Source: Candidatus Avacidaminococcus intestinavium (GTDB lineage Bacteria > Bacillota > Negativicutes > Acidaminococcales > Acidaminococcaceae). Taken from it: a stretch of DNA of 56,190 nucleotides. Below the pieces are notes generated by a model. That model was given only the letters and a program-made list of their open reading frames with translations. It had not been told where the DNA came from and made no database searches. Below are positions 1 through 56,190 of this stretch, piece by piece. Each line of letters starts with the position of its first letter. Position 1 is the first letter of the stretch. The stretch is taken from the NCBI GenBank assembly GCA_018714505.1, contig DVNI01000021.1, forward strand, positions 1 to 56,190, in the 5' to 3' direction. Made by a program: the position numbers and the translations under genes.

Positions 1-1
1 G

Positions 2-595
2 ACAATCGCCATTGGTATGATGCTCGTTCAATCTGTTGTTAATAGCTTCGGTTCCGAAGTCTTAGCTGGTTTTTCAGCTGCAATGCGTTTAGAAAGCCTT
101 TGTCTTGTACCAATGATTGCTTTTGGCAATGCTATGTCAGCGTATACAGCGCAAAATATTGGTGCTGGGGCACTAGCGAGAGTGCGCGAGGGTTACTCCG
201 CTATCAATCGTCTTGTTTTTGCTTTTGCCATCTTTATTTGTATCTTGCTAGAATTATTTCACACCGAGCTAATCACCGTATTTCTTGGTGCTGAAGGCAG
301 TGCCCAAGCACTTAATACCGGTTCCTCTTATCTAAGATTCATGGGTTGGTTTTTTGTTTTAATCGGTTTAAAAATGAGCGTAGATGGTCTTTTACGTGGT
401 GCCGGAGATATGAAGATGTTTACAATAGCCAATATGGTTAATCTCACAATTCGAGTTGCCTTTGCCATGATTTTTGCACCTCTCTACGGTATTGCTATGG
501 TTTGGTACGCTGTTCCAGTCGGTTGGCTCATGAACTTTATTATTTCGTATTACGCTTACCGCAAAGGTAAGTGGCAACGCATTAGCATTTCTTAA
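2..595 (+). CDS. MATE family efflux transporter, C-terminal part (5' truncated by window edge)
   Basis: Multi-TM protein with MATE-like sequence (RGAGDMK, AYTAQNIGAG); reading frame stays open to the window start. Confidence 0.85.
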   Translation, partial: TIAIGMMLVQSVVNSFGSEVLAGFSAAMRLESLCLVPMIAFGNAMSAYTAQNIGAGALARVREGYSAINRLVFAFAIFICILLELFHTELITVFLGAEGSAQALNTGSSYLRFMGWFFVLIGLKMSVDGLLRGAGDMKMFTIANMVNLTIRVAFAMIFAPLYGIAMVWYAVPVGWLMNFIISYYAYRKGKWQRISIS

Positions 596-601
596 AAAAT
601 A

Positions 602-653
602 ATTAAAAAAACCATTTGCCAAAGGTAATTACCTTTAGCAAATGGTTTTTTAG
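602..653. terminator. Bidirectional intrinsic terminator
   Basis: AAAAAACCATTTGC..AAGGTAATTACCTT..GCAAATGGTTTTTT inverted repeat between convergent genes. Confidence 0.85.
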
Positions 654-666
654 TTATTTAATTTAA

Positions 667-1494
667 TTATTCAGCTGGAACAATGGTTCCTTTAAACTTC
701 TCTTTAATAAATTGTTTTACACCATCTGATTGATATAACGCAGCAATTTTCTTATAAGTCTCATTATCTTTATCTTGATTACGTGCAGCCAAAATCATAA
801 CTGCAAGCGGCTCATCCTTAGGTTCTAAGAAGATACCTTGTTTTTCTACATCAAGTCCTGCACTCATAACATAATTCATAGTAATAGTTGCCGCATCCAC
901 ATCCGAAATACTGCGTGGCAATTGCGCTGCTTCCAATTCTTGGAACTGAATATTTTTGGGATTCTCAACTACATCAGCAACCGTTGCGTTGAAACCAACC
1001 CCTACTTTTAATTTAATTAGTCCTGCTTTTTCTAATAATACAAGTCCACGTCCACCATTGGTAGGATCATTAGGAATAGCGATCGTAGCACCTACTGGTA
1101 ACTCAGCAATGCTCTTATGTTTATCACTATAAACGCCCATACGCATCAAAATTGTTTTGCCAATCGGCACTAAATCTGATTTGTTTTGTGTATTAAAGTT
1201 TTGTAAAAAAGGAGCATGTTGATAGCTATTTAAATCAATTTCTCCATCAGCTAAAGCTTTATCAGGTGTTATATAATCGGAAAATTCGACTAATGTAATG
1301 TTAAGCCCCTGTTTTTTGGCTTCTTTAGCAACTGCTTCTACTACCTCAGCATGCGGGCCAGCCGTAGCTCCTATTTTTATTTCTTGAGGTGTTTGCTTAG
1401 CGTCCTTATTCTCTGTTGTTGATGCGCAACCTAAAAGTGCAGCAACAGCAAAGGTCAGTAAGGCTAAGGCTAAAAGCAATGTTCTTTTTTTCAT
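667..1494 (-). CDS. metQ: MetQ/NlpA family lipoprotein (methionine-type ABC substrate-binding protein)
   Basis: Lipobox LLGCAS; IKIGATAGPHAEVVEAVAKEAKKQGL, DLNSYQHAPFL motifs. Confidence 0.85.
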   Translation of the reverse strand: MKKRTLLLALALLTFAVAALLGCASTTENKDAKQTPQEIKIGATAGPHAEVVEAVAKEAKKQGLNITLVEFSDYITPDKALADGEIDLNSYQHAPFLQNFNTQNKSDLVPIGKTILMRMGVYSDKHKSIAELPVGATIAIPNDPTNGGRGLVLLEKAGLIKLKVGVGFNATVADVVENPKNIQFQELEAAQLPRSISDVDAATITMNYVMSAGLDVEKQGIFLEPKDEPLAVMILAARNQDKDNETYKKIAALYQSDGVKQFIKEKFKGTIVPAE

Positions 1495-1593
1495 AATTCC
1501 ACGATCCCTTCAAACTATATTCAAATGCTATGAATTGTGAAGATTATATTACTTTTACTAATCGCTGTCAAGGCAATGACCCTTTTTATCTAC

Positions 1594-2346
1594 CTACTGA
1601 TTATATATATAATTGATATTGGTTTCTACAATCTTCCCTGTGCGACCATCTACCTTATGGCTATAACGTACATCATCTTTAATAATATCGACCTTGTATC
1701 CCTCCATATCATGCTTTTTTTCATGATAGAGCTTACATTTAACCACTAAACCGTCATTAACAGCAAGAGCAATTTGTTGAGCTTGTTCTGGTGTTACAAG
1801 ACCAGCATGCCATTCAATAAACTTTTTGACCACAGTCTTCGTATCGTGCTTTTTTACTTCTCCAGAAAAAGCATCTATGTGTAAATCATCACGACGATCG
1901 CCATTAATAATAATTACATTATATACCGTTCCCACTCGATTATTAACAAATTTACACTTAGCAACATTACCTTTTGGCACTAGCGAAAACGCAATATCCA
2001 GTGCTTTTTGGGTACCGATTGCCTTTTCATCTTCCTGTAAAAGTGGTTTTGCAGCTTCATCTAATTGTTTTATTTCTTTTTTTAGAGTTTCACCAGTAGT
2101 AGCATCAATTTCTAAAATATACTGCACTTTATTTTCACGAATCGTAAAAAAATACTTTTGTACTCCCAACTTATTCTGAAACTTAAAGCGCTCAATTAGT
2201 CCACCGTTGCTTTCTTTAAGTGCTAATGCTTTCGCCTGCTCGTGGTCTATCGCTTTTTCTTTTGCGCTTACACTTTGGCCACCTAAACCAGCCATTCCAC
2301 AAAGTGCGATTAATAATAATATTCCCGTTAATATTGATCTTTTCAT
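1594..2346 (-). CDS. PepSY domain-containing secreted protein
   Basis: Signal peptide; repeated (A)xxIAL...YxVxI...DGRTGKIV PepSY pattern. Confidence 0.75.
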   Translation of the reverse strand: MKRSILTGILLLIALCGMAGLGGQSVSAKEKAIDHEQAKALALKESNGGLIERFKFQNKLGVQKYFFTIRENKVQYILEIDATTGETLKKEIKQLDEAAKPLLQEDEKAIGTQKALDIAFSLVPKGNVAKCKFVNNRVGTVYNVIIINGDRRDDLHIDAFSGEVKKHDTKTVVKKFIEWHAGLVTPEQAQQIALAVNDGLVVKCKLYHEKKHDMEGYKVDIIKDDVRYSHKVDGRTGKIVETNINYIYNQ

Positions 2347-2371
2347 ACATAATCCTCCTAAAATATCTTTG

Positions 2372-3400
2372 TTACTTGCTAGAAAATATCTCCATTGCTA
2401 ATTTATGACATTCCTCTACATACGCATTACCAGCAAGTTTGACCATAGCAAAGCCCATAGACGCAGCAATACCTTGCCCTACAATCGGCACATATTTAGA
2501 AATACCTCGCATCATTTGTTTGCCAGCATATTGTTTAAGTAATGCAGCAATACCTTCATTTACTGCATATTTTAACACATTATTTGCCACAGGAAGAAAA
2601 GGTGCTAATTTTTCAATCTGCCCTTTTTCTAATCCATAAGTATCACGAACCTGAGAAAACAACTTATAGATAATACCTATATCTAAGCTAATATCAATGC
2701 CGGGAATAGGATTAATAGCATTAGCTGCGGCTAGTCCTGAATAACGCGTTACCATTTTTTTGCAAATCTCCTTTTTTAAGTTCAGATGCTCCTCCGTTCT
2801 GGCTTTAAAAGCTCTGGCGAAACGTTCTTTCTTTGCTGCACTAACTGCTTCCAAAGAGCGAAAAAGCCTTTCGTTTAACTCACTAATACCTTCCATCGTA
2901 CGCTGGCTAGTAAAAAACACTTCTACTTGTTCAGCAAGCTGCTTTTGCACATCTTGAATTATATCCTTCTTTAATTCTTCGATACTTTTGCCCGGTTGCC
3001 AAAGGTCATCCGCCTTTGATCTAATAAATAAGCAAACTTTTCCCTGCTCCCGCAAACGTCGGAAAAATGTCGTATCTTCCTCATGAAATTTACCACTAAA
3101 TACACATAAAAACAAATCAAATTCTTCAACCTTAAACTGTTCAAAAAATTTATCTGCGGGAAAATTAGATGTATCATACCCTGGTAAATCAACGAAAACA
3201 AGTCCATTATACTCATAGGTTTCTGCTTGCATAGTGGTATCGACTTGTTGTCCTACTTTGGCAATATCTTGCCCAATTATAGCATTAATAAGTGAAGACT
3301 TTCCCGCTCCGGGTTGACCAAATAATGCGATGCGCACCTTTTCATTTTCAATATCTTCACATTCTTTTTTTAAGTTCTCATAATCAGACAAAATACTCAT
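2372..3400 (-). CDS. Era-like GTPase with C-terminal DUF697-like region
   Basis: GQPGAGKSSLINAIIG Walker A; DLPGYDT; AAANAINPIPGIDISLDI. Confidence 0.8.
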   Translation of the reverse strand: MSILSDYENLKKECEDIENEKVRIALFGQPGAGKSSLINAIIGQDIAKVGQQVDTTMQAETYEYNGLVFVDLPGYDTSNFPADKFFEQFKVEEFDLFLCVFSGKFHEEDTTFFRRLREQGKVCLFIRSKADDLWQPGKSIEELKKDIIQDVQKQLAEQVEVFFTSQRTMEGISELNERLFRSLEAVSAAKKERFARAFKARTEEHLNLKKEICKKMVTRYSGLAAANAINPIPGIDISLDIGIIYKLFSQVRDTYGLEKGQIEKLAPFLPVANNVLKYAVNEGIAALLKQYAGKQMMRGISKYVPIVGQGIAASMGFAMVKLAGNAYVEECHKLAMEIFSSK

Positions 3401-3456
3401 AGACGTCCCTCCATTCGTACATGCAATTTTACTTTAATAATATTATATCATCTAAA

Positions 3457-3490
3457 ATAAAAATCCGCCTTTAGGCGGATTTTTATTTTA
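3457..3490. terminator. Intrinsic terminator
   Basis: AAAAATCCGCCTTTAGGCGGATTTTTA. Confidence 0.8.
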
Positions 3491-3529
3491 GTAGTTTTAA
3501 AACCACTCTTTCTTTAACACAATTACTTT

Positions 3530-4765
3530 TTATACTATTACTCCTTCTTTCATAATAATTTGCATATTGCGCACTGCTATTGCCCTAATATTTTTCAACG
3601 GATTGCCATCTAAAACAATAATATCAGCTGATTTACCAGCTTCTATCGTACCTGTTATATCGTCAACCTTTAACATTTCTGCACCTACCTTAGTTGCCGC
3701 CATAATAGTATCCATTTCTGAAATACCAGCTTTTTCTACAAAAGCATAAATTTCACCAATAGCTGTTGTTCCATATGGAGTAAGACTGGAACAGAAAGAA
3801 TCAGAACCTATGGTTAACCCTATACCTTTTTCTTTTGCTTTACGCAAATTAGCGTAAACACGATTTAATTCTTTTTCTGCGACGGTTTCTCCTTCATACT
3901 GATCATGCACTTCTGGAATATACGGTGGTGCATAAGTTTTAAACCATTCGTTCAAGAACTGTATTGTTGGGCAAAAATAAATACCTTTTTCTGCCATAAT
4001 ATCTAAGCATTCTTCGTTTAAAGTTTGTCCATGAATAATCAAATGGACACCAGCTTTTGCTGAATCTAAAGCACCGCCATATCCTTCAGCATGAGACCAC
4101 ACAGGGATATGCACCATCTTACATTCATCAACAACTGCTTGAATTTCCTCCATTGTATAATGTTGATCAAGCTTTTGATCCCAGCGCCAAATACCGCCGC
4201 CCGTTGACCAAATCTTAATTGCATCAGGGTTTTCCCGCAATCTTCTGCGAACAGCTTTACGTAATTCCCATGGACCATCAACACGTTCTGCCCACGGATG
4301 TGATTGTTCATTATACCATAAGGGCACTTTATGTGAATCACCATGTCCACTCGTCCGGCAAAAACCTAAACCAGTACCAACTACACGCGGTCCTTGCATC
4401 ACACCCTCGGCAATCATATTTCTAATTGCTAAGCCAGAATAAGAAATTTCACCAACAGTAGTGAGTCCGTTTTGTAAACATTCATGTGCTTGTTGAACAG
4501 CGACCACTGTCTTTTGCACCCGATCTTCCAAAATCCATTCCGTATCATCATCAGTCAAATTCCCAGAAAAATGCAAATGAGAATCAATTAAACCTGGCAT
4601 AATCGTTTTACCAGTAACATCAATCTTTTCGTAACCTTCCGGTAACGTTTTATGCGGACCAGCGTATACAATCTTTTTCCCTTCCACTAAAACCAAGGCA
4701 TCTGTAACAGGTTCAGTTCCCGTACCATTAATAAGATAACCACCTACTAATGCAATCTTTTTCAT
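3530..4765 (-). CDS. Amidohydrolase family protein (imidazolonepropionase/prolidase-like)
   Basis: GKTIMPGLIDSHLHF, conserved HAEG, IGSDS, GTIEAGKSADIIVLDGNPL. Confidence 0.85.
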   Translation of the reverse strand: MKKIALVGGYLINGTGTEPVTDALVLVEGKKIVYAGPHKTLPEGYEKIDVTGKTIMPGLIDSHLHFSGNLTDDDTEWILEDRVQKTVVAVQQAHECLQNGLTTVGEISYSGLAIRNMIAEGVMQGPRVVGTGLGFCRTSGHGDSHKVPLWYNEQSHPWAERVDGPWELRKAVRRRLRENPDAIKIWSTGGGIWRWDQKLDQHYTMEEIQAVVDECKMVHIPVWSHAEGYGGALDSAKAGVHLIIHGQTLNEECLDIMAEKGIYFCPTIQFLNEWFKTYAPPYIPEVHDQYEGETVAEKELNRVYANLRKAKEKGIGLTIGSDSFCSSLTPYGTTAIGEIYAFVEKAGISEMDTIMAATKVGAEMLKVDDITGTIEAGKSADIIVLDGNPLKNIRAIAVRNMQIIMKEGVIV

Positions 4766-4816
4766 CCTAAAGACCTCCTTTATTTTAGCTTCTCCAAAAT
4801 AAAGCTTACCCGCTCA

Positions 4817-6268
4817 TCACTGATTGTTACTACTTTTATTAACTTTGTTGCAGGCATGCTTACTTTGCAGAACCTTTAATAACAAGCCTAATGCTAACCA
4901 CCCACCGACAATACTCCACTCCACCTGATTTAGTGCAGCAGGGCTACTCGGCACTACTAAGAGCAGTACTATGATCATACCAGCTAAACAAGCCATGCCT
5001 ATACCGAGTTTACCACCCGGTACTTTGTAGGGTCTTGGTAAATTTGGTTCTGTATTTCTCATTTTGTAACAAGCAAAACTTACCATAGTGCAAGCAATGA
5101 TAAAGGCAAGTGCCGATACATTCGTCAACGGTAATAACATTTTCTTTCCTAAAAATGGTCCTATAATTGTTAAAACAGCTAACAAAATATTCGCTGTTTT
5201 AGGTGTTCCCGTAACAGGATCAACTTTGGCAAAGGCTGCCGACAATTGACCTTTGCGCCCCATTGCAAGCATAATACGACTGGTCGCACCATAAAAAGAA
5301 TTCATAGGTCCCATTGGTCCTAAAGTCGCAATAGAAAGCATAATAACATATAAAACAATATTAATATTCTTTAAACACGCTAAAGCCGGTATTGGACTTT
5401 TTATAAATTCCGTCCATGGAATAATGCTGCTAAAAGAATAAATACAAATCATATAAAATACACCAGAGGCCAATAAAGCAAGACTAATTACTTTGCCAAA
5501 CTTATTCCAATCTAATCCATCAGATGCTTCTTCTGCTTGCTGAGGAATAGTATCAAAGCCCGCATAGAAAAACGGTGTTATTACCAAAACCGAAATAATC
5601 CCGCCTAACATATTAGTCGCTGAAGTCGCTGTTGTTGGTCCTTCTACCAGAGTAAAAACCGGAAAAATATTACTAGGCCCACCTTTTATTAAGGATATAA
5701 ACATGGCTAACAACATACCGCACAACAAAGCTTTAGTTAAAAACGCCTGCAATTTTGCCGCCGCGGAAGCACCGCTAAAATTTTGAGCAATAACATAAAA
5801 AACAAAAAGCAAAGTAATAATAGTCGGAAATAAATAAACATCCGCTCCCAATATTGAATATAGTTTCACCGAACGTAAGATTGGTAATAAGTCGCCAAAC
5901 AATTCCGAAATAAGTGTAGAAATCGCAATTGCTTCCCACGGGCACAGTATGGCATTACCAAGTGCTAAAAACCAACCGGTAACAAATGATGCCGTATTAC
6001 CATAAGTTCGGTCTACATATTCTACTATGCCACCAGAAATAGGTATCGCTGCCGTCAACTCACCAAAAACAGCTCCTATTGGCAATAGAAAAATTGCCCC
6101 TAGTAAAAAAGCAATCATGGCTGCAATTGGACCGCCGCCCAAAATCATCCAATCTCCAACCATTAAAACCCAACCCGTTCCGATAATTGCACCAAACCCA
6201 ATTGTAAAGAAGTTCCAAATTGACAAAGTCTTTTTCATTCCACCCGAACCAACTTCTGAATTTGCCAT
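4817..6268 (-). CDS. APC family amino acid permease
   Basis: ~12 TM; GFGAIIGTGW..., NSFYGATSRIMLAMGRKGQLS. Confidence 0.85.
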   Translation of the reverse strand: MANSEVGSGGMKKTLSIWNFFTIGFGAIIGTGWVLMVGDWMILGGGPIAAMIAFLLGAIFLLPIGAVFGELTAAIPISGGIVEYVDRTYGNTASFVTGWFLALGNAILCPWEAIAISTLISELFGDLLPILRSVKLYSILGADVYLFPTIITLLFVFYVIAQNFSGASAAAKLQAFLTKALLCGMLLAMFISLIKGGPSNIFPVFTLVEGPTTATSATNMLGGIISVLVITPFFYAGFDTIPQQAEEASDGLDWNKFGKVISLALLASGVFYMICIYSFSSIIPWTEFIKSPIPALACLKNINIVLYVIMLSIATLGPMGPMNSFYGATSRIMLAMGRKGQLSAAFAKVDPVTGTPKTANILLAVLTIIGPFLGKKMLLPLTNVSALAFIIACTMVSFACYKMRNTEPNLPRPYKVPGGKLGIGMACLAGMIIVLLLVVPSSPAALNQVEWSIVGGWLALGLLLKVLQSKHACNKVNKSSNNQ

Positions 6269-6448
6269 AACTCTAACCTCCTTTAAACATTTACGAATAG
6301 CGCTATACCTTTTTCACTTTGACTATAACGTTCTTTACTACAACATACAACTGCTTTTGCATAATTGATACTTTCAATGCTATATTTAGGAACAATGAAC
6401 GTTTAGGTTGGTGCTATAATATAGATGACTAGCTTAGGTGGTGATTAA

Positions 6449-7162
6449 ATGTTTTATATCGCGATATGTGATGATGAATGGTCAGCAATTGACTTATTGA
6501 CAGGTTATTTGCACGAACTCAAATCCCCTAAATTACGCCTTACAACAGACCCTTTTTTAACTGGTACAGAACTCGTTACACGCTACCAACAAGGCTATAA
6601 ATACGACATTGTAATCCTTGATATGTTAATGGCACCTTTAAACGGCATTGAAACAGCCAAAATAATTCGTACTTATGACACTGACGTTCCTATTTTAATT
6701 GTTACAAGAACTGTTGAATATGCAGTAGAAGGCTATCAAGTCAATGCCTATCGCTATATTTTAAAACCAGTCGACAAACCTTACTTCCAAAAAGAAATTT
6801 TAACTATCCTTGCTTCGCTTGCAAAAACTTCGGACTCATATTTTAGTTTTACCAACGATAAAGGACTTTTTAAAATAAAAACAAGTAATATTTATTATTT
6901 TGAATCTAATATGCGCACAATATCCGTTTGCCACAAAAATGGCAAAGCTGAATTCACCGGCAAAATCAGCGACATTGAAGGCAGCCTAATAGAACACCAT
7001 TTTATCAGAATTCATAAAAGCTATGTTGTAAATCTTAAACATATAAAAAATATCTTCAAAGAAGTTATTACTCTTGATAATGGCGAAGAGCTCCCTCTCA
7101 GTAAACATCGCAGCAAAGAACTACGGCAACTCTTCTTATCCTATATAAAGGACACGATTTGA
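6449..7162 (+). CDS. LytTR-type response regulator
   Basis: Receiver domain (DIVILDMLM) plus LytTR (YYFESNMRTISV..FIRIHKSYVVNLKHI). Confidence 0.9.
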   Translation: MFYIAICDDEWSAIDLLTGYLHELKSPKLRLTTDPFLTGTELVTRYQQGYKYDIVILDMLMAPLNGIETAKIIRTYDTDVPILIVTRTVEYAVEGYQVNAYRYILKPVDKPYFQKEILTILASLAKTSDSYFSFTNDKGLFKIKTSNIYYFESNMRTISVCHKNGKAEFTGKISDIEGSLIEHHFIRIHKSYVVNLKHIKNIFKEVITLDNGEELPLSKHRSKELRQLFLSYIKDTI

Positions 7163-7163
7163 T

Positions 7164-8495
7164 ATGGACAATATTCTAACTTGGGGAAATTATATTCTGC
7201 TCTCTGCCGCAGAAACTTGGATTGGTTATCGCCTCTTTAATACTTATCTCAAACGTAATACGGTGCGTAATATCTACTATATACTAGGAATTATCCTATA
7301 TTTTCTCTTTCAACTACTTTCTTATATATATGAATCACCTATGTTTTCTACTGCGATTTATTATTTCGTTTTTTCTTTGCTAATCGCTATTATCTTCTTT
7401 TCCGATTCTTTACAAAACAAAATCACGATTGCCTTGCTATTCGTGATCATGAACTACGCTTCTAAAACTACCGTAACTGCTATCGCTCTTAGTTTAGGTT
7501 TACTTAATGTTCCAAGCGCAAGCACTAATTATAGAGTCATTATGGATGCCAGTTCACAAATGATTGCTTGTCTGCTTTTTGTACTCACCCTTTGGGGAAC
7601 CATTAGAATCCGTAAACTAAGGCTCAACAAACAAGAATTACTTTACTCTGCCATTTCTTATTTATTTCCCGTCATGGTTCTTTTCTCCATCATTGCTTTT
7701 TCACTAAACTATGTTGGCGATACCTTTACCTCAAACATCAAACTATTTTATATCTATGCTTCAGTACTGCTTTTTTCCGCATCGATTAGTCTATTTTATT
7801 TACTTGAAAAAAATATTTTACTTGATATGTATGATGAAAAATCTAGTATAATGGGTAAACTCCTTTCCTTACAACGTTCTCATTATACAAAACTTGATTT
7901 GTCACAACGCGAATTACAAAGTTTGCGCCACGATATGAAAAAACACTTACAATGTCTTTATACACTTTGTGCAGATCACCATTACCAGGCAGTACATGAA
8001 TATATCAAAGCGCTCTGTGATCGTAATACCGTTTTAAAAGGCATGATTCACAGTGGTAATTTAGTAATAGATGCTATTCTTAACAATATTTTGGCCACAG
8101 TAGAAAAACGTGATATCGATTTAAAATATAGCATCATTATTCCTCCTGCACTCAATATCGAAGATGTAGATTTATGTATTGTTTTCGGCAATTTAGTTGA
8201 TAACGCAGTAGAAGCTTGCGAACAAATAACTGACCCTTTACAAAAAAAATTTATTACTTTAAATGTTAGTATCAAAAAAGACTATCTTTTTATCGACATT
8301 ACAAATTCTTTCAATGGTAAAGTCAAAAAATATAATAATAATTATCTTAGCATCAAAAAAGATGAGCCCTATCCCGGTATTGGTCTTTCTAACACTAAAA
8401 AAATCGTTCAAAAATATAATGGTGAAATTGCTATTACAAATACTCATCATACCTTTAACGTATCAATTATTCTTTGCTTGTGCTCGACTAAATAA
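7164..8495 (+). CDS. GHKL-domain sensor histidine kinase (AgrC/CitA-like)
   Basis: N-terminal TM segments; LRHDMKKHLQ; VFGNLVDNAVEAC; PGIGLSNTKKIV. Confidence 0.88.
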   Translation: MDNILTWGNYILLSAAETWIGYRLFNTYLKRNTVRNIYYILGIILYFLFQLLSYIYESPMFSTAIYYFVFSLLIAIIFFSDSLQNKITIALLFVIMNYASKTTVTAIALSLGLLNVPSASTNYRVIMDASSQMIACLLFVLTLWGTIRIRKLRLNKQELLYSAISYLFPVMVLFSIIAFSLNYVGDTFTSNIKLFYIYASVLLFSASISLFYLLEKNILLDMYDEKSSIMGKLLSLQRSHYTKLDLSQRELQSLRHDMKKHLQCLYTLCADHHYQAVHEYIKALCDRNTVLKGMIHSGNLVIDAILNNILATVEKRDIDLKYSIIIPPALNIEDVDLCIVFGNLVDNAVEACEQITDPLQKKFITLNVSIKKDYLFIDITNSFNGKVKKYNNNYLSIKKDEPYPGIGLSNTKKIVQKYNGEIAITNTHHTFNVSIILCLCSTK

Positions 8496-8563
8496 AAAAA
8501 ATCAATAAAAACACCGCAAAGATCGTTGGTGCGATAATTTGCGGTGTTTTTATTGATTTTTTT
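8495..8563. terminator. Intrinsic terminator with 26-bp perfect arms
   Basis: AAAAAAATCAATAAAAACACCGCAAA / TTTGCGGTGTTTTTATTGATTTTTTT. Confidence 0.85.
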
Positions 8564-8700
8564 ATAATTAATGACGTTAGTAATTTTAATTTTCCTATTT
8601 TATTCATTTATTTTACAAAAACTTAAACATCAAAAGTAACAAAGTTTACTATAATTGAGTTGATAAGGCACTTGTTCACTACTAAAAGGGAGGTTCTACC

Positions 8701-9477
8701 ATGGATCTATTACGCACGCATCTACTACTAAGTTCTCACCTTCTAAAGCTTGGCCACGACTTACGCCAAGCTCTGCCTAGCAAACTGCAAATTGAAACAA
8801 AACAAAACAGACTTGATTTAGTAACGAATATTGACAAAACTGTAGAACAGAACCTTGTCGCTTATTTACAAAAACATTTTGCAGCTGAAAAAATTATCAG
8901 TGAAGAGGGTTATGGCACTACCGTTGAAGACCTTTCGGGCTATGTTTGGACAATTGACCCAATTGACGGTACAATGAATTTTATCACGCAAAAAAATTCT
9001 TTTGGCATTCTTGTTTCATTATATAAAGATGGTTGCGGACTCCTCGGCTATATCTATGAAGTTATGACAGATCGCCTTTACTATGCTATTCATAATTACG
9101 GTGCTTATTGCAACGGTCATCAATTGCAAGCTCCTGCCAACTTAGCTTTAACTAAAGGTCTACTAATCAGTGATGAACGCTTAATCAAAAAAGCTTCTCC
9201 GGCCTTTCTTAAAGTGGCCGAAGAAACTCTTGGAATACGCAGCTATGGTTCTGCTACCTGTGAAACATTAAGCATCATTAAAGGTGAAGCTGTTGCCTAT
9301 TTAAATTGCTCTACGCAACCTTGGGATATCGCACCAGCATTAGTCTTCGCCGCTGAACTAGACTTAGTCTGCACACAAATGAGCGGACAAGCCTTTAATC
9401 TGTTAGGCGAAAATAAAATTATTTTTGCAACACCTAAAGCCCATACTCCTTTGCAAGAAGTTGCTCTATATTTATAG
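8701..9477 (+). CDS. Inositol monophosphatase family protein
   Basis: DLVTNIDKTVEQ, WTIDPIDGTMNF, WDIAPA motifs. Confidence 0.88.
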   Translation: MDLLRTHLLLSSHLLKLGHDLRQALPSKLQIETKQNRLDLVTNIDKTVEQNLVAYLQKHFAAEKIISEEGYGTTVEDLSGYVWTIDPIDGTMNFITQKNSFGILVSLYKDGCGLLGYIYEVMTDRLYYAIHNYGAYCNGHQLQAPANLALTKGLLISDERLIKKASPAFLKVAEETLGIRSYGSATCETLSIIKGEAVAYLNCSTQPWDIAPALVFAAELDLVCTQMSGQAFNLLGENKIIFATPKAHTPLQEVALYL

Positions 9478-9489
9478 AAGCACTATTTT

Positions 9490-9972
9490 TTAAATAGTAT
9501 TGTTCTCAAAGTCTCTAACTAACTTGTCTAAGCGCCATGGCGCATATGCATTATATTCTAATGCTAAAGGCAGGTGTTGGGGACTTTTTTGCTCTAAACT
9601 ATGTAAATGCCCATGAATATTAATATCAGCTTTACCAAGTTCACTTACGGGTTCATGTGATAATAACAGACACTTCCCCGCATAGGGCAGACATAGAGAA
9701 AAACAAACTAATAAAAAACCTGCTTTTTCGTAAACTTCCGTTGCTAAATCGTCATGATTACCTAAAACAAGAACTTTTTTACCAGGTAACTGGGCAAATA
9801 TTGCTAAATCTTTTTTGGTAGCGGCTAAATCACCTAAATGTATAACTACATCTTCTTGTTTAATATTTTTTTGCCAATTCTCAATAATACGCGCATCAAA
9901 ATTTGCTGGACGCTTATGCGCTAGCAATTGCTCCGCATCACCAAAATGAGTATCCGTAATTAACCAGTACAT
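9490..9972 (-). CDS. Metallophosphoesterase
   Basis: DTHFGD..., HLGDLA, GNHDDL, LLSHEP, NIHGHLHS. Confidence 0.88.
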   Translation of the reverse strand: MYWLITDTHFGDAEQLLAHKRPANFDARIIENWQKNIKQEDVVIHLGDLAATKKDLAIFAQLPGKKVLVLGNHDDLATEVYEKAGFLLVCFSLCLPYAGKCLLLSHEPVSELGKADINIHGHLHSLEQKSPQHLPLALEYNAYAPWRLDKLVRDFENNTI

Positions 9973-10973
9973 TCGCTTTGTTCCTCCTTATGAAAAACAT
10001 GAACAAATTGCTGAGGTACATAAAGGTGCCCAGCTAAATTGTCTTCATAACCAACAGGCGCATCCACAAAAATTTCTACACCATCTACGTCAAGCATATA
10101 GCGACAATATGCGCCCATATACAATTGCTTTACTATCGTAGCCGGCCTATTTAAACCAGTAGTCGGTACATCTTGTCCATTAGGCAAAAATTGTGCTTCA
10201 CGAGAACGAATAACATAAACTAATTCTTTATCATTTTCTCGCACTGACAACAAATGACTTTCACCCATAAATTTAGCGGCAAATAATGTTTTAGGCTTTT
10301 CATAGATCTCATGAGGTGCTGCCGTTTGTTCTACAATGCCGTTATTCATAATAACAATATGATCTGCCATCGATAACGCTTCCTCCTGATCATGCGTAAC
10401 ATAAGCTGTCGTAATCCCAAAACTTTCTTGAATGCGTTTAATCTCTAGCCGTAAACGAACTCGCACCTTTGCATCTAAGTTTGATAACGGTTCATCCATC
10501 AAAAGCACCTTCGGCTGCACTACCAAAGAGCGTGCCAAAGCAATTCTCTGCTGTTGTCCTCCTGAATACTCTTGTGGCTTGCGTTTTTTCACATCCGCTG
10601 TATCTAATTCAACTTTAGTTAAAATGTCCACAACTCTGTTTTCAATTTCAGGCATTGATATTTTCTGCAACTTCAAACCATAGGCAATATTATCAAAAAC
10701 TGAAAGATGAGGCCACAAAGCATATTGCTGAAACACCATCGAAACATTTCTTTTTTGTGGACTAACATTCGTCACATCACGTTCATCAAAATATATTTGA
10801 CCAATATCTGGTTTATAAAACCCTGCAATCGTACGCAATAAAGTCGTTTTACCGCAACCACTAGGACCTACAATCGCCGTTAACTTGCCATCAGGAAGAG
10901 TTATATTGATATCATTAATACCAACTTTTTTCCCATAATATTTAGTAAGATTTTTAATATATATATTACTCAT
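9960..10973 (-). CDS. ABC transporter ATP-binding protein (PotA/FbpC/PhnT-like)
   Basis: Walker A GPSGCGKTTLLR, signature YSGGQQQR, TOBE-like C-terminus. Confidence 0.9.
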   Translation of the reverse strand: MSNIYIKNLTKYYGKKVGINDINITLPDGKLTAIVGPSGCGKTTLLRTIAGFYKPDIGQIYFDERDVTNVSPQKRNVSMVFQQYALWPHLSVFDNIAYGLKLQKISMPEIENRVVDILTKVELDTADVKKRKPQEYSGGQQQRIALARSLVVQPKVLLMDEPLSNLDAKVRVRLRLEIKRIQESFGITTAYVTHDQEEALSMADHIVIMNNGIVEQTAAPHEIYEKPKTLFAAKFMGESHLLSVRENDKELVYVIRSREAQFLPNGQDVPTTGLNRPATIVKQLYMGAYCRYMLDVDGVEIFVDAPVGYEDNLAGHLYVPQQFVHVFHKEEQSECTG

Positions 10974-11816
10974 TTAAAGCCTCCCAAAAGCTGCTAAATA
11001 CTCGGACTTCATATATCGCTGCAAAAGACCTAAAAAAAGCATACCTGGCAACATAAGTATAATCGCAATAACTGACGCTATTTGCATCTCATAGCCATTA
11101 GCCGCGTTATACATATAAATAGGCGCCGTTACAATAAATGGAGCGCCAATTAATAGCGAGCCCGTAAATTCATCTAATGCAAATAAAAAAACTAAAAGAC
11201 CAGCTGAAATAATACCAGGCAAAGCCATCGGTAGTGAAATTTTAAAGAATGTCTTCAACGCTCCTGCACCCAAAATAAAAGAAGCTTCTTCCATATATGG
11301 TTGTATATTTCTAAATACTGAAACTAATGTCCAAACAGAATAAACGATAGCTCCTACCAATTGAATTAAAAGAACCCCCGAGACCGTACCGACCAAATTC
11401 CATTTATACATTAAAGTCATAGTATTAGTGTAAACAGGCAATTGCGGAAAAGCTTGTGGAATCAGAAAGATAGCCATGAAAACAGCCTGCATTGGTAATT
11501 TGCGTCGCGCTATCAAATAGGCGACGGGCACTGTAATCACTAAACAAATCACAGTAACAGCAATAGCAAGCCAAAAGCTCAAAATAAAAGACTGAATAAT
11601 GTCACCTGTTAACGCCCGTTCCCAATAATATAATCCCCAAACCGTTGGTAATGAATTAGGCCAAAACCATTCCCGTGCCAAAGACCAAATCATTAAGCTC
11701 GATAATGGTCCAATAATAAAAATAAAGGCAAAGCTCAATAATAATATTTTTAATAAAAACGCTTGCCAATCCAATTTTTTATAAACGAATGACCTCATAG
11801 TAGACTCAACTTCCAT
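10974..11816 (-). CDS. ABC transporter permease
   Basis: EEASFILGAGALKTFFKISLPMALPGI EAA loop; start likely MEVESTMRS. Confidence 0.85.
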   Translation of the reverse strand: MEVESTMRSFVYKKLDWQAFLLKILLLSFAFIFIIGPLSSLMIWSLAREWFWPNSLPTVWGLYYWERALTGDIIQSFILSFWLAIAVTVICLVITVPVAYLIARRKLPMQAVFMAIFLIPQAFPQLPVYTNTMTLMYKWNLVGTVSGVLLIQLVGAIVYSVWTLVSVFRNIQPYMEEASFILGAGALKTFFKISLPMALPGIISAGLLVFLFALDEFTGSLLIGAPFIVTAPIYMYNAANGYEMQIASVIAIILMLPGMLFLGLLQRYMKSEYLAAFGRL

Positions 11817-12657
11817 ATTTCGTCTCCGCCCCTTTACCCATGCCATTCAAATAATAAATAGTTGCACCCATTGAAAAAAGATAACCAAACACGCCAATAG
11901 CATTAGCCATGCCAAGATTCTGCTGTTCAATCATTTGTTGATGGACATCAATCATCAGCATTTGACTACCACCCCCGCCACCAATCATGGCCGGTATAGA
12001 GAAAGACCCCATCATAGAGGTGAAAGTTAATACCGCAATTACACCAAAACTACTTTTACAAATTGGCACTAGAAAATCTTTTACTAACTGATATTTACTA
12101 GCACCCATGCTTTCTGCCGCTTCTAGCATATTTTGATTAACACCACGAAACGAACCAAGAACCAACAATAATGAAATTCCTAAATTTTTCCAGACTAAAG
12201 CAAAAATAAGTCCCGCACTCGAAAAAGCAATCTGTGGTAAGTTATCTGGGTTAACAATATTTAAAGCATTCAATAATGACGTAAGAGTACCATGTGGTGC
12301 TAAAAACACTCGGACCGCATGTCCTACAACAACATAAGGAACAAAAAGCGGTATTTTAAAAATAAATTCCACTACTGCAAAAGAATACAGACGTAAAACA
12401 CCACTCAAAATAATAGATAATAGCAAAAGAATAAATAAACTAACTAACGAAATAAAGACTGTAAAAAATATATCAGAAGAATATCTTTCCCAACTTTGTA
12501 CGTAATTCAATAGTGAATAGCTATCATCAGCTAATTGAAAACTACGCTGAAAAGACAATAAAAATGGATAAATAAAAAGCACTATAATCAACAAAGTGGA
12601 AGGCAGCGCAAAAGCGATGCCTTTCCACTTTGATAACATTATATTAATTTTTTTCAT
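11806..12657 (-). CDS. ABC transporter permease
   Basis: EAAESMGASKYQLVKDFLVPI EAA loop; multi-TM. Confidence 0.85.
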   Translation of the reverse strand: MKKINIMLSKWKGIAFALPSTLLIIVLFIYPFLLSFQRSFQLADDSYSLLNYVQSWERYSSDIFFTVFISLVSLFILLLLSIILSGVLRLYSFAVVEFIFKIPLFVPYVVVGHAVRVFLAPHGTLTSLLNALNIVNPDNLPQIAFSSAGLIFALVWKNLGISLLLVLGSFRGVNQNMLEAAESMGASKYQLVKDFLVPICKSSFGVIAVLTFTSMMGSFSIPAMIGGGGGSQMLMIDVHQQMIEQQNLGMANAIGVFGYLFSMGATIYYLNGMGKGAETKYGS

Positions 12658-13822
12658 AAGCATCTTTAAGGTCTTTAAAGTAACTGTCGAATGGGAAAGA
12701 TTGTCCATTTTTATTTAAAATTTCTGGAGTAATATTCTTAAATAAAGCTTCTTTGGTCGCGTCACTAACTACCGACATAACCTTTCCCGCATCAATACCA
12801 GGATACCAATTGAATTTCTCTACCACGACTTTACCTTGCACCTCAGGTGAAATCAAATAATCTGCATATGCTAAAGCAGCATCTTTATTTTGATTCTTTT
12901 TAATAATAACAACATACATTGGCTGACCTGGGAAACCCGGTGCTGGCAATGCTAATTGTACGTTTTTATTCATGCGTCCTTCCGCTAACCAAGTATTAAA
13001 CATATCTACCCACACTGGGCCAGCATCAATTTCGCCGCGATTTAGCATATCTAAAGTACCATTATTACCATTAGTATAGACAACAGGAAGTGCCTTTAAT
13101 TCTTTAATTACAGGCACCCATTTATCTTCTACCGCTTGATCTACTGGACCACGACTCATCTTATCGTAATCACCCGTTTTTGCATAAACATAACCAGTTA
13201 CAAACGCCACACCAGAAGCACCATTTTTGATACCATTATAACCAAATCTATTAGGATTTGCTTTAATCCAGCCTTCTAATTCATCAATCGTAGCAAAAGG
13301 TTTATTGATTTTTTCAGAATTAAAAGCAATTGCTACCTGACTATGAAATAATGGTGCTACATAACCTTCAACATTTTGTCCTAGCGCATTTATTGAATCA
13401 TCAGAAATAATACCGCTTTTATTGGTTGCCATCGGCAGCCACTTTTCAATTAAATCTGCCTCTATCAATTGTTTCATAATACTTTGATGCACGATCGCCA
13501 CATCAATATCATACTTTTCTTTATTAGCATCTTTTTGTGCTTTTAATTTATTGTAAATAGCGACTGAACCAGCATCTCCTGGTCCTGTCCCTACGACATT
13601 TAGTTTAACATCTTTAGATATTCTTTCTGTAAAGAGCGCGTTAACATCCCTTTTGAAAAACTCTACCATATTAGTATCACCAGCCGTGGCAATATTAATA
13701 GTTCCCCCCAAAGCCCCTTTTTCTTTCTTTTCTTCTACGCTGTTACCACCGCACCCAGCCAACACTAATGTGCCCAAACATAATGCTGTTAACGCCGTTA
13801 ACATTCTTTTTTTACTGAACAT
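12644..13822 (-). CDS. ABC transporter extracellular substrate-binding lipoprotein
   Basis: Lipobox LAGCGG; solute-binding fold-like sequence; first gene of ABC operon. Confidence 0.82.
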   Translation of the reverse strand: MFSKKRMLTALTALCLGTLVLAGCGGNSVEEKKEKGALGGTINIATAGDTNMVEFFKRDVNALFTERISKDVKLNVVGTGPGDAGSVAIYNKLKAQKDANKEKYDIDVAIVHQSIMKQLIEADLIEKWLPMATNKSGIISDDSINALGQNVEGYVAPLFHSQVAIAFNSEKINKPFATIDELEGWIKANPNRFGYNGIKNGASGVAFVTGYVYAKTGDYDKMSRGPVDQAVEDKWVPVIKELKALPVVYTNGNNGTLDMLNRGEIDAGPVWVDMFNTWLAEGRMNKNVQLALPAPGFPGQPMYVVIIKKNQNKDAALAYADYLISPEVQGKVVVEKFNWYPGIDAGKVMSVVSDATKEALFKNITPEILNKNGQSFPFDSYFKDLKDAYEKN

Positions 13823-13945
13823 AAATTTATTATCCTCCTTTTTAGCAAAAACAATACTCCATTTGTTTTCATTCTAACATTCTTGGTTTTTGTAATTGTT
13901 AGCTAAAGGTAAAATTTAGATTAATATTTGCTGCTCACTAAAAAA

Positions 13946-13978
13946 AGAATGTTCCTATTAAAAAACAAGGAACATTCC
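13946..13978 (-). terminator. Intrinsic terminator downstream of lpdD-like gene
   Basis: Minus strand GAATGTTCCTTGTTTTTTAATAGGAACATTCTTTTTTT. Confidence 0.7.
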
Positions 13979-14090
13979 CAAACAATATCTTTAATTTTAT
14001 CAGTAAAACTCGGATTCAAATGAAAATGCAGCGTTAAAAATTGTGTGTTTTCTAATATTACTTTTATAATCCAAAGATAATATTAATGAC

Positions 14091-14474
14091 TTACTCAATA
14101 GTTTCATCTAAGTAAATCTTAATTTTTTTGATCATCTCTTTAAAATTTATTTGTAATCGATATAAATCATTACTTGTCGCCTCATCAATATGAATTCCCA
14201 CTGTAACAAGAACATTGGTATTAAACAAACTTGCTAAGTATAATGATGCTGCTCTAGCAAACTCATCATCCTTATGTCCAACAACACATAAAACAGAGGC
14301 ACTAGCTGAAATACTGCCATCTTTTCTTAAACTATTTCTAGGTGTTGCCAACGACACAGCCCCTATATGAGGTGTGTCTCCTCCTCCAATACAAACTATT
14401 ATATCTTTCTGCATTATAACAATATCCGCCATAATAATATATGGTTTCTTACCTACGGTCAGTATTGATCGCAT
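14091..14474 (-). CDS. LpdD-like protein (prenylated-flavin chaperone / gallate decarboxylase subunit D-like)
   Basis: IVCIGGGDTPHIGAVSLATPR; directly downstream of UbiX-like gene. Confidence 0.7.
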   Translation of the reverse strand: MRSILTVGKKPYIIMADIVIMQKDIIVCIGGGDTPHIGAVSLATPRNSLRKDGSISASASVLCVVGHKDDEFARAASLYLASLFNTNVLVTVGIHIDEATSNDLYRLQINFKEMIKKIKIYLDETIE

Positions 14475-14475
14475 T

Positions 14476-15039
14476 CTACTCAGCTCCAGCCCATGGAACG
14501 AATTTTTTATAATCAATATTAAACTGCATTAATATTTTACCAATAATATGATCTATCTGTTGCTCCAAAGAATTTGAATTGTTATAAAAGGTTAATAATG
14601 GTGGAATAATAATACAACCATTATCACTAACCTCTTTAATATTGCGCAAATGAATACGACTAAAAGGCATTTCACGCGGAACTAATACCACCTTACGATT
14701 TTCCTTTAAACAAACATCGGCCGCTCGTAAAAGCAGATTGTCCGCATAACCAGCAGCAATACCAGCTACTGTTTTCATACTGCAAGGAATAATAATCATC
14801 CCATCCGTTTTAAAAGAACCACTAGAAATGGTTGCTGCTAAATTTTTATTATCATGATTAATATCAGCCAAAGCCATAACTTCTTCTAAATGTACTTGCG
14901 TTTCATACGCAAAATTCTTACAAGCACCTTCAGTTATAACTAAATGTACTTCACAATTCGAAATTTGTTTAAGTGCCTTTAACATATATTGCGCCATAAC
15001 AACACCACTAGCACCAGATATTCCAACAATCAAACGCAT
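14476..15039 (-). CDS. UbiX-family flavin prenyltransferase
   Basis: IVGISGASGVVMAQYMLKAL, IIIPCSMKTVAGIAAG, LVPREMPFS. Confidence 0.9.
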   Translation of the reverse strand: MRLIVGISGASGVVMAQYMLKALKQISNCEVHLVITEGACKNFAYETQVHLEEVMALADINHDNKNLAATISSGSFKTDGMIIIPCSMKTVAGIAAGYADNLLLRAADVCLKENRKVVLVPREMPFSRIHLRNIKEVSDNGCIIIPPLLTFYNNSNSLEQQIDHIIGKILMQFNIDYKKFVPWAGAE

Positions 15040-15052
15040 GACAACCAGCTCC

Positions 15053-15802
15053 TTATTTTAATAATGGCACAATATAAGCAACCCAAATATATGATAGTGG
15101 CATAACAAGCGCCATTGCCGGCAACATATTTCCAATAGGAAAAGCTTTTATACCACAGATTCTAAGTCCTGTTGCAAACATCAAGATTCCACCACAAGCA
15201 GAAAAATCAGCTAACATACGAGGTGTAGTCATTGGCATAATTAAGCCAGCTGTCAGAAATAATACTATCAAAACTATAAACTGTGGGATTACAACTGCTG
15301 TAACTATATAGCCAAGTCCTGTTGCAAATATCGCTGCAGTAAATAAATCCAAAATAGACTTTGTTAATAAAATAGTATGATCACCAGTTAACCCCGACTC
15401 TAAAGCACCAAAAATACCCGTACCGCTAGCCGAAAACAAGACAATAATACTAATTAACTTTTCCATATATTCATTGCGGTCCTTTATATTTGAAGTGTTA
15501 GGAAAAATTGCGCCAATCGGACGCTCAAATTTTTTAGCTCCCCACGCAATACCTTTTTCCAAATAAATTAGTTCTCCAACAGCAGTACCAACTATTACTG
15601 CAAAAATTACCGCTGGTAATGTTTGCATCTTAACAATAGTAGCAATCCCCATCGCACACGAAGAACAACCAAAAACCAATGGTAAACTTATCCTCAGTCT
15701 TTCTGGCAATCGTTCTCCTAAAAAAGCACCGATTAATCCACCAATTACTACCGCCAACCCATTTACAATTACACCAATTGGCATAATATCCATCATCACC
15801 AA
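15053..15802 (-). CDS. DUF554 family membrane protein
   Basis: PIGVIVNGLAVVIGGLIGAFLGERLPERL N-terminus typical of DUF554; multi-TM. Confidence 0.8.
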   Translation of the reverse strand: MVMMDIMPIGVIVNGLAVVIGGLIGAFLGERLPERLRISLPLVFGCSSCAMGIATIVKMQTLPAVIFAVIVGTAVGELIYLEKGIAWGAKKFERPIGAIFPNTSNIKDRNEYMEKLISIIVLFSASGTGIFGALESGLTGDHTILLTKSILDLFTAAIFATGLGYIVTAVVIPQFIVLIVLFLTAGLIMPMTTPRMLADFSACGGILMFATGLRICGIKAFPIGNMLPAMALVMPLSYIWVAYIVPLLK

Positions 15803-16033
15803 CTCCTTATATTATAATTGTCTCTAAAATATCATGTACCTTTAAAATACATAAACACCATCGCGATATGTTACTTATATAATAGTATGAATTAAGGCAG
15901 CATTACAATTCTTTTCCGGCATTACACTTACTCCGTTTCGGAATAGTACTTCACATGGATATATGTTATGCTAAAGACGAGAAAGGATTTCGCATATCCT
16001 CTTTGACTCGGTACCGCAAAGGAGATTACGCAA

Positions 16034-16948
16034 ATGAATTTTAATCAAATAACTTATTTCTTAGCAATTCTCAGAACTGGCAATTTTTCTAATGCCGCCG
16101 AAGATTGTTTTATTTCTCAATCCTCACTTTCTAAACAAATTAAAGCACTAGAAGAAGAATTGAATGTTGAACTATTTCGTCGTTCTCATACCAAAATTTT
16201 CTTAACTGATGCCGGCTATGATTTTTTTGTATTTGCAGAAAAAGTTATAGCTGAACGACACCAATTGCAAGGGAGGCTTGGGCGTTTTAACGCAAAAAAC
16301 AATTATACCATATCAATAGGTTCTATTCCTGTTGTTGAATCCTATGGATTAGCTAGTATTTTTGCAAAGTTTCAAGTAAAAATGCTTCACCAAGGCTTTA
16401 ATGTCAATATTGATTTATTCTCTGAGGAGCAAAATACCGTCTTTAATGCATTAAAAAGCAATCAAGTAAGCCTAGCATTCTTGCGTCCGCCCTACTTATC
16501 GACAGATTTATATGAAACTTTACTTATTGCGGTTGACGAATTAGTTTTTATTTGCCACTTAAATAATCCCCTAAGTAGTTTACCAGAAATTGACTTAAGT
16601 ACTCTGAATAACGAACGCTTTATTTTACTTACACCTCGCTCTACACTTTATCAAACTTGTGCCGCTGAACTTACGCGTCATAAACTTATAAGCAACGTTG
16701 TTTCAACAACCGGCCGTCACGCTGTCATTCTAGAAATGGTCAATGATGAATTGGGGGTTACTCTTCTACCACGAAAATTATTAAACAAACAAATGCATCC
16801 AAATCTAGTTGCAATAAAATTAAAAGATAAAATCATTTCTAAACTAGTCTTAACTAAAGCAAAAAACCAAGAACTAAACTCACCGGCTATGCAATTCTGG
16901 GAATTTATTAAAGAACACTACCTTATTGATGATTTTACTAAAATTTAG
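16034..16948 (+). CDS. LysR-family transcriptional regulator
   Basis: N-terminal wHTH FLAILRTGNFSNAAEDCFISQSSLSKQIKALEEEL. Confidence 0.9.
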   Translation: MNFNQITYFLAILRTGNFSNAAEDCFISQSSLSKQIKALEEELNVELFRRSHTKIFLTDAGYDFFVFAEKVIAERHQLQGRLGRFNAKNNYTISIGSIPVVESYGLASIFAKFQVKMLHQGFNVNIDLFSEEQNTVFNALKSNQVSLAFLRPPYLSTDLYETLLIAVDELVFICHLNNPLSSLPEIDLSTLNNERFILLTPRSTLYQTCAAELTRHKLISNVVSTTGRHAVILEMVNDELGVTLLPRKLLNKQMHPNLVAIKLKDKIISKLVLTKAKNQELNSPAMQFWEFIKEHYLIDDFTKI

Positions 16949-16960
16949 GAGGTTTATGTT

Positions 16961-18433
16961 ATGAAAGTTAATGATTTACGCTCCGCTCTAAAACTATTAA
17001 AAACACTACCTGGCCAATTAATCGAAACTAATGTTGAAGCAGATCCTGTCGCTGAAATATCTGGCATCTATCGTTATGTCGGGGCTCGTGGCACATGTAT
17101 GCGTCCTTCACCATTAGGTCCAGCTATGTTATTTAACAACGTCAAAGGACATCCTGATTCTCGCGTATTAATTGGGCTTTTATCAAGCCGAGAACGTGTT
17201 GCTCATTTACTTGGTGCACCGGCTAATAAACTCGGATTCTTACTTAAAGATTCTGTGCAAACACCAATTGCTCCAATCGTTATTCAAACTGGTTCTGCTC
17301 CCTGTCAAGAAGTAGTACACTTAGCAACCGATAAAGACTTTGATATTCGCAAACTCGTTCCTGCACCTACAAATACCGAAGAAGATGCTGGCCCATATAT
17401 TACTATGGGACTTTGTTATGGCACTGATCCTGAAAACGGTAATCACGATGTAACAATTCATCGTCTTTGCCTCCAAAGCAAAGACGAAATTTCAATGTAT
17501 TTTGTACCAGGTCGCCATCTAGATATATTTAGACAAAAATATGAAAATGCTAACCAACCGATGCCAATATCTATTAGCATTGGCGTTGATCCAGCTATTG
17601 AAATTGCTGCATGTTTTGAACCACCAACAACTCCTTTAGGATTTGATGAACTTAGCATTGCCGGAAGTCTACGCCATCAAGCCGTTGAATTAACAAATTG
17701 TCTCACGATTAAGGAAAAAGCAATAGCTCGTGCTGAATACGTTATTGAAGGTGAACTTTTGCCTAACATTAGAATTAGAGAAGATCAAAATACTAATACT
17801 GGTAAAGCAATGCCCGAATTCCCAGGCTATACAGGCGGTATGAAGCCAGAGCTACCAATTATAAAAGTTAAAGCTGTAACTCATCGCCTTAACCCTATTA
17901 TGCAAAGCTGTATAGGACCATCAGAAGAACATGTTAATATGGCCGGAATTCCTACTGAGGCGAGTATTCTTGGAATGACCGAGAAAGCGTTACCCGGCAA
18001 TGTAGCAAATGTATACGCTCATTCTTCTGGTGGTGGTAAATATATGGCCATTATTCAGTTCAAAAAAACAAAACCTGTTGATGAAGGTCGCCAACGTCAA
18101 GCAGCGCTGCTTGCCTTTTCTGCCTTCTCAGAATTAAAACATGTCATCTTAGTCGATGATGACGTCGATATTTTTGACACAAATGATGTTCTATGGGCAC
18201 TTAACACACGCTATCAAGGTGATATTGATACAATCTTTATTCCCGGTGTCCGCTGCCACCCCTTAGATCCATCACAAACCCCAGCATTTAACCCCAATAT
18301 TCGCGATGTTGGCATATCATGCAAAACTATTTTTGATTGTACAGTTCCTTTTGCGCTTAAAGCTAAGTTTCAACGAAGCAAATTCAAAGAGTTAGACCCC
18401 GCAAAATGGGTACCAGAACTCTTTAATAAATAA
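16961..18433 (+). CDS. UbiD-family decarboxylase (LpdC-like)
   Basis: UbiD-like sequence (GPYITMGL, PTEASILG, VILVDDDVDIFD, DRPF-region equivalents); neighbourhood with UbiX and LpdD. Confidence 0.88.
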   Translation: MKVNDLRSALKLLKTLPGQLIETNVEADPVAEISGIYRYVGARGTCMRPSPLGPAMLFNNVKGHPDSRVLIGLLSSRERVAHLLGAPANKLGFLLKDSVQTPIAPIVIQTGSAPCQEVVHLATDKDFDIRKLVPAPTNTEEDAGPYITMGLCYGTDPENGNHDVTIHRLCLQSKDEISMYFVPGRHLDIFRQKYENANQPMPISISIGVDPAIEIAACFEPPTTPLGFDELSIAGSLRHQAVELTNCLTIKEKAIARAEYVIEGELLPNIRIREDQNTNTGKAMPEFPGYTGGMKPELPIIKVKAVTHRLNPIMQSCIGPSEEHVNMAGIPTEASILGMTEKALPGNVANVYAHSSGGGKYMAIIQFKKTKPVDEGRQRQAALLAFSAFSELKHVILVDDDVDIFDTNDVLWALNTRYQGDIDTIFIPGVRCHPLDPSQTPAFNPNIRDVGISCKTIFDCTVPFALKAKFQRSKFKELDPAKWVPELFNK

Positions 18434-18480
18434 TTATTTATTTTCACCTTGCACTGCATATTATTCCACAAATTATTCAC

Positions 18481-18508
18481 TTGACTATTGTCTAAACTAT
18501 TGTATTAT
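18481..18508 (+). promoter_or_regulatory. Putative promoter of GlsB-like gene
   Basis: TTGACT-16-TATTAT, preceded by ATTCAC. Confidence 0.6.
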
Positions 18509-18597
18509 TAAATTAAGACACTATAAGTAATTCGTTTCTTTAAGTAAGACCTATTAAATATACTGCGTTAAATTTATTTTAAAAAGGAGTGTTTAAT

Positions 18598-18849
18598 ATG
18601 GGAATAATTAGTTGGATAATTATCGGTGCATTAGCAGGTTGGATTGCAAGTATGTTAACGGGCAACAACGCCAAAATGGGTGCTATTGCAAACATTTCCG
18701 CAGGTATTGTTGGTGCTGTAATTGGCGGGTATGTTGTTGGATTCTTTGGCATGGACGGCGTTGATGGATTTAATTTACGTAGTTTAATGGTTTCCGTTGT
18801 CGGTGCTTTTATTTTACTTACCGCATTAAATATGATTAACAAAAAATAA
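18598..18849 (+). CDS. GlsB/YeaQ/YmgE family (transglycosylase-associated) stress membrane protein
   Basis: MGIISWIIIGALAGWIASMLTG...GIVGAVIGGYV. Confidence 0.88.
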   Translation: MGIISWIIIGALAGWIASMLTGNNAKMGAIANISAGIVGAVIGGYVVGFFGMDGVDGFNLRSLMVSVVGAFILLTALNMINKK

Positions 18850-18859
18850 CAGCCAAGTA

Positions 18860-18900
18860 GAAAAAGCCAAGAGGTAAAATTCTACCTCTTGGCTTTTTTA
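18860..18900. terminator. Intrinsic terminator
   Basis: AAAAAGCCAAGAGGTAaaattCTACCTCTTGGCTTTTTT. Confidence 0.85.
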
Positions 18901-18914
18901 TTCTTAATAAAGCT

Positions 18915-20210
18915 TTACTCACGAAATGTTACAGTCGTCGTCAACGCATCTAAAAAGGTCATACCATTTGCTTTTTGTAATTCCAAATCACTAACTACAA
19001 CACGCATAACAACCTGTCTAGAACCACCTGTATAATGACTTCCTAAGGAATGAATACCGTATAAAACTCCATTCACAGATCCTATATAAAGCATCACATG
19101 ACCATCCATATGCAAGGTTGAGCCAGGAGTTAATCCTTTAATAACTGCATTGCGTTGTTCGCTACTCAAGCCCTCGAAACTTACTTTTCTGCCAGCACTA
19201 TATTCTTGTTCATCTGCATTACGTGGTAAAAAAACACCTACCGTCCGATATACATTATTTACAAAACTAGAACAATCTACACTCTGATTTAGGCCACCCC
19301 ATCCATAAACGTCACCATAAAATTTAAAAGCACTAGCTAAAAGATTATTGGTTGTATAAGGCAAATAGCCCTCATGCAAACTTTTAGTATTAACAACGTT
19401 TACTTTCATTTCTTGAAGTTGTCCATCTAGTGTTCTCATCGGTGCTAGAACTATATAATCTTTAGCAGTTTTAGCTGAAAATTGCAAGCGTGCCCCCTGT
19501 TGGAAAAACAATCGTTTACCACCTGCTACAAGCTGATAGGAATTATCAAGCACTGTAAGAAAATTCTTTGGATTGACATAACGCAACCACGTAATACGAT
19601 CAGTTTCGGCAATTTCAAGCCGAGTTAACCAACCACGATAATTATAAGATTGAACATAATAAAAATAACCATTTGCACTCTTATGTAAAATCACCACAGC
19701 TTCACCCGGATCAAGTGCTGTTTCCTGTAAAACATCAAATTTTTGATCATTGCTAGAAGTAAATAGACCTTCTCCAGTCGGCAAATTTCTTAAATTAGCT
19801 CTTCCCACTGTAACACCATAACGCACATGAATCTGCTCAGGCACAGCGGCTACATTTAACTCTTTAAGCAAAATATTTTTATAATTATCACTAATAAGCG
19901 TCCCATTGCGATATAAATCATTAGTTAAATCCATATGCTCATTAAGATTAGCTACAACCGTTTTTCCACTCACGACAGCAGGATAACTTAATAAATTATA
20001 AACAGATGATGAAGAACGAATGATTGCTTGATTAAAAGACGCTATTTGCTGCTCATTCATTACAACTTCATCCCCCGCACTATTTTGACTTTGCCAATAT
20101 ACAGGCGTAATAAACTTTTCATAGTGAGTAATACCTGCCGCCTCACTATAAGCTCCACCAGTAAATAAAAATGTCAATATTAAGCACGCAGCTAGGAAAC
20201 GTCCAACCAC
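18915..20210 (-). CDS. SH3-domain NlpC/P60 family peptidase
   Basis: YGWGGLNQSVDCSSFV...LPRNADEQ, HVMLYIG catalytic motifs; signal peptide. Confidence 0.85.
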   Translation of the reverse strand: MVGRFLAACLILTFLFTGGAYSEAAGITHYEKFITPVYWQSQNSAGDEVVMNEQQIASFNQAIIRSSSSVYNLLSYPAVVSGKTVVANLNEHMDLTNDLYRNGTLISDNYKNILLKELNVAAVPEQIHVRYGVTVGRANLRNLPTGEGLFTSSNDQKFDVLQETALDPGEAVVILHKSANGYFYYVQSYNYRGWLTRLEIAETDRITWLRYVNPKNFLTVLDNSYQLVAGGKRLFFQQGARLQFSAKTAKDYIVLAPMRTLDGQLQEMKVNVVNTKSLHEGYLPYTTNNLLASAFKFYGDVYGWGGLNQSVDCSSFVNNVYRTVGVFLPRNADEQEYSAGRKVSFEGLSSEQRNAVIKGLTPGSTLHMDGHVMLYIGSVNGVLYGIHSLGSHYTGGSRQVVMRVVVSDLELQKANGMTFLDALTTTVTFRE

Positions 20211-20250
20211 TGAATCACCTCTTTTATACTAAAAATGAACTACATCTCAC

Positions 20251-20640
20251 CTAAACCTCTTGAGGCGCAACAATATTTTTACCAACTAAATCTATTACTT
20301 TGCTAAAACCTTGTCGATCCTTAAGCTTGCTGCTGCCAGACGTTGGAATGCAAATAACGCGTTCTCGACCCTCTCGTTCCAAAAAAGTTTTAATAGCCGG
20401 CGGAAAAGTACCAGCCCAAATTGGAAATACTAAAATCAAGTCCTCTTGACTATTAACTTTTTTATATTTAGCTGGCAAAGCTTCTTTTTTGATTGCACTA
20501 TAACAGCCTTTAAGGTACCCAACAACACCTTGCCACTTGGCATCATCCGTTATTTCTTCTGCCCTAGTATGATACCGCACAGCTAATTCTTCCGCGATTT
20601 TTTTACTTCTACCCGTTCTAGAAAAATAATATACTTGCAT
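20251..20640 (-). CDS. Flavodoxin-domain protein
   Basis: YYFSRTGRSKKIAEEL; LVFPIWAGTFPPAIKTFL. Confidence 0.8.
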   Translation of the reverse strand: MQVYYFSRTGRSKKIAEELAVRYHTRAEEITDDAKWQGVVGYLKGCYSAIKKEALPAKYKKVNSQEDLILVFPIWAGTFPPAIKTFLEREGRERVICIPTSGSSKLKDRQGFSKVIDLVGKNIVAPQEV

Positions 20641-20766
20641 CTCACCAAACTCCTTCCAAGTACTTAATACTTCTCACTTATTATATACCCTTTCTCAGCA
20701 TAAACCTAAAAAAAATCTAGCTCTCACTCAGCAACAGTATTAAACTACTTGAAAAAATATTTTCTA

Positions 20767-21720
20767 TCAATCTACACGATTAATAGGTTTACCACTAACA
20801 AATGCACGAATATTATCGCCAATCAAAGAAACTAGTCGTTGCCTAGTTTCAAGGCCACGCCACCCCATATGCGGAGTAATAATAACATTATCCAGCGTGT
20901 ATAACAAACTACTGTCTTCTAAAGGTTCATGCTCCTGTACATCTAATCCAGCACCAGCGATTACCTTATTTTTCAAAGCCTTGATTAGCGCTTGCTCATC
21001 AATTAATGCGCCTCGCGCCGTGTTAATTAAATAAGCCACTGGCTTCATCATCGCTAGCGTTTCGGCATTAATCATATGCTTTGTTTCTTCATTCAGCGGA
21101 CAGTTAAGGGAAATAAAATCACTTTGTGCTAGCACCTCTTCAAACGTTGTAAAAATAATGTCATTACTATTTTCCCGCGGGGTTCTAGTAAACACAAGAA
21201 TTTTCATGCCAAGGGCTTGCGCTACTTTGATTATTTCTCGTGCAATATTACCGTAACCGATAACACCTAAAGTCTTGCCATTTACCTCAACATGTTCCAC
21301 CATTAAATGCTTATGAAAATTATCATGATTACCCGCTGCCAACATTCTAATTTGCTTTTGCATAGAACTAGCTAAGTTTAGAAGTAGAAGAATTGCTGTA
21401 TGTGCGACACGTGCACTACTATAAGTAGGAATGTTGCATAAAACTATGCCCCGCTCGCGAACAGCCGCTACATCAATATTATTAAACCCTGTTCCTGCTT
21501 CACAAATCATTTTTACACTTGCCGGGAAACTTCTAATCACCGCTCCCGATAGCTTCATTTCTTTGGTCACGACAATCGTAAAACCAGCGATACGCTCCAA
21601 AATCTTCTCTTCAGGCGTTTCATCATAGATTACAACCTCAGATGCTATTTGTGAGTAATCAATCTTCCCATCATAATTTACTAGACCCGCATTTAATACT
21701 ACCGTTTTATCATTCATCAC
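20767..21720 (-). CDS. D-2-hydroxyacid dehydrogenase
   Basis: LGVIGYGNIAREI Rossmann motif, NTARGALIDEQAL, DVQEHEPL. Confidence 0.88.
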   Translation of the reverse strand: MMNDKTVVLNAGLVNYDGKIDYSQIASEVVIYDETPEEKILERIAGFTIVVTKEMKLSGAVIRSFPASVKMICEAGTGFNNIDVAAVRERGIVLCNIPTYSSARVAHTAILLLLNLASSMQKQIRMLAAGNHDNFHKHLMVEHVEVNGKTLGVIGYGNIAREIIKVAQALGMKILVFTRTPRENSNDIIFTTFEEVLAQSDFISLNCPLNEETKHMINAETLAMMKPVAYLINTARGALIDEQALIKALKNKVIAGAGLDVQEHEPLEDSSLLYTLDNVIITPHMGWRGLETRQRLVSLIGDNIRAFVSGKPINRVD

Positions 21721-21814
21721 TGAACTCCTTTTTTGTCGCTCTTAGTAAACTAATCATACCATCATAACTACCGTTTGCCAAAATTACATAAAAATGACTA
21801 TTTATTAAATCGTA

Positions 21815-22642
21815 CTATTGCAACTTCTTTCCTTCAACATCCTTTTCTATCTGTTTAATGCTTTTATCAGGCGTAGGTAAATTTTCCGGCATAGCTCCAC
21901 CCAAATCCTTAATTGTTTTACGCACCTTTGCACCTACTTCATAGTGAGTCATATTAGCCTTTTCTTTACTTTGCACTTTATCTCTACGTAGCTTCTCTTC
22001 TGTCTGAGTAGCACGAAATAAATTAGCTGCTAGCTCTGTGCTTCCCATATGATCTAATATCTTCTGACTCTTTTTTAAACCCTTGTGCTTGTGTATCTCT
22101 TTCATTCCCAGACCACCATAAAGTCCTTTATAACCATAGTTCTGAAAAACTGCATATTCAACAGGTTTTTCTACTCCTGCTTTTTTAGCTGCTTCTGCTA
22201 AAGCTTTATTATGATGTGCTATCTCATTTCTGATAGCCAATCTTTTCTCCGCTTCAGTAAGATTATCGTAGTTTTCTATAACTTCCTGTTGTCTAGTTTT
22301 AACCGCAAAATAAGTTTGCCCCAGTGCAATTACTTCTTTTCGCGAATCACCATTCATCACAATTAAATAGCAAGCATAACGCGATAACATAATATCGTCT
22401 ATACTTTTTTCAGCAACCCCAGCACTTACCATTTTGTTGACATCAACAAAATGGACTATAACTGAATTCCCGCTTTGTTTGCAAGCTATCTTTGCTTTCT
22501 CAACTACACCTTCAAAATTTCGCCATTCAACATACTCCTAGACCTTCTGTAACTCTCTAGCATACCAAAACTCGATACCATCTTCATCCATATGCTTGAT
22601 ACTCTCAAAAGTATCCATATTCCGTTTCTCTAACGTATCCAT
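21815..22642 (-). pseudogene. dinD: DinD-like DNA-damage-inducible protein, interrupted by an in-frame TAG at codon 35 (22538-22540)
   Basis: IMLSRYACYLIVMNGD..ALGQTYFAVKTRQQE..QNYGYKGLYGGLGMKEIH..KKSQKILDHMGSTELAANLFRATQTEEKLRRD matches DinD; manual translation upstream gives MDTLEKRNMDTFESIKHMDEDGIEFWYARELQKV*EYVEWRNFEGVVEKAK. Confidence 0.85.
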
Positions 22643-22734
22643 TTTTAAAACCCTCTTTTACTAAAACTTTTCTTTAACTTATTATATACCTGTTGTTACT
22701 ATTTTTCATACGCTTTAGCATCGCAATTAAATTA

Positions 22735-22788
22735 AAACTGGTTGTGTCTATTCATTTCTCAAGAAACAGACACAACCAGTTTTTTATT
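22735..22788. terminator. Intrinsic terminator between xre and dinD
   Basis: AAAACTGGTTGTGTCT..AGACACAACCAGTTTTTT. Confidence 0.75.
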
Positions 22789-23131
22789 CTTCAAAATACT
22801 CAGCAAAAGATTTTTTAATTTGCACTTTAGCCCACGCTCTGATATCGGGATCCTCATGATTCAAAAGTTCACGTAACTTATCTAAAAGCAACGTAGTTTC
22901 ATCTTTTTCAGAAGCAAATAATCGGCCACCTATTAATAACCAATCAAATGATACGTTACAGTTATTTACAACTGCAAAGAGATACTTAAGACTAGGTTTA
23001 TTGCCAGCTTCTGTACTTTTTATGTAAGACACAGATACTCCCATTAACTCTGAAAGTTGTTGTTGAGTACGTCCCTTAGCACGTCTAAGCAGTTTTAATC
23101 TTTAACCTATACTCTTATAATCAATATCCAT
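22784..23131 (-). pseudogene. XRE/HTH regulator interrupted by in-frame TAA at codon 10 (23102-23104)
   Basis: Manual translation MDIDYKSIG*RLKLLRRAKGRTQQQLSELMGVSVSYIKSTEAGNKPSLKYL..; HTH_XRE pattern. Confidence 0.8.
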
Positions 23132-23206
23132 CATTATTCACTCCAACACACACTGCCTAAAGTATCATTCATTATTAGTATCGCACATTAATTGAGTAAC
23201 AAAAAC

Positions 23207-23256
23207 AATCCTCCTTGCTCTGAATTTTTGAGCAAGGAGGATTGTTTTTGTTCTCT
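23207..23256. terminator. Intrinsic terminator
   Basis: AAAAACAATCCTCCTTGCTC..GAGCAAGGAGGATTGTTTTTG. Confidence 0.8.
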
Positions 23257-23287
23257 ACATCATTACAATAAATTTTCTCGTTTTAAT

Positions 23288-23986
23288 TTACCGTTTTTTA
23301 CCAAAAATTCTTAAAAGTTTTAAGAATAGATTAATAAAATCAAGGTACAAAGTTAATGCGCCCATAACTGCAAATTTTGAAATAGTTTCTTCATTATCAT
23401 TAATTTTATGCGCAATTTCCTTTAATTTTTGCATGTCATAAGCCGTAAGCCCAACAAATATAACAATACCAGCGTAGGTAATCACCCACATCATAGCTTC
23501 ATTTTGCAAAAATAAATTTACAAGCGAAGCAATAATGAGACCTATTAAAAGCATGAAAAGAATATTACCTATTTTACTCAAATCTCGTTTAGTAACATAA
23601 CCAAAAAGCGCTGTCGCACCAAAGGTTCCCGCTGTTATCACAAATGTACTAGCAATTGATTCCTGCGTATAAGCTAAGAAAATTGCCGAAAGCGTCACAC
23701 CATTAACCGCCGCATACAAAAAGAATAGAAAGCTCGCCATAGTCGTACTCAAAGACTCTATCTTACTACTTATGATAACGACCAAGGCTAACGGAGCCAA
23801 TAAAAATCCATAAAAAGTTATTTTATTGCTAAAAACTAAGTTCAATATAGCATCCGAGCTAGCTACATAATAGGCCACAATCCCCGTTGCCATAAGTCCA
23901 AAAAACATCCAACCATAAACCTGAGCAAAAAAACTTTGTACAATATTTGCTCGTTTCGCAACCTCTGTATAAGATTGATTTTCCAT
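23288..23986 (-). CDS. Bax inhibitor-1/YccA family membrane protein
   Basis: 7-TM BI-1 pattern; ITYAGIVIFVGLTAYDMQKLKEIA, GALTLYLDFINLFLKLLRIFG. Confidence 0.9.
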   Translation of the reverse strand: MENQSYTEVAKRANIVQSFFAQVYGWMFFGLMATGIVAYYVASSDAILNLVFSNKITFYGFLLAPLALVVIISSKIESLSTTMASFLFFLYAAVNGVTLSAIFLAYTQESIASTFVITAGTFGATALFGYVTKRDLSKIGNILFMLLIGLIIASLVNLFLQNEAMMWVITYAGIVIFVGLTAYDMQKLKEIAHKINDNEETISKFAVMGALTLYLDFINLFLKLLRIFGKKR

Positions 23987-24098
23987 ATATAATCACCTTC
24001 CTTAACAACATTTTCAAAGTAGTTACATACTACTCCAATACACTATTGTTGTCAATTTCAAGAAAATAGGAAAATTAACAAAAAAACACACGCATATT

Positions 24099-25028
24099 TT
24101 AGAATAGCTTTCCTTGTTCATTTTTTAATGGCTTTATTGTTATATCATGAAACCCAATTAATGACGGTGAATTAATATCGTGCTCTTTATAATTTGTTCT
24201 TCCTGCTTTTAATGTTCCAGCGTAACAATAGGTGCAACCATGCAGGCAGGTATCGTATGCGCCTATGTCTTTACTTTGAATGCAACCGCACTCCGGTCTT
24301 TGCCCTTTGTCTTTGTTCTGTTTAACGCTAATGCCGAAAACCTTCTTAAGATAAACATCATCAATACATTTACCCGGTTTAATACCATATGGTGTTAAAT
24401 CTAACCGCTCTGCGCAGCTAAATATTTCAATGTTATTCTCTTGCGCTATTTTTGCTAACGTTTGCATCAGCAAACCTATTTCTTCTAAGCTCGGTTTTTC
24501 TAATACAATACCTTGCGTGGCGAGCGCTCTAAAGTTTTGCTCTGCTTTTCTATAATTATCGACAATGCTAATGATCACTCGTTTCGTCTTGCCGCGTAAT
24601 GCTTGTGCCAAATAAGTAAATTGCTTAATATGCCACTCACAATCAGTAATATTAGTCTGGCAAATTGGATCATAACGCCAGATTACCCTATCTGCTCCTA
24701 TTTGCTCAGACAAAATCTGAAAAGTTGTAATCGCTTCATTTAAATCTGGTGTATTACTCTCCAAAATTTTGGGGTAACCAGTTATTGTATATTGAAAATA
24801 ATAAGGAATCTTTTTAGTATTGAGCGTGGTTAAATAAGGCAGTAATGGTTTGGCGTTTCTAGTCCAAAAGACGATTGCATCAACATCTTCGGGCTTTAGT
24901 GATACATAAGAAATTTGTTTGTGGTTAAAGGGATTCACAACCGTACAATATTCCGCTTCCAGTCGCCGCATAAACCAAGCAGAGTAAAAAGCCGGTATGT
25001 CTGTTCTCCTGCTTGCACTGATAATCAT
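24099..25028 (-). CDS. DUF1848 family protein
   Basis: MIISASRRTDIPAFYSAWF, FWTRNAKPLLPYL, ECGCIQSKDIGAYDTCLHGCTYCYA. Confidence 0.85.
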   Translation of the reverse strand: MIISASRRTDIPAFYSAWFMRRLEAEYCTVVNPFNHKQISYVSLKPEDVDAIVFWTRNAKPLLPYLTTLNTKKIPYYFQYTITGYPKILESNTPDLNEAITTFQILSEQIGADRVIWRYDPICQTNITDCEWHIKQFTYLAQALRGKTKRVIISIVDNYRKAEQNFRALATQGIVLEKPSLEEIGLLMQTLAKIAQENNIEIFSCAERLDLTPYGIKPGKCIDDVYLKKVFGISVKQNKDKGQRPECGCIQSKDIGAYDTCLHGCTYCYAGTLKAGRTNYKEHDINSPSLIGFHDITIKPLKNEQGKLF

Positions 25029-25067
25029 ACTTACATCCTCATTGTTATCTTCAATATATTATGGTTT

Positions 25068-25721
25068 TTAGATTCCAGCGTCCTCTAATACTTTTTCCAC
25101 AAAAATATGTATTGATAAATCTGGATTGCTCTCAAAATAGTCATAACCATATTTAGATTGTTTAGTACAATTTGTTAAATTATGTGTTCGTATTGATTTT
25201 GCTCTAACAATTGCTGCTTTCACGTCTGCCAAACTCAAACATCTTAATATTCTCTTAAAATTAGCTTCATGTTTATATTCATTCATATTTTGAAATCTTT
25301 CATTATATGCAGAATTAATTTTTTCTATATATCTATTTCGATCAGTAAAAAAACACTTACACTCAATTTTATGTAAAATAATCCATAAATCAAAAGTGTA
25401 ATTACTATAGCCCAAATCATATTTAACAATTTTGCCCTGTTTTTGGCTTTCTTTTAAAGCTTTTAAAGTATTTAAAAATTGAACGGTATGATTCGGCTCA
25501 TTACTTTCCTTATCACAAATATGTACTGCTTCTAATTTACCAATGCCAATAAGCCCTTTAACATATTTAATAGGATTCTTCTCTATTTTTAAACTTTTAA
25601 AGCTGACTGTAGCTGTTGCTGAAACAGTCTTATTAATTTCACTTTGCAACCATTCAAAATACCATTTTTCCGTTTCACCTTCAACTGACAAATTATATTT
25701 ATTATTTAGTTTTCTGTACAT
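25068..25721 (-). CDS. RloB-like protein (AbiLii-like)
   Basis: MYRKLNNKYNLSVEGETEKWYFEWL; start codon overlaps rloA stop by 20 nt. Confidence 0.72.
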   Translation of the reverse strand: MYRKLNNKYNLSVEGETEKWYFEWLQSEINKTVSATATVSFKSLKIEKNPIKYVKGLIGIGKLEAVHICDKESNEPNHTVQFLNTLKALKESQKQGKIVKYDLGYSNYTFDLWIILHKIECKCFFTDRNRYIEKINSAYNERFQNMNEYKHEANFKRILRCLSLADVKAAIVRAKSIRTHNLTNCTKQSKYGYDYFESNPDLSIHIFVEKVLEDAGI

Positions 25722-27066
25722 TATTAACATGCGACCCTTCATTATATTTATCAATCATTTTTTTAAACAAGTCCGAAAAGTCTACATCCCTAATTGCACC
25801 ATACCTACTAACGAAATAATTTTTCATATAATCTCCGGTCTTACGCACACCACTTCTACCGCAAGTACCAAAATCAGACAAAGCATAGATAATGCTTTGA
25901 TAAGTTGCTTCATCACGTTCCACAAATTTGATTTCATCGCGTCTAAATAAATTCCTATCTAAAAATATAGGATTATGTGTATTAAAAATTAACTGTGCCT
26001 TATTTTTATTAATTTCATCATTATGAAAGATATTAATAAGACTCATAATAGCCATTGGATGAATAGATGCATCCATTTCATCAATAACTAGCGTTCCACC
26101 TTTCGTTAGCACTCCTAACATAAGCGGAAATAGTTCAATAAACCTCATGGTTCCATATGATTCATAAGTTTCTGCAGGAATAAGAATTTTCTTTTCTTCC
26201 TTTTCAATAATAGATCCTAATTCTAAATACTCTTGCCCTTTATCAATTGGTTCAGCATAAATTATAGTATTCGCATTAGCACCGAAGTTCTTAGCCGCCA
26301 AATTTATTAAGTGATTTATGCCTTGTGTGTTTTTTACCAACTCAGCTTTTGGCGCAGTACATACACGATCTCCTCTAACAACCACTGTTAGTTTTGTTTT
26401 AAACCAATTGGTTATTACTTCAAATAATCTAACACTATAAAACGACTTAAAATTATTACTTAAATATAATTCAGTAGCTTTAATATTTCTCTTTGCGGCA
26501 TTATTTAAATCCTCAGATTTAAGAATAAAATCATTATCTAACAAGCTTTTAATAGCATCTAGATTGCTTATTACAACCTCATCATTTGTTCTTACAAAAA
26601 TATTTAATTCATTGATAGACAACTGCTCTCTTATTATTTTCCTATTATATTCTCTATCCAGAAACCGGCCAAAGTCGGCTATCAATTGGTAATCAAAAAC
26701 AATCCCCTCTTCAATAAATTTAATTGAAAATACAACCGGTTCTTTTTCTGCTAATCCACTATTAGGCACCAGTTCCAGCTTATTAACCGCCACATTTGGT
26801 GTATTTAAATTCTTATTATTTATATTACCACTCAAAATTATTTGCTGTAAAACCTCTATTGCTCCAATTATACTCGTTTTACCGGAAGCATTAGCTCCGT
26901 AAATAACGGAAGAACATAGCCCCTTATATAATTTTCTACTAACATTGCTACTTAAAATACTATAAGAAAGGTCTTTTTGTTTAGGCGCTGGTTCCATAGA
27001 AAAAACATTTTCATCTTTAAACGATTTATAATTTTTTATAGCAAACCTTAACAACATGTAAATCAC
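25702..27066 (-). CDS. RloA-like AAA ATPase (AbiLi-like, AAA_21 type)
   Basis: FAIKNYKSFKDENVFSM, YGANASGKTSIIGAIEVLQ Walker A, LVIDEMDASIHPMAIMSLI, FNTHNPIFLD. Confidence 0.8.
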   Translation of the reverse strand: MIYMLLRFAIKNYKSFKDENVFSMEPAPKQKDLSYSILSSNVSRKLYKGLCSSVIYGANASGKTSIIGAIEVLQQIILSGNINNKNLNTPNVAVNKLELVPNSGLAEKEPVVFSIKFIEEGIVFDYQLIADFGRFLDREYNRKIIREQLSINELNIFVRTNDEVVISNLDAIKSLLDNDFILKSEDLNNAAKRNIKATELYLSNNFKSFYSVRLFEVITNWFKTKLTVVVRGDRVCTAPKAELVKNTQGINHLINLAAKNFGANANTIIYAEPIDKGQEYLELGSIIEKEEKKILIPAETYESYGTMRFIELFPLMLGVLTKGGTLVIDEMDASIHPMAIMSLINIFHNDEINKNKAQLIFNTHNPIFLDRNLFRRDEIKFVERDEATYQSIIYALSDFGTCGRSGVRKTGDYMKNYFVSRYGAIRDVDFSDLFKKMIDKYNEGSHVNNVQKTK

Positions 27067-27080
27067 CCCTTAGGTATAGT

Positions 27081-27135
27081 ATAACACCCTTTCAGCATTT
27101 TGCCAATATTTGGCAAAATGCTGAAAGGGTGTTAT
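27081..27135 (-). promoter_or_regulatory. Perfect 26-bp-arm palindrome overlapping the presumed rloAB promoter
   Basis: ATAACACCCTTTCAGCATTTTGCCAA-TAT-TTGGCAAAATGCTGAAAGGGTGTTAT; minus strand reads TTGGCA-17-TATACT. Confidence 0.65.
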
Positions 27136-27152
27136 TTTTAAAATATTTAATT

Positions 27153-27662
27153 CTATTTTCTTGCTAAAGTATTTAGCCATCTTTCTGATTTTTCGGGGCG
27201 TACATCTTTGGCAATCCATTGTTCAATTATTTCCAAATGATGTCCGCTCTTTTGTAATATTTTTGCAAATCGCTCTTCATCAAGGTCTGTATAATACCTA
27301 CCGCCGCGCTCTCCTTCAAAATCACCATATTTAAAAGATAGATAAAAAATTGCACCAGTCTTTGCGAAATCAATTATTTTGGCAACGATATCCGGTAGTT
27401 CTTTAAATGTTAAGTGTAGCAACGAAGCACTAGCCCAAACAGCATCAAAAGAAGAACTTGGTAACACTAAATTTTTAAAATCTGCTACGATTACTTTTTG
27501 ACCTATCAATTCACTGGCAAAGTCGGCCAGTTCTACTGAACCATCAACGGCGGTCACCGCATAACCTCTCTCTAAAAAATATAAACTATCCCGCCCACTG
27601 CCACAACCTAAGTCTAAAATATTCGCGTTTTTGGGCAACAATGATTTGAATGCTCTCAACAT
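27153..27662 (-). CDS. Class I SAM-dependent methyltransferase
   Basis: ANILDLGCGSGRDSLYFLERGYAVTAVDGS. Confidence 0.88.
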   Translation of the reverse strand: MLRAFKSLLPKNANILDLGCGSGRDSLYFLERGYAVTAVDGSVELADFASELIGQKVIVADFKNLVLPSSSFDAVWASASLLHLTFKELPDIVAKIIDFAKTGAIFYLSFKYGDFEGERGGRYYTDLDEERFAKILQKSGHHLEIIEQWIAKDVRPEKSERWLNTLARK

Positions 27663-27805
27663 CTTTGTAAGTTGCTTTCTTATTTATTGTGGATGGCAGA
27701 GTTTTAAAAGTTAAATAAATACTAACTGCATTTCTTATTTAAGTAAATGGGGTATAATTATGATAACAAGCAAAACACTAGGCTTCTAGATGAGGGGGCA
27801 AGCGC

Positions 27806-29122
27806 ATGAAACAGAATTCTCTTTTTAGAAATGATGAAGCACAACCATTAGCGGCGAAACTCCGTCCACAATCGCTGGAGGAATTTGTCGGTCAAACACA
27901 CCTTTTGGGGCAAGGAAAAGTCTTGCGCAATTTGATTGAAAGTGACCGTATTGCTTCCATGATTTTCTGGGGTCCACCTGGTGTTGGCAAAACAACTTTA
28001 GCGCAGATTATCGCGCAACATACCAAAGCTGTTTTTATTGATTTCTCAGCTGTTACCAGTGGCATTAAAGAAATTCGTACTGTCATGCAAAAGGCTGAGG
28101 ATAATCGTAACTATGGTGAGAAAACCATTTTATTTGTCGATGAAATTCATCGCTTCAATAAAGCGCAACAAGATGCTTTCCTACCATTCGTAGAAAAAGG
28201 TAGCATCATTCTAATTGGTGCTACAACCGAAAATCCTTCTTTTGAGATTAACGGTGCATTACTTTCCCGCTGTAAAGTTTTTGTTTTGCATTCGCTAAAG
28301 ACAGACGACCTAAAAACATTACTTACTCGTGCCTTAAAAGATCCTCGTGGTTTTGGCAAGCAAAGAGTTATAATGTCACCCGATATGCTAGACGTTATTG
28401 CTAACTTTGCCAACGGTGATGCTCGAACTGCTCTTTCAACACTAGAAATGGTCATTCTTAATGGAAATACCGAGAATGGCACCGTTACTATTACGCCAGA
28501 AACATTGGAACAATGCATCTCCAAGAAATCTTTACTATACGACAAAAACGGTGAAGAACATTATAATATTATCTCTGCCTTACACAAATCCATGCGAAAT
28601 TCTGATCCTGATGCCGCTGTCTATTGGCTAGCAAGAATGCTGGAAGCTGGTGAAGATCCGCTTTATGTAGCAAGGCGCATAGTACGTTTTGCCAGTGAAG
28701 ATGTTGGTCTGCCCGATCCTAATGCGCTTACAATAGCCATTGCTGCTTATCAGGCTTGTCACTTTATTGGTATGCCAGAGTGCAGCGTCCACCTTACGCA
28801 AGCAGTAGTCTATCTCTCGATTGCGCCAAAGTCCAATGCTCTTTATCTCGCTTACGAAAGTGCTAAGCGGGATGCACTAACGCAGCTTTCTGATCCTGTT
28901 CCACTCGTCATTCGCAATGCGCCCACTAGCTTAATGAAAGATCTTGACTACGGCAAGGGCTATCAATATGCTCACAACAGCGAAGACAAGCTTACGACTA
29001 TGCAATGTCTACCGGACGCTCTAATGGGCAAAGAATATTACAAACCAACGGAGCAAGGGCTAGAAGCTAAATATAAAGCTCGTCTAGAGCAGATTAAAGA
29101 CTGGAAGAAAAAGCATAAATGA
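27806..29122 (+). CDS. rarA: Replication-associated recombination protein A (RarA/MgsA)
   Basis: LAAKLRPQSLEEFVGQTHLLG, WGPPGVGKTTLA, FVDEIHRFNKAQQDAFLP. Confidence 0.92.
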   Translation: MKQNSLFRNDEAQPLAAKLRPQSLEEFVGQTHLLGQGKVLRNLIESDRIASMIFWGPPGVGKTTLAQIIAQHTKAVFIDFSAVTSGIKEIRTVMQKAEDNRNYGEKTILFVDEIHRFNKAQQDAFLPFVEKGSIILIGATTENPSFEINGALLSRCKVFVLHSLKTDDLKTLLTRALKDPRGFGKQRVIMSPDMLDVIANFANGDARTALSTLEMVILNGNTENGTVTITPETLEQCISKKSLLYDKNGEEHYNIISALHKSMRNSDPDAAVYWLARMLEAGEDPLYVARRIVRFASEDVGLPDPNALTIAIAAYQACHFIGMPECSVHLTQAVVYLSIAPKSNALYLAYESAKRDALTQLSDPVPLVIRNAPTSLMKDLDYGKGYQYAHNSEDKLTTMQCLPDALMGKEYYKPTEQGLEAKYKARLEQIKDWKKKHK

Positions 29123-29191
29123 TACTACGTAAAGGAGTTTTCTCTTTCTTGTGGAATTAGATATTTTATAATTGCTGTCTACGGACATCTT

Positions 29192-30529
29192 TTGGAAAGG
29201 ATTGGTGTATTAATGAAGGATATGACGAATTTACCTCATCTTTGGCGAACTTGCCTAGCCGCAATCAAAAAAGAAGTAGTACCAGCCTTAGGTTGTACTG
29301 AACCTATCTCTTTAGCTTTCGCTGCCGCAGTTGCTGCTTCCTATCTTCAAAAACCCATTGAGAAAATAGAGGCTAAAGTGTCAGCCAATTTAATGAAAAA
29401 TGGTATGGGCGTGACTGTACCTGGCACTGAAACCACAGGGCTGATTATTGCCGCTGCTGTAGGTGCTTTAGGTGGTAACCCTGATGCAAAACTCGAAGTA
29501 CTAAAAAATATTACGTCTGAGCAAGTCGCCGCTGCGAAACAAATGTTAGCCGACAACAAAGTAACCATTAGCGTCGCTGACGTAACCAAACCGCTCTATG
29601 CTGAGGCAACGCTTTTTAATGGCGCGGATTATGTCAAAGTCGCTATCGCCGATGACCATACAAATGTTATCTTAATTGAGCAAAATCATAAAGTGCTTTT
29701 TGCTGCTACAATCAATACTAATTTACATGCTACTAAAACAGAATATTCGTTAGCAGGTATCACCGCTGCAGATATCTACGATTTTGCTATGTCTGCGCCG
29801 CTCTCCTTGATTGATTTTATTGAGGAAGCCGCCACGATGAATGAAAACTTATCGGCGCTTGGTATGAGTGGAAAATATGGTATGAAAATCGGCGCTACGA
29901 TCAACAGCAATATTAAAGTTGGCATGATGGAGAACGGTCTTTTAACCCAAATTTTGATGCGCACTGCGGCTGCTTCCGATGCCCGCATGGGTGGAGCAAC
30001 ACTACCTGCCATGACAAACTCTGGTTCTGGTAATCAAGGTATTGCCGCAACGATGCCCGTTGTCGTTGTTGCGCAGCATCTCAAGGTTTCACGCGAACGC
30101 TTAGTGCGAGCCCTAGTGTTATCCCATATGATGGCAATCTATATTCATGACCGCCTACCAAAACTTTCTGCCTTTTGCGCAGTGACATCTGCCTCGATGG
30201 GAGCTGCCGCCGGTATGAGCTATCTTTTGAAACCCGATTTTTCTACTGTCAGTATGGCCATTTCTAATATGATTGGAGACGTTTCCGGCATGATCTGTGA
30301 TGGTGCTTCCAATAGTTGTGCCATGAAAGTGTCTACCTCTGCCGGCTCTGCTTTTAAGGCCGTGCTCATGGCACTAGAAGGAATTCGCGTCAGTGGTACT
30401 GAAGGAATCGTTGCTGAAGAACTTGACTCTTCTATTAATAATTTAGGTAAACTGGCCTGTCAAGGCATGGCACAAACAGATGCTCAAATCTTGCAAATTA
30501 TGCTCGATAAAATGCCTTCTTATACTTAA
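29192..30529 (+). CDS. L-cysteine desulfidase family protein (CyuA/YhaM, UPF0597)
   Basis: EVVPALGCTEPISLAFAAAVA; GMICDGASNSCAMKVSTSA. Confidence 0.85.
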   Translation: MERIGVLMKDMTNLPHLWRTCLAAIKKEVVPALGCTEPISLAFAAAVAASYLQKPIEKIEAKVSANLMKNGMGVTVPGTETTGLIIAAAVGALGGNPDAKLEVLKNITSEQVAAAKQMLADNKVTISVADVTKPLYAEATLFNGADYVKVAIADDHTNVILIEQNHKVLFAATINTNLHATKTEYSLAGITAADIYDFAMSAPLSLIDFIEEAATMNENLSALGMSGKYGMKIGATINSNIKVGMMENGLLTQILMRTAAASDARMGGATLPAMTNSGSGNQGIAATMPVVVVAQHLKVSRERLVRALVLSHMMAIYIHDRLPKLSAFCAVTSASMGAAAGMSYLLKPDFSTVSMAISNMIGDVSGMICDGASNSCAMKVSTSAGSAFKAVLMALEGIRVSGTEGIVAEELDSSINNLGKLACQGMAQTDAQILQIMLDKMPSYT

Positions 30530-30551
30530 AAAACACTATAATATATTTTGC

Positions 30552-31721
30552 TTACGATTTTTTTATATGCAAAAATTCCATTGGTTTTCTTAAAGTTAAT
30601 ACTACTAAAGAACCAAATATCGGCACAAATACTAACAAAGTCAAAGTTGCGAGTAAACCATGTTGATCAGCATACTGACCGATAAGCGGCGTAACTAAGC
30701 CACCAATGCTGACAGCAAGTCCCAAAGTAACACCTGAAGCAAAACCTATTTTGTTCGGTAAATATTTTTGACCTAATAACACCAAAGGCCCCGAAATAGA
30801 GAACAAAGAAAACGCTACTGGCAACAATAATAATGTCGCTAAAGTTACATCTTTGACCATGGTCAAACAATATAAAGACGGCACTAACAAAACAAAACCT
30901 AATCTCACCACATTTAATACGCCGTAACGATCAGCAAGTCTACCACCAAGTAAAGTGCTCACCGCGCCAGCGGTAAACATAATAGTTAGAGCCATACCGC
31001 TGACTGCTTCTGATTGATACAATACTTTCAGCCAATAAAGTGGCAAGAAGGTATTCAAACTATAAAAGATAATCGAACGTGCTACAATTGCCAAGGTTAG
31101 CCACGAAAACTTGCCCCACTCGTCTTTAACCAAAATAGTATCCGCTTGTTGCGTTTGATTCGATGCACTTAATAAGGGAATAAACTCTTTTACTTGTGAT
31201 CCCAAAACAAAAAACATAATAATTGCAGGAATTGCCAAAACTATTGTTCCTTTGAGCCCCCAGAGCAAAAGAGCTGGTGTGACTAATGCCGGTCCTAAGG
31301 CAAAACCGATATTACCACCTACGGAAAAAATACTAATCCCTGAACCTTTTTTCTCACCGGCTGCTCGATTAGCAAATTTTGCGGCTTCCGGATGAAAAGC
31401 AGCAATTCCTATGCCACTGATGATTGCGGCAATAAACATTGACCAATAATTTGGTAAATAACCGATAGTCGCTAGACTTGTTCCTGCTAACAAAACGCCA
31501 CTAGGCATCAACCATGATTTTGATGCTTTATCTGCCCACAGACCGAAAAGCGGCTGTACAATAGAAGAAGATAACGCCATTGCAAAAATTAATCCGGCTG
31601 CCGATGCATAACTCAAATTACCGCTCATAATTAAAAACGGCAAAATTGCAGGCAATGCTCCTTGGTTTAAATCTGTAAAGGCATGTCCTAAAGATAAGAC
31701 CCATAAAAATTTTTTATTCAT
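30552..31721 (-). CDS. MFS transporter (Fsr-like)
   Basis: 12 TM pattern; FTDLNQGALPAILPFL, GIAAFHPEAAKFANRAAGEKKGSGISIFSVGGNIGFALGP. Confidence 0.85.
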   Translation of the reverse strand: MNKKFLWVLSLGHAFTDLNQGALPAILPFLIMSGNLSYASAAGLIFAMALSSSIVQPLFGLWADKASKSWLMPSGVLLAGTSLATIGYLPNYWSMFIAAIISGIGIAAFHPEAAKFANRAAGEKKGSGISIFSVGGNIGFALGPALVTPALLLWGLKGTIVLAIPAIIMFFVLGSQVKEFIPLLSASNQTQQADTILVKDEWGKFSWLTLAIVARSIIFYSLNTFLPLYWLKVLYQSEAVSGMALTIMFTAGAVSTLLGGRLADRYGVLNVVRLGFVLLVPSLYCLTMVKDVTLATLLLLPVAFSLFSISGPLVLLGQKYLPNKIGFASGVTLGLAVSIGGLVTPLIGQYADQHGLLATLTLLVFVPIFGSLVVLTLRKPMEFLHIKKS

Positions 31722-31916
31722 AGAAACCTCTTTTCTTTTTTACACCAGATTATTCTCTCTCCTCAAGATTACGCAATATTTTGGTAAAGGTCAATAACAA
31801 TCTTCATTTTCCAATACAATATTTTTTTATTCCCTTGAACTAGCTTGTTTTACCTAATATATTTTTATTTTATACTACAGTTTGAGCAAAACGTTTTTTA
31901 TTCTTTAACTATTCAC

Positions 31917-31944
31917 TTGACTATTAGCGTAAATATTATATTAT
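31917..31944 (+). promoter_or_regulatory. Putative promoter of H1-like gene
   Basis: TTGACT-16-TATTAT, preceded by ATTCAC. Confidence 0.6.
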
Positions 31945-31994
31945 TAGGGTAGATAGTTCTACAAAAAAACTTGTTTCGTTAAGGAGGGTTTATC

Positions 31995-32351
31995 ATGGCC
32001 AAAGATATCGGTAAAAAAACTGACAAGATTGCAAAGAAGTTAAAGAAAAAAACCGGTGAAGTCCTAAGTGAACAAATTGCTGAATTAAAAGAGAAAATCC
32101 AAGCTTTAGAAACGCAGCTAACAGCGAGCGGGGTTGAAGCAGGACAAAAGCTCAAAGAAACAGCAGTAGAAAAAGCCAGTCACGTCTTAGATTTGATAGA
32201 TGAAAAACTAGACGAGAAACCAAAAAAAGCTCCTGCCAAACGTACTGTTAAACCAAAAGTAACCAAAGAGAGTAAGCCAACCAAAGCAACAAAAAAAGCT
32301 CCTACGGCCAAAAAGGCAACAAAAGCTAAAAAAGCTAGTACGACTAAATAA
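31995..32351 (+). CDS. Lys/Ala-rich basic protein with histone-H1-like tail
   Basis: RBS AAGGAGG; coiled-coil-like N-terminus; PKKAPAKRTVKPKVTKESKPTKATKKAPTAKKATKAKKASTTK tail. Confidence 0.75.
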   Translation: MAKDIGKKTDKIAKKLKKKTGEVLSEQIAELKEKIQALETQLTASGVEAGQKLKETAVEKASHVLDLIDEKLDEKPKKAPAKRTVKPKVTKESKPTKATKKAPTAKKATKAKKASTTK

Positions 32352-32374
32352 ATTATATTATAAATAAAAAAGAA

Positions 32375-32416
32375 CACCTCTGTCTGATTAACAAGATAGA
32401 GGTGTTCTTTTTTTAA
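32375..32416. terminator. Intrinsic terminator
   Basis: AAAGAACACCTCT..AGAGGTGTTCTTTTTTT. Confidence 0.8.
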
Positions 32417-33648
32417 ATTTCTTCAGCAATGTTTTTACTATAAAGCAATCTAGAACAGACTAAACTAATGAGAGAACCTATGGTTAAAATGCCCAATAAT
32501 GCAATGACTTCCATACTGCTAATTTCATGCGGAAAAGCAATTGCTGTTTTTTGTTCTAAAAAATTAATCAAGAAATAGTAAATACCATGTCCTAAAATAA
32601 ATCCGCAAATAATACCAAAAATTATCTGCAAAAAGCCTTCACCAAAAGCAACCAAAGATAGTGCCTGTCGCCCAGCACCAAGTGCACGCAAGATAAAGCG
32701 ATCTCTAACTTTACTTAGATTTGACCAATAAATACTTAATGCGATAATCGCAAAAACAATAATGAGCACTGCATAAGAAATCACTTTTAAAATCTTTTCT
32801 CCTTCACCCAGGATTTGTAACAACTGGATTACATTTTGCGAGGGGAAAATCAACTGAGCCTCATTGTTTTTTTGAAATTCTTTATACAAACTCATGGCCT
32901 CGGCATAACCTGTCGGTTTCACCAAAATAACCGTAGTCTCTTTGTGTTCATGTTCTGCACTCGGAGGTGCGCCTTCTTTGACCAATGTACTATGAGCGTG
33001 CTCGTGCAGTCGCCAAATACTACTTAAAGGAACAATAACCGCATCATCATAAGGACCACCTACAGACTGTAAGACACCAACTACCTTGAATTTATTTTCT
33101 TTATGTTCACTACTACCTTCTTCTAAGGCTTCAACTACGCCATGAGAAGAAGCAAATTCGTTTCCCACCTTAAGTCCAGTTTCCTTAGCAACTTTACTGC
33201 CTAAAACCGCTTCAAAGTTTTCTTCATTAAATACTCTTCCCTCTGCAAACTGAAGCCAAGGTTCTCCTTTTTGTTGCACCGTATGCTGAAAAATACTTTT
33301 TTCGGTACCCACAATGCGGTAGCCACGATAATTATCACCAAAACCAATCGGTATCGCACTTTGCACATTACTATTGGTTTTTAATTTCTCCAGTAGATCA
33401 TAGTCGATATTGCCAACCGGCTTATCTTGTAAAAATACTGTATTCAATGTTACTTGAAAAGAACTGCCCTTCGCCCCCACAATTAAATCAAACGGTTCAA
33501 CTGCACGTACCAAACCTTTTTGCACGCCATTTGAAATTAAAATAACCAATAACAATAGCCCAATACTACTGCCAATAATCGTTGAGGTGATTATCGTCTG
33601 AAGAGCATTTTTCCAAAGATTACGCCAAATCAATAGAAAATAATTCAT
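32413..33648 (-). CDS. ABC transporter permease (FtsX/MacB type)
   Basis: N-terminal TM + periplasmic domain + 3 C-terminal TM; FILRALGAGRQAL. Confidence 0.85.
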   Translation of the reverse strand: MNYFLLIWRNLWKNALQTIITSTIIGSSIGLLLLVILISNGVQKGLVRAVEPFDLIVGAKGSSFQVTLNTVFLQDKPVGNIDYDLLEKLKTNSNVQSAIPIGFGDNYRGYRIVGTEKSIFQHTVQQKGEPWLQFAEGRVFNEENFEAVLGSKVAKETGLKVGNEFASSHGVVEALEEGSSEHKENKFKVVGVLQSVGGPYDDAVIVPLSSIWRLHEHAHSTLVKEGAPPSAEHEHKETTVILVKPTGYAEAMSLYKEFQKNNEAQLIFPSQNVIQLLQILGEGEKILKVISYAVLIIVFAIIALSIYWSNLSKVRDRFILRALGAGRQALSLVAFGEGFLQIIFGIICGFILGHGIYYFLINFLEQKTAIAFPHEISSMEVIALLGILTIGSLISLVCSRLLYSKNIAEEI

Positions 33649-33649
33649 G

Positions 33650-34324
33650 TTAAACTATTCCTCCTTGCGGACGTAAAATAGGAAAACAACAATCAAATTG
33701 CTCGATAACCATAGGGTCATGACTACTAACCAGCATCGCTGCACCAGATTTTTTAGCAAAATCTCGCAATAAATTAATAATTAGCTTTGCATTTTCCTTA
33801 TCTAAACTAGCGGTAGGCTCATCAGCTAAAATTAACTTTGGCTCGGTAATAATAGCTCTTGCCACACCAACCCGTTGTTGCTCTCCGATACTCAGCGCGA
33901 AAGGTTTCATATTTATTTTTTCTGCTAGCCCTATTTCTTTAATTAAGCTTTTAATTTTATTATTAATTGCTTCATTAATCGGTAATTTAGCCAAGAATGC
34001 TGCCAATTGAATATTTTCTAAAACCGTTAATTGCTCTAGTAAATTAAATTTCTGAAAGATATAACCAATGTTTTGAGCTCGCCAAAGGTCACGTTGTTCT
34101 TCACTTAATTCCGTAATTTTTATTTCATCATAAACAACCTCACCCTCAGTCGGTAAAGTTAAACCCGCAACAACATTTAGAAGTGTTGTTTTACCAGAAC
34201 CGCTCGGTCCACAAATAACCGCCTGCTGATGATCTAAAAGCTCAAGCTTGGGAACTAGCAATATCGTCAAACGCTGCTGCTCCGCAAGAGTGACTTCTTT
34301 TTTTAAGTTTTTAATTATAAGCAT
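33650..34324 (-). CDS. ABC transporter ATP-binding protein (LolD/MacB type)
   Basis: GPSGSGKTTLLNVVAG; LSIGEQQRVGVARAI; ADEPTASLD. Confidence 0.88.
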   Translation of the reverse strand: MLIIKNLKKEVTLAEQQRLTILLVPKLELLDHQQAVICGPSGSGKTTLLNVVAGLTLPTEGEVVYDEIKITELSEEQRDLWRAQNIGYIFQKFNLLEQLTVLENIQLAAFLAKLPINEAINNKIKSLIKEIGLAEKINMKPFALSIGEQQRVGVARAIITEPKLILADEPTASLDKENAKLIINLLRDFAKKSGAAMLVSSHDPMVIEQFDCCFPILRPQGGIV

Positions 34325-34340
34325 TATAATCTCTCCAAAA

Positions 34341-34838
34341 TCAGATTGCAGACAATTGTTCAGCTTGAATTCTCACTAAACTCACAAAACCAGTTTCATC
34401 ATCAACCTCAGTTCCTAGTTCTAATGTTCCAATTACTCTAATTGGCCGATCATAAGGCAGCGCTGTTACCGGCTCTGATAACTTTACAACGACAATATTA
34501 TTAGGCCAATCTGCATCACTTGAACAAAACGGACAAATAGACATCGGTTCCTGCGTTAAAACAAAGAAATGAATGGTAGGCTTTAATGGCGGAGCCATAA
34601 AACCTACCATAGAAACTTTTTGGCCTTCTGATGAAACTAGTTTCTCCGAGAATTCTATTCCTAAAGAAGATACTGATGCATACATTTCATTGAACCTAAT
34701 TTCAACTGGATCAGCCGAAAACCATGCCGCTTCTGCATTCGAATGATATTTTATGCCCAGTTGATTAAAAAACACTGGCAAGTTCAAAAACGTTATACTC
34801 AGCACCACAAGAAAAACTACTCTTCGAAGAAACGTCAT
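34341..34838 (-). CDS. Secreted protein (DUF3299-like, tentative)
   Basis: Signal peptide; VSMVGFMAPPLKPTIHFFVLTQEPMSICPFCSSDA; operon with MacB-type ABC. Confidence 0.5.
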   Translation of the reverse strand: MTFLRRVVFLVVLSITFLNLPVFFNQLGIKYHSNAEAAWFSADPVEIRFNEMYASVSSLGIEFSEKLVSSEGQKVSMVGFMAPPLKPTIHFFVLTQEPMSICPFCSSDADWPNNIVVVKLSEPVTALPYDRPIRVIGTLELGTEVDDETGFVSLVRIQAEQLSAI

Positions 34839-34854
34839 AATTTATCTCCTCTGT

Positions 34855-36648
34855 TTATTTACTGTTTTTATTACCATTAATACCTAAGGCTCTTACCATG
34901 CCAAAGAATACTTCTGTATTATCTAAAACACCATGGAAATACTCTGCTCCTGGTCCTTCAGCATTCAAAATAATATCATCTGCCGAATGAACTTCACTTG
35001 ATTCATTAGCGGGAATATTACCTTTGTAAAATTCGCCAGTTGTCATAGGATTAGCAATCGCTTTTCCATCAGCCATGATAGCTGGTGACATTGGTTTCTC
35101 TTTAAATCTATAATCAATATTCGCATCTGGATGATTAGCAAAATGTACAGCTAAAGTTATCTCTGCATCAGGATTATCTGGATAACCATCTTTATTAGCA
35201 TCTACAAAACTAGGGAAACCTGCATCAGCATAAGTACGAACTGCTTCGCGTCCGGTCTTGCCATCTAATTCATGATAAGTGCCTGTAATGCTAGAACCAT
35301 GCGAGTGATCTGCAACAACAATCACTAATGTATCATTGTTTTGAGCTGCAAACTTACGTGCTTCACCAATAGCTTTATCAAATTCAATATTGTCATAAGC
35401 AGCGCGTTGCCAATCCATCGTATGTAATTGTTTATCGATGCAAGCACCTTCAACCATTAAGAAAAAGCCGTTAGGATTTTGCTTCAAAGAATTAATAGCC
35501 GTTGTTGTCATTTCAACTAATCCCGGTTGGTCATTAAAACCACCTAGTACGTCTGGGTTTTTAAGCATGGCACGATCTAGATAAACATTCATATTATCCA
35601 AGTTATACAACCCTAAAATCTTTTTAGCGTCTTTAGGTGTCGAACGCAAAGAGGTTTGTGTATCAGAGAAGTTATAACCATCTTTTTTAAATGCTTCAAT
35701 TAGGTTTTTTTCATCCTTACGTTTAGACCCTGGAATGCTTTGCGGTAGGAAATGTCTAGATCCGCCACCTAAGATAACATCCGGTTTATGATTGCCTGCT
35801 AGGAAGTCCTGTGCAATATAATTTTGCTCACTTCTTTTACGAGTATGTGTAATCATCGCAGCCGGTGTGGCATCAGTAATATTCGAAGTACTAACAAGCC
35901 CAACGCTCATATTCTTAGTACGTTTAACTAGTTCTACGATATTTTCTACTTTAGGATCATCAAAAGGATCTTTAGTACTATCAGCATAAGTTCCCATGGA
36001 ATTAACCACACCTTTATGACCAGTAGCATAAGCTGACGCACTGTTAGCGGAGTCTGTAACTAATGAATCATAACCCGACGTAGTGATTAATGCCATATTA
36101 GACATTTTTTCCATTTCGAGCAAATCATTATACTTGCCTTCGTTAATTCCTTTAGAAAGAATTCTTGCTATTTGGCGAGATTGCAAACTCATACCATCAC
36201 CAATCATCAAAATAACGTTCTTCGCTTTTTTTACTGCTTTATCTGCTACAACTACATATTCTACAGATCTTTTGAGATTGTTTGCCTCAACATTAATCCT
36301 AACATTGCCTGCTTTATTCCACTTTACTTGATCAATACGGTATGTACTAATTGAACCAGCTTTAGATACTTTTGCCTCTTTACCAAAAACAGTCGCAGCA
36401 TCCTTGCCATCAATCAACACCTTAATATCTTGCGGCGCTACATTTTCTACTTCAATCAAAAAATCAAATTGCTGGCCTACAACAAACTTAGCTCTATCAA
36501 TCGGTAAAATTGTTACAGGTGATTTGTTAACCATAGAATATGCTGCCGCATGCACTAATGGCAGTTCACTATTTGGTACTATTCCACTTAGAGTACTACC
36601 TAACATAAGTCCACATAATATCAAAGCATTTTTCTTTTTTCTTAACAC
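34855..36648 (-). CDS. Alkaline phosphatase
   Basis: NVILMIGDGMSLQSRQ, VTDSANSASAYATGHK, VVADHSHGS; GTG start with GGGGACGG RBS. Confidence 0.88.
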   Translation of the reverse strand: MLRKKKNALILCGLMLGSTLSGIVPNSELPLVHAAAYSMVNKSPVTILPIDRAKFVVGQQFDFLIEVENVAPQDIKVLIDGKDAATVFGKEAKVSKAGSISTYRIDQVKWNKAGNVRINVEANNLKRSVEYVVVADKAVKKAKNVILMIGDGMSLQSRQIARILSKGINEGKYNDLLEMEKMSNMALITTSGYDSLVTDSANSASAYATGHKGVVNSMGTYADSTKDPFDDPKVENIVELVKRTKNMSVGLVSTSNITDATPAAMITHTRKRSEQNYIAQDFLAGNHKPDVILGGGSRHFLPQSIPGSKRKDEKNLIEAFKKDGYNFSDTQTSLRSTPKDAKKILGLYNLDNMNVYLDRAMLKNPDVLGGFNDQPGLVEMTTTAINSLKQNPNGFFLMVEGACIDKQLHTMDWQRAAYDNIEFDKAIGEARKFAAQNNDTLVIVVADHSHGSSITGTYHELDGKTGREAVRTYADAGFPSFVDANKDGYPDNPDAEITLAVHFANHPDANIDYRFKEKPMSPAIMADGKAIANPMTTGEFYKGNIPANESSEVHSADDIILNAEGPGAEYFHGVLDNTEVFFGMVRALGINGNKNSK

Positions 36649-36776
36649 GTTACCGTCCCCTTTATTTGAGTTTATGTAATAGAACCTTACTATAATTAAG
36701 TATATGTCAAACAAATAGTTCTTTTGTTAATAGGACATTAACTTTGCATTAATTTTTAATTAATCTTTATCTATGC

Positions 36777-36923
36777 TATAATAAATACAAAATATTGGTT
36801 AAGTAGTCCTAAGAAATCATAACGACTATTCTTAACCATTCATAGATCTTTTACGCCATAGTAAAAAAGCGCATGATTAACTTTTTTCGCAGCAATATGC
36901 GGAATATTAATCATGTTTTTTTT
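36777..36923 (+). promoter_or_regulatory. Promoter and structured leader with intrinsic terminator upstream of GSDH-like gene
   Basis: TGCTATAAT extended -10 at 36774-36782; hairpin GGTTAAGTAGTC..GACTATTCTTAACC (36797-36837); CATGATTAA..TTAATCATGTTTTTTTT (36872-36923), all before the CDS start at 36965. Confidence 0.6.
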
Positions 36924-36964
36924 ATAACAATTAACATATATTGAACACGAGGAGGTATTTGATT

Positions 36965-38392
36965 ATGAAAAAAAGGTATCACATTCTAGGGGCATTGGTG
37001 GCAACTACTCTACTTGGCAGTGCTTTTACTTACGCTGTAGAAGCCAAAAGTAAAGAACTTAAGATAGCGCCACCCTTTACCGGTTATGTCGTCACTGACG
37101 GACTTGACGCGCCTTGGGACCTTACTTATGGGCCTGACAATCTGCTGTGGGTTACTGAACGCTTAGGCAAACGCATTACTACCATTAACCCTAAAACTGG
37201 TGAAAAAAACACGATTCTGACAATCGAAGAAGCTTTAGCTGCTGGTGGCCACCAAGGTGTTCTAGGCATGGCTTTTGAACCATCATTTTTAAAACCCAAC
37301 TCGCAAAATTATCTTTATGTTCTTTATAATTACCAAGCCGATGTTTCGGCTCCAGTTGATGATTACAAAAAATTAGTTCGTTATCGTTTTGATGTTAAAA
37401 GTAAAAAATTAATAAATCCTACTACTATTTTAGATAAATTACCAGGTGGTACCGATCACAATGGTGGTCGTGTTGTCTTTGGCCCTGATGGCATGCTTTA
37501 TATTTCCATGGGTGAATTTGGTAACAACCAATTTGCTAACTATACTTTGCCAATCGAAGCACAACGATTACCAACAACCGCAGAAATTGCCGCAGGAGAC
37601 TATTCAGCATATGTTGGTAAGGTATTAAGAATTGCGCCCGACGGAACTATACCTAACGATAACCCTGTTTTAGACAGCGTAAAAAGTCATGTTTATACGC
37701 TAGGCCATAGAAACCCTCAAGGACTTGTCTTTGTCGAAGATAAGTTGTTCTCGGTAGAACACGGGCCTTCTAGTGACGACGAGCTTAACCTGATTGAAGC
37801 TGGTGGCAACTATGGTTGGCCGCATATCGCCGGTTTTCAAGATAATATGGGCTACCGTTATGCCAATTGGTCACAAGCTCCTAATAAAGAAAATCTAGCT
37901 TGGGATGCCAATATTCCTGCGCCAGGTGTACCAGTACAAGATGAAACAGACTGGCTAAAACCTGCTAACTACAAAGATCCTCTAAAAACTTTCTTTACCG
38001 TACGTAGCGACTATGACTATCATGATGCAGATCAATATGGCGGGCTTGCCTATGCGTTATGGCCCACCATTGGACCTTCTAGTCTTACTTATTATCCCGA
38101 AAATGGTCCGATTAAAGGTTTTGGCAATTCCATCTTAATTACAACTTTAAAAAATGGTGCTGTTTATAAAGTGAAGCTCAATAATCAAAAAAACAATGTA
38201 CAAGGCGATGAAGAAAAAATCTTTAAAACACAAAATCGTTATCGCGATATCGTAATTAGTCCCGACAAAAAAACTATTTATATTATTACTGATAATCAAG
38301 GATCAACAACTACCGATTATAATTTAGAGCCTACCTCTGTAGTGGAAAATCCAGGATCCATTTTAGCTTTTAAATATCAACCACAAAAATAA
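36965..38392 (+). CDS. PQQ-dependent sugar dehydrogenase-like (glucose/sorbosone dehydrogenase) secreted protein
   Basis: DGLDAPWDLTYGPDNLLWVTERLGKRI, HNGGRVVFGPDGMLYISMGE, GHRNPQGLVF; RBS GAGGAGG. Confidence 0.88.
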   Translation: MKKRYHILGALVATTLLGSAFTYAVEAKSKELKIAPPFTGYVVTDGLDAPWDLTYGPDNLLWVTERLGKRITTINPKTGEKNTILTIEEALAAGGHQGVLGMAFEPSFLKPNSQNYLYVLYNYQADVSAPVDDYKKLVRYRFDVKSKKLINPTTILDKLPGGTDHNGGRVVFGPDGMLYISMGEFGNNQFANYTLPIEAQRLPTTAEIAAGDYSAYVGKVLRIAPDGTIPNDNPVLDSVKSHVYTLGHRNPQGLVFVEDKLFSVEHGPSSDDELNLIEAGGNYGWPHIAGFQDNMGYRYANWSQAPNKENLAWDANIPAPGVPVQDETDWLKPANYKDPLKTFFTVRSDYDYHDADQYGGLAYALWPTIGPSSLTYYPENGPIKGFGNSILITTLKNGAVYKVKLNNQKNNVQGDEEKIFKTQNRYRDIVISPDKKTIYIITDNQGSTTTDYNLEPTSVVENPGSILAFKYQPQK

Positions 38393-38402
38393 AGATTGAA
38401 AC

Positions 38403-38446
38403 TGAAAAAGGCTGTCTCGATTTTTTATCGAGGCAGCCTTTTACGT
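38403..38446. terminator. Intrinsic terminator
   Basis: AAAAAGGCTGTCTCGAT..ATCGAGGCAGCCTTTT. Confidence 0.8.
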
Positions 38447-38453
38447 TATGCTC

Positions 38454-40967
38454 TTACTGAATAGAAATTACTTTATAATCTTGTGCTTCCACTGTGTTTT
38501 TTAACACTTCGTCACTTAGCGCGCTCTTTAGCTTAACTATGGCTGTGCCAGCTTCATGGCTCACTACGGCTTCTATTACTTCCGGTAATGCTTCTAAACT
38601 TTTTTTTACTCGTCCTTCACAATGACCACACATCATGCCTTCAATTTTTAATGTTTTTTCCATCAACTTTACCTCTGCTTTCTTTGTACTTTTAATTTTT
38701 TTATCGTGTTTAGCTTCATGAATATCTAACCAGTTAAGACGCAAAGCATTCGTCACCACACAAAAACTGGAAAGGCTCATTGCCGCAGCGCCAAACATTG
38801 GATTCAACTGCCAGCCAAATAAAGGTATCCAAACTCCTGCAGCAAGTGGGATGCCAATAATATTATAAATAAATGCCCAGAATAGATTTTCATGAATATT
38901 TTTCAAAGTTGCTCTGCTGAGTCTAATTGCTGCCGGTACATCACTTAGCCGGCTTTTCATCAATACCACGTCAGCAGCATCAATTGCAATATCCGTACCA
39001 GCACCAATGGCGATTCCAATATCGGCTCTAGTTAGAGCCGGTGCGTCATTAATACCGTCTCCCACCATTACAACCTTGCCCTGTTGCTGCAACTGCTGTA
39101 TAACACTCGCTTTACCATCTGGTAAGACACCTGCAATTACTTCATCAACGCCAGCCTCTCGACCAATAGCTCTCGCTGTTTTTTCATTATCACCCGTTAA
39201 CATCACGACTCGTAAACCCATATGTTGGAGTTCTTGAACGGCTTGCGGGCTATCTTCCTTAATTACATCAGCTACTGCAATAATCCCAATCAACTTGCCA
39301 TCAGCAGCAAAAAACAAAGGTGTTTTTCCTACTTCCGCTAATTTTTCTGCTGCCGTTTGTAAGTCTGACGGAACATTAGCGTGCGTCGTAATGAATTTTA
39401 AGTTACCACCAACAAGCTCGACCCCTTGCCAACGAGCAGACAATCCATTTCCCGGTAAAGCAAAAAAGTCACTGACATCGCCTGCCGTAAGCTTTTTTTC
39501 TTCAGCATAAGCTAAAACGGCTTTTGCTAAAGGGTGTTCGCTTTTTTGTTCCAAAGCTAAAGCCGCTGTAACTAACTCGTCTTCTGTAATACCTGCAGCG
39601 ACAATAATATCTGTTACTTTTGGTTCACCACTAGTGATAGTACCTGTTTTATCGAGCGCTACAATCTGCATTTTGCCCGTTTCTTCTAACGAGACTGCGG
39701 TTTTAAACATAATGCCATTTTTTGCGCCCATTCCATTGCCTACCATAATAGAAACCGGTGTCGCTAATCCTAGAGCACAAGGACAGCTAATAACGAGAAC
39801 AGCGATACCACGAGCTAACGCAAAACCAATACTTTCACCAACAATTAGCCAAACAATAATCGTAAGCAGTGAAATCATAATCACAACCGGTACAAAGATA
39901 CCAGAAACTTGATCCGCCACTTTAGCTATCGGCGCTTTTGTTGCCGCGGCGTCACTAACCATTTGAATAATTTGCGCCAGTGTCGTATCTTCGCCAACTC
40001 TAGTTGCTCTACATTTGATAAAACCCGACTGATTAATCGTTGCCGCCGAAACTTGATCGCCAACAACCTTATCAACGGGAATGCTCTCTCCAGTTAAAGC
40101 CGCTTCATTAACAGCACTACTACCGTCTACAATAACCCCATCTACAGGAATGTTTTGTCCTGGTCGTACTACAAAAAGATCACCAACCTGCACTTGATCA
40201 ATAGCGACTTCAGTTTCTACACCGTCTTGCAAAGTAATCGCTGTTTTTGGCGCTAACTGCAACAACCCTTTAAGCGCATCAGTCGTCTTACCTTTTGATC
40301 TAGCTTCCAGCATTTTACCCACCGTAATAAGGGTTAGAATCATTGCTGCCGTCTCAAAATAAAATTCATGCAGATAATGCATTACTGCCACTTGATCACC
40401 CAAAAGTTGCGCTTGCGTCATCGCAAATAATGCATAAGTACTGTAAACAAAAGCCGCAGCTGAACCTAGCGCTACTAACGTATCCATATTGGGCGCACCA
40501 CTAACAAAACTCTTAAAACCACTAATAAAAAATTTCTGGTTAATCACCATAATGCCCAAGGTTAATAGCAATTGCCAAAGCCCCATTGCTACATGATTGT
40601 CACTAAGTGAACTAGGCACAGGCCAGCCCCACATCACATGCCCCATCGATAAATACATCAAAAGAAGAAGCAAGCCTAATGATGACCATAACCTTTTTCG
40701 TAAAACTGGCGTTTCTGTATCTTGCAAAAGATCAGGTTCGCCACTCGTCAAACCTTGCTCTTTACCTTGTCCCTTAACCCTAGCACCATAGCCAGCATTT
40801 TCTACTGCCCGAATTATCTCTTGCTCTGCGGCTGTACCTTCTACGCTCATGGAGTTTGTCAAAAGACTAACCGAGCATGCTGTAACTCCCGGAACTTTAG
40901 CAACCGCTTTTTCCACACGTGCACTGCAAGCAGCACAAGTCATTCCCGTTACAGTATATTGTTTCAT
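38454..40967 (-). CDS. copA: Copper-translocating P1B-type ATPase with N- and C-terminal HMA domains
   Basis: GMTCAACSARVEK, SCPCALGLATP, DKTGTIT, C-terminal GMMCGHCEGRVKK. Confidence 0.92.
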   Translation of the reverse strand: MKQYTVTGMTCAACSARVEKAVAKVPGVTACSVSLLTNSMSVEGTAAEQEIIRAVENAGYGARVKGQGKEQGLTSGEPDLLQDTETPVLRKRLWSSLGLLLLLMYLSMGHVMWGWPVPSSLSDNHVAMGLWQLLLTLGIMVINQKFFISGFKSFVSGAPNMDTLVALGSAAAFVYSTYALFAMTQAQLLGDQVAVMHYLHEFYFETAAMILTLITVGKMLEARSKGKTTDALKGLLQLAPKTAITLQDGVETEVAIDQVQVGDLFVVRPGQNIPVDGVIVDGSSAVNEAALTGESIPVDKVVGDQVSAATINQSGFIKCRATRVGEDTTLAQIIQMVSDAAATKAPIAKVADQVSGIFVPVVIMISLLTIIVWLIVGESIGFALARGIAVLVISCPCALGLATPVSIMVGNGMGAKNGIMFKTAVSLEETGKMQIVALDKTGTITSGEPKVTDIIVAAGITEDELVTAALALEQKSEHPLAKAVLAYAEEKKLTAGDVSDFFALPGNGLSARWQGVELVGGNLKFITTHANVPSDLQTAAEKLAEVGKTPLFFAADGKLIGIIAVADVIKEDSPQAVQELQHMGLRVVMLTGDNEKTARAIGREAGVDEVIAGVLPDGKASVIQQLQQQGKVVMVGDGINDAPALTRADIGIAIGAGTDIAIDAADVVLMKSRLSDVPAAIRLSRATLKNIHENLFWAFIYNIIGIPLAAGVWIPLFGWQLNPMFGAAAMSLSSFCVVTNALRLNWLDIHEAKHDKKIKSTKKAEVKLMEKTLKIEGMMCGHCEGRVKKSLEALPEVIEAVVSHEAGTAIVKLKSALSDEVLKNTVEAQDYKVISIQ

Positions 40968-40976
40968 AAAAGCCTC

Positions 40977-41279
40977 CTATTTCATTAATTTTTGAATAGT
41001 AACAACCAAGTCATCAATAACCTCGTCCTTACCTTCACGAATATCCCTAACCACACAGGACTTTATATGATTGGCAAGTAGCTCTTTATTAAAACCATTG
41101 ATTGCTGCGGTTATTGCAGCTGTCTGAATAAGAATATCCGTACAGTACGCATTCTGCTCCACCATATTACGAATACCACGCACTTGACCTTCAACACGGT
41201 TCAAACGGTGAATCAATCTTTTGTATTCGTCCTCCGAGCGATCCTTTGTTCTGTGACACGGTTTTTCTATTTTTTCCAT
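40977..41279 (-). CDS. csoR: CsoR-family metal-sensing repressor
   Basis: LIHRLNRVEGQVRGIRNMVEQNAYCTDILIQTAAITAAINGFNKELLANHIKSCV. Confidence 0.88.
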   Translation of the reverse strand: MEKIEKPCHRTKDRSEDEYKRLIHRLNRVEGQVRGIRNMVEQNAYCTDILIQTAAITAAINGFNKELLANHIKSCVVRDIREGKDEVIDDLVVTIQKLMK

Positions 41280-41310
41280 ATGCAATACCCCACTTTCATA
41301 TTTTCATTAT

Positions 41311-41327
41311 ATACCCCAGTGGGGTAT
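41311..41327. promoter_or_regulatory. CsoR-type operator
   Basis: ATACCCCAGTGGGGTAT near-palindrome upstream of csoR-copA; another ATACCCC half at 41284. Confidence 0.7.
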
Positions 41328-41337
41328 GCGTCAATAG

Positions 41338-41371
41338 AAAAGTCCGATGAAATTAATCATCGGACTTTTCT
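41338..41371. terminator. Intrinsic terminator
   Basis: AAAAGTCCGATGAaattaaTCATCGGACTTTTC. Confidence 0.75.
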
Positions 41372-41418
41372 ACGTACACTTTAATATTTCTGCTTTTCAA
41401 ACTCTAATCTTTTTTTGT

Positions 41419-42102
41419 TCAAATATCATTACCATAATTATACTTATGTGGTAAAGGAATTACTTGTTTCTTCGCGTTCAATACTGCTTCGCTCTTTTGC
41501 ATCAAACCAATTAAGTTCGATGAAATTACTACTGTAATTATGGAGTACATAATTTTTGTTACAGGTATATAACTCAAGCTCAAAGCTAAAATAACAACAT
41601 CACTCAAAAGATATGTATATTGCAATTTTAGTTTTGTCTTATTAGTAATAATTAGGGCAATCGCGTCATCACCGCCACTACCGCCGCCTTCCCGTACAAT
41701 AATACCAACTCCCGCACCGACAAATAATCCTCCTAGCACAGCTGCTAGAAAAGGAAATGTCGATAAGTTTGGCAAGACTGGCGGAAACATTTCCCATATT
41801 TTATAGCAGGTAGCAAACGCTAGGCTACTATAAATAGAAAAATACAAAAATTTCTTTCCTAAATATGCAAAAGCTAAAACATAGCATGTAAAATCTAAAA
41901 TAGGTGCAATAACCGACACCGGTAAACCAAACCAATGATTAAGCAACAAATTTAAACCAAAGATCCCTCCTTCTGTAATATCAGCTTGTTGATGAATATT
42001 GTACATGCCAAAGGAAAGTACAGCCGCTCCACCTAAGAGCGCCAGCATTTTTGAACGCGGAAACATTTTTTGGATTTCTCGCCAAAAAAATATCCGTTTC
42101 AT
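41419..42102 (-). CDS. YitT/YczE-like integral membrane protein
   Basis: GGIFGLNLLLNHWFGLPVSVIAPILD, VGAGVGIIVREGGGSGGDDAIALII. Confidence 0.75.
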   Translation of the reverse strand: MKRIFFWREIQKMFPRSKMLALLGGAAVLSFGMYNIHQQADITEGGIFGLNLLLNHWFGLPVSVIAPILDFTCYVLAFAYLGKKFLYFSIYSSLAFATCYKIWEMFPPVLPNLSTFPFLAAVLGGLFVGAGVGIIVREGGGSGGDDAIALIITNKTKLKLQYTYLLSDVVILALSLSYIPVTKIMYSIITVVISSNLIGLMQKSEAVLNAKKQVIPLPHKYNYGNDI

Positions 42103-42170
42103 ATTATCATTCCTCCTTGTATTAGATTTTAAACCATGGTACTATACTAGGGTCAAGGAGGGAGTTTGAA

Positions 42171-42977
42171 ATGAAAAAGAATTTTACAATTAGTGAAATT
42201 TCCAAATTGTTTAATATCGGCATTGATTCTTTGCGCTATTACGAAGAGCTAGGTCTCTTAAAACCCAAGCGTGCCGAAAATGGTTATCGACTTTATCGAT
42301 TAAGTGATATGTATCGTCTCAATATTATTTCTGAGCTGCGTAAATTACGACTACCGCTTGAACAAATCAAAGACTATCTTGATCATCAAACATTAGCCAA
42401 TACCATGCTAATTCTCAATAATGAAAAAATCGAAATAAAGAAAGAAATAGCGAGACTCAAAAAATCTCTATCATCATTAGAAACTCAACTAACCATGCTT
42501 AAAACCTTTGAAAAAGCGGAAAGCAATATTATCAAAACTAATTATTTTACAACACGCTATTCCGTAAAATTAGAAACTGATTTTACAATAGATGATGAAT
42601 TTGATTTCTCTATTCGCTTTCTACTCAAAAAATATAACTTTAAACTCACCCAGTTTGACAATCTAAAAATCGGTGCTTGCATCTCAATTAACGATATTAA
42701 ACAAGGCGTTTTCGGTAAATACTCTAGCGTCTTTATTCTGCAAAACCAGCAAACCGAAATTTTGCATGATATCGTACCTAGTGGTAACTATGTTTGCTAT
42801 ACTTATCGCGGCAGTTATAAAAATCTAGCACTACACATTAAGCACGTCTTTGATTATGCTACGCAAAACAACTTAAAACTCGCCGATACGATCTACGAAT
42901 TCTACCTTATCGATAACCGCTATACGACTAATCCTGAGGAATTCTTAACAGAAATTCAAGTGCGAATTATCGAATAA
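42171..42977 (+). CDS. MerR-family transcriptional regulator with effector-binding domain
   Basis: FTISEISKLFNIGIDSLRYYEELGLLKPKR. Confidence 0.9.
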   Translation: MKKNFTISEISKLFNIGIDSLRYYEELGLLKPKRAENGYRLYRLSDMYRLNIISELRKLRLPLEQIKDYLDHQTLANTMLILNNEKIEIKKEIARLKKSLSSLETQLTMLKTFEKAESNIIKTNYFTTRYSVKLETDFTIDDEFDFSIRFLLKKYNFKLTQFDNLKIGACISINDIKQGVFGKYSSVFILQNQQTEILHDIVPSGNYVCYTYRGSYKNLALHIKHVFDYATQNNLKLADTIYEFYLIDNRYTTNPEEFLTEIQVRIIE

Positions 42978-42997
42978 CACCTTAACGAAAAGAAAAA

Positions 42998-43037
42998 ACC
43001 ACCGTGGCACAAACTTGTGCTCCGGTGGTTTTTTTAT
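42998..43037. terminator. Intrinsic terminator
   Basis: AAAAAACCACCGTGGCACAAACTTGTGCTCCGGTGGTTTTTTT. Confidence 0.75.
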
Positions 43038-43075
43038 ATTCATTATTATACATCTTATTAGAATGCATCATAGAT

Positions 43076-43855
43076 TTACTTTGCTTTAAACTCCGCATTT
43101 CTTTTACCAAGAAATGCCGCCATTCCCTCTTTTTGGTCCTCAGTTGCAAAACAAAGGCCAAACACCTCTGCTTCATACGCAATCGCAGAAGTTAAATCAA
43201 GTTCTATTCCCGTATTAACTGCATCTTTAGTTAAGCGAACAGCAAGTGGTGCATTTTTAGTGATTTTTGCTACCATCTTGTGCGCCGCTTCCATTAACTG
43301 CTCTGCCTCAACTACCTCATTAACGAGACCAATACGATAGGCTTCAGCGGCATCAATCATTGCTCCAGTAAAAAGCATTTCTTTAGCTCGACCTTTGCCA
43401 ACCAGACGCGGTAATCTTTGCGTGCCGCCAAATCCGGCAGTAATACCGAGTGATACTTCCGGTTGCGCAAACTTGGCATTAACCGCAGCTATACGAATAT
43501 CGCAAGCCATCGCTAGCTCACACCCACCACCTAAAGCAAAACCATTAATAGCACCAATAACCGGCAGCGGTAAATTCTCAATCTTAGCAAAAACAGCTTG
43601 GCTAAGCTGCGCCCAAGCACGGCCCTCTATCGCTGATAACGAACTCATTTCCGCGATATCGGCGCCTGCGACAAAAGATTTTTCACCAGCACCCGTAATA
43701 ATAAGCGCTTTTAATGTATCATCGGCTTTAATATCTGTAAGCACTTGTTCGATTTCGAGCATCGTTGCTTGATTTAGCGCATTTAACACCTTCGGACGAT
43801 TAATTGTTAAGATGCCAATACCATCCTCATTTACAAACGTAATATTGTTATACAT
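43076..43855 (-). CDS. Enoyl-CoA hydratase/crotonase
   Basis: SFVAGADIAEM, NGFALGGGCELAMACDIRIA; RBS AGGAGG before ATG at 43855. Confidence 0.9.
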   Translation of the reverse strand: MYNNITFVNEDGIGILTINRPKVLNALNQATMLEIEQVLTDIKADDTLKALIITGAGEKSFVAGADIAEMSSLSAIEGRAWAQLSQAVFAKIENLPLPVIGAINGFALGGGCELAMACDIRIAAVNAKFAQPEVSLGITAGFGGTQRLPRLVGKGRAKEMLFTGAMIDAAEAYRIGLVNEVVEAEQLMEAAHKMVAKITKNAPLAVRLTKDAVNTGIELDLTSAIAYEAEVFGLCFATEDQKEGMAAFLGKRNAEFKAK

Positions 43856-43865
43856 GTTATTCCTC

Positions 43866-44477
43866 CTAGAGTTTTTTGACTTTATCACCATCAACAACTA
43901 CTGCTTCACTATTATTAATTGCCACTAGCTTATGCTTATCACCATAAACTCTCTTCATTTCCTCTACTGCTTCAGCAAAAGGAAACTCCCCTTCGTGCGG
44001 CACAAAATAAAAATCTACTAAATTAAGCGCAGCATAATCAGTTAATTCCGGTCCTAATTCTTTCGGATCCATTAACTCTACATATTCTATATTAGGCGCA
44101 GTAATCATCCCACCAGCAGATTCACCAATATAAACCATGCCCTTATTAACACGCTCTACAATTAGCGGCAATAAGTTTTTCCTTTTCAGTTCTTGTAAAA
44201 GATAAAAAGTATTACCACCAGCAACATACAAATATGGTGTTTGTTCAATCTTTTCCCGGGCAATACACTCTGTTACGGCAGGAAGATCTAAGCGCTCAAC
44301 TGCAAAACCAAGCTCAGTTAGTTTCTGCTCCGCCTTCTCAATATGTTTCTTGTATTCATCAACATTCGCTGCCGTTGGAATTAGGACAATCTTCTTTTCT
44401 GATGCAGAATCAACACAAGACTGCTTAAATAAATCCGCTGTTCTTGCAAAATACGATGTTAAAAAAAGTTTTTTCAT
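43866..44477 (-). CDS. Peptidase E-like (S51 family)
   Basis: LYVAGGNTFYLLQELKRK, GMVYIGESAGGMI. Confidence 0.85.
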   Translation of the reverse strand: MKKLFLTSYFARTADLFKQSCVDSASEKKIVLIPTAANVDEYKKHIEKAEQKLTELGFAVERLDLPAVTECIAREKIEQTPYLYVAGGNTFYLLQELKRKNLLPLIVERVNKGMVYIGESAGGMITAPNIEYVELMDPKELGPELTDYAALNLVDFYFVPHEGEFPFAEAVEEMKRVYGDKHKLVAINNSEAVVVDGDKVKKL

Positions 44478-44715
44478 ATATACGCTCCCTTGAAAATACT
44501 ACATATCTTAAAGTTTACTACGCATCGCTAAATTTAATCAATCGTACCAATATTATTAATTCGCTAAACTTGTTTGCTTTCATGCCCAAAGACTTCCTTT
44601 TTATAATTCATTGTCTTTTACCTATACCAACGTCGTTTGAATTAATCGACAAGCGATAACGCATTGCCACCGTCCATTAAAATTAACAATAAATATTTTA
44701 TTAAAGACGAGTAAA
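44164..44715. repeat. Segmental duplication copy 1 (5' part of peptidase E gene + upstream DNA)
   Basis: High by-eye similarity with 46765-47226. Confidence 0.85.
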
Positions 44716-44820
44716 ATCATATATACCTAACCCAAGCCTAGGAGAGTTGCCTAACAATTACATCATAATTTCATTTATGGTTGACAATAAACAACACAAA
44801 AAACCCGTTCCTGTAATTTT

Positions 44821-45303
44821 TCATAAAAACTTTGGTGGCAACATACCAAACCCTGCCTTAGCTACAGCTTGTTCCAGTGGTTGCAATGCATTCGTAATCA
44901 AAATTTTTGAAGTACCATGGGCGAGTAATTTGCCTTTTTCATCTTTTAAAGTAGATTCAGCCAAACAAATTGTCCTGCCAATTTTCACTTGCTTGCCCTC
45001 GGCAATAATCTTCCCTTCTTTAATCCCTGCCAAGTGACTTACTTGTAGATCAATGGTAGTAAACCCTTGGCCATCCTCGATACAACAAGCAAACGCCCAG
45101 AAAGTCGCCGTGTCAAGAACAGAAGAAAACACACCTCCATGAACTGAGCCGAAAGGATTATATAGTTTGTCCGTTATCTCTGTTTCAACTTTGCAATAGC
45201 CATAATCTAACTCTATAATCTTCATCGGCAATAACCTTAAATAAGGACCAGTATTAGCGACTTTCATAATGGCCTGTGCATATTCAGGATTAATCTTTTT
45301 CAT
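44821..45303 (-). CDS. PaaI-family hotdog thioesterase
   Basis: NPFGSVHGGVFSSVLDTATFWAFACCIEDGQGFTTIDLQVSHLAG. Confidence 0.85.
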   Translation of the reverse strand: MKKINPEYAQAIMKVANTGPYLRLLPMKIIELDYGYCKVETEITDKLYNPFGSVHGGVFSSVLDTATFWAFACCIEDGQGFTTIDLQVSHLAGIKEGKIIAEGKQVKIGRTICLAESTLKDEKGKLLAHGTSKILITNALQPLEQAVAKAGFGMLPPKFL

Positions 45304-45337
45304 TGTTCATCTCACCCTCCTAAAAAAAACATTCAAT

Positions 45338-45370
45338 AATGCAAATATAATGCAAATATAATGCAAATAT
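45338..45370. repeat. 11-bp tandem repeat x3
   Basis: AATGCAAATAT x3, perfect. Confidence 0.9.
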
Positions 45371-45399
45371 ACATTAATAATTTACTTTAATTATATCAT

Positions 45400-45640
45400 A
45401 ATTCTCAATAGCCTCCTGCTGTCTCGTCTTAAATGCAAAATATGTTTACCCTAAGGCAATAACTTCCTTACGCGGATTACCATTCACCACAAGCAAATAA
45501 CAAACATAGCAGAAAAGCATAATATCTTTAATACTTTTTTCAAAAATACCAGCACTGACCATTCCCGCTTTGTTTACAAGCAGTTTTATCTTTTTCAATT
45601 ACACTATAAAAATTTCTCCATTCCGATTATTCCAGCACCT
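45400..45640 (-). pseudogene. Decayed dinD fragment (second copy)
   Basis: Similarity to 22255-22500; ALG*TYFAFKTRQQEAIENYD with stops. Confidence 0.75.
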
Positions 45641-45643
45641 TTT

Positions 45644-45880
45644 TTATTCTTCAAAATACTCAGCAAAGGATCTTTTAATTTGCACTTTAGCCCAGGCTCT
45701 AATATCGGGATCTTCATGATTCAAAAGTTCACGTAACTTATCTAAAATCAACGTAGTTTCGTCTTTTTCAGTTCTAACTAATTGGCCACCTATTAACAAC
45801 CAATCAAAGGAAACATCACAGTTATTTACAACTGCAAAGAGATACTTAAGACTAGGCTTATTGCCATATGAGGAATAAAC
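45644..45880 (-). pseudogene. Truncated xre C-terminal fragment (second copy)
   Basis: NKPSLKYLFAVVNNCDVSFDWLLIGG..LRELLNHEDPDIRAWAKVQIKRSFAEYFEE nearly identical to 22784-23010; HTH absent. Confidence 0.8.
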
Positions 45881-45884
45881 ACAC

Positions 45885-45925
45885 ATTAAACAAGGCCGTA
45901 GGAAAATTCCTACGGCCTTGTTATT
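45885..45925. terminator. Intrinsic-terminator-like hairpin
   Basis: AACAAGGCCGTAGGAAAATTCCTACGGCCTTGTTATT. Confidence 0.7.
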
Positions 45926-46007
45926 TAGTCGTGAACTTCAAAACTCATTTCCTCTTGAACTTTTTCATTGTTCCAATTAAATAATCATAATCAAAACTTT
46001 CTTCAAT

Positions 46008-46700
46008 TTAATCGAAAATTTTTATTGAGTCATACAAAAATTCTATCTTATCAACTGTTTTTTCTGTATGATAGTGCCCACAATACCATTTTTTGTAAAT
46101 TAACTTAGATTCAAGAGAACCAAGCCATTCTTCTGTAGATTTATCCACCAATTCCTGATTAACAAAAGGCAAAAACACTTCAGTCGGCTCATATTTTAAA
46201 GGTGCAGTATGTGTTAGCACCACATCAACCTGCCATGTCAATTCATCCAATTGACTCTCAACATCCGCCTTTATCTGTGCACTAGGTTGTTCATCAGCAA
46301 ACCATTGCCATCCTTTAGCCAAGCGATAAAATTTATCAATGCTGTAAGCACCACCAATAACAAAACATTGTCTATCACCTAAAAGATAATTTTGTCCATC
46401 TTTAGCAAACACTAAATTAGGATAACCTTCTTCAATATATGCCTCTCCTCCACGCCATTTTTGCAATGTATATAGACCGGTAGCAGAAGGTCGTTTCTCG
46501 TGATTACCATGAATGCAAAATAATGTAAGTGGCATTTTTTTTAGTTCATCTTTCAATTTAAGATCCCTATCGTCGCCAAAATAATTTATACCGACATCAC
46601 CTACGATAATCAAAATATCCGCCGAAGAAGTCCGTTTTTTATAGCAAAAGTTAATTATTGTTTCAAAATCGCGATGTTTATCACCCGTAATATAAATCAT
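46008..46700 (-). CDS. Metallophosphoesterase
   Basis: MIYITGDKHRDF, IIVGDVGINYFG, CIHGNHEKRP, VLTHTAP, CGHYHTE. Confidence 0.85.
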   Translation of the reverse strand: MIYITGDKHRDFETIINFCYKKRTSSADILIIVGDVGINYFGDDRDLKLKDELKKMPLTLFCIHGNHEKRPSATGLYTLQKWRGGEAYIEEGYPNLVFAKDGQNYLLGDRQCFVIGGAYSIDKFYRLAKGWQWFADEQPSAQIKADVESQLDELTWQVDVVLTHTAPLKYEPTEVFLPFVNQELVDKSTEEWLGSLESKLIYKKWYCGHYHTEKTVDKIEFLYDSIKIFD

Positions 46701-46764
46701 TTTAGTCTCCTTATGGCGATTTTTTTTACTTGCATGACAGAAGGCCTCCCTCTTGTCATGCAAG

Positions 46765-47226
46765 TAGCGGCAATAAGTTTTTCTTTTTCAGTTATTGTAA
46801 AAGGTAAAAAGTATTACCATCAGCAACATGCAAATATGGTGTTTGTTAAATCTTTTCTCTGACAATACGCTCTGTTACGGCTGGAAGGTCTAAGCGCTCA
46901 ACTGCAAGACCAACCTAATGCAGAATCAACACAAGACTGCTCAAATAAATCCGCTGTTCCTGCAAAATACGATGTAAAAAAATCATATATATGCTCCCTT
47001 GAAGATTACTATATATTTTAAAGTTAACTACGCATCACTAAACTTAATCAATCGCACTAATATTATTAATTCGCTAAACTTGTTTGCTTTCCTGCTCAAA
47101 GACTTCCTTTTTATAATTCATTGTCTTTTAACTATACCAACGTCGTTTGAATTAATTGACAAGCGATAACGCATTGCCACCATCCATTAAAATTAACAAT
47201 AAATATTTTATTAAAGACGAGTAAAA
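46765..47226. repeat. Segmental duplication copy 2 (peptidase E pseudogene, ~85-bp internal deletion)
   Basis: Matches 44164-44715; deletion after AAGCGCTCAACTGCAAGACCAA. Confidence 0.85.
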
Positions 47227-47494
47227 ACCCGCTTACTCTCCATCAGAGAAATAAACGGGTCTACTAATGATTTTTACAACACTATTTATTGTCTCTGTAG
47301 AAATGATTAAAATAATCAATTGCAACCGGCGTAAATTCAATTCTTATTGTACCATCGACACATTTGTTTGCCTTTTTTCGAACTGCTCGAAATTTTCGAG
47401 TAGTTATCGTTTGCTCTAATTATTCCATTATATAAGTTTCTTGCAAATTATATGCGTCAGTGGGGCGATTCTTCCGATTCACTTTTACAAAACA

Positions 47495-47701
47495 TTAAGG
47501 TCGACAAGCTTTGCATGGCACATATCCGGAATTAACTGCCTGTTGTCTTTTATCAAACCAAACCTTATTTCCCTCATTCATCTTTCCTACATATCGACAA
47601 GAAAAATAATGAAACTTATACAATTGCACATTACCAACATAACTTGCCGCAAAAACAGCAACCGGTATCATAATAATCAATAAGATTGATATCATAAACA
47701 A
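47495..47701 (-). CDS. Small exported protein with Ada-like Cys motif (nuclease-associated type)
   Basis: Signal/TM then YVGNVQLYKFHYFSCRYVGKMNEGNKVWFDKRQQAVNSGYVPCKACRP. Confidence 0.65.
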   Translation of the reverse strand: MFMISILLIIMIPVAVFAASYVGNVQLYKFHYFSCRYVGKMNEGNKVWFDKRQQAVNSGYVPCKACRP

Positions 47702-48052
47702 AAAACTTCTTTTTCATCCCCACTCTCTCCCTTTAATATTACTCTTTTCCCCATCTCGATTATAACATTTATATAACTGAATTATCTAATAATTCCAGCT
47801 TTTTTTCGTATATCTATTCCCTTCTTGTCAAACATAATGAGCTTACACACTAAACAAGAAAGTACTAGCATTGCAAGTAAGAGGCAATCCGATAGTGGTG
47901 TGTCGACTCTTTTATTAATATGTTTGAAGAAAAAGTAGCTATAAAATAGTGGCTATTTTCATTTCGAAGTTACCAATTTCAAATAACTATAGCAGTTGTG
48001 TTATACTTATAAATAAATAACTAACGATAATAAATATAACGGAGTGTTTAAA

Positions 48053-49006
48053 ATGAAAATTATAATATCTTTCATTGCAGCTTTAATACTGTTTTTCACA
48101 AACTACACTTACGCACAAATGCCAAATCATGATTGGCAACTTATCACAGAAAATGCCGAAACGCGAATATATATCGATCCGCTAAATATAAAGAAAACAA
48201 ATGATTATGCCTTTTCCGTTTGGATAAAGTTGGAATTAAAAGATGATTTGCAGATAAATAGAATGAAAAAATATAACTTATCTGAACCGGTAAAATATAT
48301 GTTAGTTCAAAATGAATATAATTTTAGAAACCGAGAAATAAAAACACTACATTTTTCGAATTATGGTCTTTCTGATAACCGTTTGACTCCCGAACCACCT
48401 GATGATCAAACCGTTCGTCCAATAATACCCGGTAGCATTGGTGGCACCACATTTCGAATCTCCTATAATATCTATAGAGGAATAACTAAAACAGAGCAAA
48501 AAAAGGCTAACACAGAGATTATTAAATCTCTCCGTTATTTTAATAAAACAGTGAATACTACAACAGGAATAGAGAGCTATTCACAACCTGATACTTCTTC
48601 CACAAAACCTATATTTTGGGGTGTAAAGATAACTAAGGCTGGTGCTATTTATCAAAATATTCATCTTTCTTTTCCTTCTTCCAAAATCTCTTTCGAAAAT
48701 ACCACCTTTACCTTTTCTAATGCCAAAGAAGCATGGTTATTTGACGCTAATACATACCACCTTCCCAATACAATTCTACAAACTTTCGTTTTTTTTAATG
48801 CTGACAATATCTCAGTTACTATACCTATCAACGTATTAATCAAAGGCTTAAACATATTGACAAGCGGCTCTAATCCAATTATTACTTTGAACCTAGGCAA
48901 AGAAAAAATTCCTCTAAAACTAACATTTGATGATATTATAAATCTTAAAAAAGCCCTTGTTTTTGCCAATAATGCCGAAATAATAAATTTCACATTAACA
49001 CTATAA
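48053..49006 (+). CDS. Secreted hypothetical protein
   Basis: RBS GGAG; signal peptide MKIIISFIAALILFFTNYTYAQ; WQLITENAETRIYIDPLNIKK. Confidence 0.6.
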   Translation: MKIIISFIAALILFFTNYTYAQMPNHDWQLITENAETRIYIDPLNIKKTNDYAFSVWIKLELKDDLQINRMKKYNLSEPVKYMLVQNEYNFRNREIKTLHFSNYGLSDNRLTPEPPDDQTVRPIIPGSIGGTTFRISYNIYRGITKTEQKKANTEIIKSLRYFNKTVNTTTGIESYSQPDTSSTKPIFWGVKITKAGAIYQNIHLSFPSSKISFENTTFTFSNAKEAWLFDANTYHLPNTILQTFVFFNADNISVTIPINVLIKGLNILTSGSNPIITLNLGKEKIPLKLTFDDIINLKKALVFANNAEIINFTLTL

Positions 49007-49101
49007 TATAGCTTTCATATTTTTTGAGATCGCACCTATTCAAAAATTTCGAACAGGTGCGATACATTTTAATTTCTCTCTTATCAAATAATGTTATTTT
49101 C

Positions 49102-49229
49102 TTGCACAAAAAATAAAACTATGCTAGTATAGCAATATAAAGAGAGATAATCCGATCGGGAACATCGGCTCTCCTTGAAAATTTAAAATTAATTTGAAGA
49201 AGGCCGTGTAACCGTTTACACGGTTTTTT
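49102..49229 (+). ncRNA. Candidate small RNA A with own promoter and terminator
   Basis: TTGCAC(49102)-17-TGCTAGTAT; GAGAG..CCGAT-CGGGAAC-ATCGG-CTCTC hairpin; CCGTGTAA-CCGT-TTACACGG-TTTTTT terminator (49204-49229). Confidence 0.6.
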
Positions 49230-49456
49230 CATGTCCTATTTACGGACTGAAGTTATAGTAACAACTAATATACTAAAAGCAATCATTAACGAAAGCCCCT
49301 CGAATACAGTCATAACTATCACCTGCCTTCGCAGGAAAACCGAATATCAGATTATCTCTCAAAGAGATATTATATATTTGTCAATAGTAATTGTAAATGC
49401 AAGCGAAATATATGTTTTTAAACAATTCTATCTTTTTAATGTAATCCTTAGAATGC

Positions 49457-49594
49457 CTGCATTTCCATCTCGGTTTTGGCGTCAACCAAATTGCCAAAGA
49501 ACTCGGCATCACTCATCAAGCAGTATCCAAAAATGAAAAAGGCCGCATTAAAACGCTTAAAAAGCATACTAACGAACATCTGAAACTGACCTAA
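49457..49594 (+). pseudogene. Remnant of sigma-70 region 4/HTH-like gene
   Basis: LHFHLGFGVNQIAKELGITHQAVSKNEKGRIKTLKKHTNEHLKLT* in an open frame without a start codon. Confidence 0.5.
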
Positions 49595-49950
49595 GAACAT
49601 TAAAACAAAGCAAAAGCAGCAGACTGGTTTCCACTACTAGGTACCATCCTGCTGCATTGTTTTATAAAAAATATAATAAACTTTGAAGCACATAAATATA
49701 TTTTGCAGGCATCGTAAAATATATTTGATTAATCTTAACCATCTAAAGCATTTTTTAATCAAAAACATTATACCTAAGAAAAGATATTAATTACTCTTTC
49801 TTTTTACACAATTATATGAACTTTATCAATATATCATTAACAAATATTTATATACTGTTTTTTATCTTTGGTTAAAATAACTTTATGAAATTGCTACATT
49901 TGAGCATAAAATATAGTTATCACTTCCTCAAAATAATAAACTTATTTCAT

Positions 49951-49999
49951 GCTGTCAACAATTAAATATCGCTAATAGCGATATTTAATTGTTGACAGC
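49951..49999. promoter_or_regulatory. Perfect palindrome (24-bp arms, 1-nt centre), putative XRE operator
   Basis: GCTGTCAACAATTAAATATCGCTA-A-TAGCGATATTTAATTGTTGACAGC; third half-site GCGATATTTGATTG follows. Confidence 0.75.
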
Positions 50000-50020
50000 G
50001 ATATTTGATTGTGATATTAT
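49992..50020 (+). promoter_or_regulatory. Consensus promoter of retron-like operon
   Basis: TTGACA (49992-49997) -17- TATTAT (50015-50020). Confidence 0.8.
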
Positions 50021-50027
50021 ATACTTA

Positions 50028-50280
50028 CAGCGAAAAGCGGGTAAAAATCTGCTGGTCAACTCCCCTAATCTGAAGCATTATTGCTTGTGGGACAATTATA
50101 TTTGTCCTAATTTCTAAGGGCAGCCCAAGAGTTCAGGCCCCGTCCGACTCGTATGCGTCCGCAGAAACGGTCCCGGCTGGGATCCGGGACCGTTTAAACT
50201 GAATTAGATGAGTTATTCTCAGCGCACCAACTCTTTCCTGGGAGGGAATCAATTTAATTTTACTATGGTTCCCGAAGGAG
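50028..50280 (+). ncRNA. Candidate retron ncRNA (msr-msd-like) / structured leader
   Basis: Hairpins 50036-50053, 50073-50086, 50090-50107, 50165-50195 (12-bp perfect GC-rich stem), 50244-50273; GC-rich in an AT-rich context; upstream of the RT. Confidence 0.6.
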
Positions 50281-50287
50281 GTTAGAT

Positions 50288-50467
50288 ATGAAAATATCTT
50301 TAAAATCGCTGAACGCTAAGGATAATCCTAGCAAAGAAAAAATTCGGATTTTGATTAAAGTTCGGTTTGTTCTTCGTAAATCTATTTTTAAAGTTGGTTT
50401 CAGGATTCTCGAAGTTATCTGTTCACTGTTGCAGATAGTCTCACATATTCTATCCTTCTTTAAATAG
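50288..50467 (+). CDS. Cryptic 59-aa cationic/hydrophobic small protein
   Basis: ATG with GAAGGAGG RBS 7-8 nt upstream; MKISLKSLNAKDNPSKEKIRILIKVRFVLRKSIFKVGFRILEVICSLLQIVSHILSFFK*. Confidence 0.5.
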   Translation: MKISLKSLNAKDNPSKEKIRILIKVRFVLRKSIFKVGFRILEVICSLLQIVSHILSFFK

Positions 50468-50558
50468 TTTATGTAAATTGCTTAGGAAGCTCATCTAATT
50501 TTTTTAATACATATTCCATGCTAATATATATCTTTTTTCTCTGAAAGGAGGACTTGTA

Positions 50559-50861
50559 ATGATTGGAGAGATTCTAAAAAAAATAAGAAATATTTATGGT
50601 TATAAAGCTAGTGAACTTAGTAAAAAATTAGGAATATCACAGAGTTTTCTGTCTGAAATTGAAAATAATAAAAAACAACCTTCTTTAGAATTATTAAAAA
50701 AATATTCAGAGATATATGAAATCAAATTGTCTTCACTAATTTTATTATCAGAAAACCTAGAAACAGAGCAACAACAAAGCAAAATACATAACAATGTTTT
50801 CATAAGAAATATGATGATTAATTTCATAAACAAAATGGCAAGTGATAATAAGATTGAATAG
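50559..50861 (+). CDS. XRE-family HTH protein
   Basis: MIGEILKKIRNIYGYKASELSKKLGISQSFLSEIENNKKQPSLELLKKYSEIY; RBS AAAGGAGG. Confidence 0.88.
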   Translation: MIGEILKKIRNIYGYKASELSKKLGISQSFLSEIENNKKQPSLELLKKYSEIYEIKLSSLILLSENLETEQQQSKIHNNVFIRNMMINFINKMASDNKIE

Positions 50862-51786
50862 TATTCAAGATAAATTTAGAAGATATGACATCAACCAATG
50901 TGCTCTGTATAAATGTAAAAGTAAAAAAAAATTAGAAAAACTCTTAAATTTACAAATAGGAGAATTAAAATACATTAATGTTATTACAACTTATTATCAT
51001 TTTGAAATTGCTAAATCTTCTTCACATGAAAAACGCGCTGTTAGTGCTCCAAGTTCAAAGTTAAAATCAATCCAATCAAGAATTTTGTCTTTGATACAGT
51101 ATATTAATAGACCTGGGTGGTTAATATCTGGTGAAAAAGGTAAATCCTATATTAACAATAGTCAATGCCATATTTCCGCAAATTACTTATTAGCCATGGA
51201 CATAAAAAATTTTTATAATAATTGTAAACGTAATCCTGTTTATCTTTTTTTTCTTAATGAATTAAAAACTTCTCCCGATGTGGCCAATGTACTAACAAAC
51301 ATTGTTACTTATGAAAATTTAATTCCAACTGGAGCTCCAACAAGTCAATTAATTGCTTTTCACGCCTATACTAATATGTTTACAGAAATAAATCAAATGG
51401 CGCTAAATTTCGGATGCATATTCACACTATATGTTGACGATATGACTTTTTCTTCTTCAGTACCGTTCAATCATATGTCTTTATCATGTAATATAGACAA
51501 AATTTTGAGAAAACATGGGCATAGACCCAAATATAAAAAGCTGAAATACTATTCTAAAAACGAATCTAAACCTATAACCGGTGCAATACTAACCCCAACT
51601 CATACAATAAAAGTACCGAATAAATTGCGTTATAAAATCCATAATACTTTTCAAAAAATTAAAAACAACTCTAATTTTTCGGATGAAGCCAAAAGCGAGT
51701 TACTGACTTTAAAAGGCCGGCTTCAGGCCGCCAAATCTATCGAAAAAAATATATTTCCAGAAATAAGTCGAATTATAAATTCCTGA
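50842..51786 (+). CDS. Retron-type reverse transcriptase
   Basis: GTG start overlapping xre stop; LLAMDIKNFYNNC (motif A), LIPTGAPTSQLIAFHAY (B), TLYVDDMTFSS (C), KPITGAILTPTHTIKVPNKLR (retron VTG-like region). Confidence 0.85.
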   Translation: MIIRLNSIQDKFRRYDINQCALYKCKSKKKLEKLLNLQIGELKYINVITTYYHFEIAKSSSHEKRAVSAPSSKLKSIQSRILSLIQYINRPGWLISGEKGKSYINNSQCHISANYLLAMDIKNFYNNCKRNPVYLFFLNELKTSPDVANVLTNIVTYENLIPTGAPTSQLIAFHAYTNMFTEINQMALNFGCIFTLYVDDMTFSSSVPFNHMSLSCNIDKILRKHGHRPKYKKLKYYSKNESKPITGAILTPTHTIKVPNKLRYKIHNTFQKIKNNSNFSDEAKSELLTLKGRLQAAKSIEKNIFPEISRIINS

Positions 51787-51874
51787 TAATTTTGGTACAA
51801 AAGATTTAAAAATATTAATAACAGACAAAGACATACCCTATGTTTATATCGATGAAACTATTCCCTCTCAATAG
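51779..51874 (+). pseudogene. Coding remnant downstream of RT
   Basis: Open frame IPDNFGTKDLKILITDKDIPYVYIDETIPSQ* with no start codon. Confidence 0.35.
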
Positions 51875-51991
51875 ATAGAAACATAATATTAAATATTTAG
51901 ACTCTATTAATACAAACAGAAATACAATAACCTCTCAATCTGTGCCAAGTAAAAAATAATTATTTTTTCAAATATCGACAATTTTATTTTC

Positions 51992-52123
51992 TTGCACAAA
52001 AAAACAAAACTATGCTAGTATTAGCAATATAAATAGAGATAATCCGATTGGGTATATCGGCTCTCCGGATAATTTAAAATTATTGAAGAAGGGGCCGCTA
52101 CAAAAGTAGCGGCCCCTTCTTCA
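51992..52123 (+). ncRNA. Candidate small RNA B, paralog of small RNA A
   Basis: TTGCAC(51992)-18-TGCTAGTAT; AGAG..CCGAT-TGGGTAT-ATCGG-CTCT hairpin; TGAAGAAGGGGCCGCTAC-AAAA-GTAGCGGCCCCTTCTTCA terminator (52084-52123). Confidence 0.6.
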
Positions 52124-52168
52124 TTTTCTATTCCCCAAATTACAATATACTATCTCAATAAAAATTAA

Positions 52169-55100
52169 TTATAATACACTCATAACATTTAACAAGCTCT
52201 GATAACTATCCACATCGTGATACTTAACATCGGTCGTGGAAATCTCATTAAACAGTTTCTTTGCACAAGAAATTTTTGCTTGCTCAATGGGTCTTAGGTT
52301 TAGGCTATCCATTGTGCCTTTGGTTTCGGCAATGAAGAATATATGCTTAACCGTTCCTTCATAAAAGGCAATCGCCCAGTCAGGAGAGTAGTTGCCAACA
52401 GGGGTAGGAATGTGAAAGCCTTTCGGGAGCTTTGCATAAACGCATACCTCTTGAGCTGTATCCAGGTCCTGCACAAACCGACGTTCAACACTCTGATTGG
52501 CTGTACCATCTGTAAACACATAGTCCTGTATGGCTTTAGTAGCACGGAATGCCTTATCAAAACTCTGGGAACTTTTTTCTGCGGTAAATATTTCACTGTC
52601 ATATTCATCTTCAAGCTGGTCATAGGAAATATGCTCAACAATCATTGTTGCCTTCTGTTCTTTAATAAGTCTAATTACTTTTGAAATAAATTCTTCAGGG
52701 TTGTTCCTGAACATATACAACCTGTCTGCATGAAGTCCTTTCAGTATAGCACTGGCGGTCTTGCGAGTAAGGACAGTTCCTTCTGCAATTTTTCCTACAA
52801 GGTCGTATTTAATCTGGCTTATTTGGGCATGATTCAGTGTCTGTGTTCTTGTTTTTTCACCACCAAAAGATGCTCCACGCTCTAACTCATACTCATTCAT
52901 TTCCGCTTTTTGTTTCCCGATCGTGGCAGTGTACTGAAGCTCAGACACAAAAAGTTTCTCGTTGATATGGGTGATTGCTTTGTGAATAAGTTCATCACTA
53001 TCAAAGGTTGCTGTATAAGCATATTTGTGGTTGATTTGCTTCCATAAAGTTTGAAACTCTATTTTTGCAAAGTTTTCGTTTAGTGGATTGTCCTTAATCT
53101 TGGTTTCGTGGCCATCAGAGAACATAGTATCAAGAACACCGTCATCGTAAACCGCTTGAATCAATGCATGGATTCCCTCAGCCATATGCTTTAGCTCATC
53201 TGGCAGCTCTACCACGGTATTCATAGCAACATCTGTACGATACTTATCTGTGACCTTACGCTTCAGGTCTACATAGCCGTTCTGGATAAGATAAAATTCA
53301 ATCGTATCAGCAGCGGCTTTATCAATAAGGGTCGGTGTACCGTCAACTTTAACATACTTACCATTGAAGTATTCACTTGTAGCAACAGTAGGTCTGTCAT
53401 ACAGTACGATTTTCATGTCGGATTGCAGATCGGATACAAATCCTTTATAGCTTTCGCTTGCAATAACGGTTAGCAGATTGATATCGTGGACGGTTTCACC
53501 GCAGCTTTCCATATCCATGCGATTGCCGCTTTGATTTACGCAAAGTCTCAGCCCACGTCCAACCTCTTGGCGTTTTGCTGTTTGATTATCAGAATGCTTG
53601 AGCGTACAAATTTGGAAAACATTTGGATTATCCCAGCCTTCACGCAGCGCAGAGTGAGAAAAGATAAACCGAGTTGGCTCACCAAGACTGAGCAGTAGCT
53701 CCTTGTTTTTGAGTATCAACTCATAGGCTGAAATATCATCAGAGAACTCGCTGCCACGTTTCAGCTGACTGTCAACACTTTTTCCTGTCTTTTTATCAAT
53801 ACTAAAATAGCCCTTGTGAACAGCCGATACATCACTACAAGTAGACTTCAAATACCTCTGATACGGTGTATCGAACAAGGTAAGATGCCCGTTGAGTATA
53901 TTTATGTATTCCTGCTCGAACATCTCGCCGTATTCCCCCAGCACTTCATCACCATTTTCATCATACTGGCGATATTTTGCTACTTCATCAATAAAGAATA
54001 GGGATAGAGATTTGATGCCCATATTGTAGAGCTTTTCTTCTTTTTCAAAGTGGGACAAAATCGTTTCTCGAATTTGAATACGTCGCATATCGTTTTCAGA
54101 AACATCGCCTACCACATCTCCTGTACGAATGACTTCACCATTGGTAAAAGTTACTGCTCTACGAAGCGGGTCAATCTCTGAAACCGTATAGCCTTTGTAC
54201 TGTTCCATTTCTTGTGAAATATGATACAGGTCATCGTTCACACCAAGAATTCGTGTTTCACGGTTAATTGACTTATTATATCTGATTTCAAGTTCCATAC
54301 GAGCCATTGGTGGTTTTTTATTCGATAGCACAATTTGCTCAAGGTATAGATAACTATCTGTACCCCTGAAGTTCTTCACCTCAAAGCCCTTGACCTCAAT
54401 CTTTTTCACCAGCTTCTTGTTAAATGCCTCCAACGCATCCAGCACATATACAAGATTGTGCTGCTGCTTATGTGTTGCAGAATAGTTGAGGAAAAAAAGG
54501 GGATTAAAGTTTTTAAGAGCCTTCTGAGTGACATCCCCACCCATTTTTTGCGGCTCATCCAAAATAATAATAGGGCGGTTTGCCTTGATGACATCAATGG
54601 GGCGGCGAGAGCCAAACTCATCACGCTTGGAGTAAATAATACGAGCTTCCTTACTTCTGCCATCCTCCTTGAGAGAAGAAGCAAAGGCTTGTGTATTGAT
54701 AATCATGACATTGATACCGGAACTACTTGAAAAATTGTCCAACTGATTTAGGTTAGAACTGTTGTATACAAAGAAACGGGCCTTTTTCCTGTAATACTGC
54801 ATAAAATGATCGGTGGTGATTTCAAACGATTTCTTCACACCCTCACGAATTGCAATGCTTGGTACTACTACAATAAATTTGCTCCAACCATAATTTTTGT
54901 TCAGCTCGAACATGGTCTTGATATAAACATAGGTTTTACCAGTACCTGTTTCCATGTCAATGTCAAGACTACAACGTCCCAAAGACTTTACTAGAGAAGA
55001 TGAACGCTTAATGTTATTTTCATTTTGTAAGGTTTGAATATTTTTCAAAAGCTGTTCGTCTGTTAATGCAATGGATTCATTTCTGTAGCCAGTGTCATTT

Positions 55101-55285
55101 GTCGGGTCTAGAAGCTCCATTTCCTCATCAGAGGCAACGAATTGTATTTGCTGATTTTCCGGTTTCATCTTACCAATATCACGGATATAGCTTAGTTTAT
55201 CGTGATAACCTTGTCCGTTAAAGGCCTTGACAACAGCATCAACGGCATCAGTTTGATACCGTTGTATCTTAAAGTTAAACTTCAT
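52169..55285 (-). CDS. Type III restriction endonuclease subunit (Res-like DEAD helicase + nuclease)
   Basis: DIDMETGTGKTYVYIKTMFELNK, IIILDEPQKMG, NYSATH, FSHSALREGWDNPNVFQIC, SPDWAIAFYE..FIAETKG nuclease-like C-terminus. Confidence 0.88.
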   Translation of the reverse strand: MKFNFKIQRYQTDAVDAVVKAFNGQGYHDKLSYIRDIGKMKPENQQIQFVASDEEMELLDPTNDTGYRNESIALTDEQLLKNIQTLQNENNIKRSSSLVKSLGRCSLDIDMETGTGKTYVYIKTMFELNKNYGWSKFIVVVPSIAIREGVKKSFEITTDHFMQYYRKKARFFVYNSSNLNQLDNFSSSSGINVMIINTQAFASSLKEDGRSKEARIIYSKRDEFGSRRPIDVIKANRPIIILDEPQKMGGDVTQKALKNFNPLFFLNYSATHKQQHNLVYVLDALEAFNKKLVKKIEVKGFEVKNFRGTDSYLYLEQIVLSNKKPPMARMELEIRYNKSINRETRILGVNDDLYHISQEMEQYKGYTVSEIDPLRRAVTFTNGEVIRTGDVVGDVSENDMRRIQIRETILSHFEKEEKLYNMGIKSLSLFFIDEVAKYRQYDENGDEVLGEYGEMFEQEYINILNGHLTLFDTPYQRYLKSTCSDVSAVHKGYFSIDKKTGKSVDSQLKRGSEFSDDISAYELILKNKELLLSLGEPTRFIFSHSALREGWDNPNVFQICTLKHSDNQTAKRQEVGRGLRLCVNQSGNRMDMESCGETVHDINLLTVIASESYKGFVSDLQSDMKIVLYDRPTVATSEYFNGKYVKVDGTPTLIDKAAADTIEFYLIQNGYVDLKRKVTDKYRTDVAMNTVVELPDELKHMAEGIHALIQAVYDDGVLDTMFSDGHETKIKDNPLNENFAKIEFQTLWKQINHKYAYTATFDSDELIHKAITHINEKLFVSELQYTATIGKQKAEMNEYELERGASFGGEKTRTQTLNHAQISQIKYDLVGKIAEGTVLTRKTASAILKGLHADRLYMFRNNPEEFISKVIRLIKEQKATMIVEHISYDQLEDEYDSEIFTAEKSSQSFDKAFRATKAIQDYVFTDGTANQSVERRFVQDLDTAQEVCVYAKLPKGFHIPTPVGNYSPDWAIAFYEGTVKHIFFIAETKGTMDSLNLRPIEQAKISCAKKLFNEISTTDVKYHDVDSYQSLLNVMSVL

Positions 55286-56183
55286 CTGTGTCATCACCTC
55301 CTGTAATTTCATCTTCCTGCTCGTAGTAATAGGAGTAGTCTACACCTTTCATAAAGACCTCACGATCAGCTATTTTATCGGTCAAGGCATTATGTAACAG
55401 AGTTTTTATCAAGGCTGAGTTTGCAACACTTTTTTCCATGGCAGAAAGGTAATCTTTTTTTCCAATCTTGCTCCAATCAATACATTGCTTCAAATTTTTC
55501 TTCAAAATCAAATCAAGCCAGATGCGAGTGCTTCTTCCATTGCCCTCCATAAACGGATGAGCGACATTCATCTCTACATATTTATCAATTATTTCATCAA
55601 AGCTATTTTCGTGCATCAATTGAATTCTTTTTAATGTTTCAGGTAAAAACCGAGCCATTGCAAACTGAAAGCCACCCTTGGCAATGTTCAAAGTTCGTAT
55701 TTGCCCTGCAAAGTCATATAATCCGCCGAATAGATAGCCGTGTATTTGCTGCAAACCTTTTACGGTACCACCCTCTATTGTGCCAAGCAAAGAGCTATCA
55801 AAAAGAGCATATGCTTTTGATTTACTTTTGCCGTCAATGGTTTCGTCGCTATATGTGAACCATTCGATAAAGCGATTTGCCTGTTTACTGGGAAAATTTT
55901 TCGCAAGTTCAATAACTCCGGCATAATCAAATGTATCTGTTTTATATTTTTTACCGTCAGCGGCGGTCAATTTCAGTTGGGTAGTGCGACTAACCAACTC
56001 TCCATTTTCCTTTTTGAGCTTTGCTTTGAGATACTTCCAATAATTTCGGTTTTTCTCATAATCCGTTTCGTCACGGAGCACTCCAACAATATCAAGCACC
56101 GAAAACCACCATTTGGAATTTGCATCATCCCAAACGGCACGAACCTCCGTATCGTCAAAAAATCGAATTGAAATTTTATCCAT
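55275..56183 (-). CDS. Fic domain protein with Bro-N/RhuM-like N-terminal domain
   Basis: HPFMEGNGRSTRIW Fic motif; N-terminal IRFFDDTEVRAVWDDANSKWWFSVLDIVGVL; 11-nt ATGAAGTTTAA overlap with res. Confidence 0.82.
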   Translation of the reverse strand: MDKISIRFFDDTEVRAVWDDANSKWWFSVLDIVGVLRDETDYEKNRNYWKYLKAKLKKENGELVSRTTQLKLTAADGKKYKTDTFDYAGVIELAKNFPSKQANRFIEWFTYSDETIDGKSKSKAYALFDSSLLGTIEGGTVKGLQQIHGYLFGGLYDFAGQIRTLNIAKGGFQFAMARFLPETLKRIQLMHENSFDEIIDKYVEMNVAHPFMEGNGRSTRIWLDLILKKNLKQCIDWSKIGKKDYLSAMEKSVANSALIKTLLHNALTDKIADREVFMKGVDYSYYYEQEDEITGGDDTDEV

Positions 56184-56190
56184 AACTTAC

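Follow-up and report, generated by a model that had tools for sequence, protein, structure and literature searches.

The window, a stretch of 56,190 nt from contig DVNI01000021.1 of the Candidatus Avacidaminococcus intestinavium assembly GCA_018714505.1, whose positions are used as coordinates throughout, carries at 49951-51786 a palindrome with a promoter, a structured leader RNA, a small ORF, an xre gene and a reverse transcriptase (RT) gene, in this order on the + strand. The palindrome (49951-49999) and the consensus promoter reported in the first-pass annotation are both present. The former is composed of two 24-nt arms (49951-49974 and 49976-49999) that are 100% complementary across a 1-nt spacer, and the latter (49992-50020, + strand), by direct reading, of a -35 hexamer TTGACA (49992-49997), a 17-nt spacer and a -10 hexamer TATTAT (50015-50020). 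The palindrome core, ATCGCTAATAGCGAT, shows 2 mismatches to the family operator TTCGCNNNNNGCGAA, which occurs in most relatives, usually as an exact copy, about 250-360 nt upstream of the small ORF; the palindrome is probably the operator by which the XRE protein represses the shared promoter. As TTGACA is found on both palindrome strands, a divergent minus-strand promoter is possible; no gene is evident on that side.

Identity of the retron genes and their neighbourhood

The xre gene (50559-50861, + strand) encodes an XRE/Cro-type HTH protein that matches the PADLOC profile HTH_VI (E 1.4e-29) and Pfam HTH_3 (E 3e-13), and the RT gene (50842-51786, + strand) begins, as annotated, at a GTG codon and shares its first 20 nt with the 3' end of xre. 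The RT is best matched by PADLOC RT_VI (E 3.2e-86, 287 bits, against 133 bits for the runner-up retron profile) and also matches Pfam RVT_1. The motifs on which a retron-like RT had been proposed were found in the translation, which includes YVDD, N-S-Q-C-H (NxxxH) and I-T-G; YVDD, NxxxH and (V/I)TG are conserved in RT alignment A1, with the N, the H and the T-G being invariant. Placement among retron RTs, rather than outside the retron clades, is indicated both by the profile match and by the nearest relatives of solved structure in the PDB, which by sequence are retron RTs, Ec86 first. The further suggestion of an HTH-associated retron type agrees with the HTH_VI match, type VI retrons being composed of genes for an RT, a DNA-binding protein and a small auxiliary protein according to PMC8541194, which cites Mestre 2020. 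By sequence, the RT and the XRE protein are a type VI retron pair.

The retron is bracketed by a direct repeat of ~113 nt, 89% identical between its two copies (49090-49203 and 51980-52092), each of which is followed by a hairpin and a T run; no further full copy was found in the genome, and the repeat may represent either a small RNA in duplicate or the trace of a cassette insertion. The + strand at 49463-49594 encodes a short peptide of HTH-like sequence (HLGFGVNQIAKELGITHQAVSKNEKG...) that lacks a clear start and is probably a gene remnant. Next to the retron, 52169-56183 encodes the res subunit of a Type III restriction system (REase_III, E 2e-282) together with a BRO-N/Fic protein (PDC-S04), and judging from this gene content the retron and these neighbours form a defence island.

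The small ORF and its product

Relatives of the locus were drawn from plasmids, phages, species genomes and E. coli. In the search of genome contigs, a single-protein query returned 0 relatives and an alignment query returned 80 loci. Among the relatives, the weaker matches L003-L008 were left out; L002 is a type VI locus whose xre gene and small ORF are encoded on the minus strand. The nucleotide search of E. coli gave matches only at the RT level (39 of 5426 genomes) and led to prophage copies, including two P2-like prophages (L145 and L146), one of them in O157:H7, with type VI-like retrons and a 51-aa small ORF. Nearly all complete xre-bearing loci examined have a small ORF located after the leader and before xre, and they range from Staphylococcus plasmids, Clostridia and spirochaetes to E. 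coli prophages.

The products of these ORFs are 32-69 aa long and basic, with a C-terminal amphipathic helix; among 55 curated small proteins the median length is 54 aa and the median net charge +7, the charge being positive in 54. The window ORF (50288-50467, + strand) encodes a protein of 59 aa with a net charge of +10 and a long C-terminal amphipathic helix, modelled as a single long helix spanning residues 14-58 (C-terminal pLDDT 86-93). The amphipathicity exceeds that of shuffled sequences only modestly (mean z 1.3) and so is not taken as proof. In three of four groups, the C-terminal half is under purifying selection at the protein level, with median dN/dS values of 0.26, 0.23 and 0.25; the value of 0.61 in the fourth group, three near-identical Staphylococcus copies, is uninformative because so few changes separate them. 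These values of about 0.25, the annotation of the ORF as a protein in several records and the conservation of its position and character across phyla make it highly improbable that the ORF is spurious and its pairing with the leader, described below, ordinary RNA structure, even though the ORF is short and its sequence identity between groups low.

The small protein has no matching model, and no toxin family match, in Pfam, NCBIfam or PADLOC, and its phage copies fall in PHROGs families of unknown function. This lack of a toxin match and the term "small auxiliary protein", as used in PMC8541194, would fit a protein that serves the RT complex as an auxiliary subunit or a regulator, with the XRE protein or an unlinked factor as the effector. 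Such a role is considered improbable, since the buried ribosome site, the basic amphipathic helix and the strong turnover of the sequence are reminiscent of type I-like toxins, and one family member gives a marginal match (E 0.009) to the bacteriocin model aureocin A53. From these features, the small protein is probably a toxic, membrane-active effector, which would explain the absence of a large effector gene. In Fontibacillus (L065:2471-2520), an in-frame TAG lies about 10 codons into the small ORF with xre and RT open, so that the small protein is dispensable in this natural knockout.

Pairing between the leader RNA and the small ORF

The a1 segment CAGCGA (50028-50033, + strand) sits at the predicted transcript 5' end and, in aligned relatives, directly downstream of the -10 hexamer; its partner a2, TCGCTG (50306-50311, + strand), occupies small-ORF codons 7-8. 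Downstream of a1 lies an msr-like region with three short hairpins (50036-50109, + strand), supported by RNAalifold, pair counts (helices 2 and 3) and folding; the first hairpin is followed by an invariant GGTC in alignment A3, with no G assignable there as the branching guanosine. The predicted msd (template) region (50110-50305, + strand), its extent inferred by analogy with retrons from the position of a1:a2, contains a GC-rich hairpin (50165-50176/50184-50195, + strand), the 5' strands of two long-range helices, P1 and P2, the Shine-Dalgarno hairpin, and the beginning of the small ORF with its start codon and first few codons. In P1, AATTAGATGAG (50202-50212, + strand) pairs with CTCATCTAATT (50490-50500, + strand), 22 nt past the small-ORF stop codon; in P2, TTATTCTCAGCG (50213-50224, + strand) pairs, with one mismatch, with CGCTAAGGATAA (50314-50325, + strand), within the small ORF and 2 nt 3' of a2. 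The P3/P4 hairpin (50231-50280, + strand) is formed by CTCTTTC (50231-50237) and GAAGGAG (50274-50280), the latter comprising the Shine-Dalgarno sequence, above which GGGAATCA (50244-50251) pairs with TGGTTCCC (50266-50273) as the inner stem.

Of the ~250 nt of structured non-coding leader originally described, the structure stands (50025-50290, z = -2.6 against shuffles); a separate non-coding RNA does not, as the helices reach into and past the ORF, and the fold of 50020-50510 (491 nt, ORF included) gives z = -4.7. A scan against Rfam returned no match. The 59-aa ORF is present as annotated, with AGGAGG ahead of it, and the ribosome-binding site is not freely accessible: the Shine-Dalgarno sequence has a predicted mean unpaired probability of about 0.10 and is buried in every modelled fold.

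Conservation of the upstream RNA structure in homologues, the absence of which would have counted against the first-pass annotation, was examined in 15 loci aligned from the promoter to past the small ORF. Five helices were 97.8% paired, with compensatory changes in 22 of 39 pairs, a score matched by 0 of 500 shuffles, and structures slid along the alignment were only 33-43% paired. Helix 1 (a1:a2) has compensatory changes in 4 of its 6 pairs, with the variants CAGCGA/TCGCTG, CAACGA/TCGTTG, CAGTGA/TCACTG and CAGCAT/ATGCTG; helix 4 (P1) is 98.8% paired with compensatory changes in 5 pairs, and helix 5 (P2) has them in 6 of 10. In general, the partner of a1, itself at the transcript 5' end, falls within roughly codons 4-10 of the small ORF. 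RNAalifold predicted P1 and P2 unprompted, across about 110 and 350 columns; a1:a2 is absent from this prediction because it crosses P1/P2. P1 is clear mainly in Bacillota, and the window P2, owing to its one mismatch, was missed by automatic best-stem picking and is revealed by the alignment.

A permutation test compared the pairing of each leader with its own ORF to that of leaders and ORFs from different loci, across 38 to 43 divergent loci. The z scores were 12.8 for a1:a2, 10.4 for P1, 12.8 for P2 and 8.4 for P3, each with 0 of 20000 permutations as high, against -1.6 and 1.1 for two control segments. Under independent shuffling in 29 representative loci, a1:a2 gave a combined p of 2e-16, with 16 loci individually below 0.05. 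Together, these comparisons show that the leader RNA and the small ORF form one conserved structure, in which the template RNA would overlap the start of the small ORF.

The crossing of a1:a2 by P1/P2 implies a pseudoknot or alternative folds, between which the energy models used do not discriminate. Across 33 loci the median gap between a2 and the P2 3' strand is 1 nt, and such abutment is the geometry of a stacked pseudoknot. In L083 and L084, a2 overlaps the P2 3' strand by 2-4 nt, which would put a1:a2 and P2 in competition where they meet and hints at a switch. The N-terminal sequence of the small proteins is apparently shaped by the RNA structure; the N-terminal motif KSLFMQD (L042:2395-2583 and relatives) coincides with a2 and P2. 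In the E. coli prophage copies, the pairings TTGGTTA/TAACCAA and TGCTGTTC/GAACAGCA, as well as TCCTTATG/CATAAGGA over the ribosome site, were identified by eye.

Two other pairings were rejected. P1 (50202-50212/50490-50500) was considered as the retron a1:a2 helix and dropped because it starts about 175 nt into the transcript, the 5' end of which pairs inside the ORF instead. A 7-bp pairing of 50065-50071 with the Shine-Dalgarno region, seen in one fold, is absent from relatives.

A proposed antitoxin role for the reverse transcriptase

Because the template RNA runs into the start of the toxin gene, it is suggested that the RT probably silences the toxin by holding or destroying its mRNA. In general terms, the prospects are about even that the RT and its RNA act as a cis antitoxin which occludes or consumes the toxin translation start, phage interference then releasing the toxin. 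A more specific proposal, put forward tentatively, treats type VI retrons as toxin-antitoxin systems whose antitoxin activity is reverse transcription of the toxin mRNA start, the RT priming inside the ORF and converting the ribosome site and start codon into msDNA. One transcript would constitute the unit, encompassing the leader RNA, a small amphipathic toxin, an XRE autorepressor acting on the shared promoter through the palindrome, and the RT. With a1 at the transcript 5' end and a2 in the first toxin codons, the RNA would form a pseudoknot with P2, and P3 would bury the ribosome site. In characterised retrons, a1:a2 places the priming guanosine beside the template just 5' of a2. By analogy, the RT would bind the leader/ORF fold, prime near a1:a2 and copy upstream, starting at small-ORF codon 6 and passing through the start codon and the Shine-Dalgarno sequence. 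Its binding would block the ribosome, and msDNA synthesis with loss of the template strand would destroy the toxin start site, the xre and RT cistrons being spared through their own downstream ribosome sites. If a phage inhibits or titrates the RT or the msDNA, or lifts XRE repression to the point where transcripts outnumber RT capacity, the toxin would be translated, insert in the membrane and stop the infected cell. In this scheme we infer toxicity, the RT start site, RNA consumption and the trigger.

The P3 hairpin alone could silence the small ORF, leaving the RT an indirect role. Retron antitoxin action has been described as RT-msDNA binding of the effector protein, and retrons of other types are reported in PMC12548924 to sequester effector proteins in RT-ncRNA-msDNA complexes. 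Were this canonical logic to apply here, the RT-msDNA complex would neutralise the small toxin (or the XRE protein) as a protein, and the leader/ORF pairing would only lower translation, for which a Shine-Dalgarno sequence buried in all modelled folds would be sufficient. We regard this as conceivable but unlikely, as it does not account for the location of a2 and P2 within codons, nor for their covariation with the transcript 5' end in widely divergent loci. The RT might instead be a structural antitoxin only, blocking the ribosome via the pseudoknot that brackets the start codon, with msDNA made from elsewhere in the leader serving as a separate sensor; the conservation of YVDD in alignment A1 would be in keeping with this. 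It is a doubtful reading: in characterised retrons the priming site is determined by a1:a2, and this points to the start region being copied.

The gene content and order of type VI retrons are not new, as small auxiliary proteins are listed in PMC8541194. The features of the small-ORF family and the leader/ORF covariation were found nowhere in the literature searched, and the mechanism is possibly new: that literature contained no account of a type VI mechanism, no report of a retron RNA overlapping a small ORF and none of the function of the small protein, although recent subscription papers or preprints may exist. The translation start of a probable effector would here be part of the template RNA, an arrangement whose conservation extends from Clostridia and plasmids of Staphylococcus to prophages of E. 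coli. For an entire retron type, the function of which was found unreported in that literature, this offers both a candidate effector and a mechanism open to testing, and, if true, would represent a new mode of gene control by a reverse transcriptase, namely consumption of the message.

Comparison with known systems

Tripartite retrons, Ec86 (Eco1) among them, have their a2 in non-coding RNA and a separate, larger protein as effector. The present locus shares with them an a1:a2 helix that joins the ends of a hairpin-rich RNA, and differs in that a2 is situated within small-ORF codons. The closest relatives are the type VI retrons (PADLOC retron VI; Mestre 2020 classification), with which it shares strong RT_VI and HTH_VI matches and the gene order described in PMC8541194. 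As in the type I toxin-antitoxin system tisB/istR, a small amphipathic protein is encoded by a structured mRNA with a sequestered ribosome site, and active tisB mRNA also requires a pseudoknot, according to PMC7708055; unlike in type I systems, no antisense RNA gene is evident here, and the proposed cis antitoxin is the RT with its RNA/DNA product. In DRT2, an RT builds a toxic gene from non-coding RNA, as outlined in PMC12039810. Both systems would involve an RT acting on RNA tied to the expression of a toxic protein, whereas the ORF described here is already genomic and its RT, a member of the retron family, would silence the toxin gene rather than create it.
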